Shown: positions 1 through 64,000 of the stretch, one piece after another
Position numbering within the stretch: position 1 is the stretch's first letter
Layout of the letters: each line of letters starts with the position of its first letter
The notes under the pieces: model-generated
The model's input: the letters and a program-made list of their open reading frames with translations, nothing else
What the model was told of the DNA's origin: nothing
Database searches by the model: none
Program-made: the position numbers and the translations under genes
Source of the DNA: Azospirillum fermentarium
GTDB lineage: Bacteria > Pseudomonadota > Alphaproteobacteria > Azospirillales > Azospirillaceae
Assembly: GCF_025961205.1 (NCBI RefSeq)
Contig: NZ_JAOQNH010000001.1
Coordinates: 954,001 to 1,018,000 of the forward strand
Direction: 5' to 3'
Length of the DNA stretch: 64,000 nucleotides

Positions 1-1347
1 GGCGCCGATTTCGAACCGCCGGTGGAGCCGGGCGCCATTCCCGCCGCCGACGCCCGTCCGCGCGACACGGTGGAGCTGACCTCCGCCGGCACGCTGGGGG
101 AGGCGTCGGACGCCCCCCTCGATACCGATTTCGAGAACGTCTACGCCGACGACCGTTTTTCCGACGGCAGCGACGGCGGCAACGAGGTCTATGGCTCGTG
201 GTCGGAACGGGGCGGCGGCTTCGACGGCGACGACGCCAACCTGGAAGCCACCCTGTCGGGCAGCGTGTCGCTGCGCGACCATCTGACCGAACAGATGAAC
301 ATCGACCTGCCCGATCCGGGGGACCGGCTGGTCGGGCTGGCGCTGATCGATTCGCTGGACGAGGCCGGGTATCTGACCACCGATCCGCTGGCGCTGGCCG
401 AACAGTTGGGCTGCGAGCCGGCACGGATGGAACGGGTGCTGGCGGTGGTGCAGCGCTTCGACCCCTCGGGCATCTTCGCGCGCTCGCTGAAGGAATGTCT
501 GGCGATCCAGTTGCGGGAAAAGAACCGCCTGGACCCCGCCATGGCCGCGTTGCTGGACAATCTGGAGCTTCTGGCCGCCCGCAACCTGCCCGGCCTGATG
601 AAGGTCTGCGGCGTGGACGCCGAAGACATCGCGGATATGGTCGCGGAAATCCGCAAGCTGAATCCGAAGCCGGCGCTGGCCTTCGACCACACGCCGGCCC
701 AGCTCGTGACGCCCGACATCCTGATGCGCGCCAACCCCGGCGGCGGCTGGATCATCGACCTGAACCCCGACACCCTGCCGCGGGTGCTGGTCAACCAGCG
801 CTATTTCTCCCGCGTGTCGGGGGAGGTGAAGAACAAGGCGGAAAAGGATTACCTGGCCGAGCGCTTCCATTCCGCCAACTGGCTGGTCAAGTCGCTGCAC
901 CAGCGCGCCACCACCATTCTGAAGGTGGCGACCGAAATCGTGCGGCAGCAGGACGCCTTCTTCATTCACGGTGTCTCGCACCTGAAACCGCTGATCCTGC
1001 GCGACATCGCCGAGGTCATCGGCATGCACGAAAGCACCGTCAGCCGCGTGACCACCAACAAGTTCATGTCCACCCCCCGCGGGGTGTTCGAGCTGAAATA
1101 CTTCTTCACCTCCGCCATCCAGGGCTCGGACGGGCAGGCGGCCCATTCGGCGGAGGCCGTGCGCTACCGCATCAAGCAGATGATCGACGCCGAAGCGCCG
1201 GCCGAGGTGCTGTCGGACGATAAAATTGTGGAGATCCTCCAAAAGGAGGGGATCGACATTGCGCGCCGGACGGTGGCGAAGTATCGTGAAGCCATGCACA
1301 TTCCGTCCTCGGTCCAGAGGCGGCGTGCCAAGATGTCCCGGATGTAA
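1..1347 (+). CDS. rpoN: RNA polymerase sigma-54 factor RpoN (5' end outside window)
   Basis: Sigma-54 directs core RNA polymerase to -24/-12 promoters, which need an activator ATPase to open; typical targets are nitrogen genes. The frame is open from base 1 and the N-terminal activator-interacting region lies to the left of the window, so about 448 residues are seen. The core-binding part has the family pattern FDPSGIFARSLKECL. A helix-turn-helix follows (HESTVSRVTTNK), and the RpoN box ARRTVAKYRE sits near the C-terminus. hpf and ptsN follow on the same strand, the classic rpoN cluster that links sigma-54 to the nitrogen PTS. Identification is secure; only the start is missing. Confidence 0.96.
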   Translation, partial: GADFEPPVEPGAIPAADARPRDTVELTSAGTLGEASDAPLDTDFENVYADDRFSDGSDGGNEVYGSWSERGGGFDGDDANLEATLSGSVSLRDHLTEQMNIDLPDPGDRLVGLALIDSLDEAGYLTTDPLALAEQLGCEPARMERVLAVVQRFDPSGIFARSLKECLAIQLREKNRLDPAMAALLDNLELLAARNLPGLMKVCGVDAEDIADMVAEIRKLNPKPALAFDHTPAQLVTPDILMRANPGGGWIIDLNPDTLPRVLVNQRYFSRVSGEVKNKAEKDYLAERFHSANWLVKSLHQRATTILKVATEIVRQQDAFFIHGVSHLKPLILRDIAEVIGMHESTVSRVTTNKFMSTPRGVFELKYFFTSAIQGSDGQAAHSAEAVRYRIKQMIDAEAPAEVLSDDKIVEILQKEGIDIARRTVAKYREAMHIPSSVQRRRAKMSRM

Positions 1348-1373
1348 GGCAAAGCCGGGTTTTTGCGGTTTCG

Positions 1374-1403
1374 TTGACACATCCGGGAGGGCGCCACTAT
1401 GTT
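1374..1403 (+). promoter_or_regulatory. candidate sigma-70 promoter for hpf
   Basis: TTGACA (1374-1379), an 18-base spacer and TATGTT (1398-1403) lie in the rpoN-hpf gap, about 70 bases before the hpf start. This would let hpf be transcribed separately from rpoN. It is a motif match by eye. Confidence 0.5.
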
Positions 1404-1472
1404 CCCGGTCCGCACACGGTGGCGCACCATCAACATCCCCCTCATTGCGGATCTCACGCGGAAACATCCAAG

Positions 1473-2066
1473 ATGCAACTGACCGTCAAAGGCAAGCAGC
1501 TTGACGTGGGCGATGCCCTGCGCACCCACGTTGCCGACAGCCTGAACGCCGCCGTCGGCAAATATTTCACCAAGCCGTTGGAAGCGAACGTCGTTCTGTC
1601 GCGCGAAGCGCATCTGTTCAAGGCCGACATCCAGGTCCATGTCGGCCGCGGCATCATGGTGCAGAGTGCTGCTGAATCCGACCAGCCGTATCCCGCCTTC
1701 GACACCGCGTGCGAAAAGATCGCCAAGCGCCTGCGCCGCTATAAGAGCCGCCTGCGCAACCACCATGGTGCGGAAAACGGCGCCGAGGCGCTGCCCGCCC
1801 GCTATCAGATCCTGGAAGCCGAGGCCGACACCCACCATGTGGATGGTGAGGAAGTCGCCGAGGCCGTCCACCCGGTCGTCATCGCCGAAATGCAGACCCA
1901 GATCGAAACCCTGACGGTCAGCGAAGCGGTGATGCGCATGGAACTGGGCGAATTGCCGGCGCTGCTGTTCCGCAACCGCGCCCATGGGGGCGTCAACCTC
2001 GTCTACCGCCGCCGCGACGGAAACGTCGGCTGGGTGGATCCCGGTGCGGAACAGGCCGGCGCCTGA
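1473..2066 (+). CDS. hpf: long-form ribosome hibernation promoting factor
   Basis: Binds the 30S subunit in starved cells and drives formation of inactive 100S ribosome dimers. The 197-residue length matches the long form: an N-terminal HPF/YfiA fold (from MQLTVKGKQLDVGDALRTHV) and, after a linker, the C-terminal dimerising domain (VSEAVMRMELGELPALLFRN, then a VNLVYRRRDGNVGWVDP tail). The start at 1473 gives a normal N-terminus. An in-frame start at 1374 would add 33 non-conserved residues and would overlap the promoter candidate. It lies between rpoN and ptsN, its usual place in proteobacteria. Confidence 0.93.
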   Translation: MQLTVKGKQLDVGDALRTHVADSLNAAVGKYFTKPLEANVVLSREAHLFKADIQVHVGRGIMVQSAAESDQPYPAFDTACEKIAKRLRRYKSRLRNHHGAENGAEALPARYQILEAEADTHHVDGEEVAEAVHPVVIAEMQTQIETLTVSEAVMRMELGELPALLFRNRAHGGVNLVYRRRDGNVGWVDPGAEQAGA

Positions 2067-2116
2067 GAGTTCAGGCCCCGGATGTCTGGCTTCGGCCTTT
2101 AACGGTGCACACCGTC

Positions 2117-2575
2117 ATGCTCGATCTCATCACCCCGCACGCCATCATCGCCACCCTTCGGGCCGGTTCGAAGAAACAAGCCCTTCAGGAAATGGCCAGA
2201 CGGGCGGCGGACCTGACCGGCCAGCACGAACGGGCCGTCTTCGACGTCCTGCTCGAACGGGAACGGCTGGGAACCACCGGCGTGGGGCATGGCATCGCCA
2301 TCCCCCACGGCAAGCTGCCCGGCCTGGAGCGCGTCCACGGCGTGTTCGCCCGGCTGGAACGGCCGATCGACTTCGATGCGATCGACGAACAGCCCGTCGA
2401 TCTCATCTTCATGCTGCTGGCCCCGGAACAGGCGGGCGCCGACCACCTGAAGGCTTTGGCCCGCGTGTCCCGCCTGTTGCGGGACGCGGCGGTCTGCGAA
2501 AAGCTGCGCGGGTCGGAAAGCGCCGATGCCATCTATGCGCTGCTGACCCAGCAGGAAGCCAGCAACGCGGCCTGA
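2117..2575 (+). CDS. ptsN: nitrogen-regulatory PTS protein EIIA-Ntr
   Basis: Final phosphate acceptor of the nitrogen PTS (PtsP to NPr to PtsN). It regulates rather than transports, acting for example on potassium uptake and nitrogen or carbon balance. The fold is EIIA of the fructose-mannitol class, with the phosphorylated histidine in HGIAIPHGKL (about residue 64). The start at 2117 gives 152 residues and the usual MLDLITP beginning; GTG at 2105 is an alternative. Its partner kinase gene ptsP is also in this window, at 6806. A hairpin follows the stop codon. Confidence 0.94.
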   Translation: MLDLITPHAIIATLRAGSKKQALQEMARRAADLTGQHERAVFDVLLERERLGTTGVGHGIAIPHGKLPGLERVHGVFARLERPIDFDAIDEQPVDLIFMLLAPEQAGADHLKALARVSRLLRDAAVCEKLRGSESADAIYALLTQQEASNAA

Positions 2576-2588
2576 GACCTCTCCTCGC

Positions 2589-2610
2589 CCTCTCCCCTCC
2601 GGGGGAGAGG
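2589..2610 (+). terminator. hairpin after ptsN
   Basis: A 9-bp perfect stem (CCTCTCCCC / GGGGAGAGG) closed by TCCG lies 14 bases after the ptsN stop. No T-run follows, so it may be a weak terminator or an mRNA 3'-end stabiliser. Confidence 0.4.
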
Positions 2611-2655
2611 AGCAAGGCAATCGGATGAAGGACTTCAGAGATATATTAGGTTTTT

Positions 2656-2772
2656 CGTCATTCCCGCGAAGGCGGGAATCCAGTGCGCGCGTCTGCGCGC
2701 CATATGAGCCAGCGTGACTCATGTCGCCGCTATCGCGGCTCTTGCTGGATTCCCGCCTTCGCGGGAATGACG
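2656..2772. repeat. REP-like paired palindromic repeat
   Basis: Two 28-base arms, 2656-2683 and 2745-2772, are perfect inverted copies of each other. Each arm contains its own palindrome of the type TTCCCGCGAAGGCGGGAA. About 60 bases lie between them, with smaller palindromes (GCGCGC...GCGCGC and GCCGC-TAT-GCGGC). The ATTCCC-N8-GGGAAT core resembles the dRS3/REP-type repeats known from Neisseria and other proteobacteria. It occupies most of the ptsN-Uma2 gap (2576-2880); apart from the hairpin after ptsN nothing else was seen there. Confidence 0.8.
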
Positions 2773-2880
2773 ATAATCCTAGGTCTGGAAAAAAGACCTT
2801 TCACCCGATTGCCCGGGGGAGAGGAGCGTTGTTCCGCCTTTGCCATCGCTGCGGCCCGGCTGATGTGGTAACGTGTCCAC

Positions 2881-3450
2881 ATGTCGGAAGCTTTTGCGTA
2901 TTCCCGCATCCCGGTTGCGGATTACCTCCGCGCCGAACGCACCGCCGATGTCCGCCACGAATATGTGGATGGCGAAGTCTTTGCCATGGTCGGGGCATCC
3001 CGGCGGCACAACCATATCGGGGGAAATCTTTACATCGCCCTGCGCGCGGCAGCCGATCCGCGCGGCTGCGCGGTTTACAGCAACGACGTCAAGGTCCGCG
3101 TCGAGGCGGCCAACGCCTTCTATTACCCCGATCTGGTGGTGACCTGTGCGGCGGGCGACGATGACCCGTATGTGGTCCACGCCCCGTCCATCATCGTCGA
3201 GATCCTGTCCGACTCGACCGAGGCCATCGACCGGCGGGAGAAGCGGCTGAATTATCAGCGCCTCCCCAGCCTGACCGATCTGTTGCTGGTGGCCCAGGAC
3301 GAGCGGCGCATCGACCATTACCGCCGCGGTCCCGGCGGCTGGGACCATGTGGTCTACACCGGCGGCGCCGTTGTCCCGCTGGAAGGTCTCGGCGCCGCCC
3401 TGAGGCTGGAGGCGGTTTACGCCGGGTCCGGCACCGCCCAGCCCATGTAG
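2881..3450 (+). CDS. Uma2 family (DUF820) predicted PD-(D/E)XK nuclease
   Basis: A 189-residue protein of the Uma2 family, which has a restriction-endonuclease-like fold. Members are abundant in cyanobacteria and scattered elsewhere, and their biological role is not established. Visible family features are an HEYVDGEVFAM strand near the N-terminus, YYPDLVVTC (acidic active-site residue), and IIVEILSDST followed by a basic helix. It is a lone gene beside a REP-like repeat. Its last 34 bases overlap the 3' end of ubiG on the other strand. This suggests a later insertion that took its stop codon from ubiG sequence. Confidence 0.88.
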   Translation: MSEAFAYSRIPVADYLRAERTADVRHEYVDGEVFAMVGASRRHNHIGGNLYIALRAAADPRGCAVYSNDVKVRVEAANAFYYPDLVVTCAAGDDDPYVVHAPSIIVEILSDSTEAIDRREKRLNYQRLPSLTDLLLVAQDERRIDHYRRGPGGWDHVVYTGGAVVPLEGLGAALRLEAVYAGSGTAQPM

Positions 3451-4166
3451 TTCACGTCCAGATCCTTGGGGTTGAGGCGGAATTCGTCGGCGAACGGGGC
3501 ATAGGTCAGCCCGGTCAGCCCCTTCACCGCCAGCCCGTGGGTGCGCAGGTGGGCGGCGAATTCCGACGGGCGCAGGAAGCGGCGCCAGTCGTGGGTGCCG
3601 CGCGGCAGCCAGCGCAGGATGTATTCCGCCCCGACGATGCCGAGCGCGAAGGATTTCGCCGTGCGGTTCAGGGTGGCGAAGAACAGCAGCCCGCCGGGCT
3701 TGACCAGGGCGGCGCAGGATTTGACGAACAGGTCCACGTCGGCCACGTGCTCGATCACCTCCATGGCCAGCACCACGTCGAACTGCGCCCCTTCGGCCAC
3801 CAGCGCTTCCGACGTGGTGGCGCGGTACTGGGCGGATGCGCCGGTTTCGGCGGCGTGGGCGGCGGCGGTCTTGACGTTGCGTTCGGCGGCGTCCACCCCC
3901 AGCACGGCGGCCCCCATGCGCGACAGGGGTTCCGACAGCAACCCGCCACCGCAGCCGATGTCCACCAGCGACAGCCCGGACAGCGGCTGCGGCGCCAGCG
4001 CGTCGCGCCCGAAATGGGCGCACACGGTGTCGCGGATGTAGCCCAGGCGAATCGGGTTCAGCTTGTGCAGCGGCCGGAATTTGCCCGACGTGTCCCACCA
4101 TTCAGCGGCGATGGCGGAAAAACGGGCGATTTCGGCGGCATCGATGGTCCCGGCGGGGGCATTCAT
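3417..4166 (-). CDS. ubiG: ubiquinone biosynthesis O-methyltransferase UbiG
   Basis: Performs both SAM-dependent O-methylations of ubiquinone biosynthesis at the inner membrane. It has 249 residues, the normal length. The N-terminal WWDTSGKFRPLHKLNPIR is typical of UbiG. SAM motif I is VDIGCGGG (residues 68-75), and AMEVIEHV follows. The start is supported by AGGAAA seven bases upstream. It is divergent from lysC, with 159 bases between them, and its 3' end overlaps the convergent Uma2 gene. Confidence 0.95.
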   Translation of the reverse strand: MNAPAGTIDAAEIARFSAIAAEWWDTSGKFRPLHKLNPIRLGYIRDTVCAHFGRDALAPQPLSGLSLVDIGCGGGLLSEPLSRMGAAVLGVDAAERNVKTAAAHAAETGASAQYRATTSEALVAEGAQFDVVLAMEVIEHVADVDLFVKSCAALVKPGGLLFFATLNRTAKSFALGIVGAEYILRWLPRGTHDWRRFLRPSEFAAHLRTHGLAVKGLTGLTYAPFADEFRLNPKDLDVNYMGWAVPDPA

Positions 4167-4325
4167 GGGAATTTTCCTGTAGGCTTTGAGTCGGATTGAC
4201 GCGCCGGGCGCCTTGCTTCATCCCGGCTTCACGGAGTATGGATACGCCGCCCCGCGCCGGCAACGGTGGAGCGGGGGGTCTGGCCATGCCGGCCTGTGGC
4301 CGCCGGCGGAAAGTGGTGTGAGGGA

Positions 4326-5561
4326 ATGGCGCGGATCGTCATGAAGTTCGGCGGCACGTCGGTGGGCGACGTCGAGCGGATCAAGAACGTTGCTCGCAAG
4401 GTCGAGCAGGAAGTCAAGGCCGGCCATCAGGTGGCCGTCGTGGTGTCCGCCATGTCCGGCGTCACCAACCAGTTGGTCAAGCACTGCAACGACATCGACA
4501 AGCTGCACGACGCCCGCGAATACGACGCGGTGGTGGCGTCGGGCGAACAGGTCACCACCGGCCTGTTGGCGATCGCCTTGCAGTCCATCGGCATCCCCGC
4601 CCGCTCGTGGCAGGGCTGGCAGGTGCCGATCCGCACCGACGATACCCATTCCAAGGCGCGCATCGTGTCCATCGACACGACCGAGCTGGAAAAGCGCATG
4701 TCCACCGGCGAAGTCGCCGTGGTTGCCGGCTTCCAGGGCGTGACCGACGAGAACCGTCTCAGCACGCTGGGCCGTGGCGGGTCGGACACGTCGGCGGTGG
4801 CGCTGGCGGCGGCGGTGAAGGCCGAGCGCTGCGACATCTACACCGACGTGGACGGCGTCTACACCACCGATCCCCGCATCGTGAACAAGGCGCGCAAGCT
4901 GACCAAGGTCACGTACGAGGAAATGCTGGAGATGGCGTCGCTGGGCGCCAAGGTGCTCCAGACCCGTTCGGTGGAAATGGCGATGAATCACCGGGTGCGC
5001 GTGCAGGTGCTGTCCAGCTTCGAAGCGGCGGCCGGCAGCGACATCCCCGGAACCCTGGTTGTTGACGAGGACGAGATCGTGGAAAAGGAAGTGGTGAGCG
5101 GCATTGCCTACAGCCGCGACGAGGCGAAGATCACGCTGATCGGCGTTGAGGACCGTCCGGGTGTGGCCGCGGCCATCTTCGGCCCCCTGACCGACGCCGC
5201 GATCAACGTGGACATGATCGTCCAGAACATCTCGGAAGACGGCAAGTCCACCGACATGACCTTCACGGTGGGCAAGGCCGACGTGGCCCGCGCCGTCAAG
5301 GTGCTGGAAGAGGCCAAGGGCGCGCTGAACTTCCAGCGTCTGCTGTCCGATTCCAACGTGGTCAAGGTGTCGGTCATCGGTGTCGGCATGCGCAGCCACG
5401 CCGGGGTCGCCCAGCGCATGTTCAAGGCGCTGGCCGACAAGGGCATCAACATCCAGGTGATCTCCACCTCGGAAATCAAGATCAGCGTGCTGATCGCCGA
5501 GGAGTACACCGAACTGGCGCTGCGCTCGCTGCACACCGCCTACGGCCTGGACGCGGCCTGA
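4326..5561 (+). CDS. lysC: aspartate kinase
   Basis: Phosphorylates aspartate, the first step to lysine, threonine and methionine and to diaminopimelate for the cell wall. It has 411 residues: an N-terminal kinase domain starting MARIVMKFGGTSVG, with GRGGSDTSAVAL and YTDVDGVYTTDPRI, then two C-terminal ACT domains (from about residue 265) that carry feedback inhibition. ATG at 4326 begins exactly at the conserved N-terminus; an upstream in-frame start at 4266 adds nothing conserved. The nitronate monooxygenase gene follows after 16 bases, probably in one operon. Confidence 0.96.
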   Translation: MARIVMKFGGTSVGDVERIKNVARKVEQEVKAGHQVAVVVSAMSGVTNQLVKHCNDIDKLHDAREYDAVVASGEQVTTGLLAIALQSIGIPARSWQGWQVPIRTDDTHSKARIVSIDTTELEKRMSTGEVAVVAGFQGVTDENRLSTLGRGGSDTSAVALAAAVKAERCDIYTDVDGVYTTDPRIVNKARKLTKVTYEEMLEMASLGAKVLQTRSVEMAMNHRVRVQVLSSFEAAAGSDIPGTLVVDEDEIVEKEVVSGIAYSRDEAKITLIGVEDRPGVAAAIFGPLTDAAINVDMIVQNISEDGKSTDMTFTVGKADVARAVKVLEEAKGALNFQRLLSDSNVVKVSVIGVGMRSHAGVAQRMFKALADKGINIQVISTSEIKISVLIAEEYTELALRSLHTAYGLDAA

Positions 5562-5577
5562 TCGGGGGAGCCGGTTC

Positions 5578-6615
5578 ATGACCGACGCAAAGGGACGGGA
5601 CCGGCTCGACCACCTGTGGCGCCGGGGCCGGGAATTTCTCGGCTCCGCCACCGCCATCATGGGCGGCGGCATGACCTGGGTGTCGGAACGGCATCTGGTG
5701 TCGGCGATTTCCAACGCCGGCGGTTTCGGCGTGCTGGCCTGCGGCTCCATGGGGCCGCAGGCGCTGGCCGCCGAGATCGTGGCCACCCGCACGCTGACCG
5801 ACCGGCCCTTCGGCGTCAACCTCATCAACGTCCATCCCGAACTTGAGGCGTTGACCGGCGTGTGCCGCGATCTGGCGGTGTCCCACGTGGTCATCGCCGG
5901 GGGCATGCCGTCGGGGGCGACCATCCAGCGGCTGAAGGACGGCGGGGCGAAGGTTCTGGCCTTTCCCCCCACCGCGGTCATCGCCCGCCGCCTGGTGCGC
6001 CAGGGGGTGGACGCGCTCATCATCGAAGGCAGCGAGGCCGGCGGCCACATCGGCCCGGTCAGCACCACGGTGCTGGCGCAGGAGATCCTGCCCGACGTGC
6101 GCGAGGTGCCGGTGTTCGTGGCCGGAGGCATCGGCCGGGGGGAGGCGATCGCGTCCTTCCTGGAGTTGGGGGCGGCGGGGGTGCAGCTCGGCACCCGTTT
6201 CGTCTGCGCCACCGAAAGCATCGCGCACCCCAACATGAAGCAGGCGTTCATCAAGGCTTCCGCCCGCGACGCGCAGGCGTCGGTGCAGGTGGACGCCCGC
6301 CTGCCGGTCCAGCCGGTGCGCGCACTGGCCAACGACGGCACCCGCCGTTTCCTGGAGCTTCAGCGCACGCTGGCCGCCCGCGTGGACGCCGGCACCATCA
6401 CGCGCGAGGCCGCCCAGCTTGAGATCGAGCATTACTGGGCCGGCGCGCTCCGCCGCGCGGTGATGGACGGCGACGTGGACAGCGGCTCGCTGATGGCCGG
6501 CCAGTCGGTGGGCATGGTCACCCGCGAACAGCCCGCCGCCGAGATCATCGCCGAACTTGTGACTCAGGCCGCCGCCAGCCTCGGCCGGCGGTTTGCTTCG
6601 GAATCAGCCGGGTAA
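5578..6615 (+). CDS. nitronate monooxygenase family flavoprotein
   Basis: An FMN-binding TIM-barrel protein of the 2-nitropropane dioxygenase group (345 residues). Such enzymes oxidise alkyl nitronates; the same fold includes the enoyl-ACP reductase FabK. Visible features are the N-terminal GGGMTWVSERHLVSAISNAGG, the catalytic-region EGSEAGGHIG, and the phosphate-binding FVAGGIGRG and GAAGVQLGTRF. GGGGGAG precedes the ATG, which lies 16 bases after lysC. Pairing with lysC and ptsP is shared synteny rather than a pathway link. The true substrate cannot be read from sequence. Confidence 0.88.
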   Translation: MTDAKGRDRLDHLWRRGREFLGSATAIMGGGMTWVSERHLVSAISNAGGFGVLACGSMGPQALAAEIVATRTLTDRPFGVNLINVHPELEALTGVCRDLAVSHVVIAGGMPSGATIQRLKDGGAKVLAFPPTAVIARRLVRQGVDALIIEGSEAGGHIGPVSTTVLAQEILPDVREVPVFVAGGIGRGEAIASFLELGAAGVQLGTRFVCATESIAHPNMKQAFIKASARDAQASVQVDARLPVQPVRALANDGTRRFLELQRTLAARVDAGTITREAAQLEIEHYWAGALRRAVMDGDVDSGSLMAGQSVGMVTREQPAAEIIAELVTQAAASLGRRFASESAG

Positions 6616-6805
6616 CGCTTTTTTGCTGCGTAGGTGGCGGTGAAACCATGTCACCACCGGCAGCCATCCTATATCTTGGCCCGACGCCGGTTGCGGTTCC
6701 GCCGCCGGGATGGTTCCCCTCGCGCGATGGTGTGCCCGCCGATGACATATTCCGTCAGGCAAACGTCCCTTGCAATTCCGGGTCGCGTGTGGAAGGAAGC
6801 CGGGC

Positions 6806-9088
6806 ATGGTTGATACGAGCGATACCATGACCTTCGACGGAGCGGCGGCGCGGCGGCTGCTGGCGCGGCTGCGCGACATCATGGCCGGGTCCGGCACCGG
6901 ACAGGACCGGCTGGACAAGATCGTTACCCTGATCGGCGCCGAGATGCGCGCCGACGTGTGCTCGTGCTACGTCATGCGCGCGGGCGAGGTGCTGGAGCTG
7001 TTCGCCACCGAGGGGCTGAACAAGACCGCCGTCCACAACACCCGCCTGCGGGTGGGCGAGGGCATCGTCGGCGACATCGCGGCCCAGGCGCGGCCGTCGG
7101 CCTTCGACAACGCCCCGGCCCATCCCAGCTTCGCCTACCGCCCGGAAACCGGCGAAGACCCGTTCCAGTCGCTGGCCGGCGTGCCGATCCTGCGCGGCGG
7201 CAAGGTGCGCGGCGTGCTGGTCATCCAGCACAAGGACCGCCGCGCCTACGCCGAAGAGGAGCTGGAAACCCTCCAGACCATCGCCATGGTGGTGGCCGAG
7301 CTGGTGGCCCAGGCCGAGCTGGTCAGCCCGCAGGAGGTGTTCTCCACCGGCGACGTGGCGCTGATGCCGGCGCGGCTGGCCGGTATCGCGCTCAACCCCG
7401 GCCTGGCCAAGGGGGCGGCGGTCATCCACCGCCCGCAACTGACCATCCGCCAGGTGGTGGCCGAGGACACCGACCGCGAGCAGGAGCGGCTGAACGAGGC
7501 GCTGGCCGCCATGCATTCGGCCATCGACGCCCTGCTGGCCACGCTGACCCGTGCGGGGCTGGGCGAATCGCGGGACATCCTGGAAACCTACCGCATGTTC
7601 GCCGAGGACCGCGGGTGGCTGTCGCGCATCCGCGAGGCGATCCGCATGGGCCTGACGGCGGAAGCGGCGGTGCAGCAGGTGCAGAACGACACCCGCGCCC
7701 GCATGAGCCATCTGACCGATCCCTACATCCGGGAACGGCTGATGGATCTGGAGGATCTGACCAACCGGCTTCAGCTTCATCTGGCCGGGCGCAAGCCGGA
7801 GGCGGAGACCGCCGCCCTCCCCGACGAGCTGGTGCTGGTGGCCCGGTCCATGGGGCCGGCGGAATTGCTGGATTACGACCAGCGGCGGCTGAAGGCGCTG
7901 ATCCTGGAGGAAGGCTCGCCGTCCAGCCACGTGGCCATCGTCGCCCGCGCGCTCGACATCCCGGTGGTGCAGGTGGCCGACGCCATGAACCGGATCGAGC
8001 CGCTGGACCCGCTGATCGTGGACGGCGACCACGCCACCGTCTTCGTCCGCCCGGCCGAAGACATCCAGATGGCGTTTGCCCAGAGCATGGAGATGCGCGA
8101 GCAGCGCGAACAGATGTTCGCCACCGTGCGCAACAAGCCCTCGGTCACCCGCGACGGGGCGCCGGTCTCCATCCAGTTGAACTGCGGCCTGCTGATCGAC
8201 CTGGGGCATCTGAAGGCCAGCGGGGCCGAGGGGATCGGGCTGTACCGCACCGAAATCCCCTTCATGGTGCGCTCGTCATACCCCGACGTGCAGGCGCAGA
8301 CCGAGCTTTACGCCCGCATCATGGACGAGGCGGGCGACAAGCCCGTGGTCTTCCGCACCCTGGACGTGGGCGGCGACAAGGTGCTGCCCTACATCGCCGG
8401 CGGCGACGAGGAGAACCCGGCGCTGGGCTGGCGGGCGTTGCGCATCGGGCTGGACCATCCGTCGCTGCTGCGCCAGCAGTTGCGCGCCTTGCTGCGCGCC
8501 GCTTCGGGCCGCCCGCTGTCGGTGATGTTCCCCATGGTGGCCGAGGTGGCGGAGCTGATCCAGGCGCAGAACCTGCTGGACATGGAGCTGAAGCGCCTGC
8601 CCGCCGACGGGTACGAGCCGCCGTCGCGCCTGCGCCGCGGGGCGATGATCGAGGTGCCGTCGCTGCTGTTCCAGCTTCCCTCCCTGCTGCCGCGGGTGGA
8701 TTTCGTGTCGGTGGGGTCCAACGATCTGGCCCAGTACGTCTTCGCCAGCGACCGCGGCAACCCGCGCACCGCCACCCGCTACGACCCGCTGTCGCCGGCC
8801 ATGCTGTCGCTGCTCAAGCGGCTGGTGGAGGAGTGCCGGGTCTACAACGTGCCGCTGTCCCTGTGCGGCGAGATGGCGGGGCGCCCGCTGGACGCCATGG
8901 CGCTGATCGGCATCGGTTTCCGCACCCTGTCCATGTCGCCGCCGTCGGTGGGGCCGGTGAAGACCATGCTGCGCTCGCTGGATGCCGGTGCCTTGCGCCA
9001 GTACATCAACAGCCTGCTGGCCGGTGCCGACCACAGTCTGCGGCCCAAGCTGCGCGCCTTCGCCATGGACCACGGGGTGCTGCTGTAG
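6806..9088 (+). CDS. ptsP: nitrogen PTS enzyme I, PtsP (GAF + PTS EI)
   Basis: Takes phosphate from PEP and passes it through NPr to PtsN. The 760-residue protein has an N-terminal GAF domain (about 20-165), which in E. coli senses glutamine. The EI N-terminal domain follows, with the phospho-histidine at about residue 375 in SPSSHVAIVARAL. The PEP-binding barrel comes last, with YRTEIPFM, DVGGDKVLPY, FVSVGSNDLAQY and the active cysteine of LCGEMAG. GGAAGGAAG upstream supports ATG 6806. A hairpin follows the stop. ptsN at 2117 is its downstream partner. Confidence 0.95.
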   Translation: MVDTSDTMTFDGAAARRLLARLRDIMAGSGTGQDRLDKIVTLIGAEMRADVCSCYVMRAGEVLELFATEGLNKTAVHNTRLRVGEGIVGDIAAQARPSAFDNAPAHPSFAYRPETGEDPFQSLAGVPILRGGKVRGVLVIQHKDRRAYAEEELETLQTIAMVVAELVAQAELVSPQEVFSTGDVALMPARLAGIALNPGLAKGAAVIHRPQLTIRQVVAEDTDREQERLNEALAAMHSAIDALLATLTRAGLGESRDILETYRMFAEDRGWLSRIREAIRMGLTAEAAVQQVQNDTRARMSHLTDPYIRERLMDLEDLTNRLQLHLAGRKPEAETAALPDELVLVARSMGPAELLDYDQRRLKALILEEGSPSSHVAIVARALDIPVVQVADAMNRIEPLDPLIVDGDHATVFVRPAEDIQMAFAQSMEMREQREQMFATVRNKPSVTRDGAPVSIQLNCGLLIDLGHLKASGAEGIGLYRTEIPFMVRSSYPDVQAQTELYARIMDEAGDKPVVFRTLDVGGDKVLPYIAGGDEENPALGWRALRIGLDHPSLLRQQLRALLRAASGRPLSVMFPMVAEVAELIQAQNLLDMELKRLPADGYEPPSRLRRGAMIEVPSLLFQLPSLLPRVDFVSVGSNDLAQYVFASDRGNPRTATRYDPLSPAMLSLLKRLVEECRVYNVPLSLCGEMAGRPLDAMALIGIGFRTLSMSPPSVGPVKTMLRSLDAGALRQYINSLLAGADHSLRPKLRAFAMDHGVLL

Positions 9089-9114
9089 GCTGGCAGCGAA
9101 GTCCGGTTGACAGG

Positions 9115-9143
9115 CCCTCTCCCCGGCCGGCGGCGAGAGAGGG
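9115..9143 (+). terminator. hairpin after ptsP
   Basis: CCCTCTC (9115-9121) pairs with GAGAGGG (9137-9143) 27 bases after the ptsP stop, with a GC-rich inner arm (CCGGCCGGCGG). There is no T-run; a probable but weak transcript end. Confidence 0.35.
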
Positions 9144-9284
9144 ATTGCCCGGCGTTGCTAAGTGGGTTCGCCGACGGGGCAGGGGCGCCCGGCTTGCGCC
9201 GCCGGGGCGTTCGGGCGCATAACGGGGGGCCCCGCCGGCGGCGGACGCATCCGGGTACACGACACCTCTGGGCAAGACACGGCC

Positions 9285-10448
9285 ATGGCTCACGACGCTA
9301 TCCATAACGGCATCCATGGGGACGATTCCCGTTCCGCAGCGCTGCCCATCCATGCGGTGCTGCGCGACGCGCGCCAGCGGCTGGGCGTGGATCTGCGCGA
9401 CGTGGCCGACACGCTGCGCATCCGCTTCGTCTTCCTTCAGGCCATCGAGGACGGGCGCTATGGCGACCTGCCCGGCACCGCCTATGCCGGCGGCTTCGTG
9501 CGGTCCTATGCCGAGTATCTGGGGCTGGACGCCGACGGTATCCTGCGCCGCTTCAAGGAAGAGGCTGCGGCCAAGCCGCCGCGCATGGAAATCTACCTGC
9601 CCACCCCGGTGACCGAGGGACGCGTGCCCGGCGGCGCGCTGCTGCTGGGCGCCCTGGTGGTGGCCGGGGTGATCTATGGCGTGTGGTATTATCTGTCGGC
9701 CACCGACCGTTCCATCGCCGATCTGGTGCCGGCCCTGCCCGAACGGCTGGTGGCCCTGCTGGACAGCCGGGCGCCCACCGACCCCGCCACCGGCCTGCCC
9801 CGCACGGGCGAGGCGCCGGCAGCCCACCCGACAGCCACGCCCGCACCGGCTGCGGCTCCGGCGGCATCGGGGGGGGCGGCATCGGGGGGGGCGGCATCGG
9901 GGGGAGCGGCGCCTGCGGCTCCCGCGCCCGCTCCGGCGGCCCCCGCGGCGGGCGCCAAGCCGGCCCCGGCGGTGTCGGCGTCCATGTCCCCGGTTCCGGC
10001 GGTGCCCAAGCCCGCCGCCGCCACGCCCCCCGCCCCCGGCGGCGAGGAGGAGGAGGGCGATGGTGCGGCCCAGGAGCCCACGCCCCTGTCGGGCAACGGC
10101 GCCGCCGCCCCGGTGCCCACCGTGGCCGCGGCGGCGGAACCCCCGGCGGACCTCGGCCCGCCCAAGCGCACCTACGGCAGCCAGAACGCCAGCGCCCACA
10201 TCCAGATCCGCGCCACCCAGGACAGCTGGCTGCAGATCCGCGACGGCAACACCGAGATCTTCACCCGCGTGCTCAAGCCCGGCGACGTCTACCGCGTGCC
10301 CGACAACAAGCCGGGGCTGAAGATGCGCACCGGCAACGCCGGGGGGCTGATTCCCATCATCGGCGGCGTTCCCGGCGCACCGCTGGGCAGTGCGGGGCAG
10401 GTGATGCGCGACGTGCCGGTGGAATCCCTGGGCGCCAAGCCCCACTGA
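9285..10448 (+). CDS. rodZ: RodZ-like helix-turn-helix membrane protein
   Basis: RodZ links MreB filaments to the membrane and keeps rods in shape. The 387-residue product has a cytoplasmic helix-turn-helix (about 20-90: [20 protein letters not shown], then [17 protein letters not shown]). One membrane span follows (about 110-135, [21 protein letters not shown]), then a long Ala/Pro/Gly linker and a C-terminal DUF4115-type periplasmic domain ([18 protein letters not shown]). The linker carries a poly-G tandem repeat. ATG 9285 lies just before conserved sequence. ispG follows after 34 bases, as in many proteobacteria where rodZ precedes ispG. Confidence 0.82.
9861..9905 (+). repeat. three 15-bp tandem repeats with G8 runs inside the RodZ-like linker
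   Basis: Units at 9861-9875 and 9876-9890 are identical (GCGGCATCGGGGGGG); 9891-9905 differs at its last base. Each encodes an Ala-Ala-Ser-Gly-Gly-like step. Two runs of eight G and one of six result, all in frame here. Confidence 0.85.
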
Positions 10449-10482
10449 TCTGAATCGGTCCGAAAAACACAGGCAGACTGTC

Positions 10483-11607
10483 ATGAGCGTGCGAGCCTAC
10501 CGCCAGATCCAGCGCCGCAAGTCCCGCCAGATCCGCGTCGGGTCGGTGCTGGTGGGGGGCGATGCGCCGATTTCGGTGCAGTCCATGACCAACACCCCCA
10601 CCACCGATGTGGCCGCGACGGTGGAGCAGATCCGGTCCATGGAACGGGTGGGGGTGGACATCGCGCGGGTGTCGTGCCCCGACCGCGAATCGGCCCTGGC
10701 GCTGAAGGACATCGTGCGTCAGGTCAACGTGCCCATCGTCGCCGACATCCATTTCCACTACAAGCGCGCCATCGAGGCGGCGCAGAGCGGGGCCGCGTGC
10801 CTGCGCATCAACCCCGGCAACATCGGTTCTCCCGACCGGGTGCGGGAGGTGGTGCAGGCGGCCAAGGACTACGGCTGTTCCATGCGCATCGGCGTCAACG
10901 CCGGCTCGCTGGAATCCGACCTCCTGGAGAAATACGGGGAGCCGTGCCCCGAGGCCATGGTGGAAAGCGCGCTGAACCACGCGCGCATCCTGGAAGACCA
11001 TGATTTCCGCGAATTCAAGATCTCGGTGAAGGCGTCCGACGTGTTCCTGGCCGTCGCCGCGTACCAGGGTCTGGCGGAGGCGTGCGACTATCCGCTGCAC
11101 ATCGGCATCACCGAGGCGGGGGGGCTGCGCGCCGGCACCGTCAAATCGTCGGTGGGGCTGGGCATGCTGCTGTGGTCGGGCATCGGCGACACCCTGCGCG
11201 TCTCCTTGTCGGCGGAGCCGGCGGAAGAGGTGCTGGTGGGCTATGACCTGCTGAAGACGCTGGGCCTGCGGCGGCGCGGGGTGACGGTGATCTCCTGCCC
11301 GTCGTGCGCGCGGCAGAACTTCGACGTCATCAAGACGGTGGACGCGCTGGAAAAGCGGCTGGCCCACATCACCACCCCGCTCACGCTGTCGGTGATCGGC
11401 TGCGTGGTCAACGGCCCTGGTGAGGCGCGGGAAACCGACATCGGCCTGACCGGCGGCGGCAACAACACCCATCAGGTCTATCTGTCGGGCCTGACCGACC
11501 ACCGGCTGAAGGACGCCGACATCGTCGAGCATCTGGCAGGCCTGGTGGAAAAGAAGGTGGCCGAGATCGAAGCGGAAAAGGCGGCGTCCGCACCCTCCGC
11601 CCCGTGA
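10483..11607 (+). CDS. ispG: 4-hydroxy-3-methylbut-2-enyl diphosphate synthase IspG
   Basis: The iron-sulfur enzyme of the MEP isoprenoid pathway that reductively opens the cyclic diphosphate MEcPP to HMBPP. It has 374 residues with a TIM barrel ([31 protein letters not shown]) and a C-terminal [4Fe-4S] domain. The ligands are the two cysteines of ISCPSCAR and the one in [10 protein letters not shown]. It lacks the extra insert of plant-type enzymes. hemA overlaps its stop codon by four bases (GTGA), so translation is probably coupled. Confidence 0.96.
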
Positions 11608-12901
11608 CCGCCGCCTATTTCGTCGTCGGTGCCAACCACCGCACCTGTTCCGGTGCCGTGCGCGACGGGCTGACGGCGGAGGAACCGGAACTGCCGGCCC
11701 TGCTGGCCCGGCTGCGCGCGGCGGGGCTGGAACAGGCGGTGTGGCTGTCCACCTGCGACCGGGTGGAGGTGCTGGGCGTCCACCCCCGCCCCGCCGACGC
11801 CGCCCGGCTGGTGACGGAAATCCTGGCCGAACGGGCCGGCGTTCCGGTGGATGGGCTGGCCGGGCAAGTGTTCATCCAGACCGGCGACGGGGCGGTGCGC
11901 CACGTCTTCGCCGTCGCCAGCTCGCTCGACAGCCAGATCATCGGCGAGCCCCATGTGCTGGGGCAGGTGAAGGATGCTCACCGCCTGTCCGCCGCCGCCG
12001 GCCTGACCGGCCCCGAGCTTGAGGCGCTGTTGCAGGCCGCCTATGCCGCCGCCAAGCGGGTGCGCAGCGAAACCCCCATCGCCGAGGGCGCCACGTCGGT
12101 GGTGGCCGCGGCGGTGCAGGTGGCCCGCGACGTCCACGGCGGGCTGGACCGGCGGGCCGCCCTGCTGCTGGGGCTGGGGGACATGGGCGGGCTGGTGCTG
12201 GACGGCCTGCGGGAGGCGGGGCTGACGCGGGTATCGCTGGCCGCCCCCAACGACCGCCGGGGGGAGACGGCGGCGCGGCGGCGCGACGCCCATTTCGTGC
12301 CGTGGGCCGATGTGGGGGCCGCGCTGGACGCCGCCGACATCGTGGTCACCGCCGCGGGCCTGGGCCGTTACACCCTGACGCCGGAGCCGGTGAAGGTCGC
12401 GCTGAAGCGGCGGCGCTACCGCCCGGTGTTCGTCATCGACGCCGCCATTCCCGCCGACGTGGACCCCGGCGTGGCGGCGCTGGACGACGTGTTCGTCTAT
12501 GACCTGGCCGATCTGGAGCGGGTGGCGCTGCAGGGCCGGGTGGGGCGCCAGGGCGCGCTGCAGGCCGCGTGGCGCATCGTGGACGAGCAGATCGCCGCCT
12601 TCACCCGCGGGCGGGCGGAACGGGCGGCGGTGCCGGCGGTGGCCGCCCTGCGCGCGCATTTCGAAGCCGAACGCCGCCGGGTGCTGGCCGAACACGGGGG
12701 GCTGGACGCCGGCGCGGCCACGCGCCTGCTCATCAACCGCCTGCTGCACACCCCGTCGGAGGCGCTGAAGGCCATGGCGGCGGGCGGGACGGCGGAAGGC
12801 GGGGCGGAAGAGGCGGGGCGGCTGTTGACCGCCCTGTTCGGTTTGGACCATACAGACCGGCAGCGCGGCCGGGACGATGCGGCGGAAGGGGACGGATCGA
12901 C

Positions 12902-12905
<4 letters not shown>
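11604..12905 (+). CDS. hemA: glutamyl-tRNA reductase-like protein
   Basis: GluTR reduces glutamyl-tRNA to glutamate-1-semialdehyde, the first step of the C5 route to heme. The 433-residue product keeps the nucleophile Cys51 (LSTCDRVEV), His100 (equivalent to E. coli His99), [12 protein letters not shown] and the C-terminal dimer helix ([15 protein letters not shown]). It differs where the family is nearly invariant: Asp instead of Asn after the cysteine, and AAPN in place of the NADPH-domain ANRT. GTG 11604 overlaps ispG, and the end overlaps prfA, each by four bases. Alphaproteobacteria normally make ALA with ALA synthase, so the role here is uncertain; the family assignment is firm. Confidence 0.88.
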
Positions 12906-13975
<1,070 letters not shown>

Positions 13976-14241
13976 GTCGAATCGTCCGTCAGACATGCCG
14001 TCCGTCTAACCCGCAGTCGTGGGCTTAGGCGGTTTTGCCGGGGCGTGCCCTTGTGCATATCACCGGAAGCCGGATTGCCGGGGGGGGAAGGCAGAGTTTA
14101 GCCTTTCTCCTGTGGCGGCCGCTCCGTCGGTCTGCCGCGCTTCAGCACGCGTGCCGGTGTTCGACGACTGACGCATACGCAGATGACGCAGACGCAAGCC
14201 CCAGGCCCGCGCACGACCAAAAGACCAGGGAGAACGCGGCC

Positions 14242-14451
14242 ATGGCGACCGGCACCGTCAAATGGTTCAATACCACCAAAGGCTATGGATTCATCGCACC
14301 CGAAGGCGGGGTGAAGGATGTGTTCGTGCACATCACCGCCGTGCAGAAATCCGGCCTGCGCGGCCTGAGCGAGGGGCAGAAGGTCACCTTCGAGGTGGCC
14401 CGCGGCTCCAACGGCAAGGATGCCGCCGTCAACATCGCCATCGTTCAGTAA
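14242..14451 (+). CDS. CspA-family cold-shock protein
   Basis: A 69-residue single-domain nucleic-acid chaperone. RNP1 is KGYGFIAP and RNP2 is DVFVHI, in an OB fold starting ATGTVKWFNTTKG. A longer in-frame reading from 14035 adds 69 residues with no cold-shock character. The 266-base stretch from the prfA stop (13976-14241) holds no gene and would give a long mRNA leader of the kind that controls many cold-shock genes. Short direct repeats (GACGCA) occur at about 14170-14205. A strong terminator follows. Csp paralogues are numerous, so no number is assigned. Confidence 0.93.
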   Translation: MATGTVKWFNTTKGYGFIAPEGGVKDVFVHITAVQKSGLRGLSEGQKVTFEVARGSNGKDAAVNIAIVQ

Positions 14452-14466
14452 CGGGCGGGCGTGCGC

Positions 14467-14504
14467 GCCCCCTCCGCCCGTGGGCGGAGGGGGCATTCTT
14501 TTTT
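14467..14504 (+). terminator. Rho-independent terminator after the cold-shock gene
   Basis: GCCCCCTCCGCCC pairs with GGGCGGAGGGGGC around a GT loop (14467-14494), followed by ATTCTTTTTT. The T-run reaches into the stop codon of the convergent kinase gene, so it may serve both. Confidence 0.88.
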
Positions 14505-17500
14505 ATGTCAGAAGCCCCGTGGCGCGGTAGGCGTCGGCGGCGGATTCGACCAGATCGGGGATGCGGGCGCGCAGGCGCTCCACCTCGTCCGCCGGGCCGT
14601 TGCGGCAGGCGTCTTCCAGCGCGCGGGCCTTGGCCGACAGCACCGTGGCGCCGAACGTGGCGGCGGTGCTCTTCAGCGTGTGGGCATCCCGTGCCAGCAG
14701 CTTGGGATCGTCCGTTTCGGCGATGCGGCGGGCGCGGATGCGGGTCTCCTCCATGAACTGGTGCAGCACTTCGGCCAGCAGCGCCGCGTCCAGATCGTCG
14801 GTCAGTTGTTTCAGGACATGGGTATCCAGCCGTTCCGCCGAGTCGTCCTCCGCACCGCCGGGGGCGTCCGGCCCCGCGGGCGGGGTGGCGTCCGGTTCCG
14901 TCCCGGAGACGGCGGGGTGGGCCGGCAGCCAGCGGGCCACGGTTTCCAGCAGCAGCGCGCGGTCCACCGGCTTGGGCACGTAATCGTTCATGCCGGATGC
15001 AAGGCAGCGGTCGCGGTCGCCCGGCATGGCGTCGGCGGTCATGGCGATGATGGGAATGACCCCGATGGGGGCCGGCATGGTGCGCAGCGTGCGCGCCGCC
15101 GTCAGACCGTCCATCTCCGGCATCGCCAGATCCATCAGGATCAGGTCGTAGGGAAGCGTGCGCGCGGCCTCCACCGCTTCCAGCCCGTTGGCGGCCACGT
15201 CCACCTGATAGCCGGCGGCCTTGAGGAAGGACGCGGCCACGAGCTGGTTGGTCGGGCTGTCCTCGGCCAGCAGCAGCCGGCGGCCCGCCACCGCGGCGGC
15301 CTGGAGCCGGGCGGGGCGGGGCGGGGGCAGGGCGCTGTCCCCCGGCTTGCCCTCCAGCACGTCCAGCAGGCGGCGCTGGCGCACCGGCTTGATCACCAGC
15401 GCGTCGGTGCCGGCGGGCAGCCCGTCGCAATGCTGCCCCACCATGGTCAGCCGGATGATCCGCCGCACCCCCGCCCCGCGCAGCGCGCCGATCAGGTTGG
15501 GCAGGGCCCGCTCGTCGCCGTCCACCAGGGCCATGTCGATGGGGGCGGTTCCGGCCAGCCGCAGGGCGGCGGCGGTGTCGCCGGTGGCGTCCACGTGCGC
15601 CCCCCACGACCGCAGTTGGGCGGCCATGGTGTCGCGCCCGATGGGGCTGGGGTCCAGCAGCAGGATGCGGCGGCCGGACAGGCGGGCCGTCAGGCCGCCG
15701 CCCTGGCCCGCCGCGTCGCCCGGCTGGCGGTGCAGCGGCACCGTGAACCAGAACACCGACCCGCGGCCCAGCGTGCTTTCCACCCCGATGCGCCCGCCCA
15801 TGAGCTGCACCAGCCGCTTGCAGATGGCCAGCCCCAGCCCGGTGCCGCCGTGGCGGCGCGAGGGCTGGGGATCGACCTGGGTGAATTCGGTGAACAGCGA
15901 CGGCAGCGCGTCGGGGGCGATGCCGATGCCGGTGTCGGTGATGCGGAAATGCAGATGGACCGGCCCGCCCCCGTCAACGCTGGGGCCGCCGTGGGGGGCG
16001 GCCAGCTCCACCGTCACCGACACACCGCCCGATTCGGTGAACTTGACCGCGTTGCCCGCCAGATTGAGCAGGATCTGGCGCAGCCGCCCGGCGTCGCCGC
16101 GCAGGCTGACGGGAACCTGCGCCGGCACGCAGGCGGCCAGGGTGATGCCCTTGGCCGTGGCGCGGGCCGACAGCAGTTCCACCACGCTTTCCACCAACTC
16201 CACCAGATGGAAGCGGTGCTCCTCCAGCGCCAGCCGGCCCGCCTCCATCTTCGACAGGTCCAGGATGTCGTTGAGGATGGCCAGCAGCGCCTCTCCCGAT
16301 TCCCGCGCCGTGGTGGCGTAGATGCGCTGCTGCTCGTCCAGTTCCCCGTCCAGCAACAGGCCCAGCGTGCCCAGAACGCCGTTCATGGGGGTGCGGATCT
16401 CGTGGCTGATGGTGCGCAGGAATTCCGACTTGGCCTTGCTGGCCAGCTCGGCCTGTTCCTTGGCGGCGCGCATCTGTTCCTGGGTGCGGCGCGTCTCGGT
16501 GATGTCGCGGGCCGAGACGATGCCCACCATCCGCCCGCGGTAGGCGACGTAGCGGGTCCGCCCCTCCACCAGCAGCCGGGTGCCGTCGGCGCGGCGGCAG
16601 GTCAGCTCGAACGGGGTTTCGCTGTGGTCGCGCAGGCGCTGGCTGGCCTTGGCGATGTCCTCCGGCGCGATCAGCGACAGCACGGGCCGACCCACGAGCT
16701 GCCCGGCGGCCAGCCCCAGCAGGGTGCAGGCGGCGGCGTTGGCGTCCATCACGATCCCGGCCTCGTGCATCACGATGGCGTCGGTGGCGGCGTCGGAAAG
16801 CTGGCGGAACCGTTCCTCGCTTTCGCGCAGATCCGTTTCCACCCGGCGGAAGGCGCTGATGTCGGTGTAGCTGACCAGCATGGTCCGCCCGCCGGCCACG
16901 GGCACCACCGTGCGTTCCAGCACCGTGCCGTCGGGCCGCCGGTGTTCGGTGCGTCCGCCGGCCGCCTTCGGCCCCAGCGTGACCAGCCGCTTGTTGACCA
17001 GCGCCTCGGGCGACCCCGGCCCGAATTCGCCGCGCTCGGCCAGAAGCCGGAGCATCTCCTTCTTGGTGCGGCCGGGCCGCAGCCAGCCGGGGGGCAGGTC
17101 CAGCATCTCGGAAAAGCGGCGGTTCCAGGTCAGGAGCTGCCCGTTGGCCGCCCACACCGCCACCCCCTGGGTCATGGCGGCGAACACGGTTTCCAGAAGC
17201 TCGGTCTTTTCCGCCAGCTCGGCCTCGCGCCGCTTGTGCTCGGTGATGTCGGTGCGGATGCCGACATAGCCGCCGTCGCTGGTGCGCCATTCGCTGACCC
17301 GCAGCCAGCGCCCGCCGTCCAGCTCCTGTTCGAAGGAGGCGCCGGGGTTGCGGTGGTGGGCCATGCGCTCGGCGATCCACGGCTCGATGTCGCCGGGGGG
17401 GCAGGCGGCGTATTGACCGTGGGCGGCCCCGTTGCGGATCAGCTCCTCGAACGTCATCCCCTCGCGGATGTCGGTCAGGGGGTAGAGGTTGCGGTAATGG

Positions 17501-17829
17501 CGGTTGCAGTGGACCAGCCGGTCGGCGGGGTCGAACAGGGCGAACCCCTCGCTCACCACCTCCACCGCTTCCACCATGCGGCGGTTGGCGGATTCCAGCC
17601 GGGCGTCGGCGGCCTGCACCGCTTCGCGCGCGTGCACCAGCCGCTGCTTTTCCTGGCGGAACAGCACCGCCGCCAGCAGGAAGGCCGATACGATCCCGGC
17701 CAGGGCGAACACCGCTTCGTCCATGCCGTCCTTGTAGGCTTCGGTGACGGTGTGGATGAAGCTGATCATCGCCAGCCCGCCGGCCAGCGCCATCAAGAGA
17801 ATCCGCTGCAGGGAAAAGCGTCCAGCCAT
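14503..17829 (-). CDS. hybrid histidine kinase (2 TM, PAS domains, HisKA-HATPase, two receivers, HPt)
   Basis: An unorthodox sensor kinase of 1108 residues. Order: two close membrane helices (about 5-50) with almost no periplasmic loop, a PAS-like domain on [11 protein letters not shown], a second on [15 protein letters not shown], and a third ([18 protein letters not shown]). HisKA has its histidine at about 475 in [11 protein letters not shown]; HATPase has DTGIGIAP and [10 protein letters not shown] divergent receiver follows, then a canonical receiver ([13 protein letters not shown]), and an HPt with [13 protein letters not shown]. Start 17829 has GGAG at good distance; GTG 17871 is possible. 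No output gene adjoins it, so the phosphorelay target is unknown. Confidence 0.92.
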
Positions 17830-18049
17830 CGAACACATGCTCCGGGTCGTGCGCCCTTCAGAATGAATCACAGACCGTTAAGGTATATGTAATTCGGTCA
17901 AGGCAAGATGCCGCAAACACTCTGCGTGAACAAGACGCACCCGAATCGGTTTTCTTGTCGTTTCTTTCGCCTTTCCGGCAGATGCTTGCGCAGGCGGCGG
18001 GGAAATGGCATGCGTCACACGTCGCCGGCCGCATGACGATGGACCGCCC

Positions 18050-18787
18050 ATGATTGTTCTGTTTACCGATTTCGGCCTGACCGGCCCCTATACCGGCCAG
18101 GTCAAGGCCGTGCTGGCGCGGGAGGCGCCGGGGGTGCCGGTGATCGACCTGTTCGCCGACGCCCCCGCCTTCGACCCGCAACTGTCCTCGTACCTGCTGG
18201 CAGCCTATGCACGGGAATTTCCCATCGGCACGGTGTTCTTGTGCGTGGTCGATCCCGGCGTCGGCACCGAACGGCGCCCGCTGCTGGTGACGGCGGACGG
18301 GCGCGTCTTCACCGGCCCCGACAACGGGCTGTTCGACGGGGTATGCCGCCACGCGGTGGACGTGTCGGCGGTGGAGATCGGGTGGCGGCCCACCCGGCTG
18401 TCGGCCAGCTTTCACGGACGCGACCTGTTCGCCCCCGTGGCCGCGCGGGCGGCGTTCGGGCGGATGCCGGCGGGCACGCCGCTGCCCGTTTCCGAGATCG
18501 TCCGTCCCGATTGGCCGGAGGATCTGCCGCGCATCGTCTACATCGACGGGTACGGCAACCTGATGACCGGGCTGCGGGCGTCGGCGGTGCCGCCCGATGC
18601 GTGGCTGTCGGTGGGCGGGTGGACGGTGCGCCGTGCCCGCACCTTCGCCGACGTGCCGCCGGGCGAGGCCCTGTGGTACGAGAACGCCAACGGTCTGGCC
18701 GAAATCGCCGTCAATCAGGGCCGCGCCGACCGGGCGCTGTCGGTGGCGCTGGGCGATGACGTGATCGTCGGGCCGGGCGGGGGATGA
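18050..18787 (+). CDS. SAM hydrolase/hydroxide adenosyltransferase (DUF62)
   Basis: Members of this family split S-adenosylmethionine into adenosine and methionine using water or hydroxide; relatives are the SAM fluorinase and chlorinase. The 245-residue product shows MIVLFTDFGLTGPYTGQVKAV, FLCVVDPGVGTERRPL, FTGPDNGLF, SASFHGRDLFAPVAA and IDGYGNLMT, all family signatures. ATG 18050 begins directly at conserved sequence. The gene is alone on its strand, and its stop codon abuts the stop of the convergent pseudo-receiver gene with no base between them. Confidence 0.9.
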   Translation: MIVLFTDFGLTGPYTGQVKAVLAREAPGVPVIDLFADAPAFDPQLSSYLLAAYAREFPIGTVFLCVVDPGVGTERRPLLVTADGRVFTGPDNGLFDGVCRHAVDVSAVEIGWRPTRLSASFHGRDLFAPVAARAAFGRMPAGTPLPVSEIVRPDWPEDLPRIVYIDGYGNLMTGLRASAVPPDAWLSVGGWTVRRARTFADVPPGEALWYENANGLAEIAVNQGRADRALSVALGDDVIVGPGGG

Positions 18788-19192
18788 TCAGGCGGCCAGG
18801 GGGGTGGATGCCAGCCAGCGGCGCAGCCGCGCGGCCAGACGCACCGGGTCCGCCGTCAGCGGCAGGATGGGAAAGGGATCGCCGTCCGCCGGGGCCGCGT
18901 CCGCACCGTCGGCGCCGGGGGTGGTCAGCAGGATGCGGGTGTGCGGCGACAGCGCCACCGCCAGGGCCGCCGCCTGCTCCCCGTCATGCCGCCCGCCGCG
19001 GCTGAACAGCGCCAGCGCGGTTTCGGCTTCCGACACCAGCGCCAGGGCGGCCATGGGATCGGCGGCGGCGGCCACGGTAAAGCCGCACCGCCGCAGCGCC
19101 ACCGCCAGGGCGGCGCGCAGCGCCGGGTCGGCCTCGGCCACCACGGCGCGGCGCGGGGGCGGGGTGCCGGGGGGAATGTCGATGCTGAACAT
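18788..19192 (-). CDS. degenerate stand-alone receiver domain
   Basis: A 134-residue protein that aligns by pattern with CheY-like receivers: RRAVVAEADPALRAALAVAL, then GFTVAAAADPMAALAL, and at the end RLAARLRRWL. The strand that should carry the phosphorylated aspartate reads ETALALFSRGG, with no Asp at the expected place, and the conserved lysine is not obvious. It therefore probably does not accept phosphate. It lies 12 bases after the HAD gene on the same strand, probably in one transcript. A wholly different small fold cannot be excluded. Confidence 0.62.
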   Translation of the reverse strand: MFSIDIPPGTPPPRRAVVAEADPALRAALAVALRRCGFTVAAAADPMAALALVSEAETALALFSRGGRHDGEQAAALAVALSPHTRILLTTPGADGADAAPADGDPFPILPLTADPVRLAARLRRWLASTPLAA

Positions 19193-19204
19193 AGGGGCCC
19201 CCCG

Positions 19205-19855
19205 TCAGCGGATGCGGATCACCGCCGGCTCGTCCAGCAGGGCCAGCATGGGGCGGTCGCTGGGGTGGTTGCCGTACCCCCAGGTGCGGGGAAAGGGGCC
19301 GTGCTGGGCCAGCCACGCCTGCACCCGGTCCGCCTTGTGCCCGCGCACGCAGTTGCCCGATACGATGCGGCCGGTCAGGTGGCCGTCCGCCACCTCCATC
19401 TCGGTCGCCATCAGGTGATCGACGGGCAGGTGGCGCAGCAGCGCCGGCATGTAGACGTTCAGCGCCCCGGTCGCCACCACCACCGTGCGTCCGGCGTCGC
19501 GGTGGGCGTGCAGCGCCTCCACCATCGGGCCGTGCCAGCGCAGACGCTGCGCCAGCCGTTCCGCCGCCGCTTCCGCCACCGCCAGCGGCACCCCGCGCAA
19601 GGTGCGCTTCAGCACGATGGCCTTGACCGTGCCGCGGAAATCGGCGCCCAGGGGCCGCCCGCGCAGATGGCGGTGGGTGGCCGAGCGCAGGGCGTCGGCA
19701 AAGGCCAGACGGGTGCGGTGGCGCCCGATCACCTCGGCGATGAACAGCGGCAGGCTGTCCCCGCGGATCAGCGTGCCGTCGAAATCGAAGAAAGCCACAC
19801 CCTGGCTCGTTAGCGGGCCTGCCAGCCCGTGGCCCGTCATGCCGTGGCCCATCAT
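19205..19855 (-). CDS. HAD-IB family phosphatase (SerB-like)
   Basis: A haloacid-dehalogenase-fold phosphatase of 216 residues. Motif I is FFDFDGTLIRGDS with both catalytic aspartates, motif II lies in VVVATGALNVYMP, and motif III/IV is GYGNHPSDRPML. The all-helical cap between motifs I and II places it in subfamily IB with phosphoserine phosphatase-like enzymes; members also act on phospholipid-derived phosphates. The substrate is unknown. ATG 19855 is preceded by GAAGGG at nine bases; the frame is open to 19906. Confidence 0.85.
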   Translation of the reverse strand: MMGHGMTGHGLAGPLTSQGVAFFDFDGTLIRGDSLPLFIAEVIGRHRTRLAFADALRSATHRHLRGRPLGADFRGTVKAIVLKRTLRGVPLAVAEAAAERLAQRLRWHGPMVEALHAHRDAGRTVVVATGALNVYMPALLRHLPVDHLMATEMEVADGHLTGRIVSGNCVRGHKADRVQAWLAQHGPFPRTWGYGNHPSDRPMLALLDEPAVIRIR

Positions 19856-19992
19856 CCGCCGAAACCCTTCGTCACAGCCGGCGTTCGCCGCCGGCCGCCC
19901 GGTCATCCGGGACTGTATCCGCCGGGACTATGGAACCGGGAGGAACCCCGCGTCAACCGCAGCACCGCCGTCCATGGCCGGTCAGGGCCCGG

Positions 19993-20244
19993 TCAATGGT
20001 AGGAGCGCGGCGGGCCGGCGGGGAATTCGGATTCGTCCGGCCCCTGATCCAGGCCGGCGATGGCCTCGTCGATGTCGCGGGCGGTCTGATCCAGGTCGGC
20101 CTTGATGGCCGCGACCGTCTGGGCCAGATCGGCGGTATCACGGACGATCCGGTCGAGCCGGGCGTCCATGGCGTCCAGACGCTCGTTCATCTGGCGGCTC
20201 AGCCGCTCCAGCGCGTCCAGAAACAGGGAGGATGTTGCATCCAT
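19993..20244 (-). CDS. small coiled-coil protein, function unknown
   Basis: An 83-residue acidic protein, almost all heptad repeats (LERLSRQMNERLDAMDARLDRI, continuing through TAAIKADLDQTARDIDEAI) with a short PPRSYH tail. No signal peptide or membrane segment is seen. It begins at MDATSSLFLDALERL; an upstream in-frame start at 20355 adds unstructured sequence. It lies between the HAD gene and fur but 136 bases from the former. I do not recognise the family; it may be a structural or regulatory partner protein. Confidence 0.6.
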   Translation of the reverse strand: MDATSSLFLDALERLSRQMNERLDAMDARLDRIVRDTADLAQTVAAIKADLDQTARDIDEAIAGLDQGPDESEFPAGPPRSYH

Positions 20245-20554
20245 GGCGGTGCCATTTGCCTTGCCGTGAGAAAGCGGGGAAGACGTTTCCCCGTAGGCAA
20301 ACAGTTGGGGCACCGGAGCGCCCGCGCCCAGACCTGCTGGTGGCGCACCCCGCAAGGAGAATGGCGCGGAAAATCATACGATCAAAAGGTGTGCCGGGCG
20401 CTGCGGCCGACCGGGCGGAACCCGGCGAAGGGGGTGGTACGCCCCGGTGCCGGCACCCCCAAAGACGGCAGAAATCCGAACGATGGGAGGGGGATGGAAG
20501 GATGGAGGGGGGCGGAGGGATGGCACCTGCTCCATCCCCCCGGCGGATGAGGCG
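20245..20554. other. 310-base gap with a G-rich inverted repeat
   Basis: No gene was found. GGGGGATGGA (20489-20498) and TCCATCCCCC (20531-20540) form an inverted repeat just after the fur stop. The plus strand from 20485 to 20519 has several runs of three to six G, which could fold as a G-quadruplex. This may mark the end of the fur transcript. Confidence 0.45.
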
Positions 20555-20989
20555 TCAGGCGTTACCCTCGTCGGCGCGTGTGCGGGCCAGCGGGATGCCG
20601 AACAGTTCCAGGCGGTGGCCCACCAGCTCGTATCCCAGGTCGCGGGCGATGGCGTGCTTGAGCTTTTCCAGCTCCTCGTTGGTGAACTCCACCACCTCGC
20701 CGGTCTGCAGGTTGATCAGATGATCGTGATGCTCGTCGCGCTTTTCCTCGTACCGGGCGCGGCCGTCGCCGAAATCGAGCCGGTCGATGACCTGCGCCTC
20801 TTCGAACAGGCGCATGGTGCGGTAGACGGTGGCGATGGAAATGCGCGGGTCGATGATGACCGAACGGCGGTGAACCTCCTCAACGTCGGGATGATCGGTG
20901 GCCTCCGACAGCACGCGTGAAATGACGCGGCGCTGGTCGGTCATCTTCAACCCTTTTTGGATACACAGGTCTTCGAGGCGGGAACTCAT
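20555..20989 (-). CDS. fur: Fur/Mur-family metal-dependent repressor
   Basis: A metalloregulator of 144 residues: a winged helix (TDQRRVISRVL, then ISIATVYRTMRLFEEA) and a dimer domain with the metal-binding run DEHHDHLI. The structural-zinc CxxC pair of E. coli Fur is absent; the only cysteine is Cys9. That is common in alphaproteobacterial Fur/Mur proteins, some of which answer to manganese more than iron. The sequence from INLQTGEVVEF to HRLELFGIP fits that group rather than Irr or Zur. It is read away from the transglutaminase-like gene across a 213-base gap containing AT-rich sequence (21080-21112). Confidence 0.87.
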   Translation of the reverse strand: MSSRLEDLCIQKGLKMTDQRRVISRVLSEATDHPDVEEVHRRSVIIDPRISIATVYRTMRLFEEAQVIDRLDFGDGRARYEEKRDEHHDHLINLQTGEVVEFTNEELEKLKHAIARDLGYELVGHRLELFGIPLARTRADEGNA

Positions 20990-21202
20990 GCAAACCTCTT
21001 CAAGGGCGATGCCGTTTTTGTGATGGCGGCAGGTGGGTCGCTCGTTGTTTCCTCCGGTGGCAGGCCGAAGGATACCGTGTTGATAGCAGAGAACGGAACT
21101 AAACTAATATAGGGCCGTTGCGCACAGGCGCACGCCCCAGCCCCCGATAATTCCGCCCGCCCCTGCCCCCACGGCCACGCCGCCACCGTCCCCGGAGCCG
21201 CC

Positions 21203-22126
21203 ATGACGATCCTCGAGGTCAGGCACACGACCATCTACCGCTATTCCCATCCCGTCCGCTTCGGTGAACACCGGCTGATGTTCCGCCCGCGCGACAGCCA
21301 CGACATGCGCCTGCGCGAAGCGCTGCTGACCATCAGCCCGCCGCCGGCATCCATCCGCTGGCTGCACGACGTGTTCGGCAACTCCATCGCCATCGCCTCG
21401 TTCGACGCCATGGCCGAGGAGCTGCGGTTCGAAAGCGTGATCCGGCTGGAGCCGTTTCCCATCGACGGCCCCGAATTCCCCATCGAGGAGTACGCCCGCG
21501 CCTACCCCTTCAGCTATTCGGCCGAAGAGATCCCCGACCTGGGCCGCACCACCGAACGCCATTACCCCGATCCCGAGCACAAGGTGGACGCCTGGGCGCG
21601 GGATTTCGTGGTCAACGCCGGCCAGCCCGCCGACACCCTGGCCGTGCTGGCCGCCATGACCGAGGGCATCCGCAACGGCTTCACCTATGCCGCCCGCGAG
21701 GCCGAGGGCACCCAGACCCCCGTCGAGACCCTGGAATCCCGCAGCGGCACCTGCCGCGACTTCGCCCTGCTGATGATGGAAGGGGTGCGAAGCCTGGGGC
21801 TGGCCGCGCGGTTCGTCACCGGCTACCTCTACGATCCCGCCCGCGACTCCGGCCCGGGCGGGGCGGAGGAGGGAGACGCACCGCCCACCGTCGGCGGGGG
21901 GGCTACCCATGCGTGGGTTCAGGTCTATCTTCCGGGGGCGGGGTGGGCCGAATTCGATCCGACCAATGGTATTATCGGCAGCCGCAACCTGATCCGCGTG
22001 GCCGTCACCCGTGACCCGTCACAGGCGGTGCCGCTGGCGGGTTCGTGGATCGCCGAGAGTGAGGAGGCCCGCTTTCTCGGCATGACGGTCGATGTTCAGG
22101 TTAACAGTGCACCGGTTTGTGAGTAA
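21203..22126 (+). CDS. transglutaminase-like cysteine protease family protein
   Basis: A 307-residue cytoplasmic protein with the bacterial transglutaminase-like N-terminal domain (EVRHTTIYRYSHPVRFGEHR) and the papain-like core. The catalytic triad is visible: Cys in SRSGTCRDFALLMM, His in GATHAWVQVYLPG and Asp in EFDPTNG. Family members occur beside circularly permuted ATP-grasp and alpha-E proteins, forming a proposed peptide-synthesis system. Those partners are absent here; the next gene is a kinase. Substrate unknown. Divergent from fur. Confidence 0.88.
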   Translation: MTILEVRHTTIYRYSHPVRFGEHRLMFRPRDSHDMRLREALLTISPPPASIRWLHDVFGNSIAIASFDAMAEELRFESVIRLEPFPIDGPEFPIEEYARAYPFSYSAEEIPDLGRTTERHYPDPEHKVDAWARDFVVNAGQPADTLAVLAAMTEGIRNGFTYAAREAEGTQTPVETLESRSGTCRDFALLMMEGVRSLGLAARFVTGYLYDPARDSGPGGAEEGDAPPTVGGGATHAWVQVYLPGAGWAEFDPTNGIIGSRNLIRVAVTRDPSQAVPLAGSWIAESEEARFLGMTVDVQVNSAPVCE

Positions 22127-22215
22127 GCTTGTCTTCTTTTCATGGTTGACGTTGCAACACATCAGGCCGGTGCCGTGCGGCTTGAGGGGCTGGTTTCCAG
22201 CAAGGGGCGGAACCC

Positions 22216-23484
22216 GTGACGCTGCAGGAGCCGTTGGAGTGCGCGATGGGCGGCGGTGACAGTGCCGCTCCCCAGGGGGGGGCGTCTCCCGTCGCGCGGC
22301 TGGCCCGGCCCGAACCGCCCGTCTCGCCCGAGATGTGGGGCATGGACGTCTTCGCCCGCTTCGAATCCGACCCCGCCCTGCCCGCCGTCGCGGTGACCGA
22401 GGGGGGGCGGATCGTCGGGCTGGTGGAGCGCGCCGCCCTGACCGCCACCTTCGCCAAGCCGCTGATGTCCGACCTGTACGGCCGCCGCCCGGTGCGTCTG
22501 GTGATGGACCCCGCCCCGCTGCTGGTGGAGGCCGCATCCACCCTGGCCGAGGTGGGGCTGCGCATCGCGTCGGAAAAGCCCGCGGCCATGGCCGGCGGCT
22601 TCATCGTCGTGCGCAACGGTGCCTATGTCGGCGTGGCCTCGGCCATCGACCTGATGACCGCCACGGTGGAGGAGACCGAGCTGCGCTCCCGCCAGTTGGA
22701 GGAGGCGCGGTTCCAGGCGGAAAAGGCCAACCGGGCCAAGACCGCCTTTCTCGCCAACATGAGCCACGAGATCCGCACGCCCCTGAACGCCATGATGGGG
22801 TTCGCCGACCTGCTGCACCAGGAGGTGCTGGGGCCGCTGGGCAACGATCTCTACCGCGACTATGCCGGTGACATCGTGGCCAGCGGGCGGCACCTGATGG
22901 ACCTGATCAACGACCTGCTGGACCTGTCCAAGGCCGATGCGGACCGGTTGGAGCTGTTCGAATCCACGGTGGACGTGCACCGCGCCGCCCTGGTCTGCAC
23001 CCGGCTGCTCAGCGAGCGGGCCATGCGCGCCAACGTCACCGTGCGCTGCGCCGTGCCTCCCGGCATTCCCGCCCTGCAGGCCGACGAACGCAAGCTGCGG
23101 CAGATGCTGCTGAACCTGCTGTCGAACGCCGTGAAGTTCACCCCCACCGGCGGCACCATCACGCTGGACGGGGCGGTGGACGCCGGCGGCGCGCTGGTGC
23201 TGTGGTGCCGCGACACCGGGATCGGCATGACCCCCGCCGACATGGAAAAGGCGCTGGAGCCGTGGGGGCAGGTGGACAGCGCGCTGGCCCGCACCCACAT
23301 CGGCACCGGCCTCGGCCTGCCCCTGACCAAGGCGCTGGTGGAGGCCCACGGCGGGGCGCTGGTGATGGACAGCGCGCCGGGCCAAGGCTCGGTCATCAGC
23401 CTGCGCTTCCCGCCCGAACGGGTGCTGGCCCCGGTGCAGGACGCCGATTCGGCCCCGGTGCGCTGGACGGGGGACGGGGCCTGA
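22216..23484 (+). CDS. soluble histidine kinase with CBS-like N-terminal region
   Basis: A 422-residue kinase without membrane segments. The N-terminal part (about 40-150) reads like a CBS-pair ligand module (FESDPALPAVAVTEGGRIVGLVER, then GGFIVVRNGAYVGVAS). A short coiled coil leads into HisKA with ANMSHEIRTPLNAMMGF and an HATPase with N-box LLSNAVKFTPTGG, DTGIGMT and GTGLGLPLTK. It has no receiver. It follows the transglutaminase-like gene by 89 bases on the same strand. The start is GTG 22216, with ATG 22246 possible. The CBS assignment is from pattern only; it suggests nucleotide sensing. Confidence 0.82.
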   Translation: MTLQEPLECAMGGGDSAAPQGGASPVARLARPEPPVSPEMWGMDVFARFESDPALPAVAVTEGGRIVGLVERAALTATFAKPLMSDLYGRRPVRLVMDPAPLLVEAASTLAEVGLRIASEKPAAMAGGFIVVRNGAYVGVASAIDLMTATVEETELRSRQLEEARFQAEKANRAKTAFLANMSHEIRTPLNAMMGFADLLHQEVLGPLGNDLYRDYAGDIVASGRHLMDLINDLLDLSKADADRLELFESTVDVHRAALVCTRLLSERAMRANVTVRCAVPPGIPALQADERKLRQMLLNLLSNAVKFTPTGGTITLDGAVDAGGALVLWCRDTGIGMTPADMEKALEPWGQVDSALARTHIGTGLGLPLTKALVEAHGGALVMDSAPGQGSVISLRFPPERVLAPVQDADSAPVRWTGDGA

Positions 23485-23506
23485 CATCCCGTTTCCCCCG
23501 GCGGTC

Positions 23507-25192
23507 TCAGAACGCCTTGCGCTTCGGCCCCTCCTGGGTGCGCTGTTCCAGCAATTCGACGAGCTGCATCAGGTCTTCGCTCTTCCAATAGCGGGAGCGG
23601 CCCAGTTCGGTGCGGGCGGTTTCCAGGAAATCCGCGGTCAGCATCTCTTCTTCCGGGTCCATGGCGGCACCGCTCTGGATGCGGTGGGTGATCAGCCGCA
23701 CCATGCTCTGGCTGGTCGGGCCGATCCAGGCCGTCACCCGCTGGCCGAAGATGCCGCACAGCCGGTTGATGCGCAGCACGTGCGCCATGCGGCCGTCGAG
23801 CGGATCCTCCGCCCCGATCTTCATGGCGCGGTTCAACTGGGCCTGCATTTCCTCCAGGAAATGCTCGCGCCATTGGCCCATCTCCAGGGTGGAGCGGGAA
23901 AAGCGCTGGGCCATGGCTTCGAACGACGCCATGAAGTTCAGAAGCCATACCGTCTCGTCGCCGTCGGTGGGAAAGGACCGCCGGGCGCCCGCGGCCACCG
24001 CCGCCCGTTCCAGCGCCACCTCGGCCACCTTGCCGGTCACCGCCTTGTCCAGCGCGCTCCAGGCCAGGGAAAAGGCGGGCTCGGTGTGGCGGTTTTCCAG
24101 CAGGGTGCCGGCCTGGGCCGCCTCCATGATGGTTTCCACCCGCTGGCGCAGGGCGTCGATCTGCGCCATCTCCCGCGGCTTGGGCCGGATGGGGGAGCCG
24201 GGCAGGCGCTCCTGCAGCGCCAGAACCCGCCCCAGCACCGCCGCCAGCGCCCGGCAGGCGCCGACGAAGTGGGCGGTGAGGGCCGCGGCCACCGGGGCGC
24301 CCTGGGGGGTGGGGATGCCCTGGTCGGTGACGTAGAGCGACGCCGCGCCGTAAAGCTGCCGGCGGTGCATGGCCAGCAGCGGCAACAGGTGGGCCACCCC
24401 CTGCGCGCCCTCGGCGCTCAGGGCGGCCACGTCCTCGGCCAGCGCATCGGCGGTTTCCTGCCAGCCGCCGGTGCCGCCGCGGGTGGGCAGATGGTCCAGC
24501 CGTTCCAGCACCAGCGCCAGCGGGTGGTCGCCCGCGGCCAGCACATCCCGCGCCAGGCGCAGGGTTTCGGGATCGAAGGCGGGCGGGCGTTCCACCGCCG
24601 CGTCGGTCAGGGCCTGGCGCCGCAGCCGGCTGCGCGACAGGGCGGCCAGGAAGGCCGACGCCGCTTTCGGGCTGGCGTGAACGCCGTCCAGATGGCGCAG
24701 GGACGCCTCGCGCATGCGGGCGCGCAGGCCGTCGGCCAGGGGGGAGCGCATCACCCGGTCCAGCGGCTCGTCGCGGGCGGCCTCGTCCAGGGATTCCTGC
24801 GCCTCCACCGCCAGCAGGGGGAAGGCGTCGCGGCTCAAGACCTCCCACAGGGCGCCGGCGTCGGCGCGCTGGATCATGCCCGGCACCGGCAGCCCGGCGT
24901 GATAGAGCACCGGGTCGTCGATCAGCACCGCGTCGAACAGGGTGGTGAACAGGCGCCGTGCCCGCTGGATCCGCTGGCGGTTGAGATGGTCCACCACGAA
25001 CCGCCGCACCAGCCGCAGCCGGGCCGGCGGCTGCCCGGCCATATCCTCGATCTCGCTGAGCAGGCTGTAGACCAGGGTGGGGGGGAGCCGGGCCACCAGA
25101 TCGTTGATCTTGGCCCGGATATCCGCATCGCCCGCGCCCGGCTCGTGTCCGGCGGGGGGGCTGTCGGGTGGGGGCGGGGACCGTTGCGGCAT
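23507..25192 (-). CDS. large alpha-helical protein of unknown function
   Basis: A 561-residue protein that I do not recognise. It starts with a proline-rich disordered stretch, then is predicted largely helical and rich in Ala, Leu and Arg, with no signal peptide, membrane span or cysteine motif. Notable conserved-looking runs are LPPTLVYSLLSEIEDMAG near the N-terminus and RINRLCGIFGQRVTAWIGPT near the C-terminus. It is convergent with the kinase gene (22 bases apart) and is the only gene of its transcript; gpt lies 123 bases upstream on the same strand. Intact length and normal codon use argue that it is real. Confidence 0.75.
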   Translation of the reverse strand: MPQRSPPPPDSPPAGHEPGAGDADIRAKINDLVARLPPTLVYSLLSEIEDMAGQPPARLRLVRRFVVDHLNRQRIQRARRLFTTLFDAVLIDDPVLYHAGLPVPGMIQRADAGALWEVLSRDAFPLLAVEAQESLDEAARDEPLDRVMRSPLADGLRARMREASLRHLDGVHASPKAASAFLAALSRSRLRRQALTDAAVERPPAFDPETLRLARDVLAAGDHPLALVLERLDHLPTRGGTGGWQETADALAEDVAALSAEGAQGVAHLLPLLAMHRRQLYGAASLYVTDQGIPTPQGAPVAAALTAHFVGACRALAAVLGRVLALQERLPGSPIRPKPREMAQIDALRQRVETIMEAAQAGTLLENRHTEPAFSLAWSALDKAVTGKVAEVALERAAVAAGARRSFPTDGDETVWLLNFMASFEAMAQRFSRSTLEMGQWREHFLEEMQAQLNRAMKIGAEDPLDGRMAHVLRINRLCGIFGQRVTAWIGPTSQSMVRLITHRIQSGAAMDPEEEMLTADFLETARTELGRSRYWKSEDLMQLVELLEQRTQEGPKRKAF

Positions 25193-25315
25193 GGAAACCC
25201 TGGTCGGTGAGCACCGGAAAAAGGCCGGCCCCCTTCCTTTGCGCCGGAAAGGGTTAAGGCCGCGGTAATGCCCCAGCCTATCACACCCGCCCCCGTGCCG
25301 GGTGGACGGTTCGTC

Positions 25316-25810
25316 TTACTTGTCCCCGCGGGTGCGGCTGACGATGGGCTGGGCGTATTGCAGCTCGATGTCCCAGGGGAACTGGATCCAGGTGTCCTGG
25401 CTGACCTCGGTGATGAAGGTGTCCACCAGCGGGCGGCCGGCGGGTTTGGCATAGACGGTGGCGAAATGGGCCTTGGGCAGCATCTTGCGCACGATGATGG
25501 CGGTCTTCCCGGTATCGACCAGATCGTCGATGATCAGCCAGCCTTCGCCGTCGCCGCCCTCGGTGCCCTTCAGCACCATGGATTCGCGCTGGTTCATGTG
25601 GTCGTAGGTGGACACGCAGATCGTGTCGATCAGCCGGATTTCCAGCTCGCGGGCGATGATGGCCGCCGGCACCAGCCCGCCGCGGGTCACGGCCACGATG
25701 CCCTTCCACGGTCCCTGATCGACCAGACGCCACGACAGGGCCTTGGCGTTGCGGTGCAGTTCGTCCCACGAAACGGGGAAGTGACGGGTGTACGACGCGG
25801 GATCGGCCAT
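25316..25810 (-). CDS. gpt: xanthine (guanine) phosphoribosyltransferase
   Basis: Salvages xanthine and guanine to XMP and GMP with PRPP. It has 164 residues, close to E. coli Gpt. The PRPP-binding loop is [14 protein letters not shown], and the base-side motif begins [39 protein letters not shown] and the C-terminal WIQFPWD also match. ATG 25810 is preceded by AGGAAAGGG; a longer reading to 25879 has no support. Confidence 0.93.
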
Positions 25811-26030
25811 GGCCTGCCCTTTCCTAATAAGGCGTGTTGCTAAGAAGGGGATGTGAGGATGGGGCGCCTTATAGCCCACGCCAACGTATAGGGCAATGGG
25901 CGGGCATTCCTTTGTCGCATGCCTGTCATGCCCGTTTCCGGCCGGGAAGATGCGGCAAAGCCCTTGCGTATCTCCGGCGCTCTGGCTAAAAACCGCGCCA
26001 CCCCGGCGGCGACGCCGGTGGTTCGGAGAA

Positions 26031-26107
26031 GCGCCCGTAGCTCAGCTGGATAGAGCATCAGACTACGAATCTGAGGGCCGGAGGTTCGAATCCTTCCGGG
26101 CGCGCCA
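26031..26107 (+). tRNA. tRNA-Arg (anticodon ACG), copy 1
   Basis: A 77-base cloverleaf: acceptor GCGCCCG pairs with CGGGCGC, anticodon loop CTACGAA (ACG, expected to be read as ICG after deamination), T-loop GGTTCGAATCC, and an encoded CCA end. It is identical to the copy at 29600-29676 on the other strand. Confidence 0.97.
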
Positions 26108-26440
26108 TCCTCCCCGATAAAAAGCAGGAACATGGAAGCGGGCGGCCGGTTGGCCGCCTTTGTCGTTTCCGGGTTTCCTTCGGTATCCCCCCGCGCGCTA
26201 TCGGCTCCGGGACCGGCCTGCACGAGGACCGGCCCGCGCCCCTCCCGCCAGAACGGGGCGTCGTACCGAGGCTTGCCGATCTCGACGATCGGGCCGGACA
26301 CGGTGACCTTCTGGCCCAGTTCCTCGAGCGTCGTCTGCCCGCGCGGCGGGCTGGGGAGGTTCAGCGTCATTGGCCGGCACAACGGGCGCGGCCTGCCGTG
26401 GCGTGGGAGCTTCTCCATCCCGATGGCTGCCCGGTGGGAA
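26108..26440. other. 333-base gap after tRNA-Arg with a possible gene fragment
   Basis: No intact gene is supported. On the minus strand a frame from about 26370 down to 26200 reads like real protein (TTLEELGQKVTVSGPIVEIG, KPRYDAPFW). It then runs on through simple sequence into the complement of the tRNA, which suggests the 5' part of a decayed gene. I cannot name it. Confidence 0.3.
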
Positions 26441-26629
26441 TCATGAGGGAGATGCCGGCGTTCCCCCCAGGAGCATCACGGCATCCGTTCCAGCCCGATC
26501 CGCCAACGTCCGGTCGAAGGTGACCAACCGGGCTGCCTTGGCCTTCCCGGCTTCGAACAGGATCACCCCGTCGGCGAAATCACCCCCGGCCTCCAGCAAC
26601 CGAAGCCCAGCCTCCGCCGCGACCCTCAC
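26441..26629 (-). pseudogene. truncated VapC-type PIN-domain toxin
   Basis: A 62-residue frame that matches only the C-terminal half of a PIN-domain ribonuclease: LEAGGDFADGVILFEAGKAK, then LVTFDRTLADRAG. These carry the late acidic residues and the conserved TFD. The N-terminal strand with the first catalytic Asp (usually DTNVLVR) and the middle Glu are missing. GTG at 26629 overlaps the antitoxin stop (GTGA), as expected for a coupled toxin gene, so an internal deletion seems to have joined the start to the second half. No nuclease activity is expected. Confidence 0.62.
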
Positions 26630-26874
26630 CGCTCACCCGGTTTTTCGATGGCGGCCTGCATCTCTTCCAGGGATATCGGCTTTTGACCGGGGCGCCGCAG
26701 AACGCCGCGGAGGCCAGCCAAACCGGGCCGGGCGCCGGCGGGGCGCAATTCGGCCCGGCCATCGGGCAGCAACTCGACATCGACGCGCTCGCCCGGCTTG
26801 ATGCCAAGATGGTCGAGCACGGCCTGCCGCAGCGTGATCTGGCCCTTGGAGGTCACCGTCAGCTCCACTCTCAT
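26626..26874 (-). CDS. AbrB/SpoVT-type antitoxin
   Basis: An 82-residue swapped-hairpin DNA-binding protein (MRVELTVTSKGQITLRQAVLDHLGIKPGERVDVEL). This is the standard N-terminus of VapB-like antitoxins that bind their own promoter. The C-terminal part (KPISLEEMQAAIEK) normally wraps the PIN toxin. Its toxin gene downstream is truncated, so it survives alone. The neighbourhood (tRNA on one side, gene fragment on the other) is typical accessory DNA. Confidence 0.85.
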   Translation of the reverse strand: MRVELTVTSKGQITLRQAVLDHLGIKPGERVDVELLPDGRAELRPAGARPGLAGLRGVLRRPGQKPISLEEMQAAIEKPGER

Positions 26875-27077
26875 GGCGTTGCCTTGCAGTAAGGATTGAT
26901 CGGCCTTACTTCAAGGTGATGCCGTGTGGGATGGGGAGCCGCCAGCCCCCACCCTCGGGTCGATGACCCTCTCAGGCCCCTTCCATCCCCTCTTGGGTAT
27001 GATAAGGGTCGGCCTGTCCGGCATCGCCGCGGGGACGGCGTCCACCCCCACGCGATGCCGGAACACGGCAGGCAGCC

Positions 27078-28040
27078 TCAATAGACCTCCGGCACCCAGT
27101 TCTGCTTGGACTTCTTGGGCCGGGTATAGCCGTCGTCGTTCTGCCGCGGCGGCAGTTCCAGTTCCACCGGGGCGATGTCCTGATAGGGGATCTGCTGAAG
27201 CAGGTGGCGGATGCAGTTCAGCCGTGCCTTCTTCTTGTTGTCGGCATCGACGATGTACCAGGGCGTCAGCTTCTTGTCGGTGTGCTCCAGCATGGCATCC
27301 TTGGCCTTGGAGTACTCGACCCAGTGCTTGCGGGATTCCAGGTCCATCGGGCTGAGCTTCCAGCGCTTGATGGGGTTGCGCATCCGCTCGGTGAAGCGCT
27401 TTTCCTGTTCCTCGTCGCTGACCGAGAACCAGTATTTGATCAGGATGATGCCGGACCGGACCAGCATCTCTTCGAACAGCGGGCAGGCGCGCAGGAACTC
27501 GTGATATTCCTCGTCGGTGCAGAAGCCCATGACATGCTCGACCCCGGCGCGGTTGTACCAACTGCGGTCGAACAGCACGATTTCACCCTTGGCGGGAAGC
27601 TGGGAAACGTAGCGCTGGAAGTACCATTGCCCGCGTTCCTTCTCGGTCGGGGTGCCGAGCGCCACGATCCGGCACACGCGGGGGTTCAGGCTTTCGGTGA
27701 TGCGCTTGATCACCCCGCCCTTGCCGGCGGCGTCGCGGCCCTCGAACAGCACGCAGACCTTCAGCCCGTTGACCCGGACCCATTCCTGCAGCTTGATCAG
27801 TTCGAACTGCAGCCGGGCCAGCTCGTCGATGTATTTGACCTTCTTGCCGTCCTTGGGCCGCTTGGCGCCGTTGCCGACGGCGCTCCAATGATCCTCGATG
27901 GCGGCGGCCTCCCGGGCGTCGCGCAGGATCTCGCCGCCGGTGACCGGCGCGCCGAGCCCGAGGTCTTTCAGTTTCGGCGCCTTCTTCTTTTTCTTCGGCT
28001 TGTCGTGTGCCTCGGCTCCGGCCGTCTTGACCTCGCTCAT
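27078..28040 (-). CDS. ppk2: polyphosphate kinase 2
   Basis: PPK2 enzymes move phosphate between polyphosphate and nucleoside diphosphates. The 320-residue product has a lysine-rich leader (KPKKKKKAPK), Walker A GRDAAGKGG, Walker B FDRSWYNRAG, and the lid-region helix VSDEEQEKRFTERMRNPIKRWK. One-domain length indicates class I, usually ADP- or GDP-forming ATP/GTP from polyphosphate. The start at 28040 has AAAGGA just upstream; the longer frame to 28106 is not conserved in character. It stands alone between the toxin-antitoxin remnant and the sugar dehydrogenase. Confidence 0.94.
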   Translation of the reverse strand: MSEVKTAGAEAHDKPKKKKKAPKLKDLGLGAPVTGGEILRDAREAAAIEDHWSAVGNGAKRPKDGKKVKYIDELARLQFELIKLQEWVRVNGLKVCVLFEGRDAAGKGGVIKRITESLNPRVCRIVALGTPTEKERGQWYFQRYVSQLPAKGEIVLFDRSWYNRAGVEHVMGFCTDEEYHEFLRACPLFEEMLVRSGIILIKYWFSVSDEEQEKRFTERMRNPIKRWKLSPMDLESRKHWVEYSKAKDAMLEHTDKKLTPWYIVDADNKKKARLNCIRHLLQQIPYQDIAPVELELPPRQNDDGYTRPKKSKQNWVPEVY

Positions 28041-28189
28041 CGCAGCATCCTTTGCGTGTCGTTTCCCCAACCGTCCGACGCTAGGGGAAGCCGGCGCCTC
28101 AGGCAACCGCCCGTGCGGGCGGTCTCCGCGACGAAGTGACCGGGGTGGCCGGCGAAGCCTTGCAAGGTCGGTTCAAGCGTTCGCCGGCA

Positions 28190-29458
28190 TCATCCCTCCT
28201 TGCCGGCCCAGGCCACGCGCCACACGGCGCCGAAGCTGTCGGCGATCAGCAGGCTGCCGTCGCCGGCCGCCGCCACGCCCGCCGGGCGGCCCCACACGCG
28301 GGGACGCTGGCGCGCCGGGGTGGACAGGTGGAAGCCGGCGGCGAACACCTCGTACCCGCCGGTGGGTTTGCCGTTCTCGAAGGGGACGAAGGCCACGTGG
28401 TATCCCGTGCCGCTGGACCGGTTCCACGACCCGTGCATGCCGACGAACGCCCCCTGGCGGTAGCGCTCGGGAAAGCGCAGGCCCTGGCCGAAGGTCAGGC
28501 CGATGGGGGCGGAGTGCGCCTCGAACAGCACGTCGGGGGGGATGGTGGCCTTGACCTTGGCGGGGGCCTTGTCGGCGAACCGCGGCTGCGGGTGGGGGCC
28601 GAGATAGGCGTAGGGCCAGCCGTAGAATCCCCCGTCGCGCACCCGCGTCAGGTAATCGGGCACCAGCCGGTCGCCCAGCCCGTCGCGTTCGTTGACCACG
28701 GTGTAGAGGTCGCCGGTGCCGGGCCGGACGGCGATGCCCACCGGGTTGCGCAGGCCCGCGGCGAACACCCGCCCGCCGCTGCCGTCGCTGTTGAACCGCA
28801 GGACCGTGGCCCGCGGCTCCGGCTCCACGCCGATGTTGCCGCGCGACCCCACGCCCACATACAGGAAACGCCCGTCGGGGGAGATGGCGAGCGAACGGGT
28901 GGAGTGTCCCTCCGCCGGTCCCAGCGCACCCGGTGGGGTCACCCGCTGCCGTTCGCCCGTGGTCCGGTCCGCGCCCGGCGTCCAGGGCAGCCGCCAGATC
29001 CCCTCCACATCCCCCACCCACACGGCATCGCCGTGAAAGGCCAGACCGAAGGGCCGGTTGAAATCCACCGCCCACACCGACCGGTCGTCGGCCTGCCCGT
29101 CGCCGTCGCGGTCCACCAGCCGGGTCAGCGTGCCCGGACGCTGCTGCGCCACCAGAACGCTGCCGTCGGGCAGGGGCAGCAGGTTGCGCGCGTTGTCCAC
29201 CGCGTCGGCGAACAGGGTGGCGGTGAAGCCCGGCGGCACCGCCAGCGGCATGCCGGCGGGCCGGTCCACCCGCTGCGGCGGGTTGGACGCGGCGGGTTCG
29301 TCATAGGGTTTGGGCAGATCCTGGAACCGCACATGCAGCTTCGTGCCCACGGGATGCCCGGCGGTCTGCGCCCACGCCGGTGGGGCAAGCACCGCCGCCA
29401 GAGCCAGCGCTGCGGGGATGATCCAGGGCGAGGATCGGTGCAAGACGGGTGATTTCAC
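28190..29458 (-). CDS. secreted PQQ-type glucose/sorbosone dehydrogenase family protein
   Basis: A six-bladed beta-propeller of the soluble aldose dehydrogenase family, exported to the periplasm, where members oxidise sugars with PQQ. The GTG start at 29458 gives a classic signal peptide (hydrophobic AALALAAVLAPP, cleavage after AWA), 422 residues in all. Propeller signatures are ARNLLPLPDGSVLVAQ, NRPFGLAFHGDAVWVGD, GLRNPVGIAVRPGTGDLY and HGSWNRSSGTGY. Catalytic-base and PQQ residues cannot be assigned without alignment. No PQQ-synthesis gene is in the window. Confidence 0.87.
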   Translation of the reverse strand: MKSPVLHRSSPWIIPAALALAAVLAPPAWAQTAGHPVGTKLHVRFQDLPKPYDEPAASNPPQRVDRPAGMPLAVPPGFTATLFADAVDNARNLLPLPDGSVLVAQQRPGTLTRLVDRDGDGQADDRSVWAVDFNRPFGLAFHGDAVWVGDVEGIWRLPWTPGADRTTGERQRVTPPGALGPAEGHSTRSLAISPDGRFLYVGVGSRGNIGVEPEPRATVLRFNSDGSGGRVFAAGLRNPVGIAVRPGTGDLYTVVNERDGLGDRLVPDYLTRVRDGGFYGWPYAYLGPHPQPRFADKAPAKVKATIPPDVLFEAHSAPIGLTFGQGLRFPERYRQGAFVGMHGSWNRSSGTGYHVAFVPFENGKPTGGYEVFAAGFHLSTPARQRPRVWGRPAGVAAAGDGSLLIADSFGAVWRVAWAGKEG

Positions 29459-29599
29459 AGGACAAGCCCCCAGTCTGTTGCCAACCGCGTCGTCGGCACA
29501 TGGGAAGCCGGGAAGGGGATGCCAAGGGGAAACCCGAAAGGGTGCGGGCATGAAAAAATCCGGCCAGGGCCGGATTGCAGCCCCCGGAAGGGGGGAGGA

Positions 29600-29676
29600 T
29601 GGCGCGCCCGGAAGGATTCGAACCTCCGGCCCTCAGATTCGTAGTCTGATGCTCTATCCAGCTGAGCTACGGGCGC
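29600..29676 (-). tRNA. tRNA-Arg (anticodon ACG), copy 2
   Basis: Base-for-base identical to the 26031-26107 gene, including the encoded CCA, but on the opposite strand. The identity extends about nine bases past the 3' end (TCCTCCCC). Expected to be functional. Confidence 0.97.
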
Positions 29677-29766
29677 TTCATCGTATGGTCCGCCGCACGC
29701 TGTGTGGCGGGAGCCGTCTTGTAGCGGAACCGTGGGGGCGGTGCAAGCCTTTTCGTCATCGTTCCG

Positions 29767-31410
29767 TCACCCGCGCTCCGCCACCGTCGTGCCGCTGGTC
29801 TGCACCGCGCGGCGGTAGAGGTCGGGGTGGGTCAGCAGACGGCGGGCCACGCTCTCGTCCTGGGACGATTCATGCTCGCGCCACGGGCACACGGCGCGCA
29901 GGCGGGCCAGCGTGTCCTCGTCCTCGGCCGCACGGGTGCGCAGGGCGGCGTTCTGCACCGTGACCGTCGTGCCGTTGCGGTTCAGCTCGTCCAGCGGGTC
30001 GGCGCCGTCCAGGCTGGTGCAGATCACCGGCAGCACCCCCTGACGGTGCAGGGTGTAGCCGGCGGGCGTGACGATGCGGCTCCAGGTCAGGAACAGCTCG
30101 CCGTCGTTGGGCAGGCGGCTGACCGTCTGGACGCTGCCCTTGCCGTAGGTGGTCGCCCCCACCACCACCCCGCGCCCGCTGTCCTGCAGCGCCGCCGCCA
30201 CGATCTCGGCGGAGGAGGCGGAGCGGCTGTCCACCAGCACGGCCAGCGGCAGCCCCTCGGCCACGTCCTCGGGCGTGGCGTCGAAACGCTGATGGCTGTC
30301 GGGGTGGCGCCCCTCGGTGGTCAGGATGCGGCCGTGGGTCATGAACAGGTCGGCCACCGCCACCGCCTGGTCCAGCAGCCCGCCGGGGTTGCCGCGCAGG
30401 TCGAGGATGATCCCCCGCAGCCCCGACGTGCCGCGGGCCAGCAGCAACGATTCGCGCAGGTTCGCCGTGGTGGCGGCGTTGAACCGGTCCACCTTCAGCA
30501 CCGCGATGCCCTCGGCCACCGTCAGGGTGACCGTGTTGGGCACCATGCGCTCGCGCTTCAGCGGCAGGAACCGGGGCAGGGTGCCGTCCTTGCCCACCGT
30601 CAGCACCACGATGGACCCGCTGGGGCCGCGCAGCAGGTCGCGGATGGCCGATTCGTCCAGCGGCCCCGCCGGGGCGCCGTCGATGGCCACCAGAATGTCG
30701 CCCGGCTGGATGCCGGCACGGAACGCCGGGGTGCGGGGCAGCACGTCGCCCACCAGATAGCGGTCGCCCATGCGCGTCAGGGTCAGGCCGATGCCGCCGT
30801 ACCCGTCGCGCTGGGCGCGTTCGCGGGTGGCGCGCTGGGCGCCGGTGTAGCGGGAAAAGCTGTCGAGGCCGCCGGTCACCCCGTCCAGCACCGCCTGATA
30901 GAGGCGTTCCGCCGGTGCGCTGCGCAGGGCCGTGGAGCGGACACGTACGGCGGCGATGGCCCGCGCGGTCAGAGCCGCCCAGCCCACGGCGTCGGTGGTG
31001 GGGGGCAGGGCGTACTCCCCGGCCAGCGATCCCGACACGTACACCCGCAGGATGGGGCCGGTCCGTTCCACCGACACCGCCGGGTCGATGGTGCGCAGGC
31101 CCCGCAGCCCGTCCACCCCCAGCCGGCCCAGGTCCACGGGCGTGAAATAAGCCTCCACCAGCCGGGAATAAGCCACCCCGAACACCTGTTCGTTGACGAT
31201 GGTGGTCTGGGGGGGCGCCGGCTGGGCCGGGGCGGTGTGGGGGGCCGTCTGGGACGCCGCGGTGCTGGAGTGGGTGTCGCGGGCCTGGGCGCCGGAAAAC
31301 GCCGTCATCAGGGCAAGGGCGTACACCCCCGCACGGAGCGGGGCCGCCCATCGGCGCCCGCCCATGCCGAGCACCGCTTTCCGGCTGCGAATCAGCGAAA
31401 CGGCCCTCAT
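29767..31410 (-). CDS. C-terminal processing peptidase-like S41 protease
   Basis: A periplasmic serine protease of the CtpA/Prc group, 547 residues. The N-terminus has a signal sequence (basic start, then AGVYALALMTAFSGAQA). A helical region and a PDZ domain follow (GGIGLTLTRMGDRYLV, AFRAGIQPGDILVAIDG). The catalytic domain has IILDLRGNPGGLLDQAV and the Ser-Lys pair in VDSRSASSAEIVAAAL and TTYGKGSVQ. Compared with typical CtpA it has an Ala/Pro/Gln/Thr-rich linker after the signal and a C-terminal extension of about 70 residues. It lies 180 bases beyond rnr on the same strand. Confidence 0.92.
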   Translation of the reverse strand: MRAVSLIRSRKAVLGMGGRRWAAPLRAGVYALALMTAFSGAQARDTHSSTAASQTAPHTAPAQPAPPQTTIVNEQVFGVAYSRLVEAYFTPVDLGRLGVDGLRGLRTIDPAVSVERTGPILRVYVSGSLAGEYALPPTTDAVGWAALTARAIAAVRVRSTALRSAPAERLYQAVLDGVTGGLDSFSRYTGAQRATRERAQRDGYGGIGLTLTRMGDRYLVGDVLPRTPAFRAGIQPGDILVAIDGAPAGPLDESAIRDLLRGPSGSIVVLTVGKDGTLPRFLPLKRERMVPNTVTLTVAEGIAVLKVDRFNAATTANLRESLLLARGTSGLRGIILDLRGNPGGLLDQAVAVADLFMTHGRILTTEGRHPDSHQRFDATPEDVAEGLPLAVLVDSRSASSAEIVAAALQDSGRGVVVGATTYGKGSVQTVSRLPNDGELFLTWSRIVTPAGYTLHRQGVLPVICTSLDGADPLDELNRNGTTVTVQNAALRTRAAEDEDTLARLRAVCPWREHESSQDESVARRLLTHPDLYRRAVQTSGTTVAERG

Positions 31411-31590
31411 TCCACCCTACCCGATGCGCTCACGCCCGGCCATGCCCGCGGCCCGTCGGCGGGATCTCTCAAAACGGGGTGGAACCGCGATTGCTGCCCA
31501 ACCGAAACGGTTTTCCCCCGGCGGCTCTAGACATAGCATCACCGGGGCTGTGCCCGGTGGGACAATCTGCGTCTTTTTTTCGCTTGTTGT

Positions 31591-33861
31591 CTATTTCCCA
31601 CGCAATGTTGCTTTTCTGCCTCTGTGCTTGTCCTTGCGGCTTTTCTTGGTTTCACCACGCCCGCCGACGGGGGCGTTGCCGGATTGCCACGGTATGTCGG
31701 CCCCCTCGGGCGCGTCCAGGCGGAACAGGGTGCTGCCGGTCAGCGGATCGGCCTCGGCCACCGTCACGGCCACCGCGGCCCCCAGGCGATAGACGCGGCC
31801 ATGGCGCTCGCCCACCAGCGCGTGTTCGTGCTCGCGGTGCTCGTAGCGGTCGTCGGGCAGGGTGCTGGCCGGCACCAGCCCGTCGGCCCCGCTCTCGCTC
31901 AGCCGTATGAACAGGCCGAAGCGCGTCACCCCGGTGATGCGGCCCGACAGACGTACACCCACCCGTTCCGACAGGTACGCCGCGGCGTAGCGGTCCAGCG
32001 CGTCCCGCTCGGCGGCGGCGGAGCGGCGCTCGGTCACGGACACATGCTCGCCCGTGACCTCCAGCCCCGCCATCTCCTCGTCGCCCAGGCCCCCCGGTCC
32101 CAGCCCGTGGGCGCGGATCAGCGCCCGGTGGACCACCAGATCGGCATAGCGGCGGATGGGAGAGGTGAAATGGGCGTAGCGTTTCAGTGCCAACCCGAAA
32201 TGACCCAGGTTCTCCGGGCTGTAGACCGCTTGCGCCTGGGCGCGCAGGATCACCTCGCTCACCAGTTCCGCTTCCGGGCGGCCGTGGGCGCGGGCCAGGA
32301 TGCCGGTGAACAGCGACGGCGCCACCTCCGCGGTGCGCGGCAGGGTGTAGCCGATGCCGCCCAGGAATTCCCGCAGCGACTCCATCTTGTCCAGCGACGG
32401 GCGGTCGTGCACGCGGTAGAGCGGCGGCACCCCCGCCTGTTCCAGGCTTTCCGCCGCGGCCACGTTGGCGGCGATCATGAATTCCTCGATCAGCCGGTGG
32501 CTGTCCAGCCGGATGCGCGGGGCGATGGCGGCGATGCGCCCGTCCTCCCCCAGCCGCACCAGCCGTTCGGGCAAGTCCAGGTCCAGCGTGCCCCGCCGCC
32601 CCCGCGCCGCCCACAGGCAGGCGAAGGCGCCGTAAAGAGGGGCCAGCACCGGTTCCAGCAGCGGCCCCGTGGTGTCGTCGGGCACGCCGTCGCGGGCCGC
32701 CTGCACCTGTTCATAGGTCAGGCGGGCGGCGGAGCGCATCAATCCGCGCACGAAACGATGCCGGATCAGCCGGCCCTTGGCGTCGATCCACATCTCCGCC
32801 GCCAGGCACCCGCGATCCTCGCCGGGGACCAGGGAGCACAGGCCGTTGGACAGCGCCTCGGGCAGCATGGGCACCACCCGGTCGGGGAAATAGGTGGAGT
32901 TGCCGCGCTCGAATGCTGCCCGGTCCAGCGGGTCGCCGGGGCGGACGTAATAGGCGACGTCGGCGATGGCCACCAGCAGGTGCCAGCCGCCGGGGTTGGC
33001 AGGGTCCGCATCGGCCTCCGCCCACACGGCGTCGTCGTAATCGCGGGCGTCGGCGCCGTCGATGGTGACCAGCGGCACAGGCCGCAGGTCGGCGCGGGTG
33101 CCCAGCCCCGGCACCTTGGCGCGGGCGGCCAGGGCCTCCGCCGCCGGGGGGAAGGCCGTGGGAATGCCGTTGGCGTGGATGGCGATCAGGCTGGCCGACC
33201 GCGGTTCGGCGGTGGGGCCGATCACGTCGGCGACGCGCGCCTGCGTCATTCCCTGGCGGGCGGCGGGCAGGATGTCGGCCAGCACCAGATCGCCGTCCTG
33301 CGCATCGCCGGTGTTGAGCGGCAGCACCGCCATCTCGCCCTTGGCCCGGCGGTCGGTGGGGATCAGGCGCCCGCCGTCGGCGGTGCGGCGGAACACCGCC
33401 AGCACCCGGCCCGCGGCCCCGTCGATGCGGCGGATCAGGCGCGCCTCGTACAGCCCGTCGGTGACGCGGCTCAGCTTGCACAGCGCCCGGTCGCCGGGGG
33501 ACAGCGCCGGGTGCCCCTTCGCCTCCCCGGTCAGGACGATGCGGGGCGGCGGGACATCGGTGTCCCAGGTCAGGGGCCGGGCCATCACCTCGCCGTCGGT
33601 GTCGATGCCGGTGACCTCCAGCACGCCGACGGCGGGCAGGGCGTCGGGCGGGGCCACCCGCTTGCCGCGCCCGCGCTCCACGGCGCCGTCGGCCTCCAGC
33701 TCCTTCAGCAGGTCTTTCAGCCATTCCCGCCCGGCGGAGCCGCTGAGACGGAAGGCACGGGCGATCTCCCGCTTGCCCACCGGGGTGGTGCTGGAGCGGA
33801 TGAAGGACAACACCGCTTCCCGCGAGGGGAAAGCGGCGGACGGCGCGGTCGGTTTGGTCAC
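31591..33861 (-). CDS. rnr: ribonuclease R
   Basis: A processive 3'-to-5' exoribonuclease able to degrade structured RNA; it acts in rRNA quality control and decay. The 756-residue product has an N-terminal winged helix (SREAVLSFIRSS to KDLLKELEADG), cold-shock domains and the RNB catalytic domain with its acidic cluster (TIDGADARDYDDAVW). A C-terminal S1 domain (GVRLSGRITGVTRFGLFIRL) and a lysine/arginine-rich tail (KKSRKDKHRGRKATLRGK) complete it. It starts with GTG. In many alphaproteobacteria rnr sits with topA and a DUF983 gene; neither is seen here. Confidence 0.95.
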   Translation of the reverse strand: MTKPTAPSAAFPSREAVLSFIRSSTTPVGKREIARAFRLSGSAGREWLKDLLKELEADGAVERGRGKRVAPPDALPAVGVLEVTGIDTDGEVMARPLTWDTDVPPPRIVLTGEAKGHPALSPGDRALCKLSRVTDGLYEARLIRRIDGAAGRVLAVFRRTADGGRLIPTDRRAKGEMAVLPLNTGDAQDGDLVLADILPAARQGMTQARVADVIGPTAEPRSASLIAIHANGIPTAFPPAAEALAARAKVPGLGTRADLRPVPLVTIDGADARDYDDAVWAEADADPANPGGWHLLVAIADVAYYVRPGDPLDRAAFERGNSTYFPDRVVPMLPEALSNGLCSLVPGEDRGCLAAEMWIDAKGRLIRHRFVRGLMRSAARLTYEQVQAARDGVPDDTTGPLLEPVLAPLYGAFACLWAARGRRGTLDLDLPERLVRLGEDGRIAAIAPRIRLDSHRLIEEFMIAANVAAAESLEQAGVPPLYRVHDRPSLDKMESLREFLGGIGYTLPRTAEVAPSLFTGILARAHGRPEAELVSEVILRAQAQAVYSPENLGHFGLALKRYAHFTSPIRRYADLVVHRALIRAHGLGPGGLGDEEMAGLEVTGEHVSVTERRSAAAERDALDRYAAAYLSERVGVRLSGRITGVTRFGLFIRLSESGADGLVPASTLPDDRYEHREHEHALVGERHGRVYRLGAAVAVTVAEADPLTGSTLFRLDAPEGADIPWQSGNAPVGGRGETKKSRKDKHRGRKATLRGK

Positions 33862-33949
33862 GGGCGGGGAGGGGCGTCACGAAGATGAGGATCGACAGAA
33901 GATGGCGGCCCGCGGCGCCGATGCCAACCCATTCGTGAGGATGGGGCGG

Positions 33950-34366
33950 TTATGGCGGCTCCGGCGCGGACTGGGGGAACTGCTCCGCCCCGTCGGTGAT
34001 GGCGTAATAGTCGGGTTTGCTCGCGGTGTGGATGTGGCGCACGGTGGTCAGGTCGGTGGGCTGGTCCAGCGCCCCCGCCGCCACGTCCATCAGCGGCCCG
34101 CCGTCGCCGCGCCAGAACAGCGACGACCCGCAGCGCCCGCAAAAGCCCCGCTCCGCCCCCGGCGACGAGCGGTACCACGTCAGCGTCCCGTCACCGTCCA
34201 TCACCACCGCGGCGCGGGGCACGGTGATGTAGGCACCGGTGTGACCGTGGAACCGCCGGCATTGGGAACAGTGGCAGTCCACCACGCCGAGCGGCCGCTC
34301 GGTGACGGTGAAGCGCACCGCCCCGCACAGGCAGCCGCCGGGAAGGATGGCCGGGGCGTCACTCAT
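33950..34366 (-). CDS. GFA-family zinc-binding protein (second of tandem pair)
   Basis: A 138-residue member of the family named after glutathione-dependent formaldehyde-activating enzyme, a beta-tent fold with two zinc sites. All zinc cysteines are present: GGCLCGAVRF, CHCSQCRRFHG and GFCGRCGSSLFW. Few members have a proven activity. It overlaps the upstream paralogue by eight bases and is the last gene of the DUF1127-GFA-GFA transcript. The rnr start lies 88 bases further on. Confidence 0.9.
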   Translation of the reverse strand: MSDAPAILPGGCLCGAVRFTVTERPLGVVDCHCSQCRRFHGHTGAYITVPRAAVVMDGDGTLTWYRSSPGAERGFCGRCGSSLFWRGDGGPLMDVAAGALDQPTDLTTVRHIHTASKPDYYAITDGAEQFPQSAPEPP

Positions 34367-34823
34367 CGATCGGCACTCCCGAGGCGTTGGCGGGATCGGT
34401 GCTGCGCAGGCGCGGCAGGCCGTCGTCGCCGATGTCGTAATAGTCGCCCTTGAACTCCACCCAGATATGGCGGTCGGCGTGCAGGCCGGTGGGGGCGTCC
34501 AGGCTGCCGGCGGTCACGTCGAACCGCGGCTCGCTGACGGGATCCCAGAACAGGGCGGTGCCGCAGCGGGTGCAGAACCCCCGCCGCGCCCGCTCCGACG
34601 AGGCGTACCAGCCCAGCGACTCGGTGCCGGTGATGGTGATGGCCGCGCGCGGGAAGGTGGTGTAGGCGCCCACGTGGGAATGCAGCCGCCGGCACTGCCC
34701 GCAATGGCAGAAGGAGATGGCCGAGGGTCGGGTGGCGATGGAATAGCGCACGGCGCCGCACAGGCACCCGCCCGTCCAGACGCGGTTCGGTTCGGCGGCG
34801 GTGTGCGGTGCGGTGTCGCTCAT
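34359..34823 (-). CDS. GFA-family zinc-binding protein (first of tandem pair)
   Basis: A 154-residue paralogue of the next gene with the same complete zinc motifs (GGCLCGAVRYS, CHCGQCRRLHS, GFCTRCGTALFW) and the same WVEFKGDYYDI-type C-terminus, diverged elsewhere. The pair looks like an old tandem duplication. It follows the DUF1127 gene by three bases and is probably controlled by the divergent LysR protein at 35207. Physiological substrate unknown; formaldehyde or a thiol adduct is a guess from family naming. Confidence 0.9.
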   Translation of the reverse strand: MSDTAPHTAAEPNRVWTGGCLCGAVRYSIATRPSAISFCHCGQCRRLHSHVGAYTTFPRAAITITGTESLGWYASSERARRGFCTRCGTALFWDPVSEPRFDVTAGSLDAPTGLHADRHIWVEFKGDYYDIGDDGLPRLRSTDPANASGVPIDE

Positions 34824-34826
34824 GGC

Positions 34827-35051
34827 TCACCCTTTCCAGAACGGCTTGGTGGCTTCGTGGTCGGCGTCGGCGCGGGACAGGCCGATGTCGCTCAGGATGT
34901 GGTCGGGCAGCGCTTCCAGCGCCAACCGCTGCCGGCGGCGTTCGTTCCACGCCCCCAGCGTGTCCATCATCCGGGTCAACAGCGCCAGCGGGGTCGGGCG
35001 CGTGCCGGCGGGGCGGGCGGTGGTGGTCCGGGTGTGGGAAAGATCGCTCAT
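34827..35051 (-). CDS. DUF1127 small protein
   Basis: A 74-residue protein with a disordered Thr/Arg/Pro-rich start and the C-terminal DUF1127 helix pair: WNERRRQRLALEALPDHIL, then SDIGLSRADA. DUF1127 proteins are arginine-rich and frequent in alpha- and gammaproteobacteria; some bind RNA and affect phosphate, carbon or virulence-related expression. GGGAGA nine bases upstream supports the start at 35051. It is the first gene of the operon divergent from the LysR gene. Confidence 0.85.
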   Translation of the reverse strand: MSDLSHTRTTTARPAGTRPTPLALLTRMMDTLGAWNERRRQRLALEALPDHILSDIGLSRADADHEATKPFWKG

Positions 35052-35159
35052 GGCCGCTGTCTCCCAGGGCTTGTGATCGGAATGTTTTTGGTTGTGATTG
35101 ATGAGGGGATGGTGAGCCACCCGGTCCTTGCGCGCAAACGACGAATTCTCATAGAATCC

Positions 35160-35174
35160 ATTAGGAAAACTAAT
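35160..35174. promoter_or_regulatory. T-N11-A LysR-type operator candidate
   Basis: ATTAG-GAAAA-CTAAT is a perfect 5-5-5 inverted repeat 33 bases before the LysR start, in the shared 155-base promoter region. Both arms are CTAAT, the core reported for E. coli GcvA sites. A second inverted repeat, ATTCT-CAT-AGAAT, lies at 35145-35157. Confidence 0.6.
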
Positions 35175-35206
35175 CGACAGCAACCACGGGGACGGGGCCG
35201 CCCGCC

Positions 35207-36145
35207 ATGAGCCGGAACCTGCCGCCGCTGAACGCGCTGCGCGCCTTCGACGCGGCGGCGCGCCACCTGTCCTTCACCCGCGCCGCCGCCGAACTGAACG
35301 TGACCCAGGCCGCCGTCAGCCACCAGATCAAGGGGCTGGAGGAGTGGCTGGGCACGCCGCTGTTCCGCCGGGTCAACCGCGCGCTGCTGCTGACCGAGGC
35401 GGGGCAGGCCTATGTGGTGCCGGTGCGCGAGGCGCTGGGCCTGATCGCCGACGCCACCGCCCGGCTGTTCCGCCAGGACGACGGCGGGGTGCTGACGGTC
35501 AGCACCATGCCGTCGTTCGCGTCCAAATGGCTGGTGATGCGGCTGGGGCGGTTCCAGGCGGCCAACCCGGATCTGGAGGTGCGGCTGCACACCTCGTCCC
35601 AGCTTGTGGATTTCACCGGGCGCAACGCCGATGTGGACGTGGGTGTGCGGCTCGGCCCCGGCCAATGGCCGGGGGTCGTTGCCGAGCGGCTGATGACCGA
35701 GGACGTGTTCCCCGTCTGCACGCCGTCCTTGCGCGACGGGCCGAAGCCGATCCGCACGCCCGCCGACCTGCTGCATCACACGCTGCTGCACGACGATTAC
35801 ATGATCACCTGGAGCACATGGTTCGCCGCCGCCGTGGCCGGGGGCGCCATGGCGGCGGCGGCGGTGCCGCCGGGGACCGAGGTGGACCGCGGCCCGCGCT
35901 ACACCGACTCGGCCCTGCTGCTGCAGGCGGCCATGGGCGGGCAGGGGGTGGCGCTGGCCCGGCGGGTGCTGGTGGCCGACGATCTGGCCGCCGGGCGGCT
36001 GGTGCGGCTGTTCGACGTGTCCCTGCCGGGGGAATACGCCTATTACGTGGTGATGGCCCCCCACAGCCGCACCCGGGCCAAGGTGCGGCTGTTCCGCGAC
36101 TGGCTGTTCGCCGAGGCGGCGGCGGACGCGGCGGCCGGCGGCTGA
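35207..36145 (+). CDS. GcvA-like LysR-family regulator
   Basis: A 312-residue LysR-type regulator. The N-terminal winged helix reads NALRAFDAAARHLSFTRAAAELNVTQ with AVSHQIKGLEEWLGTPLF, the typical GcvA subgroup form. The effector domain follows with LTVSTMPSFASKWLVMRLGRF and VDVGVRLGPG. GcvA itself governs glycine cleavage, but related proteins have many targets. It is divergent from the DUF1127-GFA-GFA operon and close to a palindrome with its likely core, so that operon and its own gene are the probable targets. Confidence 0.9.
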   Translation: MSRNLPPLNALRAFDAAARHLSFTRAAAELNVTQAAVSHQIKGLEEWLGTPLFRRVNRALLLTEAGQAYVVPVREALGLIADATARLFRQDDGGVLTVSTMPSFASKWLVMRLGRFQAANPDLEVRLHTSSQLVDFTGRNADVDVGVRLGPGQWPGVVAERLMTEDVFPVCTPSLRDGPKPIRTPADLLHHTLLHDDYMITWSTWFAAAVAGGAMAAAAVPPGTEVDRGPRYTDSALLLQAAMGGQGVALARRVLVADDLAAGRLVRLFDVSLPGEYAYYVVMAPHSRTRAKVRLFRDWLFAEAAADAAAGG

Positions 36146-36155
36146 GGCAAAAGCC

Positions 36156-38231
36156 TCACGCCGTTTCCAGCGTCTTCAGGCGTTCGATGTCGTGGCGGAT
36201 GGCGGCCACCCGCTCCGCCTGATCGCGCAGGCTGGACAGGCTGCGGGTCACGTCGGCGGACGCGCTGTCGGCGTCGTGCATCACCTGCGCCACCTCCGCC
36301 AGCATGCCCGCCACCTCGCCCGCCGCCTGATCCATGCGGCTGCCGGTGTCGTCCAGCTTGCGGCCCACGTCGCTGACGCAGCGCACCACCTCGCCGATGG
36401 CGCGGCGGGTGTTGTCCAGGGTGTTCTTGGTGTCGTTGGCCAGCTTGCGCACCTCCGCCGCCACCACGGCGAAGCCCTTGCCGGCTTCGCCCGCGCGGGC
36501 CGCCTCGATGGTGGCGTTCAGCGCCAGCAGGTTGGTCTGCCCGGCGATGCCGTCGATCACGCCCAGCACGTTTTCGATGCTGCGCACCACCTCGGTCAGC
36601 GAGCGGAAGTCGCGCATCAGCTCGTCCTTGCGCTCCGCGTGGCCGTCGAAGGAATGGGCGTGCTGCTGCAGGCTCTGCTGGATGGCGGCCAGCGACTGGG
36701 CCAGCCGCTGCTGGAACGCCGCCGTCTCCCCCACGTCGCCCGACATGCCGGCAAAGGCGGTGGCGTAGCTCATCAGGTGCTCGGCCACCCCGCGGCGCAT
36801 GCGGTTCAGCTCGGTCATGCGGTTCAGCGCGCAGGCGGTGAAGCTGTTGCGGAAGGCGGCGTAGTGGATGGGGAAGCGGTCGGTGAAATCGTCAACGAAG
36901 CTTTCCCCCGGCGCCACCCGGAAGAACAGCAGCGCCGACAGGGTCTGGTTGATGTTGACGCCCAGAAGCTCGCCGAAGGTGGAAAAGCCGGCCATGGCCA
37001 TGCCGTCGAACACCCGCAGGCCCCCAAGCTGGTCCTGGTTGTTCAGCCGGCGCAGGATGCAGTCGTTGAGGATGCCGCCCACCGGCTGCGGCTTGCCGCG
37101 CATGAAGGCGGCGAAGTCGTCGGTGGTCTGACGCACGAAATCGGTGGGATCCACCAGCCGCAGATCCTCCCCCGGCGCGATGTCGCAATAGAACGACACG
37201 TCGCCCGTCCCGTCGTTCACCCCGGCGACCGAGCGGACGAACATTTCCCCGTCGATGTCGATGGCGAAGGAGGATTTGCCCATGCGCGCCGTCACCTCGT
37301 CCGGGCGGCAGCGGTAATGGGCGGCCAGCGCGTCGATGAAGCGCACCGTCTCCATGGTCTTGGGATCGATGACGCTGCGCACGGTGCGCCGTTCGGGGTT
37401 GGCCTCGATCACCGTGAAGACGGTGGCGGTGGGGCGGAAGTTCTGCGACTTGAACACGCCGTAGCGCACGCCGGGCGCCAGCTTCAGGAACGCCACGACG
37501 GCCACGTTCTGGTGCACCCGCCCGCCGTCCGACAGCCAGGTGTCCTTGAAATCGAACGTGCCGCCCGCCGACCCGCCGATGAACAGGCAGGGGAAGCGGC
37601 GCGACTGGTACACCGCTTCCATGAAATAGCTTTCCGACGCCGACAGCCCGTCGATGAAGGTCAGCGCCACCGTGTCGCGGGCGTCGATGGCAAAGGGGGG
37701 CTGGGCGCGCTCCAGCTCCGCCGCGATGGCCGCCACCCGTTCGGCCCGCGGGGTCACCGGGCCGGGGCGGCGCAGGTCGGCGTTGTGCAGCGGGATCACC
37801 CGCAGGTCGATGGCGGAGAACAGCGATGCGTCGAACGCCTGAAGCACCACATCGTCCCAGCGGGTGCCGGTGGGGCGGTACAGCCCGCCGGTGCCCCCGC
37901 CCCCGCCCGCGCACAGCTCGCCCGCGGTGGACACCACCAGAACCTTGGTCGCGGGGGGAAGCGCCCGGCGCACGTCCTGGGCGGCGGCGGCGAAATCCAC
38001 ATGCGGCGACACGAATCCCACCACCAGGGCCGGCGGCTGTCCGCCCGCGGCCAGCTCCGCCGCGGCACGGGCCACCCCGGCGGCGGTGGTCACCGCGGTG
38101 CGGATGGCGGCGGCACCGGCCGGACCCGGCCCGGCCTCCAGGGCCGGCCCGGTTTCCGGGACCGCGGCGTGAGCCGTGGCCATGATGCCGTCGGACGGGG
38201 GCCGCGTGCGGAACATGTCGAGAAAAGCCAT
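36156..38231 (-). CDS. FIST-domain methyl-accepting chemotaxis-type protein
   Basis: A cytoplasmic receptor of 691 residues with no membrane span. The N-terminal half is a FIST sensor (FIST_N to about 240, including [13 protein letters not shown] and [19 protein letters not shown] to about 390, with [15 protein letters not shown]). FIST domains are thought to bind small ligands such as amino acids. The C-terminal half is a coiled coil with the chemoreceptor signalling tip [24 protein letters not shown] 38231 has AAGGGGGGA at good distance. It is the first member of a signalling island with the divergent kinase and cyclase genes. Confidence 0.9.
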
Positions 38232-38611
38232 CGTCGATCCCCCCTTCATCCCGCCACGGTTCAGCCCGTGCGGTGTTGATTCATGTTCGGGAGCAGCATC
38301 ACGGCAGTGGTTTGTTGTCTATACAATTAAACAAAAGTATTATAGCAAAGAACACCCTTTGCCGCATAGATCTGAAATCTTGCGAACTCTAAGGAAGCCG
38401 CCGGTATCCGGCTTTTGCCGGCATGATGTGGGTGCGCAATTATACATTGGCCGGCCTTTTCCAGCAAAGCCGAAGGTAGGGGGGTGCCGTCCGGGAAAGG
38501 CTCGTGCGGCAATTTTAACTGGTGCCGGAAAAGTTCGCTTTGGCAGTAAGGGTGGGGAAACGGTACTCTGACGCCGCTGTTTCCCGTTTTCCCGCCCCGG
38601 TGCCTGCCCCC
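38232..38611. promoter_or_regulatory. 380-base divergent promoter region
   Basis: It separates the FIST receptor and hybrid kinase genes and codes for nothing recognisable. It is clearly AT-richer than its surroundings at 38310-38350 and 38432-38450. On the minus strand a perfect TATAAT lies at about 38340, about 110 bases before the receptor gene, and a TTATACATT block faces the kinase gene. A short hairpin, GCCGG-TAT-CCGGC followed by TTTT, is at about 38400. Exact promoters cannot be fixed by eye. Confidence 0.4.
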
Positions 38612-42850
<4,239 letters not shown>

Positions 42851-42854
42851 CGGT

Positions 42855-43784
42855 ATGTTTCACCAGCGCCCCAAGATCCTGATCGTCGATGACGTGCCCA
42901 GCAACATTCAGGTGCTGAGCCATATTCTGAAGGACGATTACGACATCTACTTCGCCATGGACGGGGTGAAGGCATTGGAACTTGTGGTTGCGCGCCAGCC
43001 GGATCTTGTTCTTCTCGACATCATGATGCCGGGCATGGACGGGTACGAGGTGTGCTCGCAGATCAAGGCCAACCCGCTGACCTGCGACATCCCGGTGATC
43101 TTCGTCTCCGCCCGCGGCGAGGTGGAGGACGAGACCCGCGGGCTTGAGGCCGGGGCCATCGACTTCATCACCAAACCCATCAGCGCCCCCATCGTGAAGG
43201 CGCGCGTGCGCAACCACCTGCTGCTCAAGCATCAGGCCGACCTGCTGCGCCGCCTGTCGTTCCTGGACGGGCTGACCGGCATCGGCAACCGCCGCCGCTT
43301 CGACGAGATCTTCAGCCGCGAATGGCGCCGCTGCATGCGCTCCAACCAGCCGCTGGCGGTGATCATGGTCGATGTGGACCATTTCAAGGCCTACAACGAC
43401 CATTACGGCCATCATTCCGGCGACGAATGCCTGCGCGCGGTGGCGGCGATGCTGGACGCGGTGGCCCAGCGCCCCGGCGATTTCGCCGCCCGCTACGGCG
43501 GGGAGGAGTTCGTCTGCCTGCTGCCCGAAACCGACGGGGACGGGGCGCGCATGGTGGCCGAGCGGCTGCGGGAAACCGTGACGGCCCGCGCCATCCCGCA
43601 CGCGGCGTCCACCACTGCGCCGTGCGTCACCATCAGCATCGGCTATGCCGCCGTCGTTCCCACTGAGAAGGCTGATCCTTATACCCTGCTGGCCGACGCG
43701 GACGAGGCGCTCTACGGCGCCAAGAAGTCGGGCCGCAACCGCGTTTGTGGTGCCGATATGGTGACCGAGACCGTGGCGGGGTAA
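42855..43784 (+). CDS. response regulator with GGDEF diguanylate cyclase
   Basis: A 309-residue WspR/PleD-like output protein. The receiver begins PKILIVDDVPSNIQVLSH, with phospho-acceptor Asp55 in LVLLDIMMPGMDG and the conserved lysine in ITKPISAP. The GGDEF domain has the active signature GGEEF (from residue 215) and an RxxD inhibitory site (RPGD) five residues before it. Active, product-inhibited c-di-GMP synthesis is therefore predicted. It starts four bases after the hybrid kinase stop; an in-frame ATG at 42819 inside that gene is an alternative. Phosphorylation by the kinase HPt is inferred from the coupling. Confidence 0.93.
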   Translation: MFHQRPKILIVDDVPSNIQVLSHILKDDYDIYFAMDGVKALELVVARQPDLVLLDIMMPGMDGYEVCSQIKANPLTCDIPVIFVSARGEVEDETRGLEAGAIDFITKPISAPIVKARVRNHLLLKHQADLLRRLSFLDGLTGIGNRRRFDEIFSREWRRCMRSNQPLAVIMVDVDHFKAYNDHYGHHSGDECLRAVAAMLDAVAQRPGDFAARYGGEEFVCLLPETDGDGARMVAERLRETVTARAIPHAASTTAPCVTISIGYAAVVPTEKADPYTLLADADEALYGAKKSGRNRVCGADMVTETVAG

Positions 43785-43914
43785 CCCGCCGCCGGTCCGG
43801 GGGACGGGGGGAAGTACCCGCACCGCGCCCCGTCCTGACGTCTTGCGCCGCTGCCCGCCGCCCGCCGCCCCGTGTTTCATGGGGCAGTGATGGATTTCGG
43901 CGGTGGACGGTTCG

Positions 43915-45099
43915 ATGACGCGTTCTTTCCTGGACACCCTTCCCCCCCTGGATCCCTGGCGTCCGGCAACGTTCGAGGCGGCGGGCGTGCCCCTGCCCCT
44001 GGACGTGCCGGGGCTGGCCGGGGCGCGGGTCCGTCCCGCCGGGGGGGGCGCCGGTGCCGGGGGGCTGGAGGTGGTGGTTCCCGGCTGGTCCGGGGGCGCC
44101 GGGGTGCTGGTGCTGGCGTGGCCGTCGCTGCCGGTGCTGGGGCAGATGAACGCCGCGGGTCGGGCGCTGCACCGCGACGTGGCGCGCATGGACAATCCCA
44201 CCCCCGAACGCATCCGGCTGGCTGCCGCCGTGCTGGCGCTGACCGCCCCGGTCACCGGCCCCGGCCGTCCCTTTTACACCGCCGCCGCCCGCGCCGCCGC
44301 CCGCCGCCGGGTCACCCGCGCGGCCATGGGCGAGGTCACGGTGCGCTATGCCCTGATGATGCGGCTGCTGCGGGCCGGCGGGGTGGCGCCGTTTCAACTC
44401 GACCCCGCTCCCGACCTGGAGAGCGTGGCCGGCAGAGCCCTGGTGCGGGATGCGTTCGAGGCGCTGGGCCGCCGTCTGGCGCTGGAGCCGGGCACCGTCC
44501 ACGACCGGGCGCTGCGGCTGGGCAGCCTGCTCCAGCCCCTGGGCTTTCCCGCCCGCGGGGAGGAGGGGCGCCTGCGCCGGCAGATGGCGGTGGTGGAGGA
44601 GGTGTGGCGGGAGGCCGCCGCCGGCAGCTTCGGCCCGCTGTCGGCGCTGGTGGAGGGATCGGCGGCGGCCACCCTGGGCCGCGCCCGCCGTCTGCTGGTG
44701 GATCTCGACCGCGACCTGGCCGACCCGGTGGGGCTGCTGGCGGCCTGGGGGCCGCGGGCCCTGAGCCTGCGCCGCGGCCTGGACCGGCTGGGCTGGCTGC
44801 TCGACGGGTGGGAGGACATCCGCGCGCCGTGGGGGGAGGAGGAGGGGGACACGCCGCCCCGCACCCCGGCGGCACTCCTGGCCCGCCTGCCGCTGTTGCC
44901 GCGGACGGCGGAACCGGACCGCGGCCCGGCCTTCTCCGCCGCCCCCAGCCGCCGGGTGGGGGCCTGCCGCGACTGGCGCACCGGGCGTCTGGACGAGGAA
45001 CTCGCCCGCCGCATGGGCTATCCCATCCCCGACGACCCGCCGTCCGCCCGGCCCGCCGACACGCCGGGCGAGCCGCTGTTTCCGGGGACGGTGCAATAG
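43915..45099 (+). CDS. uncharacterised protein, about 394 residues
   Basis: I do not recognise this family. The N-terminal 100 residues are Gly/Ala/Pro-rich and beta-like (ARVRPAGGGAGAGGLEVVVP, VLVLAWPSLPVLGQMNAAG). The rest is helical with many Arg and Leu, including FYTAAARAAARRRVTRAAMG and WLLDGWEDIRAPWG. It ends RRMGYPIPDDP. There is no signal peptide and no cysteine cluster. It follows the cyclase gene by 130 bases on the same strand and converges with the proteasome-fold gene (14 bases). The start is ATG 43915 or GTG 43903. Confidence 0.7.
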   Translation: MTRSFLDTLPPLDPWRPATFEAAGVPLPLDVPGLAGARVRPAGGGAGAGGLEVVVPGWSGGAGVLVLAWPSLPVLGQMNAAGRALHRDVARMDNPTPERIRLAAAVLALTAPVTGPGRPFYTAAARAAARRRVTRAAMGEVTVRYALMMRLLRAGGVAPFQLDPAPDLESVAGRALVRDAFEALGRRLALEPGTVHDRALRLGSLLQPLGFPARGEEGRLRRQMAVVEEVWREAAAGSFGPLSALVEGSAAATLGRARRLLVDLDRDLADPVGLLAAWGPRALSLRRGLDRLGWLLDGWEDIRAPWGEEEGDTPPRTPAALLARLPLLPRTAEPDRGPAFSAAPSRRVGACRDWRTGRLDEELARRMGYPIPDDPPSARPADTPGEPLFPGTVQ

Positions 45100-45113
45100 G
45101 GGCGGGGCAGAGG

Positions 45114-45707
45114 TTACTCCGCCGCCACCAGTTCCCCCATGCCCGTCATCGCCGCGGACCCATGGGGGCGGGCGCGGATGTGCTGGATGGTGAAGGGCGC
45201 GCGCACGCCGCCGCTGAACAGTTCGGCGCATTCCAGCGCCCGGCGCACCCGTTCTTCCGCCGACAGCCCGGCGGTGGAGGCCAGCGACCCCAGCGCATAG
45301 TCGGCGCCGCAGCCGATGGCGTGGTAGCCGCGCATGGCTTCCCCCACCTGATAGTCGGACTGGATGGCGAACAGCCGCCCCTCCGCCGCCACCAGGAACG
45401 TGCCGCCGGTTTCCACCTCGTTGGATTTGTGGGCGTAGCCGCCGTCTTTCAGCACCTGCCGCACCGCGTCCACGAAATCGATCACCATGTAGCGGAACAG
45501 ATCCTGTCCCGGCTCGCGCGGCGGCGGCACCAGGCGGTGGGCCAGAAGCTGGCCCATGCGGAAGGAGTTGGTGAAGCCGATCAGCAGCTCCCCGTTGCGG
45601 AAGACCTTGGTGTCGGCGCGCACGGTGATATCCAGCCCCGATACCCCGGCGCTGTCGCCGCCCATCCACACCCGGTCCCCGTCAACCAGCCCCACGATGC
45701 AGGTCAT
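45114..45707 (-). CDS. proteasome-like Ntn-hydrolase family protein
   Basis: A 197-residue protein with the N-terminal nucleophile fold. After removal of Met1 the first residue would be Thr2 (MTCIVGLVDGDRVWMGGDSAG), as in HslV and proteasome beta subunits. DTKVF carries the conserved lysine position, and YHAIGCGADYALGSL resembles the GSG-A stretch of those proteins. No HslU-like ATPase or other proteasome gene adjoins. Similar lone proteins occur in bacteria and phages, with unknown substrates. Protease activity is an inference from the conserved Thr, Asp and Lys. Confidence 0.75.
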   Translation of the reverse strand: MTCIVGLVDGDRVWMGGDSAGVSGLDITVRADTKVFRNGELLIGFTNSFRMGQLLAHRLVPPPREPGQDLFRYMVIDFVDAVRQVLKDGGYAHKSNEVETGGTFLVAAEGRLFAIQSDYQVGEAMRGYHAIGCGADYALGSLASTAGLSAEERVRRALECAELFSGGVRAPFTIQHIRARPHGSAAMTGMGELVAAE

Positions 45708-45803
45708 GAACGCACCCCTTGTCCCTGTGTGCCAAGAAAACCGGGGACCAGCGTGCCGGGGTATGGTTAACGGTGTTTTGACGGGGCTGTGACCTTTTGC
45801 GGA

Positions 45804-46424
45804 TCAGGAACCCGGGGACGCCAGCCCGGCGGCCAGGGTGCGGGCCAGGGCGGTGGCCACCTGCCGCAGCCGTCCGGGATCCTCGTCGAACACCACCTGA
45901 TTGAGGAAGCCCATGCCGAAGCTGAGCGTCGCCAGCCCGGCGGCCAGCGCCGGCAGGTCGGCGGCCCCGTCGATCATCCCGCGCTCGCGGAAGCCTTCCA
46001 GCCGCTTCAGGATGCAGGGAATGCGGCTTTCCGACAGGGTGCGCCCCATCTCCGCCGCGATGGCCGGGTCCACCAGGGCGCGGTTCAGCACCACGCGGGT
46101 GAAATCGCGGCAGACCCAGGCATGGGCGATCTGCGTTTCCAGAATCGCCACAAGATCGTCCTCCAGCGACTCACCCGGCGGCGGCAGGGCGCAGCCCTGG
46201 CCCTCCGCAAGGCCGTAATGCTCCATCACCGCCAGAAGCAGGCCGTTCTTGCCGTTGAAATAGCGCTGGATCAACTGCTCGTTCACGCCCGCCCGCGCGG
46301 CGATCTCGCGGGTGGTGGCGGCGTCGAAGCCGCGTTCGGCAAAGGTGAATTTGGCCGCCTCCAGCAGAGCCGCCGTCGTCGCCTCCCGGCTGCGGCGGCG
46401 GGGGGCGGTGTCGTCCATGGTCAT
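45804..46424 (-). CDS. TetR-family repressor divergent from ene-reductase
   Basis: A 206-residue regulator with the TetR helix-turn-helix at 12-60 (LLEAAKFTFAERGFDAATTR, EIAARAGVNEQLIQRYF) and an effector domain containing two cysteines (AHAWVCRDF and RIPCILKRL). E. coli NemR, which controls nemA, senses electrophiles through cysteines; a similar role is plausible here but not shown. GGAGGGAGC precedes ATG 46424. The intergenic region to nemA carries a palindrome overlapping a promoter. Confidence 0.88.
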   Translation of the reverse strand: MTMDDTAPRRRSREATTAALLEAAKFTFAERGFDAATTREIAARAGVNEQLIQRYFNGKNGLLLAVMEHYGLAEGQGCALPPPGESLEDDLVAILETQIAHAWVCRDFTRVVLNRALVDPAIAAEMGRTLSESRIPCILKRLEGFRERGMIDGAADLPALAAGLATLSFGMGFLNQVVFDEDPGRLRQVATALARTLAAGLASPGS

Positions 46425-46467
46425 ATCGCTGCTCCCTCCCCTCGATAATAAGGAGCCACGAGCGGGC

Positions 46468-46508
46468 TTGACAAGAGCGGCGGACGGGTAAAGTATGTAC
46501 TCACATAC
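46468..46508 (+). promoter_or_regulatory. promoter with TetR operator for the ene-reductase gene
   Basis: TTGACA (46468-46473) and AAGTAT (46491-46496) are spaced by 17 bases. GTATGT-ACTC-ACATAC (46493-46508), a perfect 6-4-6 inverted repeat, overlaps the -10 box, the right place for repression by the divergent TetR protein. Confidence 0.65.
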
Positions 46509-46537
46509 ATACAACGAGCGCAGGGAGCGTTCCCCTC

Positions 46538-47644
46538 ATGACCACCGCCGATCTCTTCACCCCGATCCGCCTGGGCGATGTCGAACTGCCGAACCGCATG
46601 GCGATGGCGCCCCTGACCCGCAGCCGCGCCGGGGCGGGCAATGTGCCGACGCCGCTGATGGCGGAATACTACGCCCAGCGCGCCACCGCCGGCCTGCTGA
46701 TCACCGAAGCGACGCAGGTCCACGCCACCGGCCAGGGCTACACCAACACGCCGGGCATCCACACCGCCGAACAGGCCGCCGGCTGGCGCACCGTCACCGA
46801 CGCCGTGCACGCCAAGGGCGGGCGGATCTTCATGCAGATCTGGCACGTGGGCCGTATTTCGCACACCCTGTTCCAGCCGGGGGGGGCCGCCCCCGTCGCC
46901 CCCTCGGCCATCACCGCCCGCGGCGAGGTGTTCACCGGCGACGGCATGAAGCCCTTCTCCGCTCCCCGTGCGCTGGAGCTGGATGAGATTCCGGGCCTCG
47001 TCACCGCCTTTGCCGAGGCTGCCAAGCGCGCGGTGTTCGACGCCGGGCTGGACGGGGTGGAGGTCCACGGGGCCAACGGCTACCTGATCGACCAGTTCCT
47101 GCGCGACGGCACCAACCACCGCACCGACGCCTACGGCGGCCCGGTGGCCAACCGCGCCCGCTTCCTGCTGGAAGTGACCGAGGCGGTGGTCAAGGCGGTG
47201 GGGGCGGGCCGCGTCGGTGTGCGGCTGTCGCCCAACGGCGTCTTCAACGACATCCGCGACAGCGACCCGGCGGCCACCTTCGGGTACGCGGTCGAAGCGC
47301 TCAATCCCTTCGGCCTCGCCTATCTGCACATCATCGAGGGCAAGGACGGCACGCCGATGGCCCCGCCCGCCGGTGCCGCCCGTCTGGCCGGCGCCCTGCG
47401 CCGGGCGTACAAGGGCACCTTCATGCTGAACGGCGGCTTCTACACCCGCGCGGCGGCCGATGCCGCGCTGGCGGCGGGCGAGGCGGATCTGGTCAGCATC
47501 GGTATCCCCTTCATCGCCAACCCCGATCTGGTGGAACGCTTCCGCACCGGGGCGGCGCTGAACACGCCGGACCAGACCACCTTCTACGGCGGCGACGCCA
47601 AGGGCTACACCGATTACCCCGCGCTGGAATCGGTGACCGCGTAA
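46538..47644 (+). CDS. nemA: Old Yellow Enzyme family ene-reductase
   Basis: An FMN-dependent NADPH reductase of electrophilic alkenes and nitro-compounds, of the N-ethylmaleimide reductase class (368 residues). Motifs: PNRMAMAPLTRSRA, ATQVHATGQGYTNTPG, QIWHVGRISH, and the substrate-binding His-Gly-Ala-Asn in VEVHGANGYLIDQFLRDG. The C-terminal FMN-phosphate region has LNGGFYTR and GIPFIANPDLVERF. The TetR gene is divergent and a palindrome sits on its promoter, so induction by electrophiles is likely. A strong terminator follows the stop. Confidence 0.93.
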   Translation: MTTADLFTPIRLGDVELPNRMAMAPLTRSRAGAGNVPTPLMAEYYAQRATAGLLITEATQVHATGQGYTNTPGIHTAEQAAGWRTVTDAVHAKGGRIFMQIWHVGRISHTLFQPGGAAPVAPSAITARGEVFTGDGMKPFSAPRALELDEIPGLVTAFAEAAKRAVFDAGLDGVEVHGANGYLIDQFLRDGTNHRTDAYGGPVANRARFLLEVTEAVVKAVGAGRVGVRLSPNGVFNDIRDSDPAATFGYAVEALNPFGLAYLHIIEGKDGTPMAPPAGAARLAGALRRAYKGTFMLNGGFYTRAAADAALAAGEADLVSIGIPFIANPDLVERFRTGAALNTPDQTTFYGGDAKGYTDYPALESVTA

Positions 47645-47645
47645 G

Positions 47646-47682
47646 AAAAAAGGGCCGCATCCTTCGGGATGCGGCCCTTTTT
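47646..47682. terminator. bidirectional terminator between nemA and the TonB receptor
   Basis: GGGCCGCATCC and GGATGCGGCCC pair around a TTCG tetraloop, flanked by A6 and T5. It works for nemA on the plus strand and for the TonB receptor on the minus strand. Its core recurs at 50253-50284. Confidence 0.92.
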
Positions 47683-47697
47683 CTTGTCCATGGGGGA

Positions 47698-50103
47698 TCA
47701 GAAGATCACCTTGACCCCGCCGTAGAAGGCCCGCGGGGCGGACGCGCTGATGAACCGCGGGTTGGAGGCACCGGGCGCCTCGGCCAGCGGAACCTCCCGC
47801 ACCCCGCCGAAGGTGCCGAAGGTGGCGTGCTTGTTGTTGGTGGCGTTCTGCACCAGCCCGAACACCTGCACCGACGGGGTGACGCGGTAGCTGGTGTTCA
47901 GGTCCACCGTGGCATAGCCCGGCACCTTGCCCGCGCTGCCCGACGGGTCGCCGGTGTAGGTCTGGCTGGTGTAGGCGCTGAGCGTTCCCCCCACCGTCCA
48001 GCCGTCCAGCACCATGTAGCTGCCGCCCAGCTTCACCCGGTGGGCCGGCACGCCCGGCAGCCGGTCGCCCGGATGGGCGGTCACGGTGCCGGTGGTGCGG
48101 TTGCGGTTGGGGTTGTCGGGGCTGTTCAGCACCAGATCGCTTTCGAACGTCGCCTCGACGAAGGCATAGTCGATGAAGGCGGTCCAGCCGCTGCCCGACA
48201 GGTGCGCCCCCGCTTCCACCCCCTGGCGGCGGGTGTCGCCGGCGTTCTGGAAGTACCCGCGCCCGCGCACGCCCGACGCCACGTTCAGGATGTCGTTGCT
48301 GAGGTCGGTGCGGAACAGCCCCAGCGACCAGTTCAGCCGCGCGTCCGCCGACAGCGCCACGCCGGACCCGCGCAGCCCGGTTTCCCACGTACGGCCCACC
48401 ACCTGCTTCAGCGGCGGGTCGGACAGGAAGAAGTTGGTCAGGGTGCAGGGCCGGCTGGGGTCGGCGCACGACAGTTCCGCCGCCGTCGGCACCCGGTTGC
48501 TTTCGGAATAGCCGCCATAGGCGGTCAGCCCCTGGGTGACCTTATAGGTGGCGCCGGCGGCGGGGTTGAAGCGGGTGAAGTGGTGATCGCCGTTGAGCGC
48601 GGTGCCCAGCTTGTCTTCCATCTTGATGTGGGCGACGTTCAGCCGCCCGCCCACCGTGACCGCCAGCGCGTCCGTCACGTCCACCGTGTCGGAGACATAG
48701 GCCCCCACATAGGTGTTGGTGGCGCGCAGCGACACCGGCGCGATTTCCCCGTCCGGCTGGGCGATGACCAGCCCGATGGGGGCCACCGTGCGGTCGGGGG
48801 TCAGGGTGCCGATTTCCGAACTGGCGCTGAAGCGGGTCACGCCGTAATCCAGGCTGGCGCCCGCCACCAGGAAATTGCCGTGCCCGGCCAGAGGCTCCTT
48901 CACCGTCGCCTGCACCGTTCCCCCGCCCGAGGTGGACGACGTGGCCGTCCGGTTGAGCACGCCGCCGCGGGTGTCGTTCAGGAAATCGTCGATGGGCTGG
49001 CCATGGCTGTCGAACAGCACCGGGCCGGTGTCGTTCAGGCACAGGCGCCCGGTGCGCAGGGAAACCCGCTGGCCGGTGCGGTCGTCGGTGCCGTCGCGGT
49101 TGCGGTCGGTGGATTCGCAGGCTTCCGCATCCACCGTGTCGCCGTTCAACGTGTTGCGGCGGTAATGGCGGACATAGCCCATGGCCTGAAGCGACACGGT
49201 GTCGGTCACCTCCACGGTGGCGTTCACCGACGGCATGATCAGCCGGTTTTCCGTGCGGTCGGGGTAGGTGAAGACGTGGGACCGGGCCGCGGCCACCAGT
49301 TCCACCGGGGCCGGGCCGTTGCCGGTCAGGCTGTTGTCCGCCGCCGTCAGGTTCAGGTGCGCCTCGCCCCGGCTGCCGCGCCAGCCGATGTCACCGTACA
49401 TCTGCCGCAGGGTGGAGGGGGAATGCTGGCGCCACCCGTCCTCGTGCAGCGCCTGGACGGCGGCATAGGCGGCGACGTTGCCCACCTGCTGTCCATATTC
49501 CGCCGCCCCCTGCCACCGCCCGAACGAGCCGCCCTGCAGCACCAACTGGCCGCCCTGATTGGTGAACCCGTCCTTCATGTGCAGGTTCAGCGCACCCCCC
49601 AGCGCGTTCAGCCCGAACGCCGGGGTGTTGGACATCACGTCGGTGTCGGCGATGGCGATATCGGGGATCAGGTCCATGTTGACCGTATCCCCGAACACCT
49701 CGTTCACGCGCACGCCGTTCTGATAGACGGCCAGCCCCTGGGCGTTGCCCACCAGCGGCGAGGCGGTGAAGCCGCGGAACTGCACGTCGGGCTGGAAGGG
49801 GTTGTTCTGCGCCTCGTTCAAATTCACGCCCGGCACGCGGCGTTCCAGCGTGCCCAGCAGGTCGGGCGCGCCCCGGGCGGCCATGTCGGCGGCATCCAGC
49901 CGGCGCAGGTTGACCGGCACCTTGTCGGCCTCCACCCCCGGCCCGGCCAGCGGCGCCGCCGTCACCTCCAGCCCCGGAAGCTCCACCGCCCCCGCGTCGG
50001 CCAGCACCGTTCCCACCGGGCAGGCGGCGGCACAGGTGCCCGCCACCCATGCCCCCAGCACGCCCCGGCGCCCCAGACGCCGCCCCTGTCTTTTCTTTGC
50101 CAT
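47698..50103 (-). CDS. TonB-dependent outer-membrane receptor
   Basis: An 801-residue outer-membrane active-transport channel. A basic leader and hydrophobic stretch precede the plug domain (LEVTAAPLAGPGVEADKVPV, FRGFTASPLVGNAQG, GALNLHMKDGF). The beta-barrel ends in the expected C-terminal phenylalanine (AFYGGVKVIF). A pair of cysteines in CADPSRPC is in an outer loop. Ligand unknown; iron complexes, cobalamin or other metals are all possible. The start at 50103 leaves the two upstream palindromes outside the gene; the frame is open to 50172. No ExbB, TonB or sigma/anti-sigma genes are adjacent. Confidence 0.92.
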   Translation of the reverse strand: MAKKRQGRRLGRRGVLGAWVAGTCAAACPVGTVLADAGAVELPGLEVTAAPLAGPGVEADKVPVNLRRLDAADMAARGAPDLLGTLERRVPGVNLNEAQNNPFQPDVQFRGFTASPLVGNAQGLAVYQNGVRVNEVFGDTVNMDLIPDIAIADTDVMSNTPAFGLNALGGALNLHMKDGFTNQGGQLVLQGGSFGRWQGAAEYGQQVGNVAAYAAVQALHEDGWRQHSPSTLRQMYGDIGWRGSRGEAHLNLTAADNSLTGNGPAPVELVAAARSHVFTYPDRTENRLIMPSVNATVEVTDTVSLQAMGYVRHYRRNTLNGDTVDAEACESTDRNRDGTDDRTGQRVSLRTGRLCLNDTGPVLFDSHGQPIDDFLNDTRGGVLNRTATSSTSGGGTVQATVKEPLAGHGNFLVAGASLDYGVTRFSASSEIGTLTPDRTVAPIGLVIAQPDGEIAPVSLRATNTYVGAYVSDTVDVTDALAVTVGGRLNVAHIKMEDKLGTALNGDHHFTRFNPAAGATYKVTQGLTAYGGYSESNRVPTAAELSCADPSRPCTLTNFFLSDPPLKQVVGRTWETGLRGSGVALSADARLNWSLGLFRTDLSNDILNVASGVRGRGYFQNAGDTRRQGVEAGAHLSGSGWTAFIDYAFVEATFESDLVLNSPDNPNRNRTTGTVTAHPGDRLPGVPAHRVKLGGSYMVLDGWTVGGTLSAYTSQTYTGDPSGSAGKVPGYATVDLNTSYRVTPSVQVFGLVQNATNNKHATFGTFGGVREVPLAEAPGASNPRFISASAPRAFYGGVKVIF

Positions 50104-50153
50104 TGTTTCCCCCCAGATCCAGGAATCGAAGGGGATATGACCGGGAAAAACAG

Positions 50154-50170
50154 GGTGGAACAATTCCACC
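50154..50170. promoter_or_regulatory. palindrome 1 upstream of the TonB receptor
   Basis: GGTGGAA-CAA-TTCCACC, a perfect 7-3-7 inverted repeat 51 bases before the receptor start. It shares the core GGAACAATTCC with palindrome 2, suggesting one dimeric regulator. Confidence 0.65.
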
Positions 50171-50198
50171 ATGGGCGGACGAGAAACCGGGACATGAA

Positions 50199-50215
50199 TC
50201 GGGAATTGTTCCCGA
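50199..50215. promoter_or_regulatory. palindrome 2 upstream of the TonB receptor
   Basis: TCGGGAA-TTG-TTCCCGA, a perfect 7-3-7 inverted repeat whose minus strand contains GGAACAATTCC, the same core as palindrome 1. The two centres are 45 bases apart, about four helical turns. It is not a Fur box by sequence. Confidence 0.65.
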
Positions 50216-50252
50216 ATTTATCGGGAAAAATCGGTAATGCGCCGGGCAAAAG

Positions 50253-50284
50253 AAAAGGCCGCATCCCGAAGGATGCGGCCTTTT
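50253..50284 (-). terminator. terminator of rpsD
   Basis: On the minus strand AAAAGGCCGCATCC pairs with GGATGCGGCCTTTT around TTCG, followed by CTTTT. It sits 28 bases beyond the rpsD stop and shares its core with the terminator at 47646. Confidence 0.88.
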
Positions 50285-50312
50285 CGTTTCGGCGATGGGA
50301 CGCCGGAACCGA

Positions 50313-50927
50313 TCAGCGCGAATAGAATTCGATGACCAGGTTCGGTTCCATCTGGACCGGGTACGGCACGTCGGCCAGCAGCGGCACGCGCACGAAGGTG
50401 CCCTTCAGCGCCGAGGTATCGACGTTCAGGTAATCGGGGATGTCGCGTTCGCCGGACGCGATGGCTTCCAGCACCAGGGCCATCTGCTTGGACTTCTGGC
50501 GCACTTCGATCACGTCACCGGCCTTCACCTGGAAGGACGGGATGTTCACGCGGCGGCCGTTGACCAGGATGTGGCCATGGTTGATGAACTGGCGGGCGGC
50601 GAACGGGGTCGGCACCAGCTTCATGCGGTAGACCACGGCGTCCAGGCGGCGCTCCAGCAGGCCGATCAGGTTTTCGCCGGTGTCGCCCTTGCGGCGCACG
50701 GCTTCCTGGTAGATCTTGCGGAACTGCTTCTCGCCGATGTTGGCGTAGTAGCCCTTCAGCTTCTGCTTGGCCATCAGCTGCAGGCCGTAGTCCGACGGCT
50801 TCTTGCGGCGCTGGCCGTGCTGGCCGGGGCCGTATTCACGCTTGTTCAGCGGGCTCTTGGCGCGGCCCCACAGGTTGACGCCAAGGCGGCGGTCGATCTT
50901 ATACTTGGACTCTTGACGCTTGCTCAT
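50313..50927 (-). CDS. rpsD: 30S ribosomal protein S4
   Basis: A primary 16S rRNA-binding protein that helps begin 30S assembly. It has 204 residues. The start [20 protein letters not shown] is the alphaproteobacterial form, with no zinc-binding cysteines at the N-terminus. The S4 RNA-binding domain is at about 95-160 ([30 protein letters not shown]). As usual in alphaproteobacteria it stands outside the large ribosomal operons. The frame is open upstream to 51056, but only the internal ATG gives the known N-terminus. A terminator follows. Confidence 0.97.
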
Positions 50928-51106
50928 ATCGCCCTCGATCTGATGCGAGTGGTGTTGTCCCGGTAGTTCCCTGGGCAAAACCCAAGGACGGGGCGTTGAC
51001 ACGAAGGCACGCCCGCCTTCCCGGAAGTAAGGCCGCGCACTATACCCGCCGGACACGGTTTGTCAAACCGGAAGACGGACTTTTACACAAGGAGAGCGTC
51101 ACGCCC

Positions 51107-51274
51107 ATGAATGAAAATCAATGGATGGCCCTGACCGGGCTTTTGATGGCGGCGGTGCTGGTGGTGCCGGTGGCGTTGCGCCGCAACCGCGGGCGCATCC
51201 TGATCAACGCCGCCCTGTGGCTGGCCGCGGCGGTGGGGCTGGTGTGGCTGTACCAGAGCTTTGGGCCGTTCTGA
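51107..51274 (+). CDS. small two-helix membrane protein
   Basis: A 55-residue protein with two predicted membrane helices (WMALTGLLMAAVLVVPVAL and ILINAALWLAAAVGLVWLY) joined by an arginine-rich turn (RRNRGR). The turn would stay in the cytoplasm by the positive-inside rule. AAGGAG lies at the right distance before ATG 51107. It is divergent from rpsD. Function unknown; similar short proteins are common in alphaproteobacteria. Confidence 0.75.
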   Translation: MNENQWMALTGLLMAAVLVVPVALRRNRGRILINAALWLAAAVGLVWLYQSFGPF

Positions 51275-51278
51275 CACC

Positions 51279-51303
51279 GGCGAACGCCCTTCAAGCGTTC
51301 GCC
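51279..51303. terminator. hairpin after the small membrane protein
   Basis: GGCGAACGC pairs with GCGTTCGCC around CCTTCAA, five bases after the stop codon. There is no T-run. A second GC-rich palindrome follows at about 51304-51325. Confidence 0.4.
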
Positions 51304-51405
51304 GCCCGCCGCGACTGCGGCGGCGCGCCCACATGGGCGCGGGAAAGCCTGCGTGGCGTTTGAACGCAATACGTCACGCCCGTCATTGGCGTGGCGGTAT
51401 CAGAG

Positions 51406-51660
51406 TCATTCCTCATCCCCGCTCAGGGTCATGACGCCGATGGCGATGGCGGCGCTGCCGAAGGTGACGATCAGCCCGCCGAACAGCATCAGGGTGGCCA
51501 TCAGCCAGGAATCGCTGGTGCTCATCAGCGTGCGCAGGCTGGCGATGTCGAGGACGAGGATGCCGATCCCCACCACCACGCCCCCGGCACTGCCGGAGGC
51601 CAGATGGCGGAGCAGAAACCCGATCAGCGCCCGTTCGCATGGCAGCAGAGAGTGGAACAT
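51406..51660 (-). CDS. small membrane protein, function unknown
   Basis: An 84-residue protein with two long hydrophobic segments (SAGGVVVGIGILVLDIA and LMATLMLFGGLIVTFGSAAIAIGVM) and an acidic end (SGDEE). The start at MFHSLLPCERALIGFLL fits the glycine-poor N-terminus better than the longer frame to 51681. It lies 101 bases beyond the cinA-like gene on the same strand. No family recognised. Confidence 0.65.
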   Translation of the reverse strand: MFHSLLPCERALIGFLLRHLASGSAGGVVVGIGILVLDIASLRTLMSTSDSWLMATLMLFGGLIVTFGSAAIAIGVMTLSGDEE

Positions 51661-51761
51661 CCCGGTTTCCTCCCAAACCAAGGAATTGGGAGGGGCGGAC
51701 GATCCGGCAATTCGGCATTCCGCCGTACGGCGGGAGTGGGAGCGGGGAAAAGTTCCGTCGG

Positions 51762-52535
51762 CTATTCGGCTGTACCGATGGTGACGGTGGGCGTCCCGCC
51801 CAGCGCCGTGACCATGCCGGCCACCTCGGCCGCCGCCGCTTCCACCGCGGATTCGTCGGTGCCGCGCAGCACGAGGCTGACGCCGAAGAAGCCGTTGCGG
51901 AAATAGGGGTAGCTGCCGATATCCACCGTGGGGAACCGGGCCTGGATGTCGCCCAGATCCTTGGCGATGGTGCCTTCGCCCAGCGAACAGCTCACCGTGC
52001 GGGCGTGGATGGCGGGTCCGCCCTGAAGCTTGGGCAGCAGCCCGTCGAGCATGGCCTGCATGATGCGCGGCACGCCGGCCAGCACATGGACGTTGCCGAT
52101 GCGGAACCCCGGCGCCTGGCTGACGGGGTTGTCGATCAGCACCGCCCCGGCGGGAATGTCGGCCATGCGCAGCCGGGCCTCGTTCAGCAGGGCGGGGTCG
52201 TTGTAATGGCGCTCCAGCCGGGCCACCGCTTCGGCGTTGCGTTCCAGCGCCACCCCGAACGCCTTGGCCACGCAGGCCGAGGTGATGTCATCGTGGGTCG
52301 GGCCGATGCCGCCGGTGGTGAAGACATAGGTGTAGCGATGGCGCAGCGCGTCCAGTGCTGCGATGATCTCCGCCTCCACATCGGGGACCACGCGGGCCTC
52401 GCGCACCGGCACGCCGATGCCGGCCAGGGTGGCCGCGATGTGGGAGAGGTTGGCGTCCTTGGTACGGCCCGACAGCACCTCGTTGCCGATGACCAGAACG
52501 GCAGCGGTGGGGCTGGCGGCGGGGGCGTCCGTCAT
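51762..52535 (-). CDS. CinA-type molybdopterin-binding domain protein
   Basis: A 257-residue protein consisting of the N-terminal MoCF-like domain of CinA, without the C-terminal nicotinamide-nucleotide amidase domain. Visible signatures: AAVLVIGNEVLSGRTKDAN, FTTGGIGPTHDDITSACVAKAFG, NPVSQAPGFRIGNVHVLAGVPRIM and IGSYPYF. In related proteins this domain has ADP-ribose pyrophosphatase activity linked to NAD repair; whether this one does is unknown. GAGGAAAC precedes ATG 52535; the frame is open upstream to 52670 without support. Confidence 0.9.
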   Translation of the reverse strand: MTDAPAASPTAAVLVIGNEVLSGRTKDANLSHIAATLAGIGVPVREARVVPDVEAEIIAALDALRHRYTYVFTTGGIGPTHDDITSACVAKAFGVALERNAEAVARLERHYNDPALLNEARLRMADIPAGAVLIDNPVSQAPGFRIGNVHVLAGVPRIMQAMLDGLLPKLQGGPAIHARTVSCSLGEGTIAKDLGDIQARFPTVDIGSYPYFRNGFFGVSLVLRGTDESAVEAAAAEVAGMVTALGGTPTVTIGTAE

Positions 52536-52679
52536 GGTGTTTCCTCGAAAACCGCGTTGGTCTTGGTGGCGGCGATTGTCGCCCCTTCGCGCGGCGTTGG
52601 GAAGGGGGTGGCGTCGATGCGGAAGTATGTGCCGCATGGAGCTTGACGGCGCCTGTTCCGCGAGCGACATAAGATGTGT

Positions 52680-52756
52680 TTCACTTATGGTCGGAAAAGT
52701 TCTCTGACGCCGAAGACCGAGGCCCGCTGTCTGCTACCAGCGGGCCTCAATTTTTT
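52680..52756 (+). ncRNA. candidate small RNA or leader with intrinsic terminator
   Basis: The 299-base gap before sfsA holds no gene, but TTGACG (52643-52648) and ACATAA (52667-52672) precede a stretch that folds into two hairpins. The first has GGTCGG pairing with CCG and GACC (52689-52718). The second is a perfect terminator, GAGGCCCGCT with AGCGGGCCTC (52719-52748), then AATTTTTT. A transcript of about 77 bases is predicted. It could be a free small RNA or an attenuated leader for sfsA, 78 bases further on. Confidence 0.5.
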
Positions 52757-52834
52757 CAGGGTGTGTTGGGGTGCCCCCCGTCCCGGCATCACCGCTCTTG
52801 CCGTCCCCCGCATCCGCGTCTAGGGTCTGCGCCC

Positions 52835-53560
52835 ATGCGCTTTCCCACCCCCCTGATTCCCGGCCGTCTCGTGCGGCGGTACAAACGGTTTCTCGCCGAT
52901 GTGGAATTGGCGGGGGGCGAGACCGTGGTGGTTCATGTGGCCAATTCCGGCGCCATGCTGGGGCTGAACGCGCCGGGGTCGCCGGTGTGGCTGTCGGTGT
53001 CCGACAACCCCAAGCGCAAGCTGGCCTATTCGCTGGAACTGCTGGAGGCGGACGGCGGTCTGGTGGGCATCAACACCGGCCACCCCAACCGGCTGGCGGA
53101 GGAGGCGATCCGTGCCGGGGTGATCCCCGAACTGGCCGGCTATGACCGGCTGCGGCGGGAGGTGAAGTACGGGCGCAATTCCCGCATCGACATCCTGCTG
53201 GAATCCGGCGACGGGCGCCCGCCGGCCTATGTGGAGGTGAAGAACGTCCACCTGCGCCGCGGGGCCCCGGTGGCGGAATTTCCCGATTGCGTCACCCAGC
53301 GGGGGGCCAAGCATCTGGTTGAGTTGGCCGATATGGCGGCGGCGGGGGCGCGGGCGGTGATGCTGTATCTTGTCCAGCGCATGGATTGCGACCACTTCCG
53401 TATCGCCGGGGATCTCGATCCGGGGTACGAGGCGGGATTGGCCCGCGCCCTGGATGCGGGGGTCGAGGCGCTCTGCTGGGCTTGCACGATCAGCCCGGAA
53501 GGGATTGACTTGGACAGGCCGCTGCCGGTCATCAGGCCGGGCACGCAAACGGCGGCGTAA
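52835..53560 (+). CDS. sfsA: SfsA family protein
   Basis: A 241-residue protein of the sugar-fermentation-stimulation family, a DNA-binding OB-like part joined to a PD-(D/E)XK nuclease-like core. Its cellular role is not settled. Signatures: the start [57 protein letters not shown], and the nuclease-like [12 protein letters not shown] with [13 protein letters not shown]. map follows after 18 bases; sfsA-map is a common alphaproteobacterial pair. ATG 52835 starts at conserved sequence; the longer frame crosses the terminator hairpin. Confidence 0.94.
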
Positions 53561-53578
53561 CGGAAAAGGCACAGAACG

Positions 53579-54388
53579 GTGGAACACAACGACGTCGATT
53601 CCCATCGCATCCGCCTGCACGGGCCGGAGGGGTTCGAGGGGATGCGGCAGGCGGGCCGTCTGGCCGCCGAAACGCTGGACTTCATCACCCCCCATGTCCA
53701 GCCGGGCGTCACCACGGACGAGCTTGACCAGCTCTGCGCCACCTACATCCGCGACCACGGGGCGATTTCGGCGCCGCTGGGCTACCGCGGCTATCCCAAG
53801 TCGGTCTGCATTTCGATCAATCACGTGGTCTGCCACGGCATCCCCAGCGACAAGCGGCTGCGCGACGGCGACATCCTGAACATCGACGTGACGCCCATCG
53901 TCAACGGCTGGCACGGCGACGCCAGCCGCATGTATCTGTGCGGCGAGGTGGGCGTGAAGGCGAAGAAGCTGGTGGACGTCACCTATGACGCGCTGATGCT
54001 GGGCATTTCCAAGGTGAAGCCGGGCGCCACCCTGGGCGACGTGGGCTACGCGATCCAGCAGTTCGCCGAGGCCCAGCGGTTCTCGGTGGTGCGGGATTTC
54101 TGCGGTCACGGGGTGGGACGGGTGTTCCACGAACCGCCGTCGGTGCTGCACTATGGCCGTCCCGGCCAGGGGGTGGTGCTGAAGGAAGGGATGATCTTCA
54201 CCATCGAGCCGATGATCAACGCCGGCCGGGCGGATGTGAAGATCCTGGGCGACGGCTGGACCGCGGTCACCAAGGACAAGTCGCTGTCGGCCCAGTTCGA
54301 ACATTCCATCGGCGTCACCGCCGAGGGATGCGAGATCTTCACCCTGTCGCCCAAGGGTTTCACCAAGCCGCCCTATCCCGCAGCATAA
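53579..54388 (+). CDS. map: type I methionine aminopeptidase
   Basis: Removes the initiator methionine from new proteins; essential in most bacteria. The 269-residue pita-bread fold shows the metal ligands Asp in LNIDVTPI, Asp in HGDASRMY, His in CGHGVGRVFHE, Glu in FTIEPM and Glu in QFEHSI. It starts with GTG at 53579, 18 bases after sfsA. A strong terminator follows, and the next gene is convergent. Confidence 0.96.
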   Translation: MEHNDVDSHRIRLHGPEGFEGMRQAGRLAAETLDFITPHVQPGVTTDELDQLCATYIRDHGAISAPLGYRGYPKSVCISINHVVCHGIPSDKRLRDGDILNIDVTPIVNGWHGDASRMYLCGEVGVKAKKLVDVTYDALMLGISKVKPGATLGDVGYAIQQFAEAQRFSVVRDFCGHGVGRVFHEPPSVLHYGRPGQGVVLKEGMIFTIEPMINAGRADVKILGDGWTAVTKDKSLSAQFEHSIGVTAEGCEIFTLSPKGFTKPPYPAA

Positions 54389-54413
54389 GACGCCGGCAGT
54401 GTAGGGAGACAGG

Positions 54414-54447
54414 AAAGGCGCGCGGGGCCAGCCCGTGCGCCTTTTTT
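54414..54447. terminator. bidirectional terminator between map and the S24 regulator gene
   Basis: A stem of about 13 pairs (AAAGGCGCGCGGG with CCCGTGCGCCTTT, one G-U) followed by more T. It reaches the stop codon of the convergent regulator gene and can serve both. Confidence 0.85.
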
Positions 54448-55078
54448 ACTGGCTGGCCCAGATGATGCGGGCCATCCACGCCATGTCGGCGCGGGGGATC
54501 ACCCGGTCGGGGTGGGCGCGGTTGATGGACATCAGTTCCACCCGCGTGGCGGTTTCCCGCGTCAATTGCTTGGCCATCACCTCGCCGTCGCGGGTGCGCA
54601 GCACCACGCGGTCGCCGCGGCGGATCTGGGCGGCGGGCGACACGATGATGGTGTCGCCGTCGCGGTACACCGGATCCATGCTGTCGCCGGCAATCTCCAG
54701 CGCATAGGCATGCGGGTCGCCCAGGCTGGGGAACATCAGCTCGTCCCAGCCGGTGCCGGCGGGAAAGCCGGCGTCGTCGAAATAGCCGGCGTTGCCGGCC
54801 TGGGCATAACCGATGACCGGCACCCGCTGCATGGCCGAGGGGCTGGCCGTGTCGCCCACCAGCGCCACGAATTCCCCGAACGAGGCGCTCGTCGCCTCCA
54901 GGATCTTCGAAATGCTCTCGGTGGACGGCCAGCGGAGTTTCCCGTCGCTGGTGGTCCGCTTGGACTTGTTGAAGGTGGTCGGGTCAAGCCCCGCGCGGCG
55001 CGCCAGCCCGGACGCCGAAAGTCCGCTCTGCGCCGCAAGCCGGTCGATGGCCCGCCATATGTCCGCGTGTTTGAGCAT
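54446..55078 (-). CDS. S24-family phage-type repressor (LexA/CI-like)
   Basis: A 210-residue repressor: N-terminal helix-turn-helix (AAQSGLSASGLARRAGLDPT) and C-terminal S24 autopeptidase. The catalytic Ser133 (EIAGDSMDP) and Lys170 (EVMAKQL) are 37 residues apart, as in E. coli LexA. An Ala-Gly bond at 94-95 (YAQAGNAG) sits 39 residues before the serine, close to the CI spacing, so RecA-stimulated self-cleavage looks possible. It is divergent from the phage head module, with an inverted repeat and a promoter between them, the arrangement of a prophage immunity region. Confidence 0.86.
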   Translation of the reverse strand: MLKHADIWRAIDRLAAQSGLSASGLARRAGLDPTTFNKSKRTTSDGKLRWPSTESISKILEATSASFGEFVALVGDTASPSAMQRVPVIGYAQAGNAGYFDDAGFPAGTGWDELMFPSLGDPHAYALEIAGDSMDPVYRDGDTIIVSPAAQIRRGDRVVLRTRDGEVMAKQLTRETATRVELMSINRAHPDRVIPRADMAWMARIIWASQ

Positions 55079-55115
55079 GGGACAATAGTCTCACAACAGG
55101 ACGGGACCGTCGCTA

Positions 55116-55135
55116 GGAACATATTCATATTTTCC
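55116..55135. promoter_or_regulatory. operator-like inverted repeat
   Basis: GGAACATAT-TC-ATATTTTCC is a 9-2-9 inverted repeat with one mismatch. It lies between the divergent S24 repressor gene and the head module and directly abuts the -35 box at 55136. Probably the repressor's own operator. Confidence 0.6.
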
Positions 55136-55175
55136 TTGACGCGGGGCTCAAAACTAGAACATAAAAAGAACGAAC
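55136..55175 (+). promoter_or_regulatory. head-module promoter with SOS-type box
   Basis: TTGACG (55136-55141) with ACATAA or CATAAA at 55159-55165 is a plausible promoter. GAAC-ATAAAAA-GAAC (55157-55171) overlaps its -10; on the other strand this is GTTC-N7-GTTC, the alphaproteobacterial LexA box. A third GAAC follows at 55172. Confidence 0.55.
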
Positions 55176-55274
55176 TTTCCACCAAACCGATAAAGACCGC
55201 CGTCATTGGATCGCCGAAAGCGGCAATACGCCGCAGAAGGCGGCCATTTTTCACGGCTGAGAGGAGATTGTTTC

Positions 55275-55682
55275 ATGCAACAGGCATTCCCCGCCCCCCG
55301 CCCGTCCACGGCCCCGCCCTTGGCGGTCCGGGCGCCCTTTGCGATGGAAGGAATTCCTTTTCCCACCGCCGCCGAGGCGTGGTTCTGGGCGGTCCAGGCC
55401 CAGGTCGCCAAGAATGACGGGGCGCGGGTGGCCGCCGGTCTGGGGCTGGTGGTCCGCCCGTGCGAACCGGGGGACATCATCCGCGCCGTGGACCGGCTGC
55501 ACCGCCGCCGGCAGCTCACCCGCGACCATCTGCACGTGCTGGTCCATTACGGCCGCCGGATGGACGCCCCCAAGCCCGACCGCTGGCGCGAGCAGCGCGC
55601 CGCGTCCCTGTGGCGGGAAGCCTTTGCCGTCATCGCCCCGGCTCTGGTGGAAAAGGGCATCGTGGCCGCGGGGACCGAATGA
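55275..55682 (+). CDS. phage-module protein 1, unknown function
   Basis: A 135-residue protein, first in the module. A proline-rich start is followed by a compact helical domain (PFPTAAEAWFWAVQAQVAKN, then GLVVRPCEPGDIIRAVDRL and LTRDHLHVLVHYGRRMD, ending with a basic SLWREAF helix). I have the impression of a conserved alphaproteobacterial phage family but cannot name it. No nuclease or ATPase motif is seen. GAGGAGATTG precedes the ATG. The stop overlaps the next gene by four bases (ATGA). Confidence 0.72.
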   Translation: MQQAFPAPRPSTAPPLAVRAPFAMEGIPFPTAAEAWFWAVQAQVAKNDGARVAAGLGLVVRPCEPGDIIRAVDRLHRRRQLTRDHLHVLVHYGRRMDAPKPDRWREQRAASLWREAFAVIAPALVEKGIVAAGTE

Positions 55683-56053
55683 CCGCCGCCGCGCCGCGCC
55701 GGGCTTGGGTCGCCTTTGACGGGCGGGCGGAGATCGGGTGGCTGCGGCTGCTGAAACCCGGCTTCCGCCACTGCTTCGTGGTGGTGGAGGACGGCGGGCG
55801 GTGGATCGTCGTCGATCCCCTGTCGCCCTTCACCCATGTGGCCCTGGTGACCCCGCCGGGCGGGGCCGGGGTGGGGGACTGGCTGGCGGGGCTGGGGCTG
55901 ACAGTGGTGGAAACCACCCTGTGCCGCCCCGCCACGCGCCCGGCGCCGTGGGCGCCCTTCACCTGTGTCGAGGCGGTCAAGCGCGTGCTGGGGCTGCGCG
56001 CCGCCCGGATCGTCACGCCGTGGCAGCTCTACCGCCACCTGGTCCGGTGCTGA
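55679..56053 (+). CDS. phage-module protein 2, possible papain-fold enzyme
   Basis: A 124-residue protein whose pattern, a His in KPGFRHCFVVVEDGGRW and later a Cys in FTCVEAVKRVLGL, resembles small NlpC/P60-like or permuted papain folds in which His precedes Cys. Phages use such enzymes for cell-wall or structural roles. This is an inference from two motifs. It overlaps the previous gene by four bases and lies 59 bases before the portal gene, so it belongs to the module. No signal peptide. Confidence 0.6.
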   Translation: MTAAAPRRAWVAFDGRAEIGWLRLLKPGFRHCFVVVEDGGRWIVVDPLSPFTHVALVTPPGGAGVGDWLAGLGLTVVETTLCRPATRPAPWAPFTCVEAVKRVLGLRAARIVTPWQLYRHLVRC

Positions 56054-56112
56054 CCTCCCCCGTTTTCCTTTTCTTTCTTTCCGATTGTCCGCTGCGAGCG
56101 AGAGGACCACCC

Positions 56113-57732
56113 ATGAGTGGAAGTCAGACGACCGCGCACGCCACCCGTGCAGCACCCGGCCCGGTGCGCGCCCGTTCCCCGGATGCCGGGAAGGCCGCCG
56201 CCCTGCTGGACCGCTTCGCCCAGGCCAGCCGCCGGCGGGCGGGGTGGGAAAGCCATTGGCAGGATTGCTACGACTGCGCCCTGCCCAACGGCCAGCCGTT
56301 CCGCGCCGGCGGCACGCCGGGGGACCGGCGGGTGGACCGGCTGTTCGACGGCACCGCCCCCGACGGGGTGGAGCAGCTTGCGGCCAGCCTGCTGGCGCAA
56401 CTGACGCCGCCGTGGTCGCGGTGGTTCGGCTTCGTGCCGGGGCCGGAACTGACGGATGTGGAGCGTGACCGTATCGCCCCCATGCTGGACCGCGCCGCCA
56501 CGGTGGTGCAGGCCCATTTCGACCGCTCCAACTATGCGGTGGAAGCGCACCAGGCGTTTCTCGATCTGGTCACCGTGGGCACGGCCTCGCTGCTGCTGGA
56601 AGAAGCGCCGCCGGGGGAGCCGTCGGGCCTGCGCTTCACCGCCGTGCCGCTGGCCGACGCGGTGCTGGACGAGGGGCCGCAGGGCCGGCTGGACATCACC
56701 TTCCGCCGTGCGGACCTGACGGTTCCGCAGATCCGCCATCGCTTTCCCGGCGTCACGTTGCCCGCCGCGGTGATGCGGGCGGGAGCGCAGGAGCCCGACA
56801 CCCGCTTTCCGGTGGTGGAGGCGGTGGAGCCCGACGGCGTGTCCTACCGCTGGACCGTGGTACTGGACGGCGGCGAGGGTGAACCGGCGATCCTGGCCGA
56901 CGGGCGCTTCGCCCAGTCGCCGTTCCTGAACTTCCGCTGGTTGAAGGCATCGGGAGAGGTCTATGGCCGATCCCCGGTGATGAAGGCCCTCCCCGACATC
57001 CGTACCGCCAACAAGGTGGTGGAGCTGGTCCTGAAAAATGCTTCCATTGCCGTCACCGGCATCTGGCAGGCCGACGACGACGGGGTGCTGAATCCCGCCG
57101 CCATCCGGCTGGTGCCCGGCACCATCATTCCCAAGGCGGTGGGGTCGCAGGGGTTGACGCCGCTGGCCAATCCGGGGCGGTTCGACGTGTCGCAGCTGGT
57201 GCTCGACGACCTGCGCGCCCGCATCCGCCATGCGCTGCTGGCCGACCGGCTGGCCCCCCTGAACGATGCCCGCATGACCGCCACCGAGGTGATGGAGCGT
57301 GCTGCCGAGATGGCACGCCTGCTGGGTGCCACCTATGGCCGGCTGCAGGCGGAACTGCTGACGCCGCTGCTGCTGCGCGCCGTCGCCATCCTGCGCCGCC
57401 GGGGGGAGATTCCCGACATCGCCGTCGATGGCCGGCTGGTGGAGCTGCAATACCGCTCGCCGCTGGCCCAGGCCCAGGCCCAGCGCGACGCCCAGGCGAC
57501 GCTCCATTGGCTGGAGTCCGTGCGCGGGCTGGGGCCGGAGGCGCTGGGCGTGGTGGACGCCGCCGCCACCGCCCGCTGGCTGGGCGAAGCCTTCGGCGTG
57601 CCGGGCCGGCTGATCCGCAGCGCCGCCGCCGCGGCGGATGCGGATCAGGCCAAGGCCGAACCACCGCCACCATCCGCACCATCCCCCCCCATCCCCCCTC
57701 CCGTCCTGCCGGAAGAGGTGATCCATGGCTGA
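56113..57732 (+). CDS. podovirus-type portal (head-tail connector) protein
   Basis: A 539-residue portal subunit of the T7/BPP-1 type; twelve form the ring through which DNA enters the head. Recognisable stretches are WESHWQDCYDCALPNG near the start, DGTAPDGVEQLAASLLAQLTP with WSRWFGFVP, the YGRSPVMKALPDIRTANKVV core, and LNDARMTATEVMERAAEM near the crown helix. The end is Ala/Pro-rich. The length is near the 500-560 residues usual for the family and the frame is intact. The next gene starts eight bases before its stop. No terminase gene precedes it. Confidence 0.88.
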   Translation: MSGSQTTAHATRAAPGPVRARSPDAGKAAALLDRFAQASRRRAGWESHWQDCYDCALPNGQPFRAGGTPGDRRVDRLFDGTAPDGVEQLAASLLAQLTPPWSRWFGFVPGPELTDVERDRIAPMLDRAATVVQAHFDRSNYAVEAHQAFLDLVTVGTASLLLEEAPPGEPSGLRFTAVPLADAVLDEGPQGRLDITFRRADLTVPQIRHRFPGVTLPAAVMRAGAQEPDTRFPVVEAVEPDGVSYRWTVVLDGGEGEPAILADGRFAQSPFLNFRWLKASGEVYGRSPVMKALPDIRTANKVVELVLKNASIAVTGIWQADDDGVLNPAAIRLVPGTIIPKAVGSQGLTPLANPGRFDVSQLVLDDLRARIRHALLADRLAPLNDARMTATEVMERAAEMARLLGATYGRLQAELLTPLLLRAVAILRRRGEIPDIAVDGRLVELQYRSPLAQAQAQRDAQATLHWLESVRGLGPEALGVVDAAATARWLGEAFGVPGRLIRSAAAAADADQAKAEPPPPSAPSPPIPPPVLPEEVIHG

Positions 57733-57985
57733 CCCCCGCGATTGGCCGTGGGAGGCACCATCGGCCCCCGCCGCCGGAGCGGCGCCCGCCCAGGACGCCG
57801 CGTCTTTCGCCCGCTGCTTTTCCACTCCCGACGGGGTGCGGGTGCTGGCGGTGCTGCGGGCCTTGACCCTGGACCGCGCGCTCGGCCCCGACGCCCCCGA
57901 ACCCATGCTGCGCCACATGGAAGGCCAGCGCCATCTGGTCGCCACCATCCTGGCCCTGGCCGCCCGCGGCCATGGGCGCCCCTGA
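57725..57985 (+). CDS. Bbp19-like small phage protein
   Basis: An 86-residue protein overlapping the portal end by eight bases. The pattern CFSTPDGVRVLAVLRALTL followed by EGQRHLVATILALAA is that of the Bbp19 family of BPP-1-like podoviruses, usually found right after the portal gene. Its role in the virion or assembly is not known. The first 25 residues are Pro/Ala-rich linker. Position and pattern agree, so the call is fairly safe despite the small size. Confidence 0.75.
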   Translation: MADPRDWPWEAPSAPAAGAAPAQDAASFARCFSTPDGVRVLAVLRALTLDRALGPDAPEPMLRHMEGQRHLVATILALAARGHGRP

Positions 57986-58017
57986 TCCCCTCCCCCCTTT
58001 CGACGGAGACAGACACC

Positions 58018-58710
58018 ATGCAGCCCGTCCGCCCCGACACCCCACCCGCCATCCCTGCCGTTCTTGCGCCGCCCGCGGCCCCGCCGGCTCCGGCGCCCGA
58101 TCCCGCGCTGGCCCCCTTCATCGACCCGGCCACCGGCGCGGTGCAGGTGGAGGCGCTGGCCGCCGCCTACCGCGACCTCTGCCGCCGGGTGGGGGTGGTG
58201 CCCGAAACGCCCGACGCCTATGGCATCCAGTGCGGCCATGGCCTGTTCCAGCCGGACCCCGACATCAACGCCCGCCTGCACGGGGCGGGTTTCTCCGCCC
58301 AACAGGCCCAGCTCGTCTATGATCTGGCCGCCGAACGCATGATGCCGCTGATCCGGCAGGTGTCGGTGCAGCTCCACGCCGACCAGGAGATGGAGCGGCT
58401 GGCCGCCCAGTTCGGCGGCGAAGCCCGCTGGCGCGAGGTGTCGCGCCAGATCCTGGCCTGGGCCCGGCGCTCCCTGCCATCCCCGGTGGTGGAGGCGCTG
58501 TCCACCAGCTATGACGGGGTGATGGCGCTCTACCGCATGATGAGGGGGGAGGAGCCGGCCACCCTCAGCCCGCCCGCCGGAACCGGCGGGGCCGGCGATG
58601 CGTCGGAGGTCTATGGCCTGATGCGCGACCCCCGCTATTGGCGCGACCGCGACCCGGCGGTGGTGGCGCGGGTGACCGAGGGGTTCCGCCGTCTCTACCC
58701 CGGCGGGTGA
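58018..58710 (+). CDS. phage capsid-assembly/scaffold-like protein
   Basis: A 230-residue protein in the place where T7-like and BPP-1-like phages encode the scaffolding protein, between portal and capsid genes. The start is Pro/Ala-rich (proline runs to about residue 40). A helical body follows with GIQCGHGLFQPDPDINARLH, GFSAQQAQLVYDLAAERM and AQFGGEARWREVSRQIL. The last block (YGLMRDPRYWRDRDPAVV, then VTEGFRRLYPG) resembles the C-terminal capsid-binding segment of such proteins. The expected major capsid gene does not follow. Confidence 0.72.
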   Translation: MQPVRPDTPPAIPAVLAPPAAPPAPAPDPALAPFIDPATGAVQVEALAAAYRDLCRRVGVVPETPDAYGIQCGHGLFQPDPDINARLHGAGFSAQQAQLVYDLAAERMMPLIRQVSVQLHADQEMERLAAQFGGEARWREVSRQILAWARRSLPSPVVEALSTSYDGVMALYRMMRGEEPATLSPPAGTGGAGDASEVYGLMRDPRYWRDRDPAVVARVTEGFRRLYPGG

Positions 58711-58725
58711 GTGCGAAAAAGAGTG

Positions 58726-58760
58726 CCCTGCTGCCGGAATCTCGCGCTCCGGCAGCAGGG
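58726..58760. terminator. strong hairpin closing the phage module
   Basis: CCCTGCTGCCGGA and TCCGGCAGCAGGG form a perfect 13-bp stem 16 bases after the last module gene. A T5 run follows only on the minus strand, so its direction is unclear. It may still end module transcripts before the GGDEF-EAL gene. Confidence 0.5.
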
Positions 58761-58813
58761 CTGCCGCATATGGACCTTGCGTGTCCTTCGGGGTCTAAGG
58801 CACTTTCGCCTCT

Positions 58814-61162
58814 ATGATGCTGCGCCGGAAATTCCGCCTCGTTGCCTTGATCGGTCTGGCCGCCTGCCTTCTGGCGGCCGTGCCCGCGCTTTACCTGCTC
58901 TACAGCGGCCTGCTCGTCGAACGGGTGCGGCTGGCCGGCGGGCTGGTGGATTCCGCCCGCGCGGTGATGAGCGATTACGAGCGCGCCGCGGTGGACGGCG
59001 ACCTGATCCGCACGGAGGCCAAGGCCCGCGCCCAGACCGCGCTGCGCGGGCTGGCCGGCGGGCCGTTCCAGCTTGTGCTGTTTCCCGACGGCACGCTTCC
59101 CCCCGGCTGGCCGGGGGAGGGGCGCAGCATCGCCGCGTCGGGCCTGTTCGAGCCGTGGGGGTGGATGGTGGCGGTGTCGGCCAACACCGCCGACCTGCGC
59201 CACGACTTCACGGCGGAGGCCGCGGCCTTCTTCCTGTTCCTGGTGGTGCTGCTGGCGGCGGCGTGGCCCCTGTCGGCCTTCGTCTCCGACCAGTTGGTGG
59301 GGCCGCTGGAGGATCTGGCGGCGCGCATGGGCCGCATGACCCGCGGCGAGATCGCCAAGCCGGTGCCGGGGCAGGAACGCGGCGACGAATTCGGCATCAT
59401 GGCCCGCGCGCTGGAACATTTCCGCCGCAACGCCGCGACCATCCTGGACCGGGACGAGCGGCTGTCGGGCATCATGAACAACGTGGGCGAAGCCATCGTC
59501 GTGGTCAGCGAGGCCGGGGTGGTGGAGGAGCACAACCCCGCCGCCGAACGGCTGTTCGGGCGCGGCGGGGCGGCGCTGGCGGGGCAGGTCTTTTCCGGCC
59601 TGTTCACCACCGCCGACCAGGGCCGCGTGCTGGAAGCCCTGGTGGCCCAGCGCGGCGGGGACGGCGACGGCGTTCCGGCGGACAGCGCCGGCCAGCGCCC
59701 CGCCACCCGGATGGAGGCGCTGGGCATCGACGCCGACGGCCACCCCGGGCAGCGGCGGGAGGTGTCGCTGGCCGTCACCCGGCTGGAAGTGCAGGGCCGC
59801 CGCAGCTTCATCTGCGTTCTGGCCGACATGACCGACCGGCTGCGCCACGAACGCGAACTGCTGCGGCTGGCCACCCGCGACCGGCTGACCGGGCTGCCCA
59901 ACCGGGCGCTGGTGGGGTCGCTGGTGGATGCGGCGGTGGAGCGGTCCCGGCGCAGCGGCCGGCGCTTAGCCCTGCTGTGCCTGGACCTGTCGCGCTTCAA
60001 GCTCATCACCGACACCCTGGGGCACGAGGCCGGCGACATCCTGCTGCAGGAGGTGGCCCACCGCATCCAGGGGGCCGTGCGCTCGTCCGACACCGTGGGC
60101 CGCATCGGCACCGACGATTTCGCCATCCTGCTGGACGAGGTGATGGACGGGGACGAGGCGGCACAGGTGGCCGGGCGCATCCTGGCCGCCTTCGAAACCC
60201 CGGTGGCGCTTTTGGGCACCGAGCATTACGTGCGCCCGTCGCTGGGCATCGCGCTGTACCCCGAACACGCCGACACCGGCGCGGACCTGCTGCGCGCCGC
60301 CGACACCGCCCTTTACGCCGCCAAGCGGCAGGGGGGGCGGCGCACCGCCTTCTTCCAGCGGGCCATGGCCGATCAGGCGCGCCGCCATCTGGCGCTGGAC
60401 CGCGACCTGCGCGCGGCCCTGGTACGGCGGCAGTTCCAGCTTCACTACCAGCCCAAGGTATCGCTGCTGGATCATTCGCTCCAGGGGTTCGAGGCGCTGC
60501 TGCGCTGGGACAAGCCCGAACACGGCATGGTGCCCCCCGGCGACTTCATCCCGGTGGCCGAGGAAACCGGGTTCATCGTGCCGCTGGGCGACTGGGTGCT
60601 GGACGAGGCGTGCCGGCAGCAGCGTCAGTGGCTGGACGCCGGTGCGGACCCGCTGCCGGTGGCGGTCAACATCTCGCCGCGGCATCTGCGCCAGCGTACG
60701 GCGGCGGAATTTCTGGCGATGCTGGACCGCCACGGCCTGCCCCACGGCCTGATCGAGCTGGAAATCACCGAAGGTGCCGTGATGCAGGACATGGATCACG
60801 CGCTGGAAGTGCTGGAGGTGCTGAAGGCGGCGGGCGTCCGGGTGGCGGTGGACGATTTCGGCACCGGCCATTCGTCGCTGAGCTATCTGAAGCGGCTGCC
60901 CGTCACCACGCTGAAGATCGACCGGTCCTTCATCAACGGCATCCCCCACGGGCGCGAGGACGCCGGCATCGTGTCCACCATCATCGCCATGGCCGACATG
61001 CTGGGGCTGGAGGTGGTGGCCGAGGGGGTGGAGCGGCCCGAACAGGCCCATTTCCTGCGCCACCACAATTGCCTGATGGTCCAGGGCTGGCTGACCGGGC
61101 GCCCGGTCCCCGCCGCCCAGGCCGAAGCCCTGCTGGCCGACCGCACCCGCCAGCGGGCGTAA
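58814..61162 (+). CDS. membrane GGDEF-EAL protein with degenerate GGDEF site
   Basis: A 782-residue c-di-GMP protein. Order: TM1 (about 8-30), a short periplasmic sensor, TM2 (about 137-158), HAMP, PAS (about 215-350), GGDEF and EAL. The cyclase signature is GTDDF (432-436, RIGTDDFAILL) instead of GGDEF, so synthesis is unlikely and it may only bind GTP. The EAL domain keeps FEALLRW, NISPRHL, ELEITEGA, VDDFGTGHSS, LKIDRSFI and VAEGVE, predicting phosphodiesterase activity. Net effect: lowering c-di-GMP, the opposite of the cyclase at 42855. It is unrelated to the phage genes just upstream. Confidence 0.92.
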   Translation: MMLRRKFRLVALIGLAACLLAAVPALYLLYSGLLVERVRLAGGLVDSARAVMSDYERAAVDGDLIRTEAKARAQTALRGLAGGPFQLVLFPDGTLPPGWPGEGRSIAASGLFEPWGWMVAVSANTADLRHDFTAEAAAFFLFLVVLLAAAWPLSAFVSDQLVGPLEDLAARMGRMTRGEIAKPVPGQERGDEFGIMARALEHFRRNAATILDRDERLSGIMNNVGEAIVVVSEAGVVEEHNPAAERLFGRGGAALAGQVFSGLFTTADQGRVLEALVAQRGGDGDGVPADSAGQRPATRMEALGIDADGHPGQRREVSLAVTRLEVQGRRSFICVLADMTDRLRHERELLRLATRDRLTGLPNRALVGSLVDAAVERSRRSGRRLALLCLDLSRFKLITDTLGHEAGDILLQEVAHRIQGAVRSSDTVGRIGTDDFAILLDEVMDGDEAAQVAGRILAAFETPVALLGTEHYVRPSLGIALYPEHADTGADLLRAADTALYAAKRQGGRRTAFFQRAMADQARRHLALDRDLRAALVRRQFQLHYQPKVSLLDHSLQGFEALLRWDKPEHGMVPPGDFIPVAEETGFIVPLGDWVLDEACRQQRQWLDAGADPLPVAVNISPRHLRQRTAAEFLAMLDRHGLPHGLIELEITEGAVMQDMDHALEVLEVLKAAGVRVAVDDFGTGHSSLSYLKRLPVTTLKIDRSFINGIPHGREDAGIVSTIIAMADMLGLEVVAEGVERPEQAHFLRHHNCLMVQGWLTGRPVPAAQAEALLADRTRQRA

Positions 61163-61295
61163 GGGGCCCCCCGGTATCAGCCGCGGCTGCGCCAGGGCGC
61201 CGGCGTCAGGCTTGAAGCCCGGCATCCGTTGCGAAGCACCCCCAAGTCTTACGTTTCGCGAGCCTGACGGGGCGGAAGAGGGGGATGGTCCGGCT

Positions 61296-64000
61296 TTACG
61301 CCAGTGTCAGCTCGTTGGTCCGGGTCTCTTCCAGGTGCCGGACCAGCCGGGCCAGTTCGGCGTGGTCCAGGGGCTTGGCCACATGGCCGTTCATGCCGGC
61401 GGCGGTGCATTCGGCCAGATCCTCATCCAGCCCCCCGGCGGTCATGGCATAGATGGGCAGGGTGCCGGCGGGCGGCGGCAGGCGGCGGATGCGCCGGGCG
61501 GCCTCCAGCCCGTCCAGCACCGGCATGTTCACGTCCATCAGCACCAGATCATAGGCGTGGTGCCGCACGGCATCCACCGCCGCCGCCCCGTCACCCACCA
61601 CATCGACGGTGCAGCCCAGCCCGTTCAGCAGCACCATCACCAGCCGCTGGTTCAGGGGCTGGTCCTCGGCCACCAGCACGTGGAACGGCTGGGGCAGGGC
61701 GGTGCACAGGGTTTCTTCCGCCGCCGGCAGCGGCGTCTTGCGGGGGGCGGGCAGGATGGGGGTGCAGGCCGCCGCCGGCTCGTCCGCCAGCCGCCCGGCC
61801 ACGCGTTCCAGCCGTTCTTTCAGTTCCACCGCCAGGAAGGGCTTGGAGATCATCGCGTACCCGCCTTCGGCCCCCGCTTCCCCCGCCACCGCGTGGCCGG
61901 CGAAGCCAGAGGTCAGCAGCACCGGAATGCCGGGGCGCAGCCGTTCGGCCTGACGCGCCAGCTCGGTGCCGGTCATGCCGGGCGGCATCACCATGTCGGT
62001 GAACAGAAGATCGACCGGCGCATCGCCGCGCAGGATGGTCAGCGCCTCGTTGGCGTTGGCGGCTTCCAGCACATGGTGGCCCCAGGTCTCCAGCAGTGCC
62101 GTGGTGCTCATGCGCAGCAGCGGATCGTCGTCGGCCAGCAGGATGGTCAGGGGCCGGCGGACCGGGGCCGGCTGCGGCGCCGGGCTGCAATGGGGCAGAC
62201 GCTCCACCGCGCGCCACGGCGGCAGGGTGACGGTGACCGTGGTGCCGACGCCGAGCTGGCTGCGCAGGGTCAGCACGCCGCCGTGCAGTTCCACCAGCCG
62301 CTTGGTCAGCGGCAGCCCCAGGCCCGTGCCCTCCACCCGGCGGTTGCCGGGGCTTTCCACGCGGGCGAAGGCCTGAAGCACGCGGTCCATGTCCGATTCG
62401 GGAATGCCGATGCCGGTGTCGGTCACCTCGATCACCGGGGATCCGCCCGGCGCGTGCATCAGCCGGATCGTCACCTCCCCGCCCGAAGGGGTGTACTTCA
62501 CCGCGTTGGAAATCAGGTTCAGCAGGATCTGGCGCAGCCGCTTCTCGTCCCCGCGCAGATAGCGCAGGCCGGTGGACCGCACCACGGTCAGTGTCACGCC
62601 CGCCCGGTTGGCGCGGGCCTGGAGCATGCGCACGGCGAATTCCACCGCGGCGTCCAGGTCCAGCGTGTCCTCATGCAGCGTCAGCATGCCGGCTTCGGCG
62701 CGGGCATGGTCCAGGATTTCGTTGATGAGTTCGAGCAGGTGCTGGCCGGAATCGCGGATGTTGACGGCGAAATCACGGTAGACCGGCGTGCCCACCGGTC
62801 CCTCCGCCTCCCGCGCGATGAGATCGGCGAAGCCGATGACGGCGTTGAGCGGCGTGCGCAGTTCGTGGCTGAGGCTGGCCAGGAAATCGCCCTTGGAGCG
62901 GTTGGCCGTTTCGGCCTGGGCGCGGGCGGCGGCTTCCTCCTCGCGGGCGGCCTGGAGTTCGCGGGTCAGCCGCGCCACGTCGGAGATGTCCATCAGCGCC
63001 ACCAGCCGCAGCGGCTGGCCCCCCGCCTCCGCCATGGTGGTTTCGGTCATGGATTCGACCACGGATTCCACGGCAAGCACCGTGCGGGTGGTGCCGTCGC
63101 GGCGGGTCAGGTCGGCTTCCCACGATCCCGGTCCCTGGCGGGGGGGCAGCACGGTGGCCGCGTCCCGCCCTGTCAGGTCAGCGGACTCCCACCCGGTCAG
63201 CCGGCAGAAGGCGGCGTTCACCCGCACCAGCCGGTTGCCGCCGCCCACCACCGCCAGCGCCGCCTGGGCCTGTTCGAACAGCGCCTCGGCAAAGGCGTGG
63301 GCGGCTTCGGCGGCGCGGCGGGCGCTGTTCAGCTTTTCCTCCACGCCCACGCGCACGGTGATGTCGCGCAGCACCGCCACGTATTCGCTGTCCTCCCCCT
63401 CGGCCCGGCGGATGGCGGCTTCGACCCACACGGGGTGACCGCCGGTGTGGATCGCCCGGCAGCGCACCACCGCGGACGGCGCGTCGGGGGTCAGGGCGGC
63501 GATGCTGGCGGCGACGGTGCTGCGGTCGTGGGGGTGCAGAAGCTCTTCCAGCGTCATCCCCCGCACATCGGCGGGATCGCGGCCCAGGATGGTGCGCGCC
63601 GCGTCGGTGGCGTGCCGCACCCGTCCGCCGGCGCCGATGCGCATGATGACGTCCTGGGCGTTGTCGGCCAGAAAGCGCAGCCGCTCCTCGCTGGCGGCCA
63701 CGCCCTGGGACGCGGCCAGCCGCATATGATCGCGCGACAGCATGATGCCCAGCAGCACGATGCCCACGGTGGTGGCCGGGAACAGCGCCGGCCCGCTGCG
63801 GGTGAGCACCAGCAGGGCCATATCCCACGTGGGCAGCAACAGCGCGCTGCACATCTGCGCCGCCGAGGCGATGCACCCCAGCGCCATCAGATGGCGCAGC
63901 GGCAGGCGTCCGTCCTTCCACACCGGAAACCGGCTGTACAGCAGCCCTGCCAGCCCCGCCAGGATCACCCCGGCCACGCCCGCGGGCGCCCCCACGCCGC
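61296..64000 (-). CDS. hybrid histidine kinase with two receivers (5' end outside window)
   Basis: The reading frame runs off the right edge; about 901 residues are seen. It begins within a multi-helix membrane sensor resembling the 5TM receptors of the LYT type (VAGVILAGLAGLLYSRFPV, PATTVGIVLLGIML). PAS domains follow (FLADNAQDVIMRIG; FEQAQAALAVVGGGNRLV). HisKA has LASLSHELRTPLNAVIGF, and HATPase has DTGIGIPESD with GTGLGLPLTK. The first receiver (LLFTDMVMPPGMTG) and the second (LVLMDVNMPVLDG) both keep their aspartates. No HPt is present in it, unlike the other two hybrid kinases here. Confidence 0.92.
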   Translation of the reverse strand, partial: GVGAPAGVAGVILAGLAGLLYSRFPVWKDGRLPLRHLMALGCIASAAQMCSALLLPTWDMALLVLTRSGPALFPATTVGIVLLGIMLSRDHMRLAASQGVAASEERLRFLADNAQDVIMRIGAGGRVRHATDAARTILGRDPADVRGMTLEELLHPHDRSTVAASIAALTPDAPSAVVRCRAIHTGGHPVWVEAAIRRAEGEDSEYVAVLRDITVRVGVEEKLNSARRAAEAAHAFAEALFEQAQAALAVVGGGNRLVRVNAAFCRLTGWESADLTGRDAATVLPPRQGPGSWEADLTRRDGTTRTVLAVESVVESMTETTMAEAGGQPLRLVALMDISDVARLTRELQAAREEEAAARAQAETANRSKGDFLASLSHELRTPLNAVIGFADLIAREAEGPVGTPVYRDFAVNIRDSGQHLLELINEILDHARAEAGMLTLHEDTLDLDAAVEFAVRMLQARANRAGVTLTVVRSTGLRYLRGDEKRLRQILLNLISNAVKYTPSGGEVTIRLMHAPGGSPVIEVTDTGIGIPESDMDRVLQAFARVESPGNRRVEGTGLGLPLTKRLVELHGGVLTLRSQLGVGTTVTVTLPPWRAVERLPHCSPAPQPAPVRRPLTILLADDDPLLRMSTTALLETWGHHVLEAANANEALTILRGDAPVDLLFTDMVMPPGMTGTELARQAERLRPGIPVLLTSGFAGHAVAGEAGAEGGYAMISKPFLAVELKERLERVAGRLADEPAAACTPILPAPRKTPLPAAEETLCTALPQPFHVLVAEDQPLNQRLVMVLLNGLGCTVDVVGDGAAAVDAVRHHAYDLVLMDVNMPVLDGLEAARRIRRLPPPAGTLPIYAMTAGGLDEDLAECTAAGMNGHVAKPLDHAELARLVRHLEETRTNELTLA

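Follow-up and report, generated by a model that had tools for sequence, protein, structure and literature searches.

What kind of element consists of an S24 repressor and five tightly packed phage genes, with no capsid, terminase or integrase gene beside them? The question is raised by a locus in the window, the whole stretch of 64,000 nucleotides of Azospirillum fermentarium DNA that was analysed. With a probability of roughly 0.7, this locus represents the head half of a cluster for DNA packaging, domesticated from a podovirus and most likely an SOS-controlled, vertically inherited gene transfer agent (GTA) that is not homologous to RcGTA.

The head module in the window

The features are listed by window position, except for the last.

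54446–55078, minus strand: S24 (LexA/CI-type) repressor, 210 aa (PF00717, E 2e-23; phrog_4, E 4e-27)
55109–55128, plus strand: operator-like motif GTCGCTAGGAACATATTCAT, candidate S24 operator (S24 binding presumed)
55157–55171, plus strand: LexA box GAAC-N7-GAAC in the o1 promoter, exact direct repeat
55275–55682, plus strand: o1, a small helical protein encoded first in the operon
55679–56053, plus strand: papain-like protein, permuted NlpC/P60 type with a YiiX/TseH-like fold
56113–57732, plus strand: portal (head-to-tail connector; PF12236, E 1e-143)
57725–57985, plus strand: Bbp19-like phage protein (PF25181, E 5e-16)
58018–58710, plus strand: scaffold-like (T7 capsid-assembly) protein (PF05396, E 8e-11)
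58725–58761, plus strand: hairpin 3´ of the scaffold gene, perfect 14-bp stem (-32.6 kcal/mol, z -4.3)
58814–61162, plus strand: interposed GGDEF/EAL-type gene, its name taken from the preliminary description and the sequence rather than a family search
61296–63995, minus strand: histidine kinase-like gene interposed before the capsid gene, a 1002-aa ORF running past the window, named from sequence
Outside the window, G000:C1:1018642–1027670 (L069:5642–14670): capsid half

The divergent repressor and the five open, tightly packed genes are real and intact, as judged by ORFs and Pfam/PHROG matches. The overlaps that had been described are also present, with an ATGA overlap between o1 and the papain-like gene and 8 nt shared by the portal and Bbp19-like genes. 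The repressor contains a candidate autocleavage site (A94-G95) and candidate catalytic residues (S133 and K170). In an alignment of 80 homologues, related rows included, A94 is found in 68, G95 in 69, S133 in 67 and K170 in 67; Ser133 is missing in 13 rows. The protein is not the cell's own LexA, as it scores 32.9 bits against a LexA cut-off of 110.95 and the genome contains a separate lexA.

The o1 protein has no match in Pfam, PHROG or NCBIfam. Its AF2 model (pLDDT 88) aligns in VIA-align with four Q21 entries (Z 6.3–6.6, rmsd 3.2–4.3, 85–92 aligned), with the next entry at 3.6, and the best Foldseek match (E 1.4) is below significance. The model hints at a Q21-like fold, and o1 may tentatively be regarded as a candidate late-operon antiterminator. 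In the papain-like protein, H31 and C96 are invariant across 32 aligned sequences. Its predicted structure (pLDDT 91) aligns in VIA-align with 6v98 (Z 7.1) and YiiX (Z 6.2), both under the tool's "safe" level, and returns no significant match in Foldseek. The protein presumably has a role in the particle system.

The second half beyond the window

The missing capsid and terminase proved to be an artefact of the window edge. When matching capsid, terminase and tail genes were searched for in the rest of the genome, they were found just beyond the window. The capsid gene (C1:1018642–1019457) begins 642 nt beyond the end of the window (1018000); after it come the tail, tailspike, terminase and lysin genes and then DUF952-pyrD. 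This half contains genes for the capsid, a decoration protein, tail tube A/B, an internal protein, a tailspike, the terminase and a cell-wall hydrolase. Pfam and PHROG matches across the cluster include the portal, scaffold, capsid, tail tube A/B, tailspike and TerL; neither a small terminase nor a holin was recognised. By its gene content the cluster would therefore encode a phage-like particle with packaging machinery, albeit one with no recognised small terminase.

The reported lack of an integrase holds for the entire cluster: profile searches of its genes found neither integrase nor replication genes. Seven integrase/primase-type queries gave no match inside the cluster bounds in any of 160 loci; one integrase and one primase query are PHROG-confirmed and the rest were named by the analyst, so that other integrase types could be missed. 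The cluster thus appears to lack integration and replication genes of its own, and the integrase and replication module of a temperate podophage prophage are not found in it. An ordinary prophage was rejected on the absence of propagation genes and on the vertical signal described below.

The hairpin at which the module had been said to stop is real, with no T-run downstream in the sequence. The stop is local only, as the GGDEF/EAL-type gene and the antisense kinase gene are interposed before the second half. The GGDEF/EAL-type gene is next after the scaffold gene in 13 of 14 intact Azospirillum loci (L032–L045). Outside the genus, most relatives have no GGDEF gene between the scaffold and capsid genes, and gaps of several kilobases occur in some loci; an exception is L361, with a weak, antisense GGDEF-like match and a kinase-like match at this position. 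The GGDEF/EAL-type gene is probably outside the ancestral cluster, and the histidine kinase-like gene is not a particle component. The separation of the two halves by this antisense gene in A. fermentarium counts against the GTA reading.

The divergent promoter

The motif GTCGCTAGGAACATATTCAT is conserved when the divergent promoters of Azospirillum loci are aligned. A regulon search of the A. fermentarium genome found it without mismatch only at the cluster, and at three other sites with 3 mismatches each. The GAAC-N7-GAAC box is the single exact N7 direct repeat within window positions 54001–64000, and L069 contains none. The exact box also occurs upstream of the A. fermentarium lexA, with none at the recA locus. 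Among 64 non-redundant homologous regions, 30 contain the exact box, compared with 0–1 for other spacers and a mean of 0.22 (maximum 2) in shuffles; in many Azospirillum loci one half-site is altered. The box of the alphaproteobacterial LexA regulon is GTTC-N7-GTTC (PMC3323433, in its accessible part). The box lies in the promoter of the cluster, which on this evidence is a putative member of that regulon.

The capsid half is different in this respect. No LexA box is located within 350 nt of the MCP gene in 16 of 17 split loci (in the exception, L304, the box is at the start codon), nor before the capsid gene in 9 of 10 contiguous loci. The SOS model leaves the control of the capsid half unexplained, which counts against the GTA reading, as do the recA locus with no exact box and the S24 rows that lack Ser133.

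In the proposed mechanism, the operon would be held off by the divergent S24 repressor together with LexA bound to the GAAC-N7-GAAC box. DNA damage would activate RecA, and LexA and S24 would cleave themselves. Derepression would then yield o1 (possibly a Q-like antiterminator), the papain-like protein, the portal, the Bbp19-like protein and the scaffold, while the second half would supply the capsid, decoration protein, tail tube A/B, internal protein, tailspike and terminase; its cell-wall hydrolase could release the particles. Such a particle should be unable to propagate itself, because integrase and replication genes are absent and the genes reside at two unlinked loci in many species; therefore host DNA should make up most of what it packages. 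The assembly of particles, their induction by SOS, their DNA content and its delivery to kin cells are inferred.

Occurrence, inheritance and selection

Orthologues were found in every genome of the genus that was tested (portal and terminase in 37/37, capsid in 45/45), mostly as single copies. Together with the presence of the supposedly missing genes, this refutes a fresh truncation, and a dead prophage was rejected on the orthologues throughout the genus. The module is likewise not a recent partial copy of a complete prophage elsewhere, as the genome contains no second PF12236 portal. The capsid is present in 68 of 82 genomes of the order; the 14 without a match include 7/7 of one genus. 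In the class sample, capsid matches fall into two groups, at ≥53% or ≤35% identity, and relatives of at least 53% identity occur in 59 of 385 genomes.

Gene order is kept in most, although not all, of 80 IMG/VR and 80 named-genome loci, and S24 to TerL spans 9.6–19.3 kb in 31 loci. A pyrD-like gene lies 1.0–3.2 kb downstream of TerL in 22 of 30 judged loci, 8 of them outside the genus. The two halves are at least 17 kb apart on the same contig in 14 of 37 Azospirillum genomes. The preliminary description had asked about absence or decay in relatives. Absence was not observed within the genus, whereas decay was in part: the portal, capsid or terminase gene is interrupted or truncated in 9 of 37 clusters (insert-split portal in five, insert-split MCP in two, MCP and TerL fragments in G033 and a TerL frame break in G003). 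Rebuilding of the capsid C-terminus by the inserted elements was not seen in the four cases read.

Capsid and RpoB distances correlate across 27 genomes (rho 0.65; 0 of 2000 permutations), and the nearest neighbour is identical for both proteins in just 11 of these. In the two closest pairs, NG86 dN/dS is 0–0.12 for S24, portal, MCP and TerL (pyrD, 0.07). The check on selection was therefore favourable for the core genes in close pairs but not for the small genes, which are high in the same pairs (bbp19, 0.73 and 0.39; cement, 0.35 and 0.53; ivp, 0.54 and 0.19), nor over all usable pairs, with medians of 0.13–0.43 (TerL, 0.38; pyrD, 0.27). The cluster thus appears to be mostly inherited with the host genome under purifying selection, with the damaged clusters, the losses and the small genes of high dN/dS as exceptions.

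Alternative explanations

The proposal of a portal-based structure or satellite that uses a capsid from elsewhere has in its favour that, within the window, no capsid gene accompanies the five genes. It is refuted by the cluster's own capsid, terminase and tail genes, which lie just past the window and in the same genomes, and the cluster has no satellite integrase. The related suggestion of a domesticated module forming a gene-transfer-type particle is instead supported by the full virion gene set and the genus-wide orthologues. An alternative in which the cluster is an ancient prophage lineage, defective or integrase-less, that persists by chance and reinfection with no host function is disfavoured as improbable. 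The interrupted or truncated clusters (9/37), the losses in some genera and the incomplete agreement of the capsid and RpoB trees are in its favour. However, the cluster is present in all 45 genus genomes and has the same pyrD surroundings in several genera, neither integrase nor replication genes were seen, the halves are retained though unlinked, and core dN/dS is low in close pairs. Moreover, no capsid in the phage collection is closer than 48%, except on an unannotated 5-kb faecal contig (58%).

Somewhat less improbable, though still unlikely, is that the particle is conserved and domesticated but serves a different task: it would package DNA and act in kin killing or lysis (PBSX-like) or in the release of cell contents, with no gene transfer. 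All the genomic evidence is equally compatible with it, tailspike and hydrolase genes are part of the cluster, and the FpGTA paper voices the same doubt over FpGTA with PBSX as precedent (PMC12946183, accessible text). Conversely, terminase, portal and capsid are kept with low close-pair dN/dS, and a pure killing device would need none of them; in the loci that were read, tail-only forms were not noticed. The SOS-controlled GTA remains the preferred reading.

Literature and significance

A literature search, with most subscription papers and preprints outside its reach, found no prior description of the cluster in the text accessible to it, and FpGTA was the only podovirus-like gene transfer agent found in the literature since 2018. 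PMC10386132 concerns a different podovirus module, and its accessible part mentions neither a gene transfer agent nor "Azospirill". A GTA of this type appears to be undescribed so far. The accessible part of one survey gives 0 RcGTA-like clusters in Azospirillales, Rhodospirillales and Acetobacterales (PMC6821227), in rows that start with 13, 24 and 62, respectively, presumably the genome numbers. An older report describes ~10-kb host-DNA particles in A. lipoferum, which PMC3899980, in the part available, ascribes to RcGTA-like genes; the cluster bears on this assignment.

If the GTA reading is true, orders that lack the known GTA would have their own. With two unrelated GTA lines in the same class, the reasons for which bacteria retain such particles could be tested directly. 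An SOS-controlled GTA in plant-associated Azospirillum should be easily inducible. We give even odds to a broader picture, taken jointly, in which two ancient non-homologous GTAs divide the Alphaproteobacteria: the known, siphovirus-like RcGTA in some families, and one of podovirus type under LexA/S24 control in Azospirillales, in Rhodospirillales-like lineages and in reduced genomes as small as 0.9 Mb (in the reduced genomes the capsid alone was tested). The latter would be split into two loci in many Azospirillum species, with its portal and capsid genes serving as integration sites for satellites and prophages.

Comparison with known systems

The nearest named phage in the collection is Pelagibacter phage EXVC031P Hodr (capsid 48%, portal 37% identity). 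Hodr differs in its 34-kb phage genome with genes of other functions and in its TerL, whose top match is phrog_2 rather than the phrog_38 of the cluster. Other podophages and podoprophages with PF12236/PF25181, of which we take BPP-1 to be an example, have the portal and Bbp19-like families in common with the cluster; unlike them, the Azospirillum cluster is without an integrase or replication module.

GTA_TIM (PF13547), which we take to be the marker of RcGTA-like clusters, is absent from the A. fermentarium genome and occurs in 36 of 385 class genomes, in none of the 59 with the cluster capsid; Caulobacter alone was positive among 14 control genomes. By this marker, the cluster is not RcGTA-like (Rhodogtaviriformidae). 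It shares with the alphaproteobacterial type I GTAs RcGTA and CcGTA a virion cluster embedded in the host, and CcGTA likewise uses a repressor and an antiterminator (PMC11150451, accessible part). The control differs, with LexA/S24 in the Azospirillum cluster versus RogA/GafYZ in RcGTA/CcGTA.

FpGTA of Faecalibacterium also has podovirus-like virion genes in small operons, of 10.5 and 5.5 kb. It differs in its Gram-positive host and in that its particles have been seen, whereas the Azospirillum cluster is known from genes and is likened to it by description. The available text on FpGTA does not mention an S24/LexA promoter, unlike that of the Azospirillum cluster. The FpGTA operons are ~125 kb apart in one complete genome (all from the accessible part of PMC12946183), which compares with the split halves in Azospirillum.

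The cluster in two halves

The cluster is best read as an undescribed podovirus-type GTA line that is vertically inherited and SOS-linked, for which particles and host-DNA transfer are predicted. The preliminary description had proposed a clean module without capsid, terminase or integrase, either freshly truncated or domesticated. Its five genes and S24 repressor are all present with open frames. Family searches of the cluster proteins clearly matched the portal (PF12236), the Bbp19-like protein (PF25181), the T7-type scaffold (PF05396) and the S24 repressor (PF00717), and matched no family to o1 or the papain-like protein. The strong hairpin is present as a perfect 14-bp hairpin 3' of the scaffold gene; however, no T-run follows it, which sets it apart from a textbook terminator. 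The module does look clean and domesticated, but it is not headless: capsid and terminase genes lie just past the end of the window, which covers C1:954001-1018000 of the own genome.

Capsid half in L069, the own-genome stretch past the window end
C1:1018642-1019457 (in L069), +, capsid (PF19821, E 1e-81; phrog_3437, E 1e-64)
L069, +, decoration-like protein, 90 aa (phrog_18004, a family of unknown function)
L069, +, tail tube A (phrog_394)
L069, +, tail tube B (phrog_376)
L069, +, 297-aa protein in the position of an internal virion protein (no family match)
L069, +, tailspike with a pectate-lyase-like domain (PF12708)
L069, +, large terminase (phrog_38, E 5e-67)
L069, +, cell wall hydrolase (PF07486)
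L069, +, after the hydrolase, DUF952, then a pyrD-like gene (named from sequence)

The capsid is the single own-genome match to the podovirus family phrog_3437. The cluster spans 19.2 kb from S24 to hydrolase, and a GGDEF/EAL gene and an antisense histidine kinase are interposed between its halves. Neither half showed an integrase or replication gene, which extends the earlier observation on the integrase to the capsid half.

Elsewhere in the window, a perfect 88-nt inverted repeat (26028-26115 and 29592-29679, 3.5 kb apart) holds two identical tRNA-Arg(ACG) genes on opposite strands. A tRNA-Trp called by ARAGORN inside the histidine kinase frame (62564-62657) is without Rfam support at the gathering score and is probably false.

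Distribution, gene order and address

The portal and the terminase occur in 37/37 genus genomes and the capsid in 45/45. An insert splits the portal in five. The terminase is broken in two in G003 and G033; the capsid gene is split in G021, G023 and G062 and present as a fragment in G033. Within the set of 37, nine genomes have a portal, capsid or terminase gene that is interrupted or truncated. Order-wide, 68 of 82 genomes, from 9 of 13 genera, have the capsid (0/7 in one genus). By coordinates in the 37 genomes, the distance between portal and capsid is up to about 7 kb in 17 and at least 17 kb within a single contig in 14, and in the other 6 the two genes are on different contigs. Excision and replication as one unit would be impossible for a prophage whose halves are unlinked, so the retention of both speaks for a host function.

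In the class-wide sample, the capsid query matches 90 of 385 genomes in two groups, at ≥53% identity (59 genomes, 35 families of the sample) and at ≤35%; the former includes genomes of only 0.9 Mb, in which the capsid alone was tested. The usual order, divergent S24, o1, papain-like, portal, Bbp19, scaffold, capsid, decoration, tube A, tube B, spike and terminase, is seen in most of the best 80 of 474 IMG/VR loci and most of the best 80 of at least 532 named-genome loci. Many loci are cut or without a match for single genes (terminase in 9/80 and 55/80, respectively). Rearranged loci place the capsid and tail genes ahead of the portal or have an internal S24 (L189, L340, L343, L344, L349), or carry the spike match on the other side (L370). 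Hosts among the best 80 named-genome loci include Azospirillum, Niveispirillum, Oleisolibacter, Telmatospirillum, Caenispirillum, Roseospira, Terasakiella, Ferrovibrio, Elioraea and Skermanella.

A pyrD-like gene on the same strand follows the terminase by 1.0-3.2 kb in 22 of 30 loci; the 30 either offer 4.5 kb of room or show a pyrD, a choice biased towards matches. Eight of these 22 come from beyond the genus, including Oleisolibacter, Telmatospirillum, Niveispirillum irakense, Elioraea and Hyphomicrobiales UR115. An address common to such distant hosts argues for one old insertion.

Descent, selection and inserted elements

Capsid and RpoB distances correlate (rho 0.65) across 27 genomes, the 30 best capsid matches minus three without usable RpoB; none of 2000 permutations reached this value (best 0.51). 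Mean distances are 0.30 for capsid, a figure biased low by best-match choice, and 0.27 for RpoB. Nearest neighbours agree in only 11/27 and deep branches differ, which leaves some transfer or noise. In the two closest pairs, NG86 dN/dS is 0-0.02 for S24, 0.05-0.07 for portal, 0.07-0.12 for capsid, 0.06-0.11 for terminase and 0.07 for pyrD, and higher in small genes (Bbp19 0.73/0.39, decoration 0.35/0.53, internal protein 0.54/0.19). Medians over all pairs with dS < 1 range from 0.13 to 0.43 (portal 0.15, capsid 0.21, terminase 0.38, pyrD 0.27) and are, in our view, inflated where dS saturates.

In G036, G011, G029 and G031 (L046-L049), elements of 15-17 kb interrupt the portal gene at a single site (residues 313-322), with 13-14 bp direct repeats at the junctions; each element opens with an integrase-like gene. 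The G011 element (L047), the one tested with PHROG, encodes integrase, primase, portal, protease-capsid, connectors and both terminase subunits (TerS, TerL), with no tail gene among the nine proteins scanned, a layout like that of capsid-forming satellites. In G018 (L050/L051), an insert of roughly 46 kb occupies a second site in the portal gene (residues 271-277). The capsid gene is split at three different sites (L373-L381), by inserts of about 39-43 kb in G021, G023 and G062 and of 11 kb in G105, with repeats of 19 bp in G062 and 11-12 bp in G023 and G105; the larger ones are apparently prophages. On the IMG/VR contig L183, an integrase match at position 12351 (578 bits to the G021-insert integrase), downstream of the capsid match, is probably another such insert. 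These insertions show the cluster to be a dependable landmark, and the breaking of portal or capsid genes while inserts are present is evidence against a constant need for it.

Control of the cluster

GTTC-N7-GTTC or its complement, described as the alphaproteobacterial LexA motif in PMC3323433, occurs downstream of the S24 start in 30 of 64 non-redundant regions, drawn from 79 S24 homologues (71 full length); three sites lie away from the common position. Other spacers (3-6, 8-13) are found in 0 or 1 region each, and shuffles gave a mean of 0.22 and a maximum of 2. The own-genome site at 55157-55171 is the sole one in window 54001-64000; another precedes the own lexA, and no exact site was found in L069 or at the own recA locus. 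Many Azospirillum have one altered half-site. S24 cleavage and catalytic residues are kept in 67-69 of 80 aligned rows. Given the LexA boxes and these residues, both brakes, LexA and S24, should be released in the SOS response.

The catalytic Ser is absent in 13/80 S24 rows and the Lys in 13/80. We infer that these rows probably belong to L326, L332, L345, L347, L351 and relatives; the five named loci are the smallest clusters (S24-TerL 9.6-10.9 kb).

The operon starts with o1, and the best match to its model (pLDDT 88) is the late antiterminator Q21, at Z 6.3-6.6 (next 3.6), under the tool's safe level for helical proteins. Because CcGTA is described as using an antiterminator over its cluster (PMC11150451), o1 is a reasonable but unproven candidate antiterminator.

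No LexA box precedes the capsid half in 16 of 17 split loci, those with the two halves apart. Upstream of the capsid in split loci (L382-L391, L296-L309), a GC-rich inverted repeat with a T-run and a CCGACAACCGG..GGCGGAACG stretch are conserved and form a putative control element.

Relation to known phages and GTAs

The nearest named phage in the phage collection is Hodr (capsid 48%, portal 37%). L062 (MT838907.1), a 5-kb unannotated human-faecal contig submitted as phage, has higher identities (capsid 58%, portal 55%). It carries portal to tube B of the cluster's family and may represent host DNA packaged from a gut alphaproteobacterium.

The RcGTA marker PF13547 is found in 36 of the 385 class genomes and is without a match in the own genome. 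It never occurs together with the cluster's capsid in the 385 (5.5 expected; P about 0.002, kinship ignored), and their 18 and 35 families have one in common, via a weak match. Judged by this marker, RcGTA and the cluster are non-homologous. The marker's distribution agrees with the table in PMC6821227, which gives zero RcGTA-like clusters in Azospirillales, Rhodospirillales and Acetobacterales. The cluster resembles FpGTA of Faecalibacterium, the only podovirus-like GTA found in our literature search, in having its virion genes in two operons (PMC12946183).
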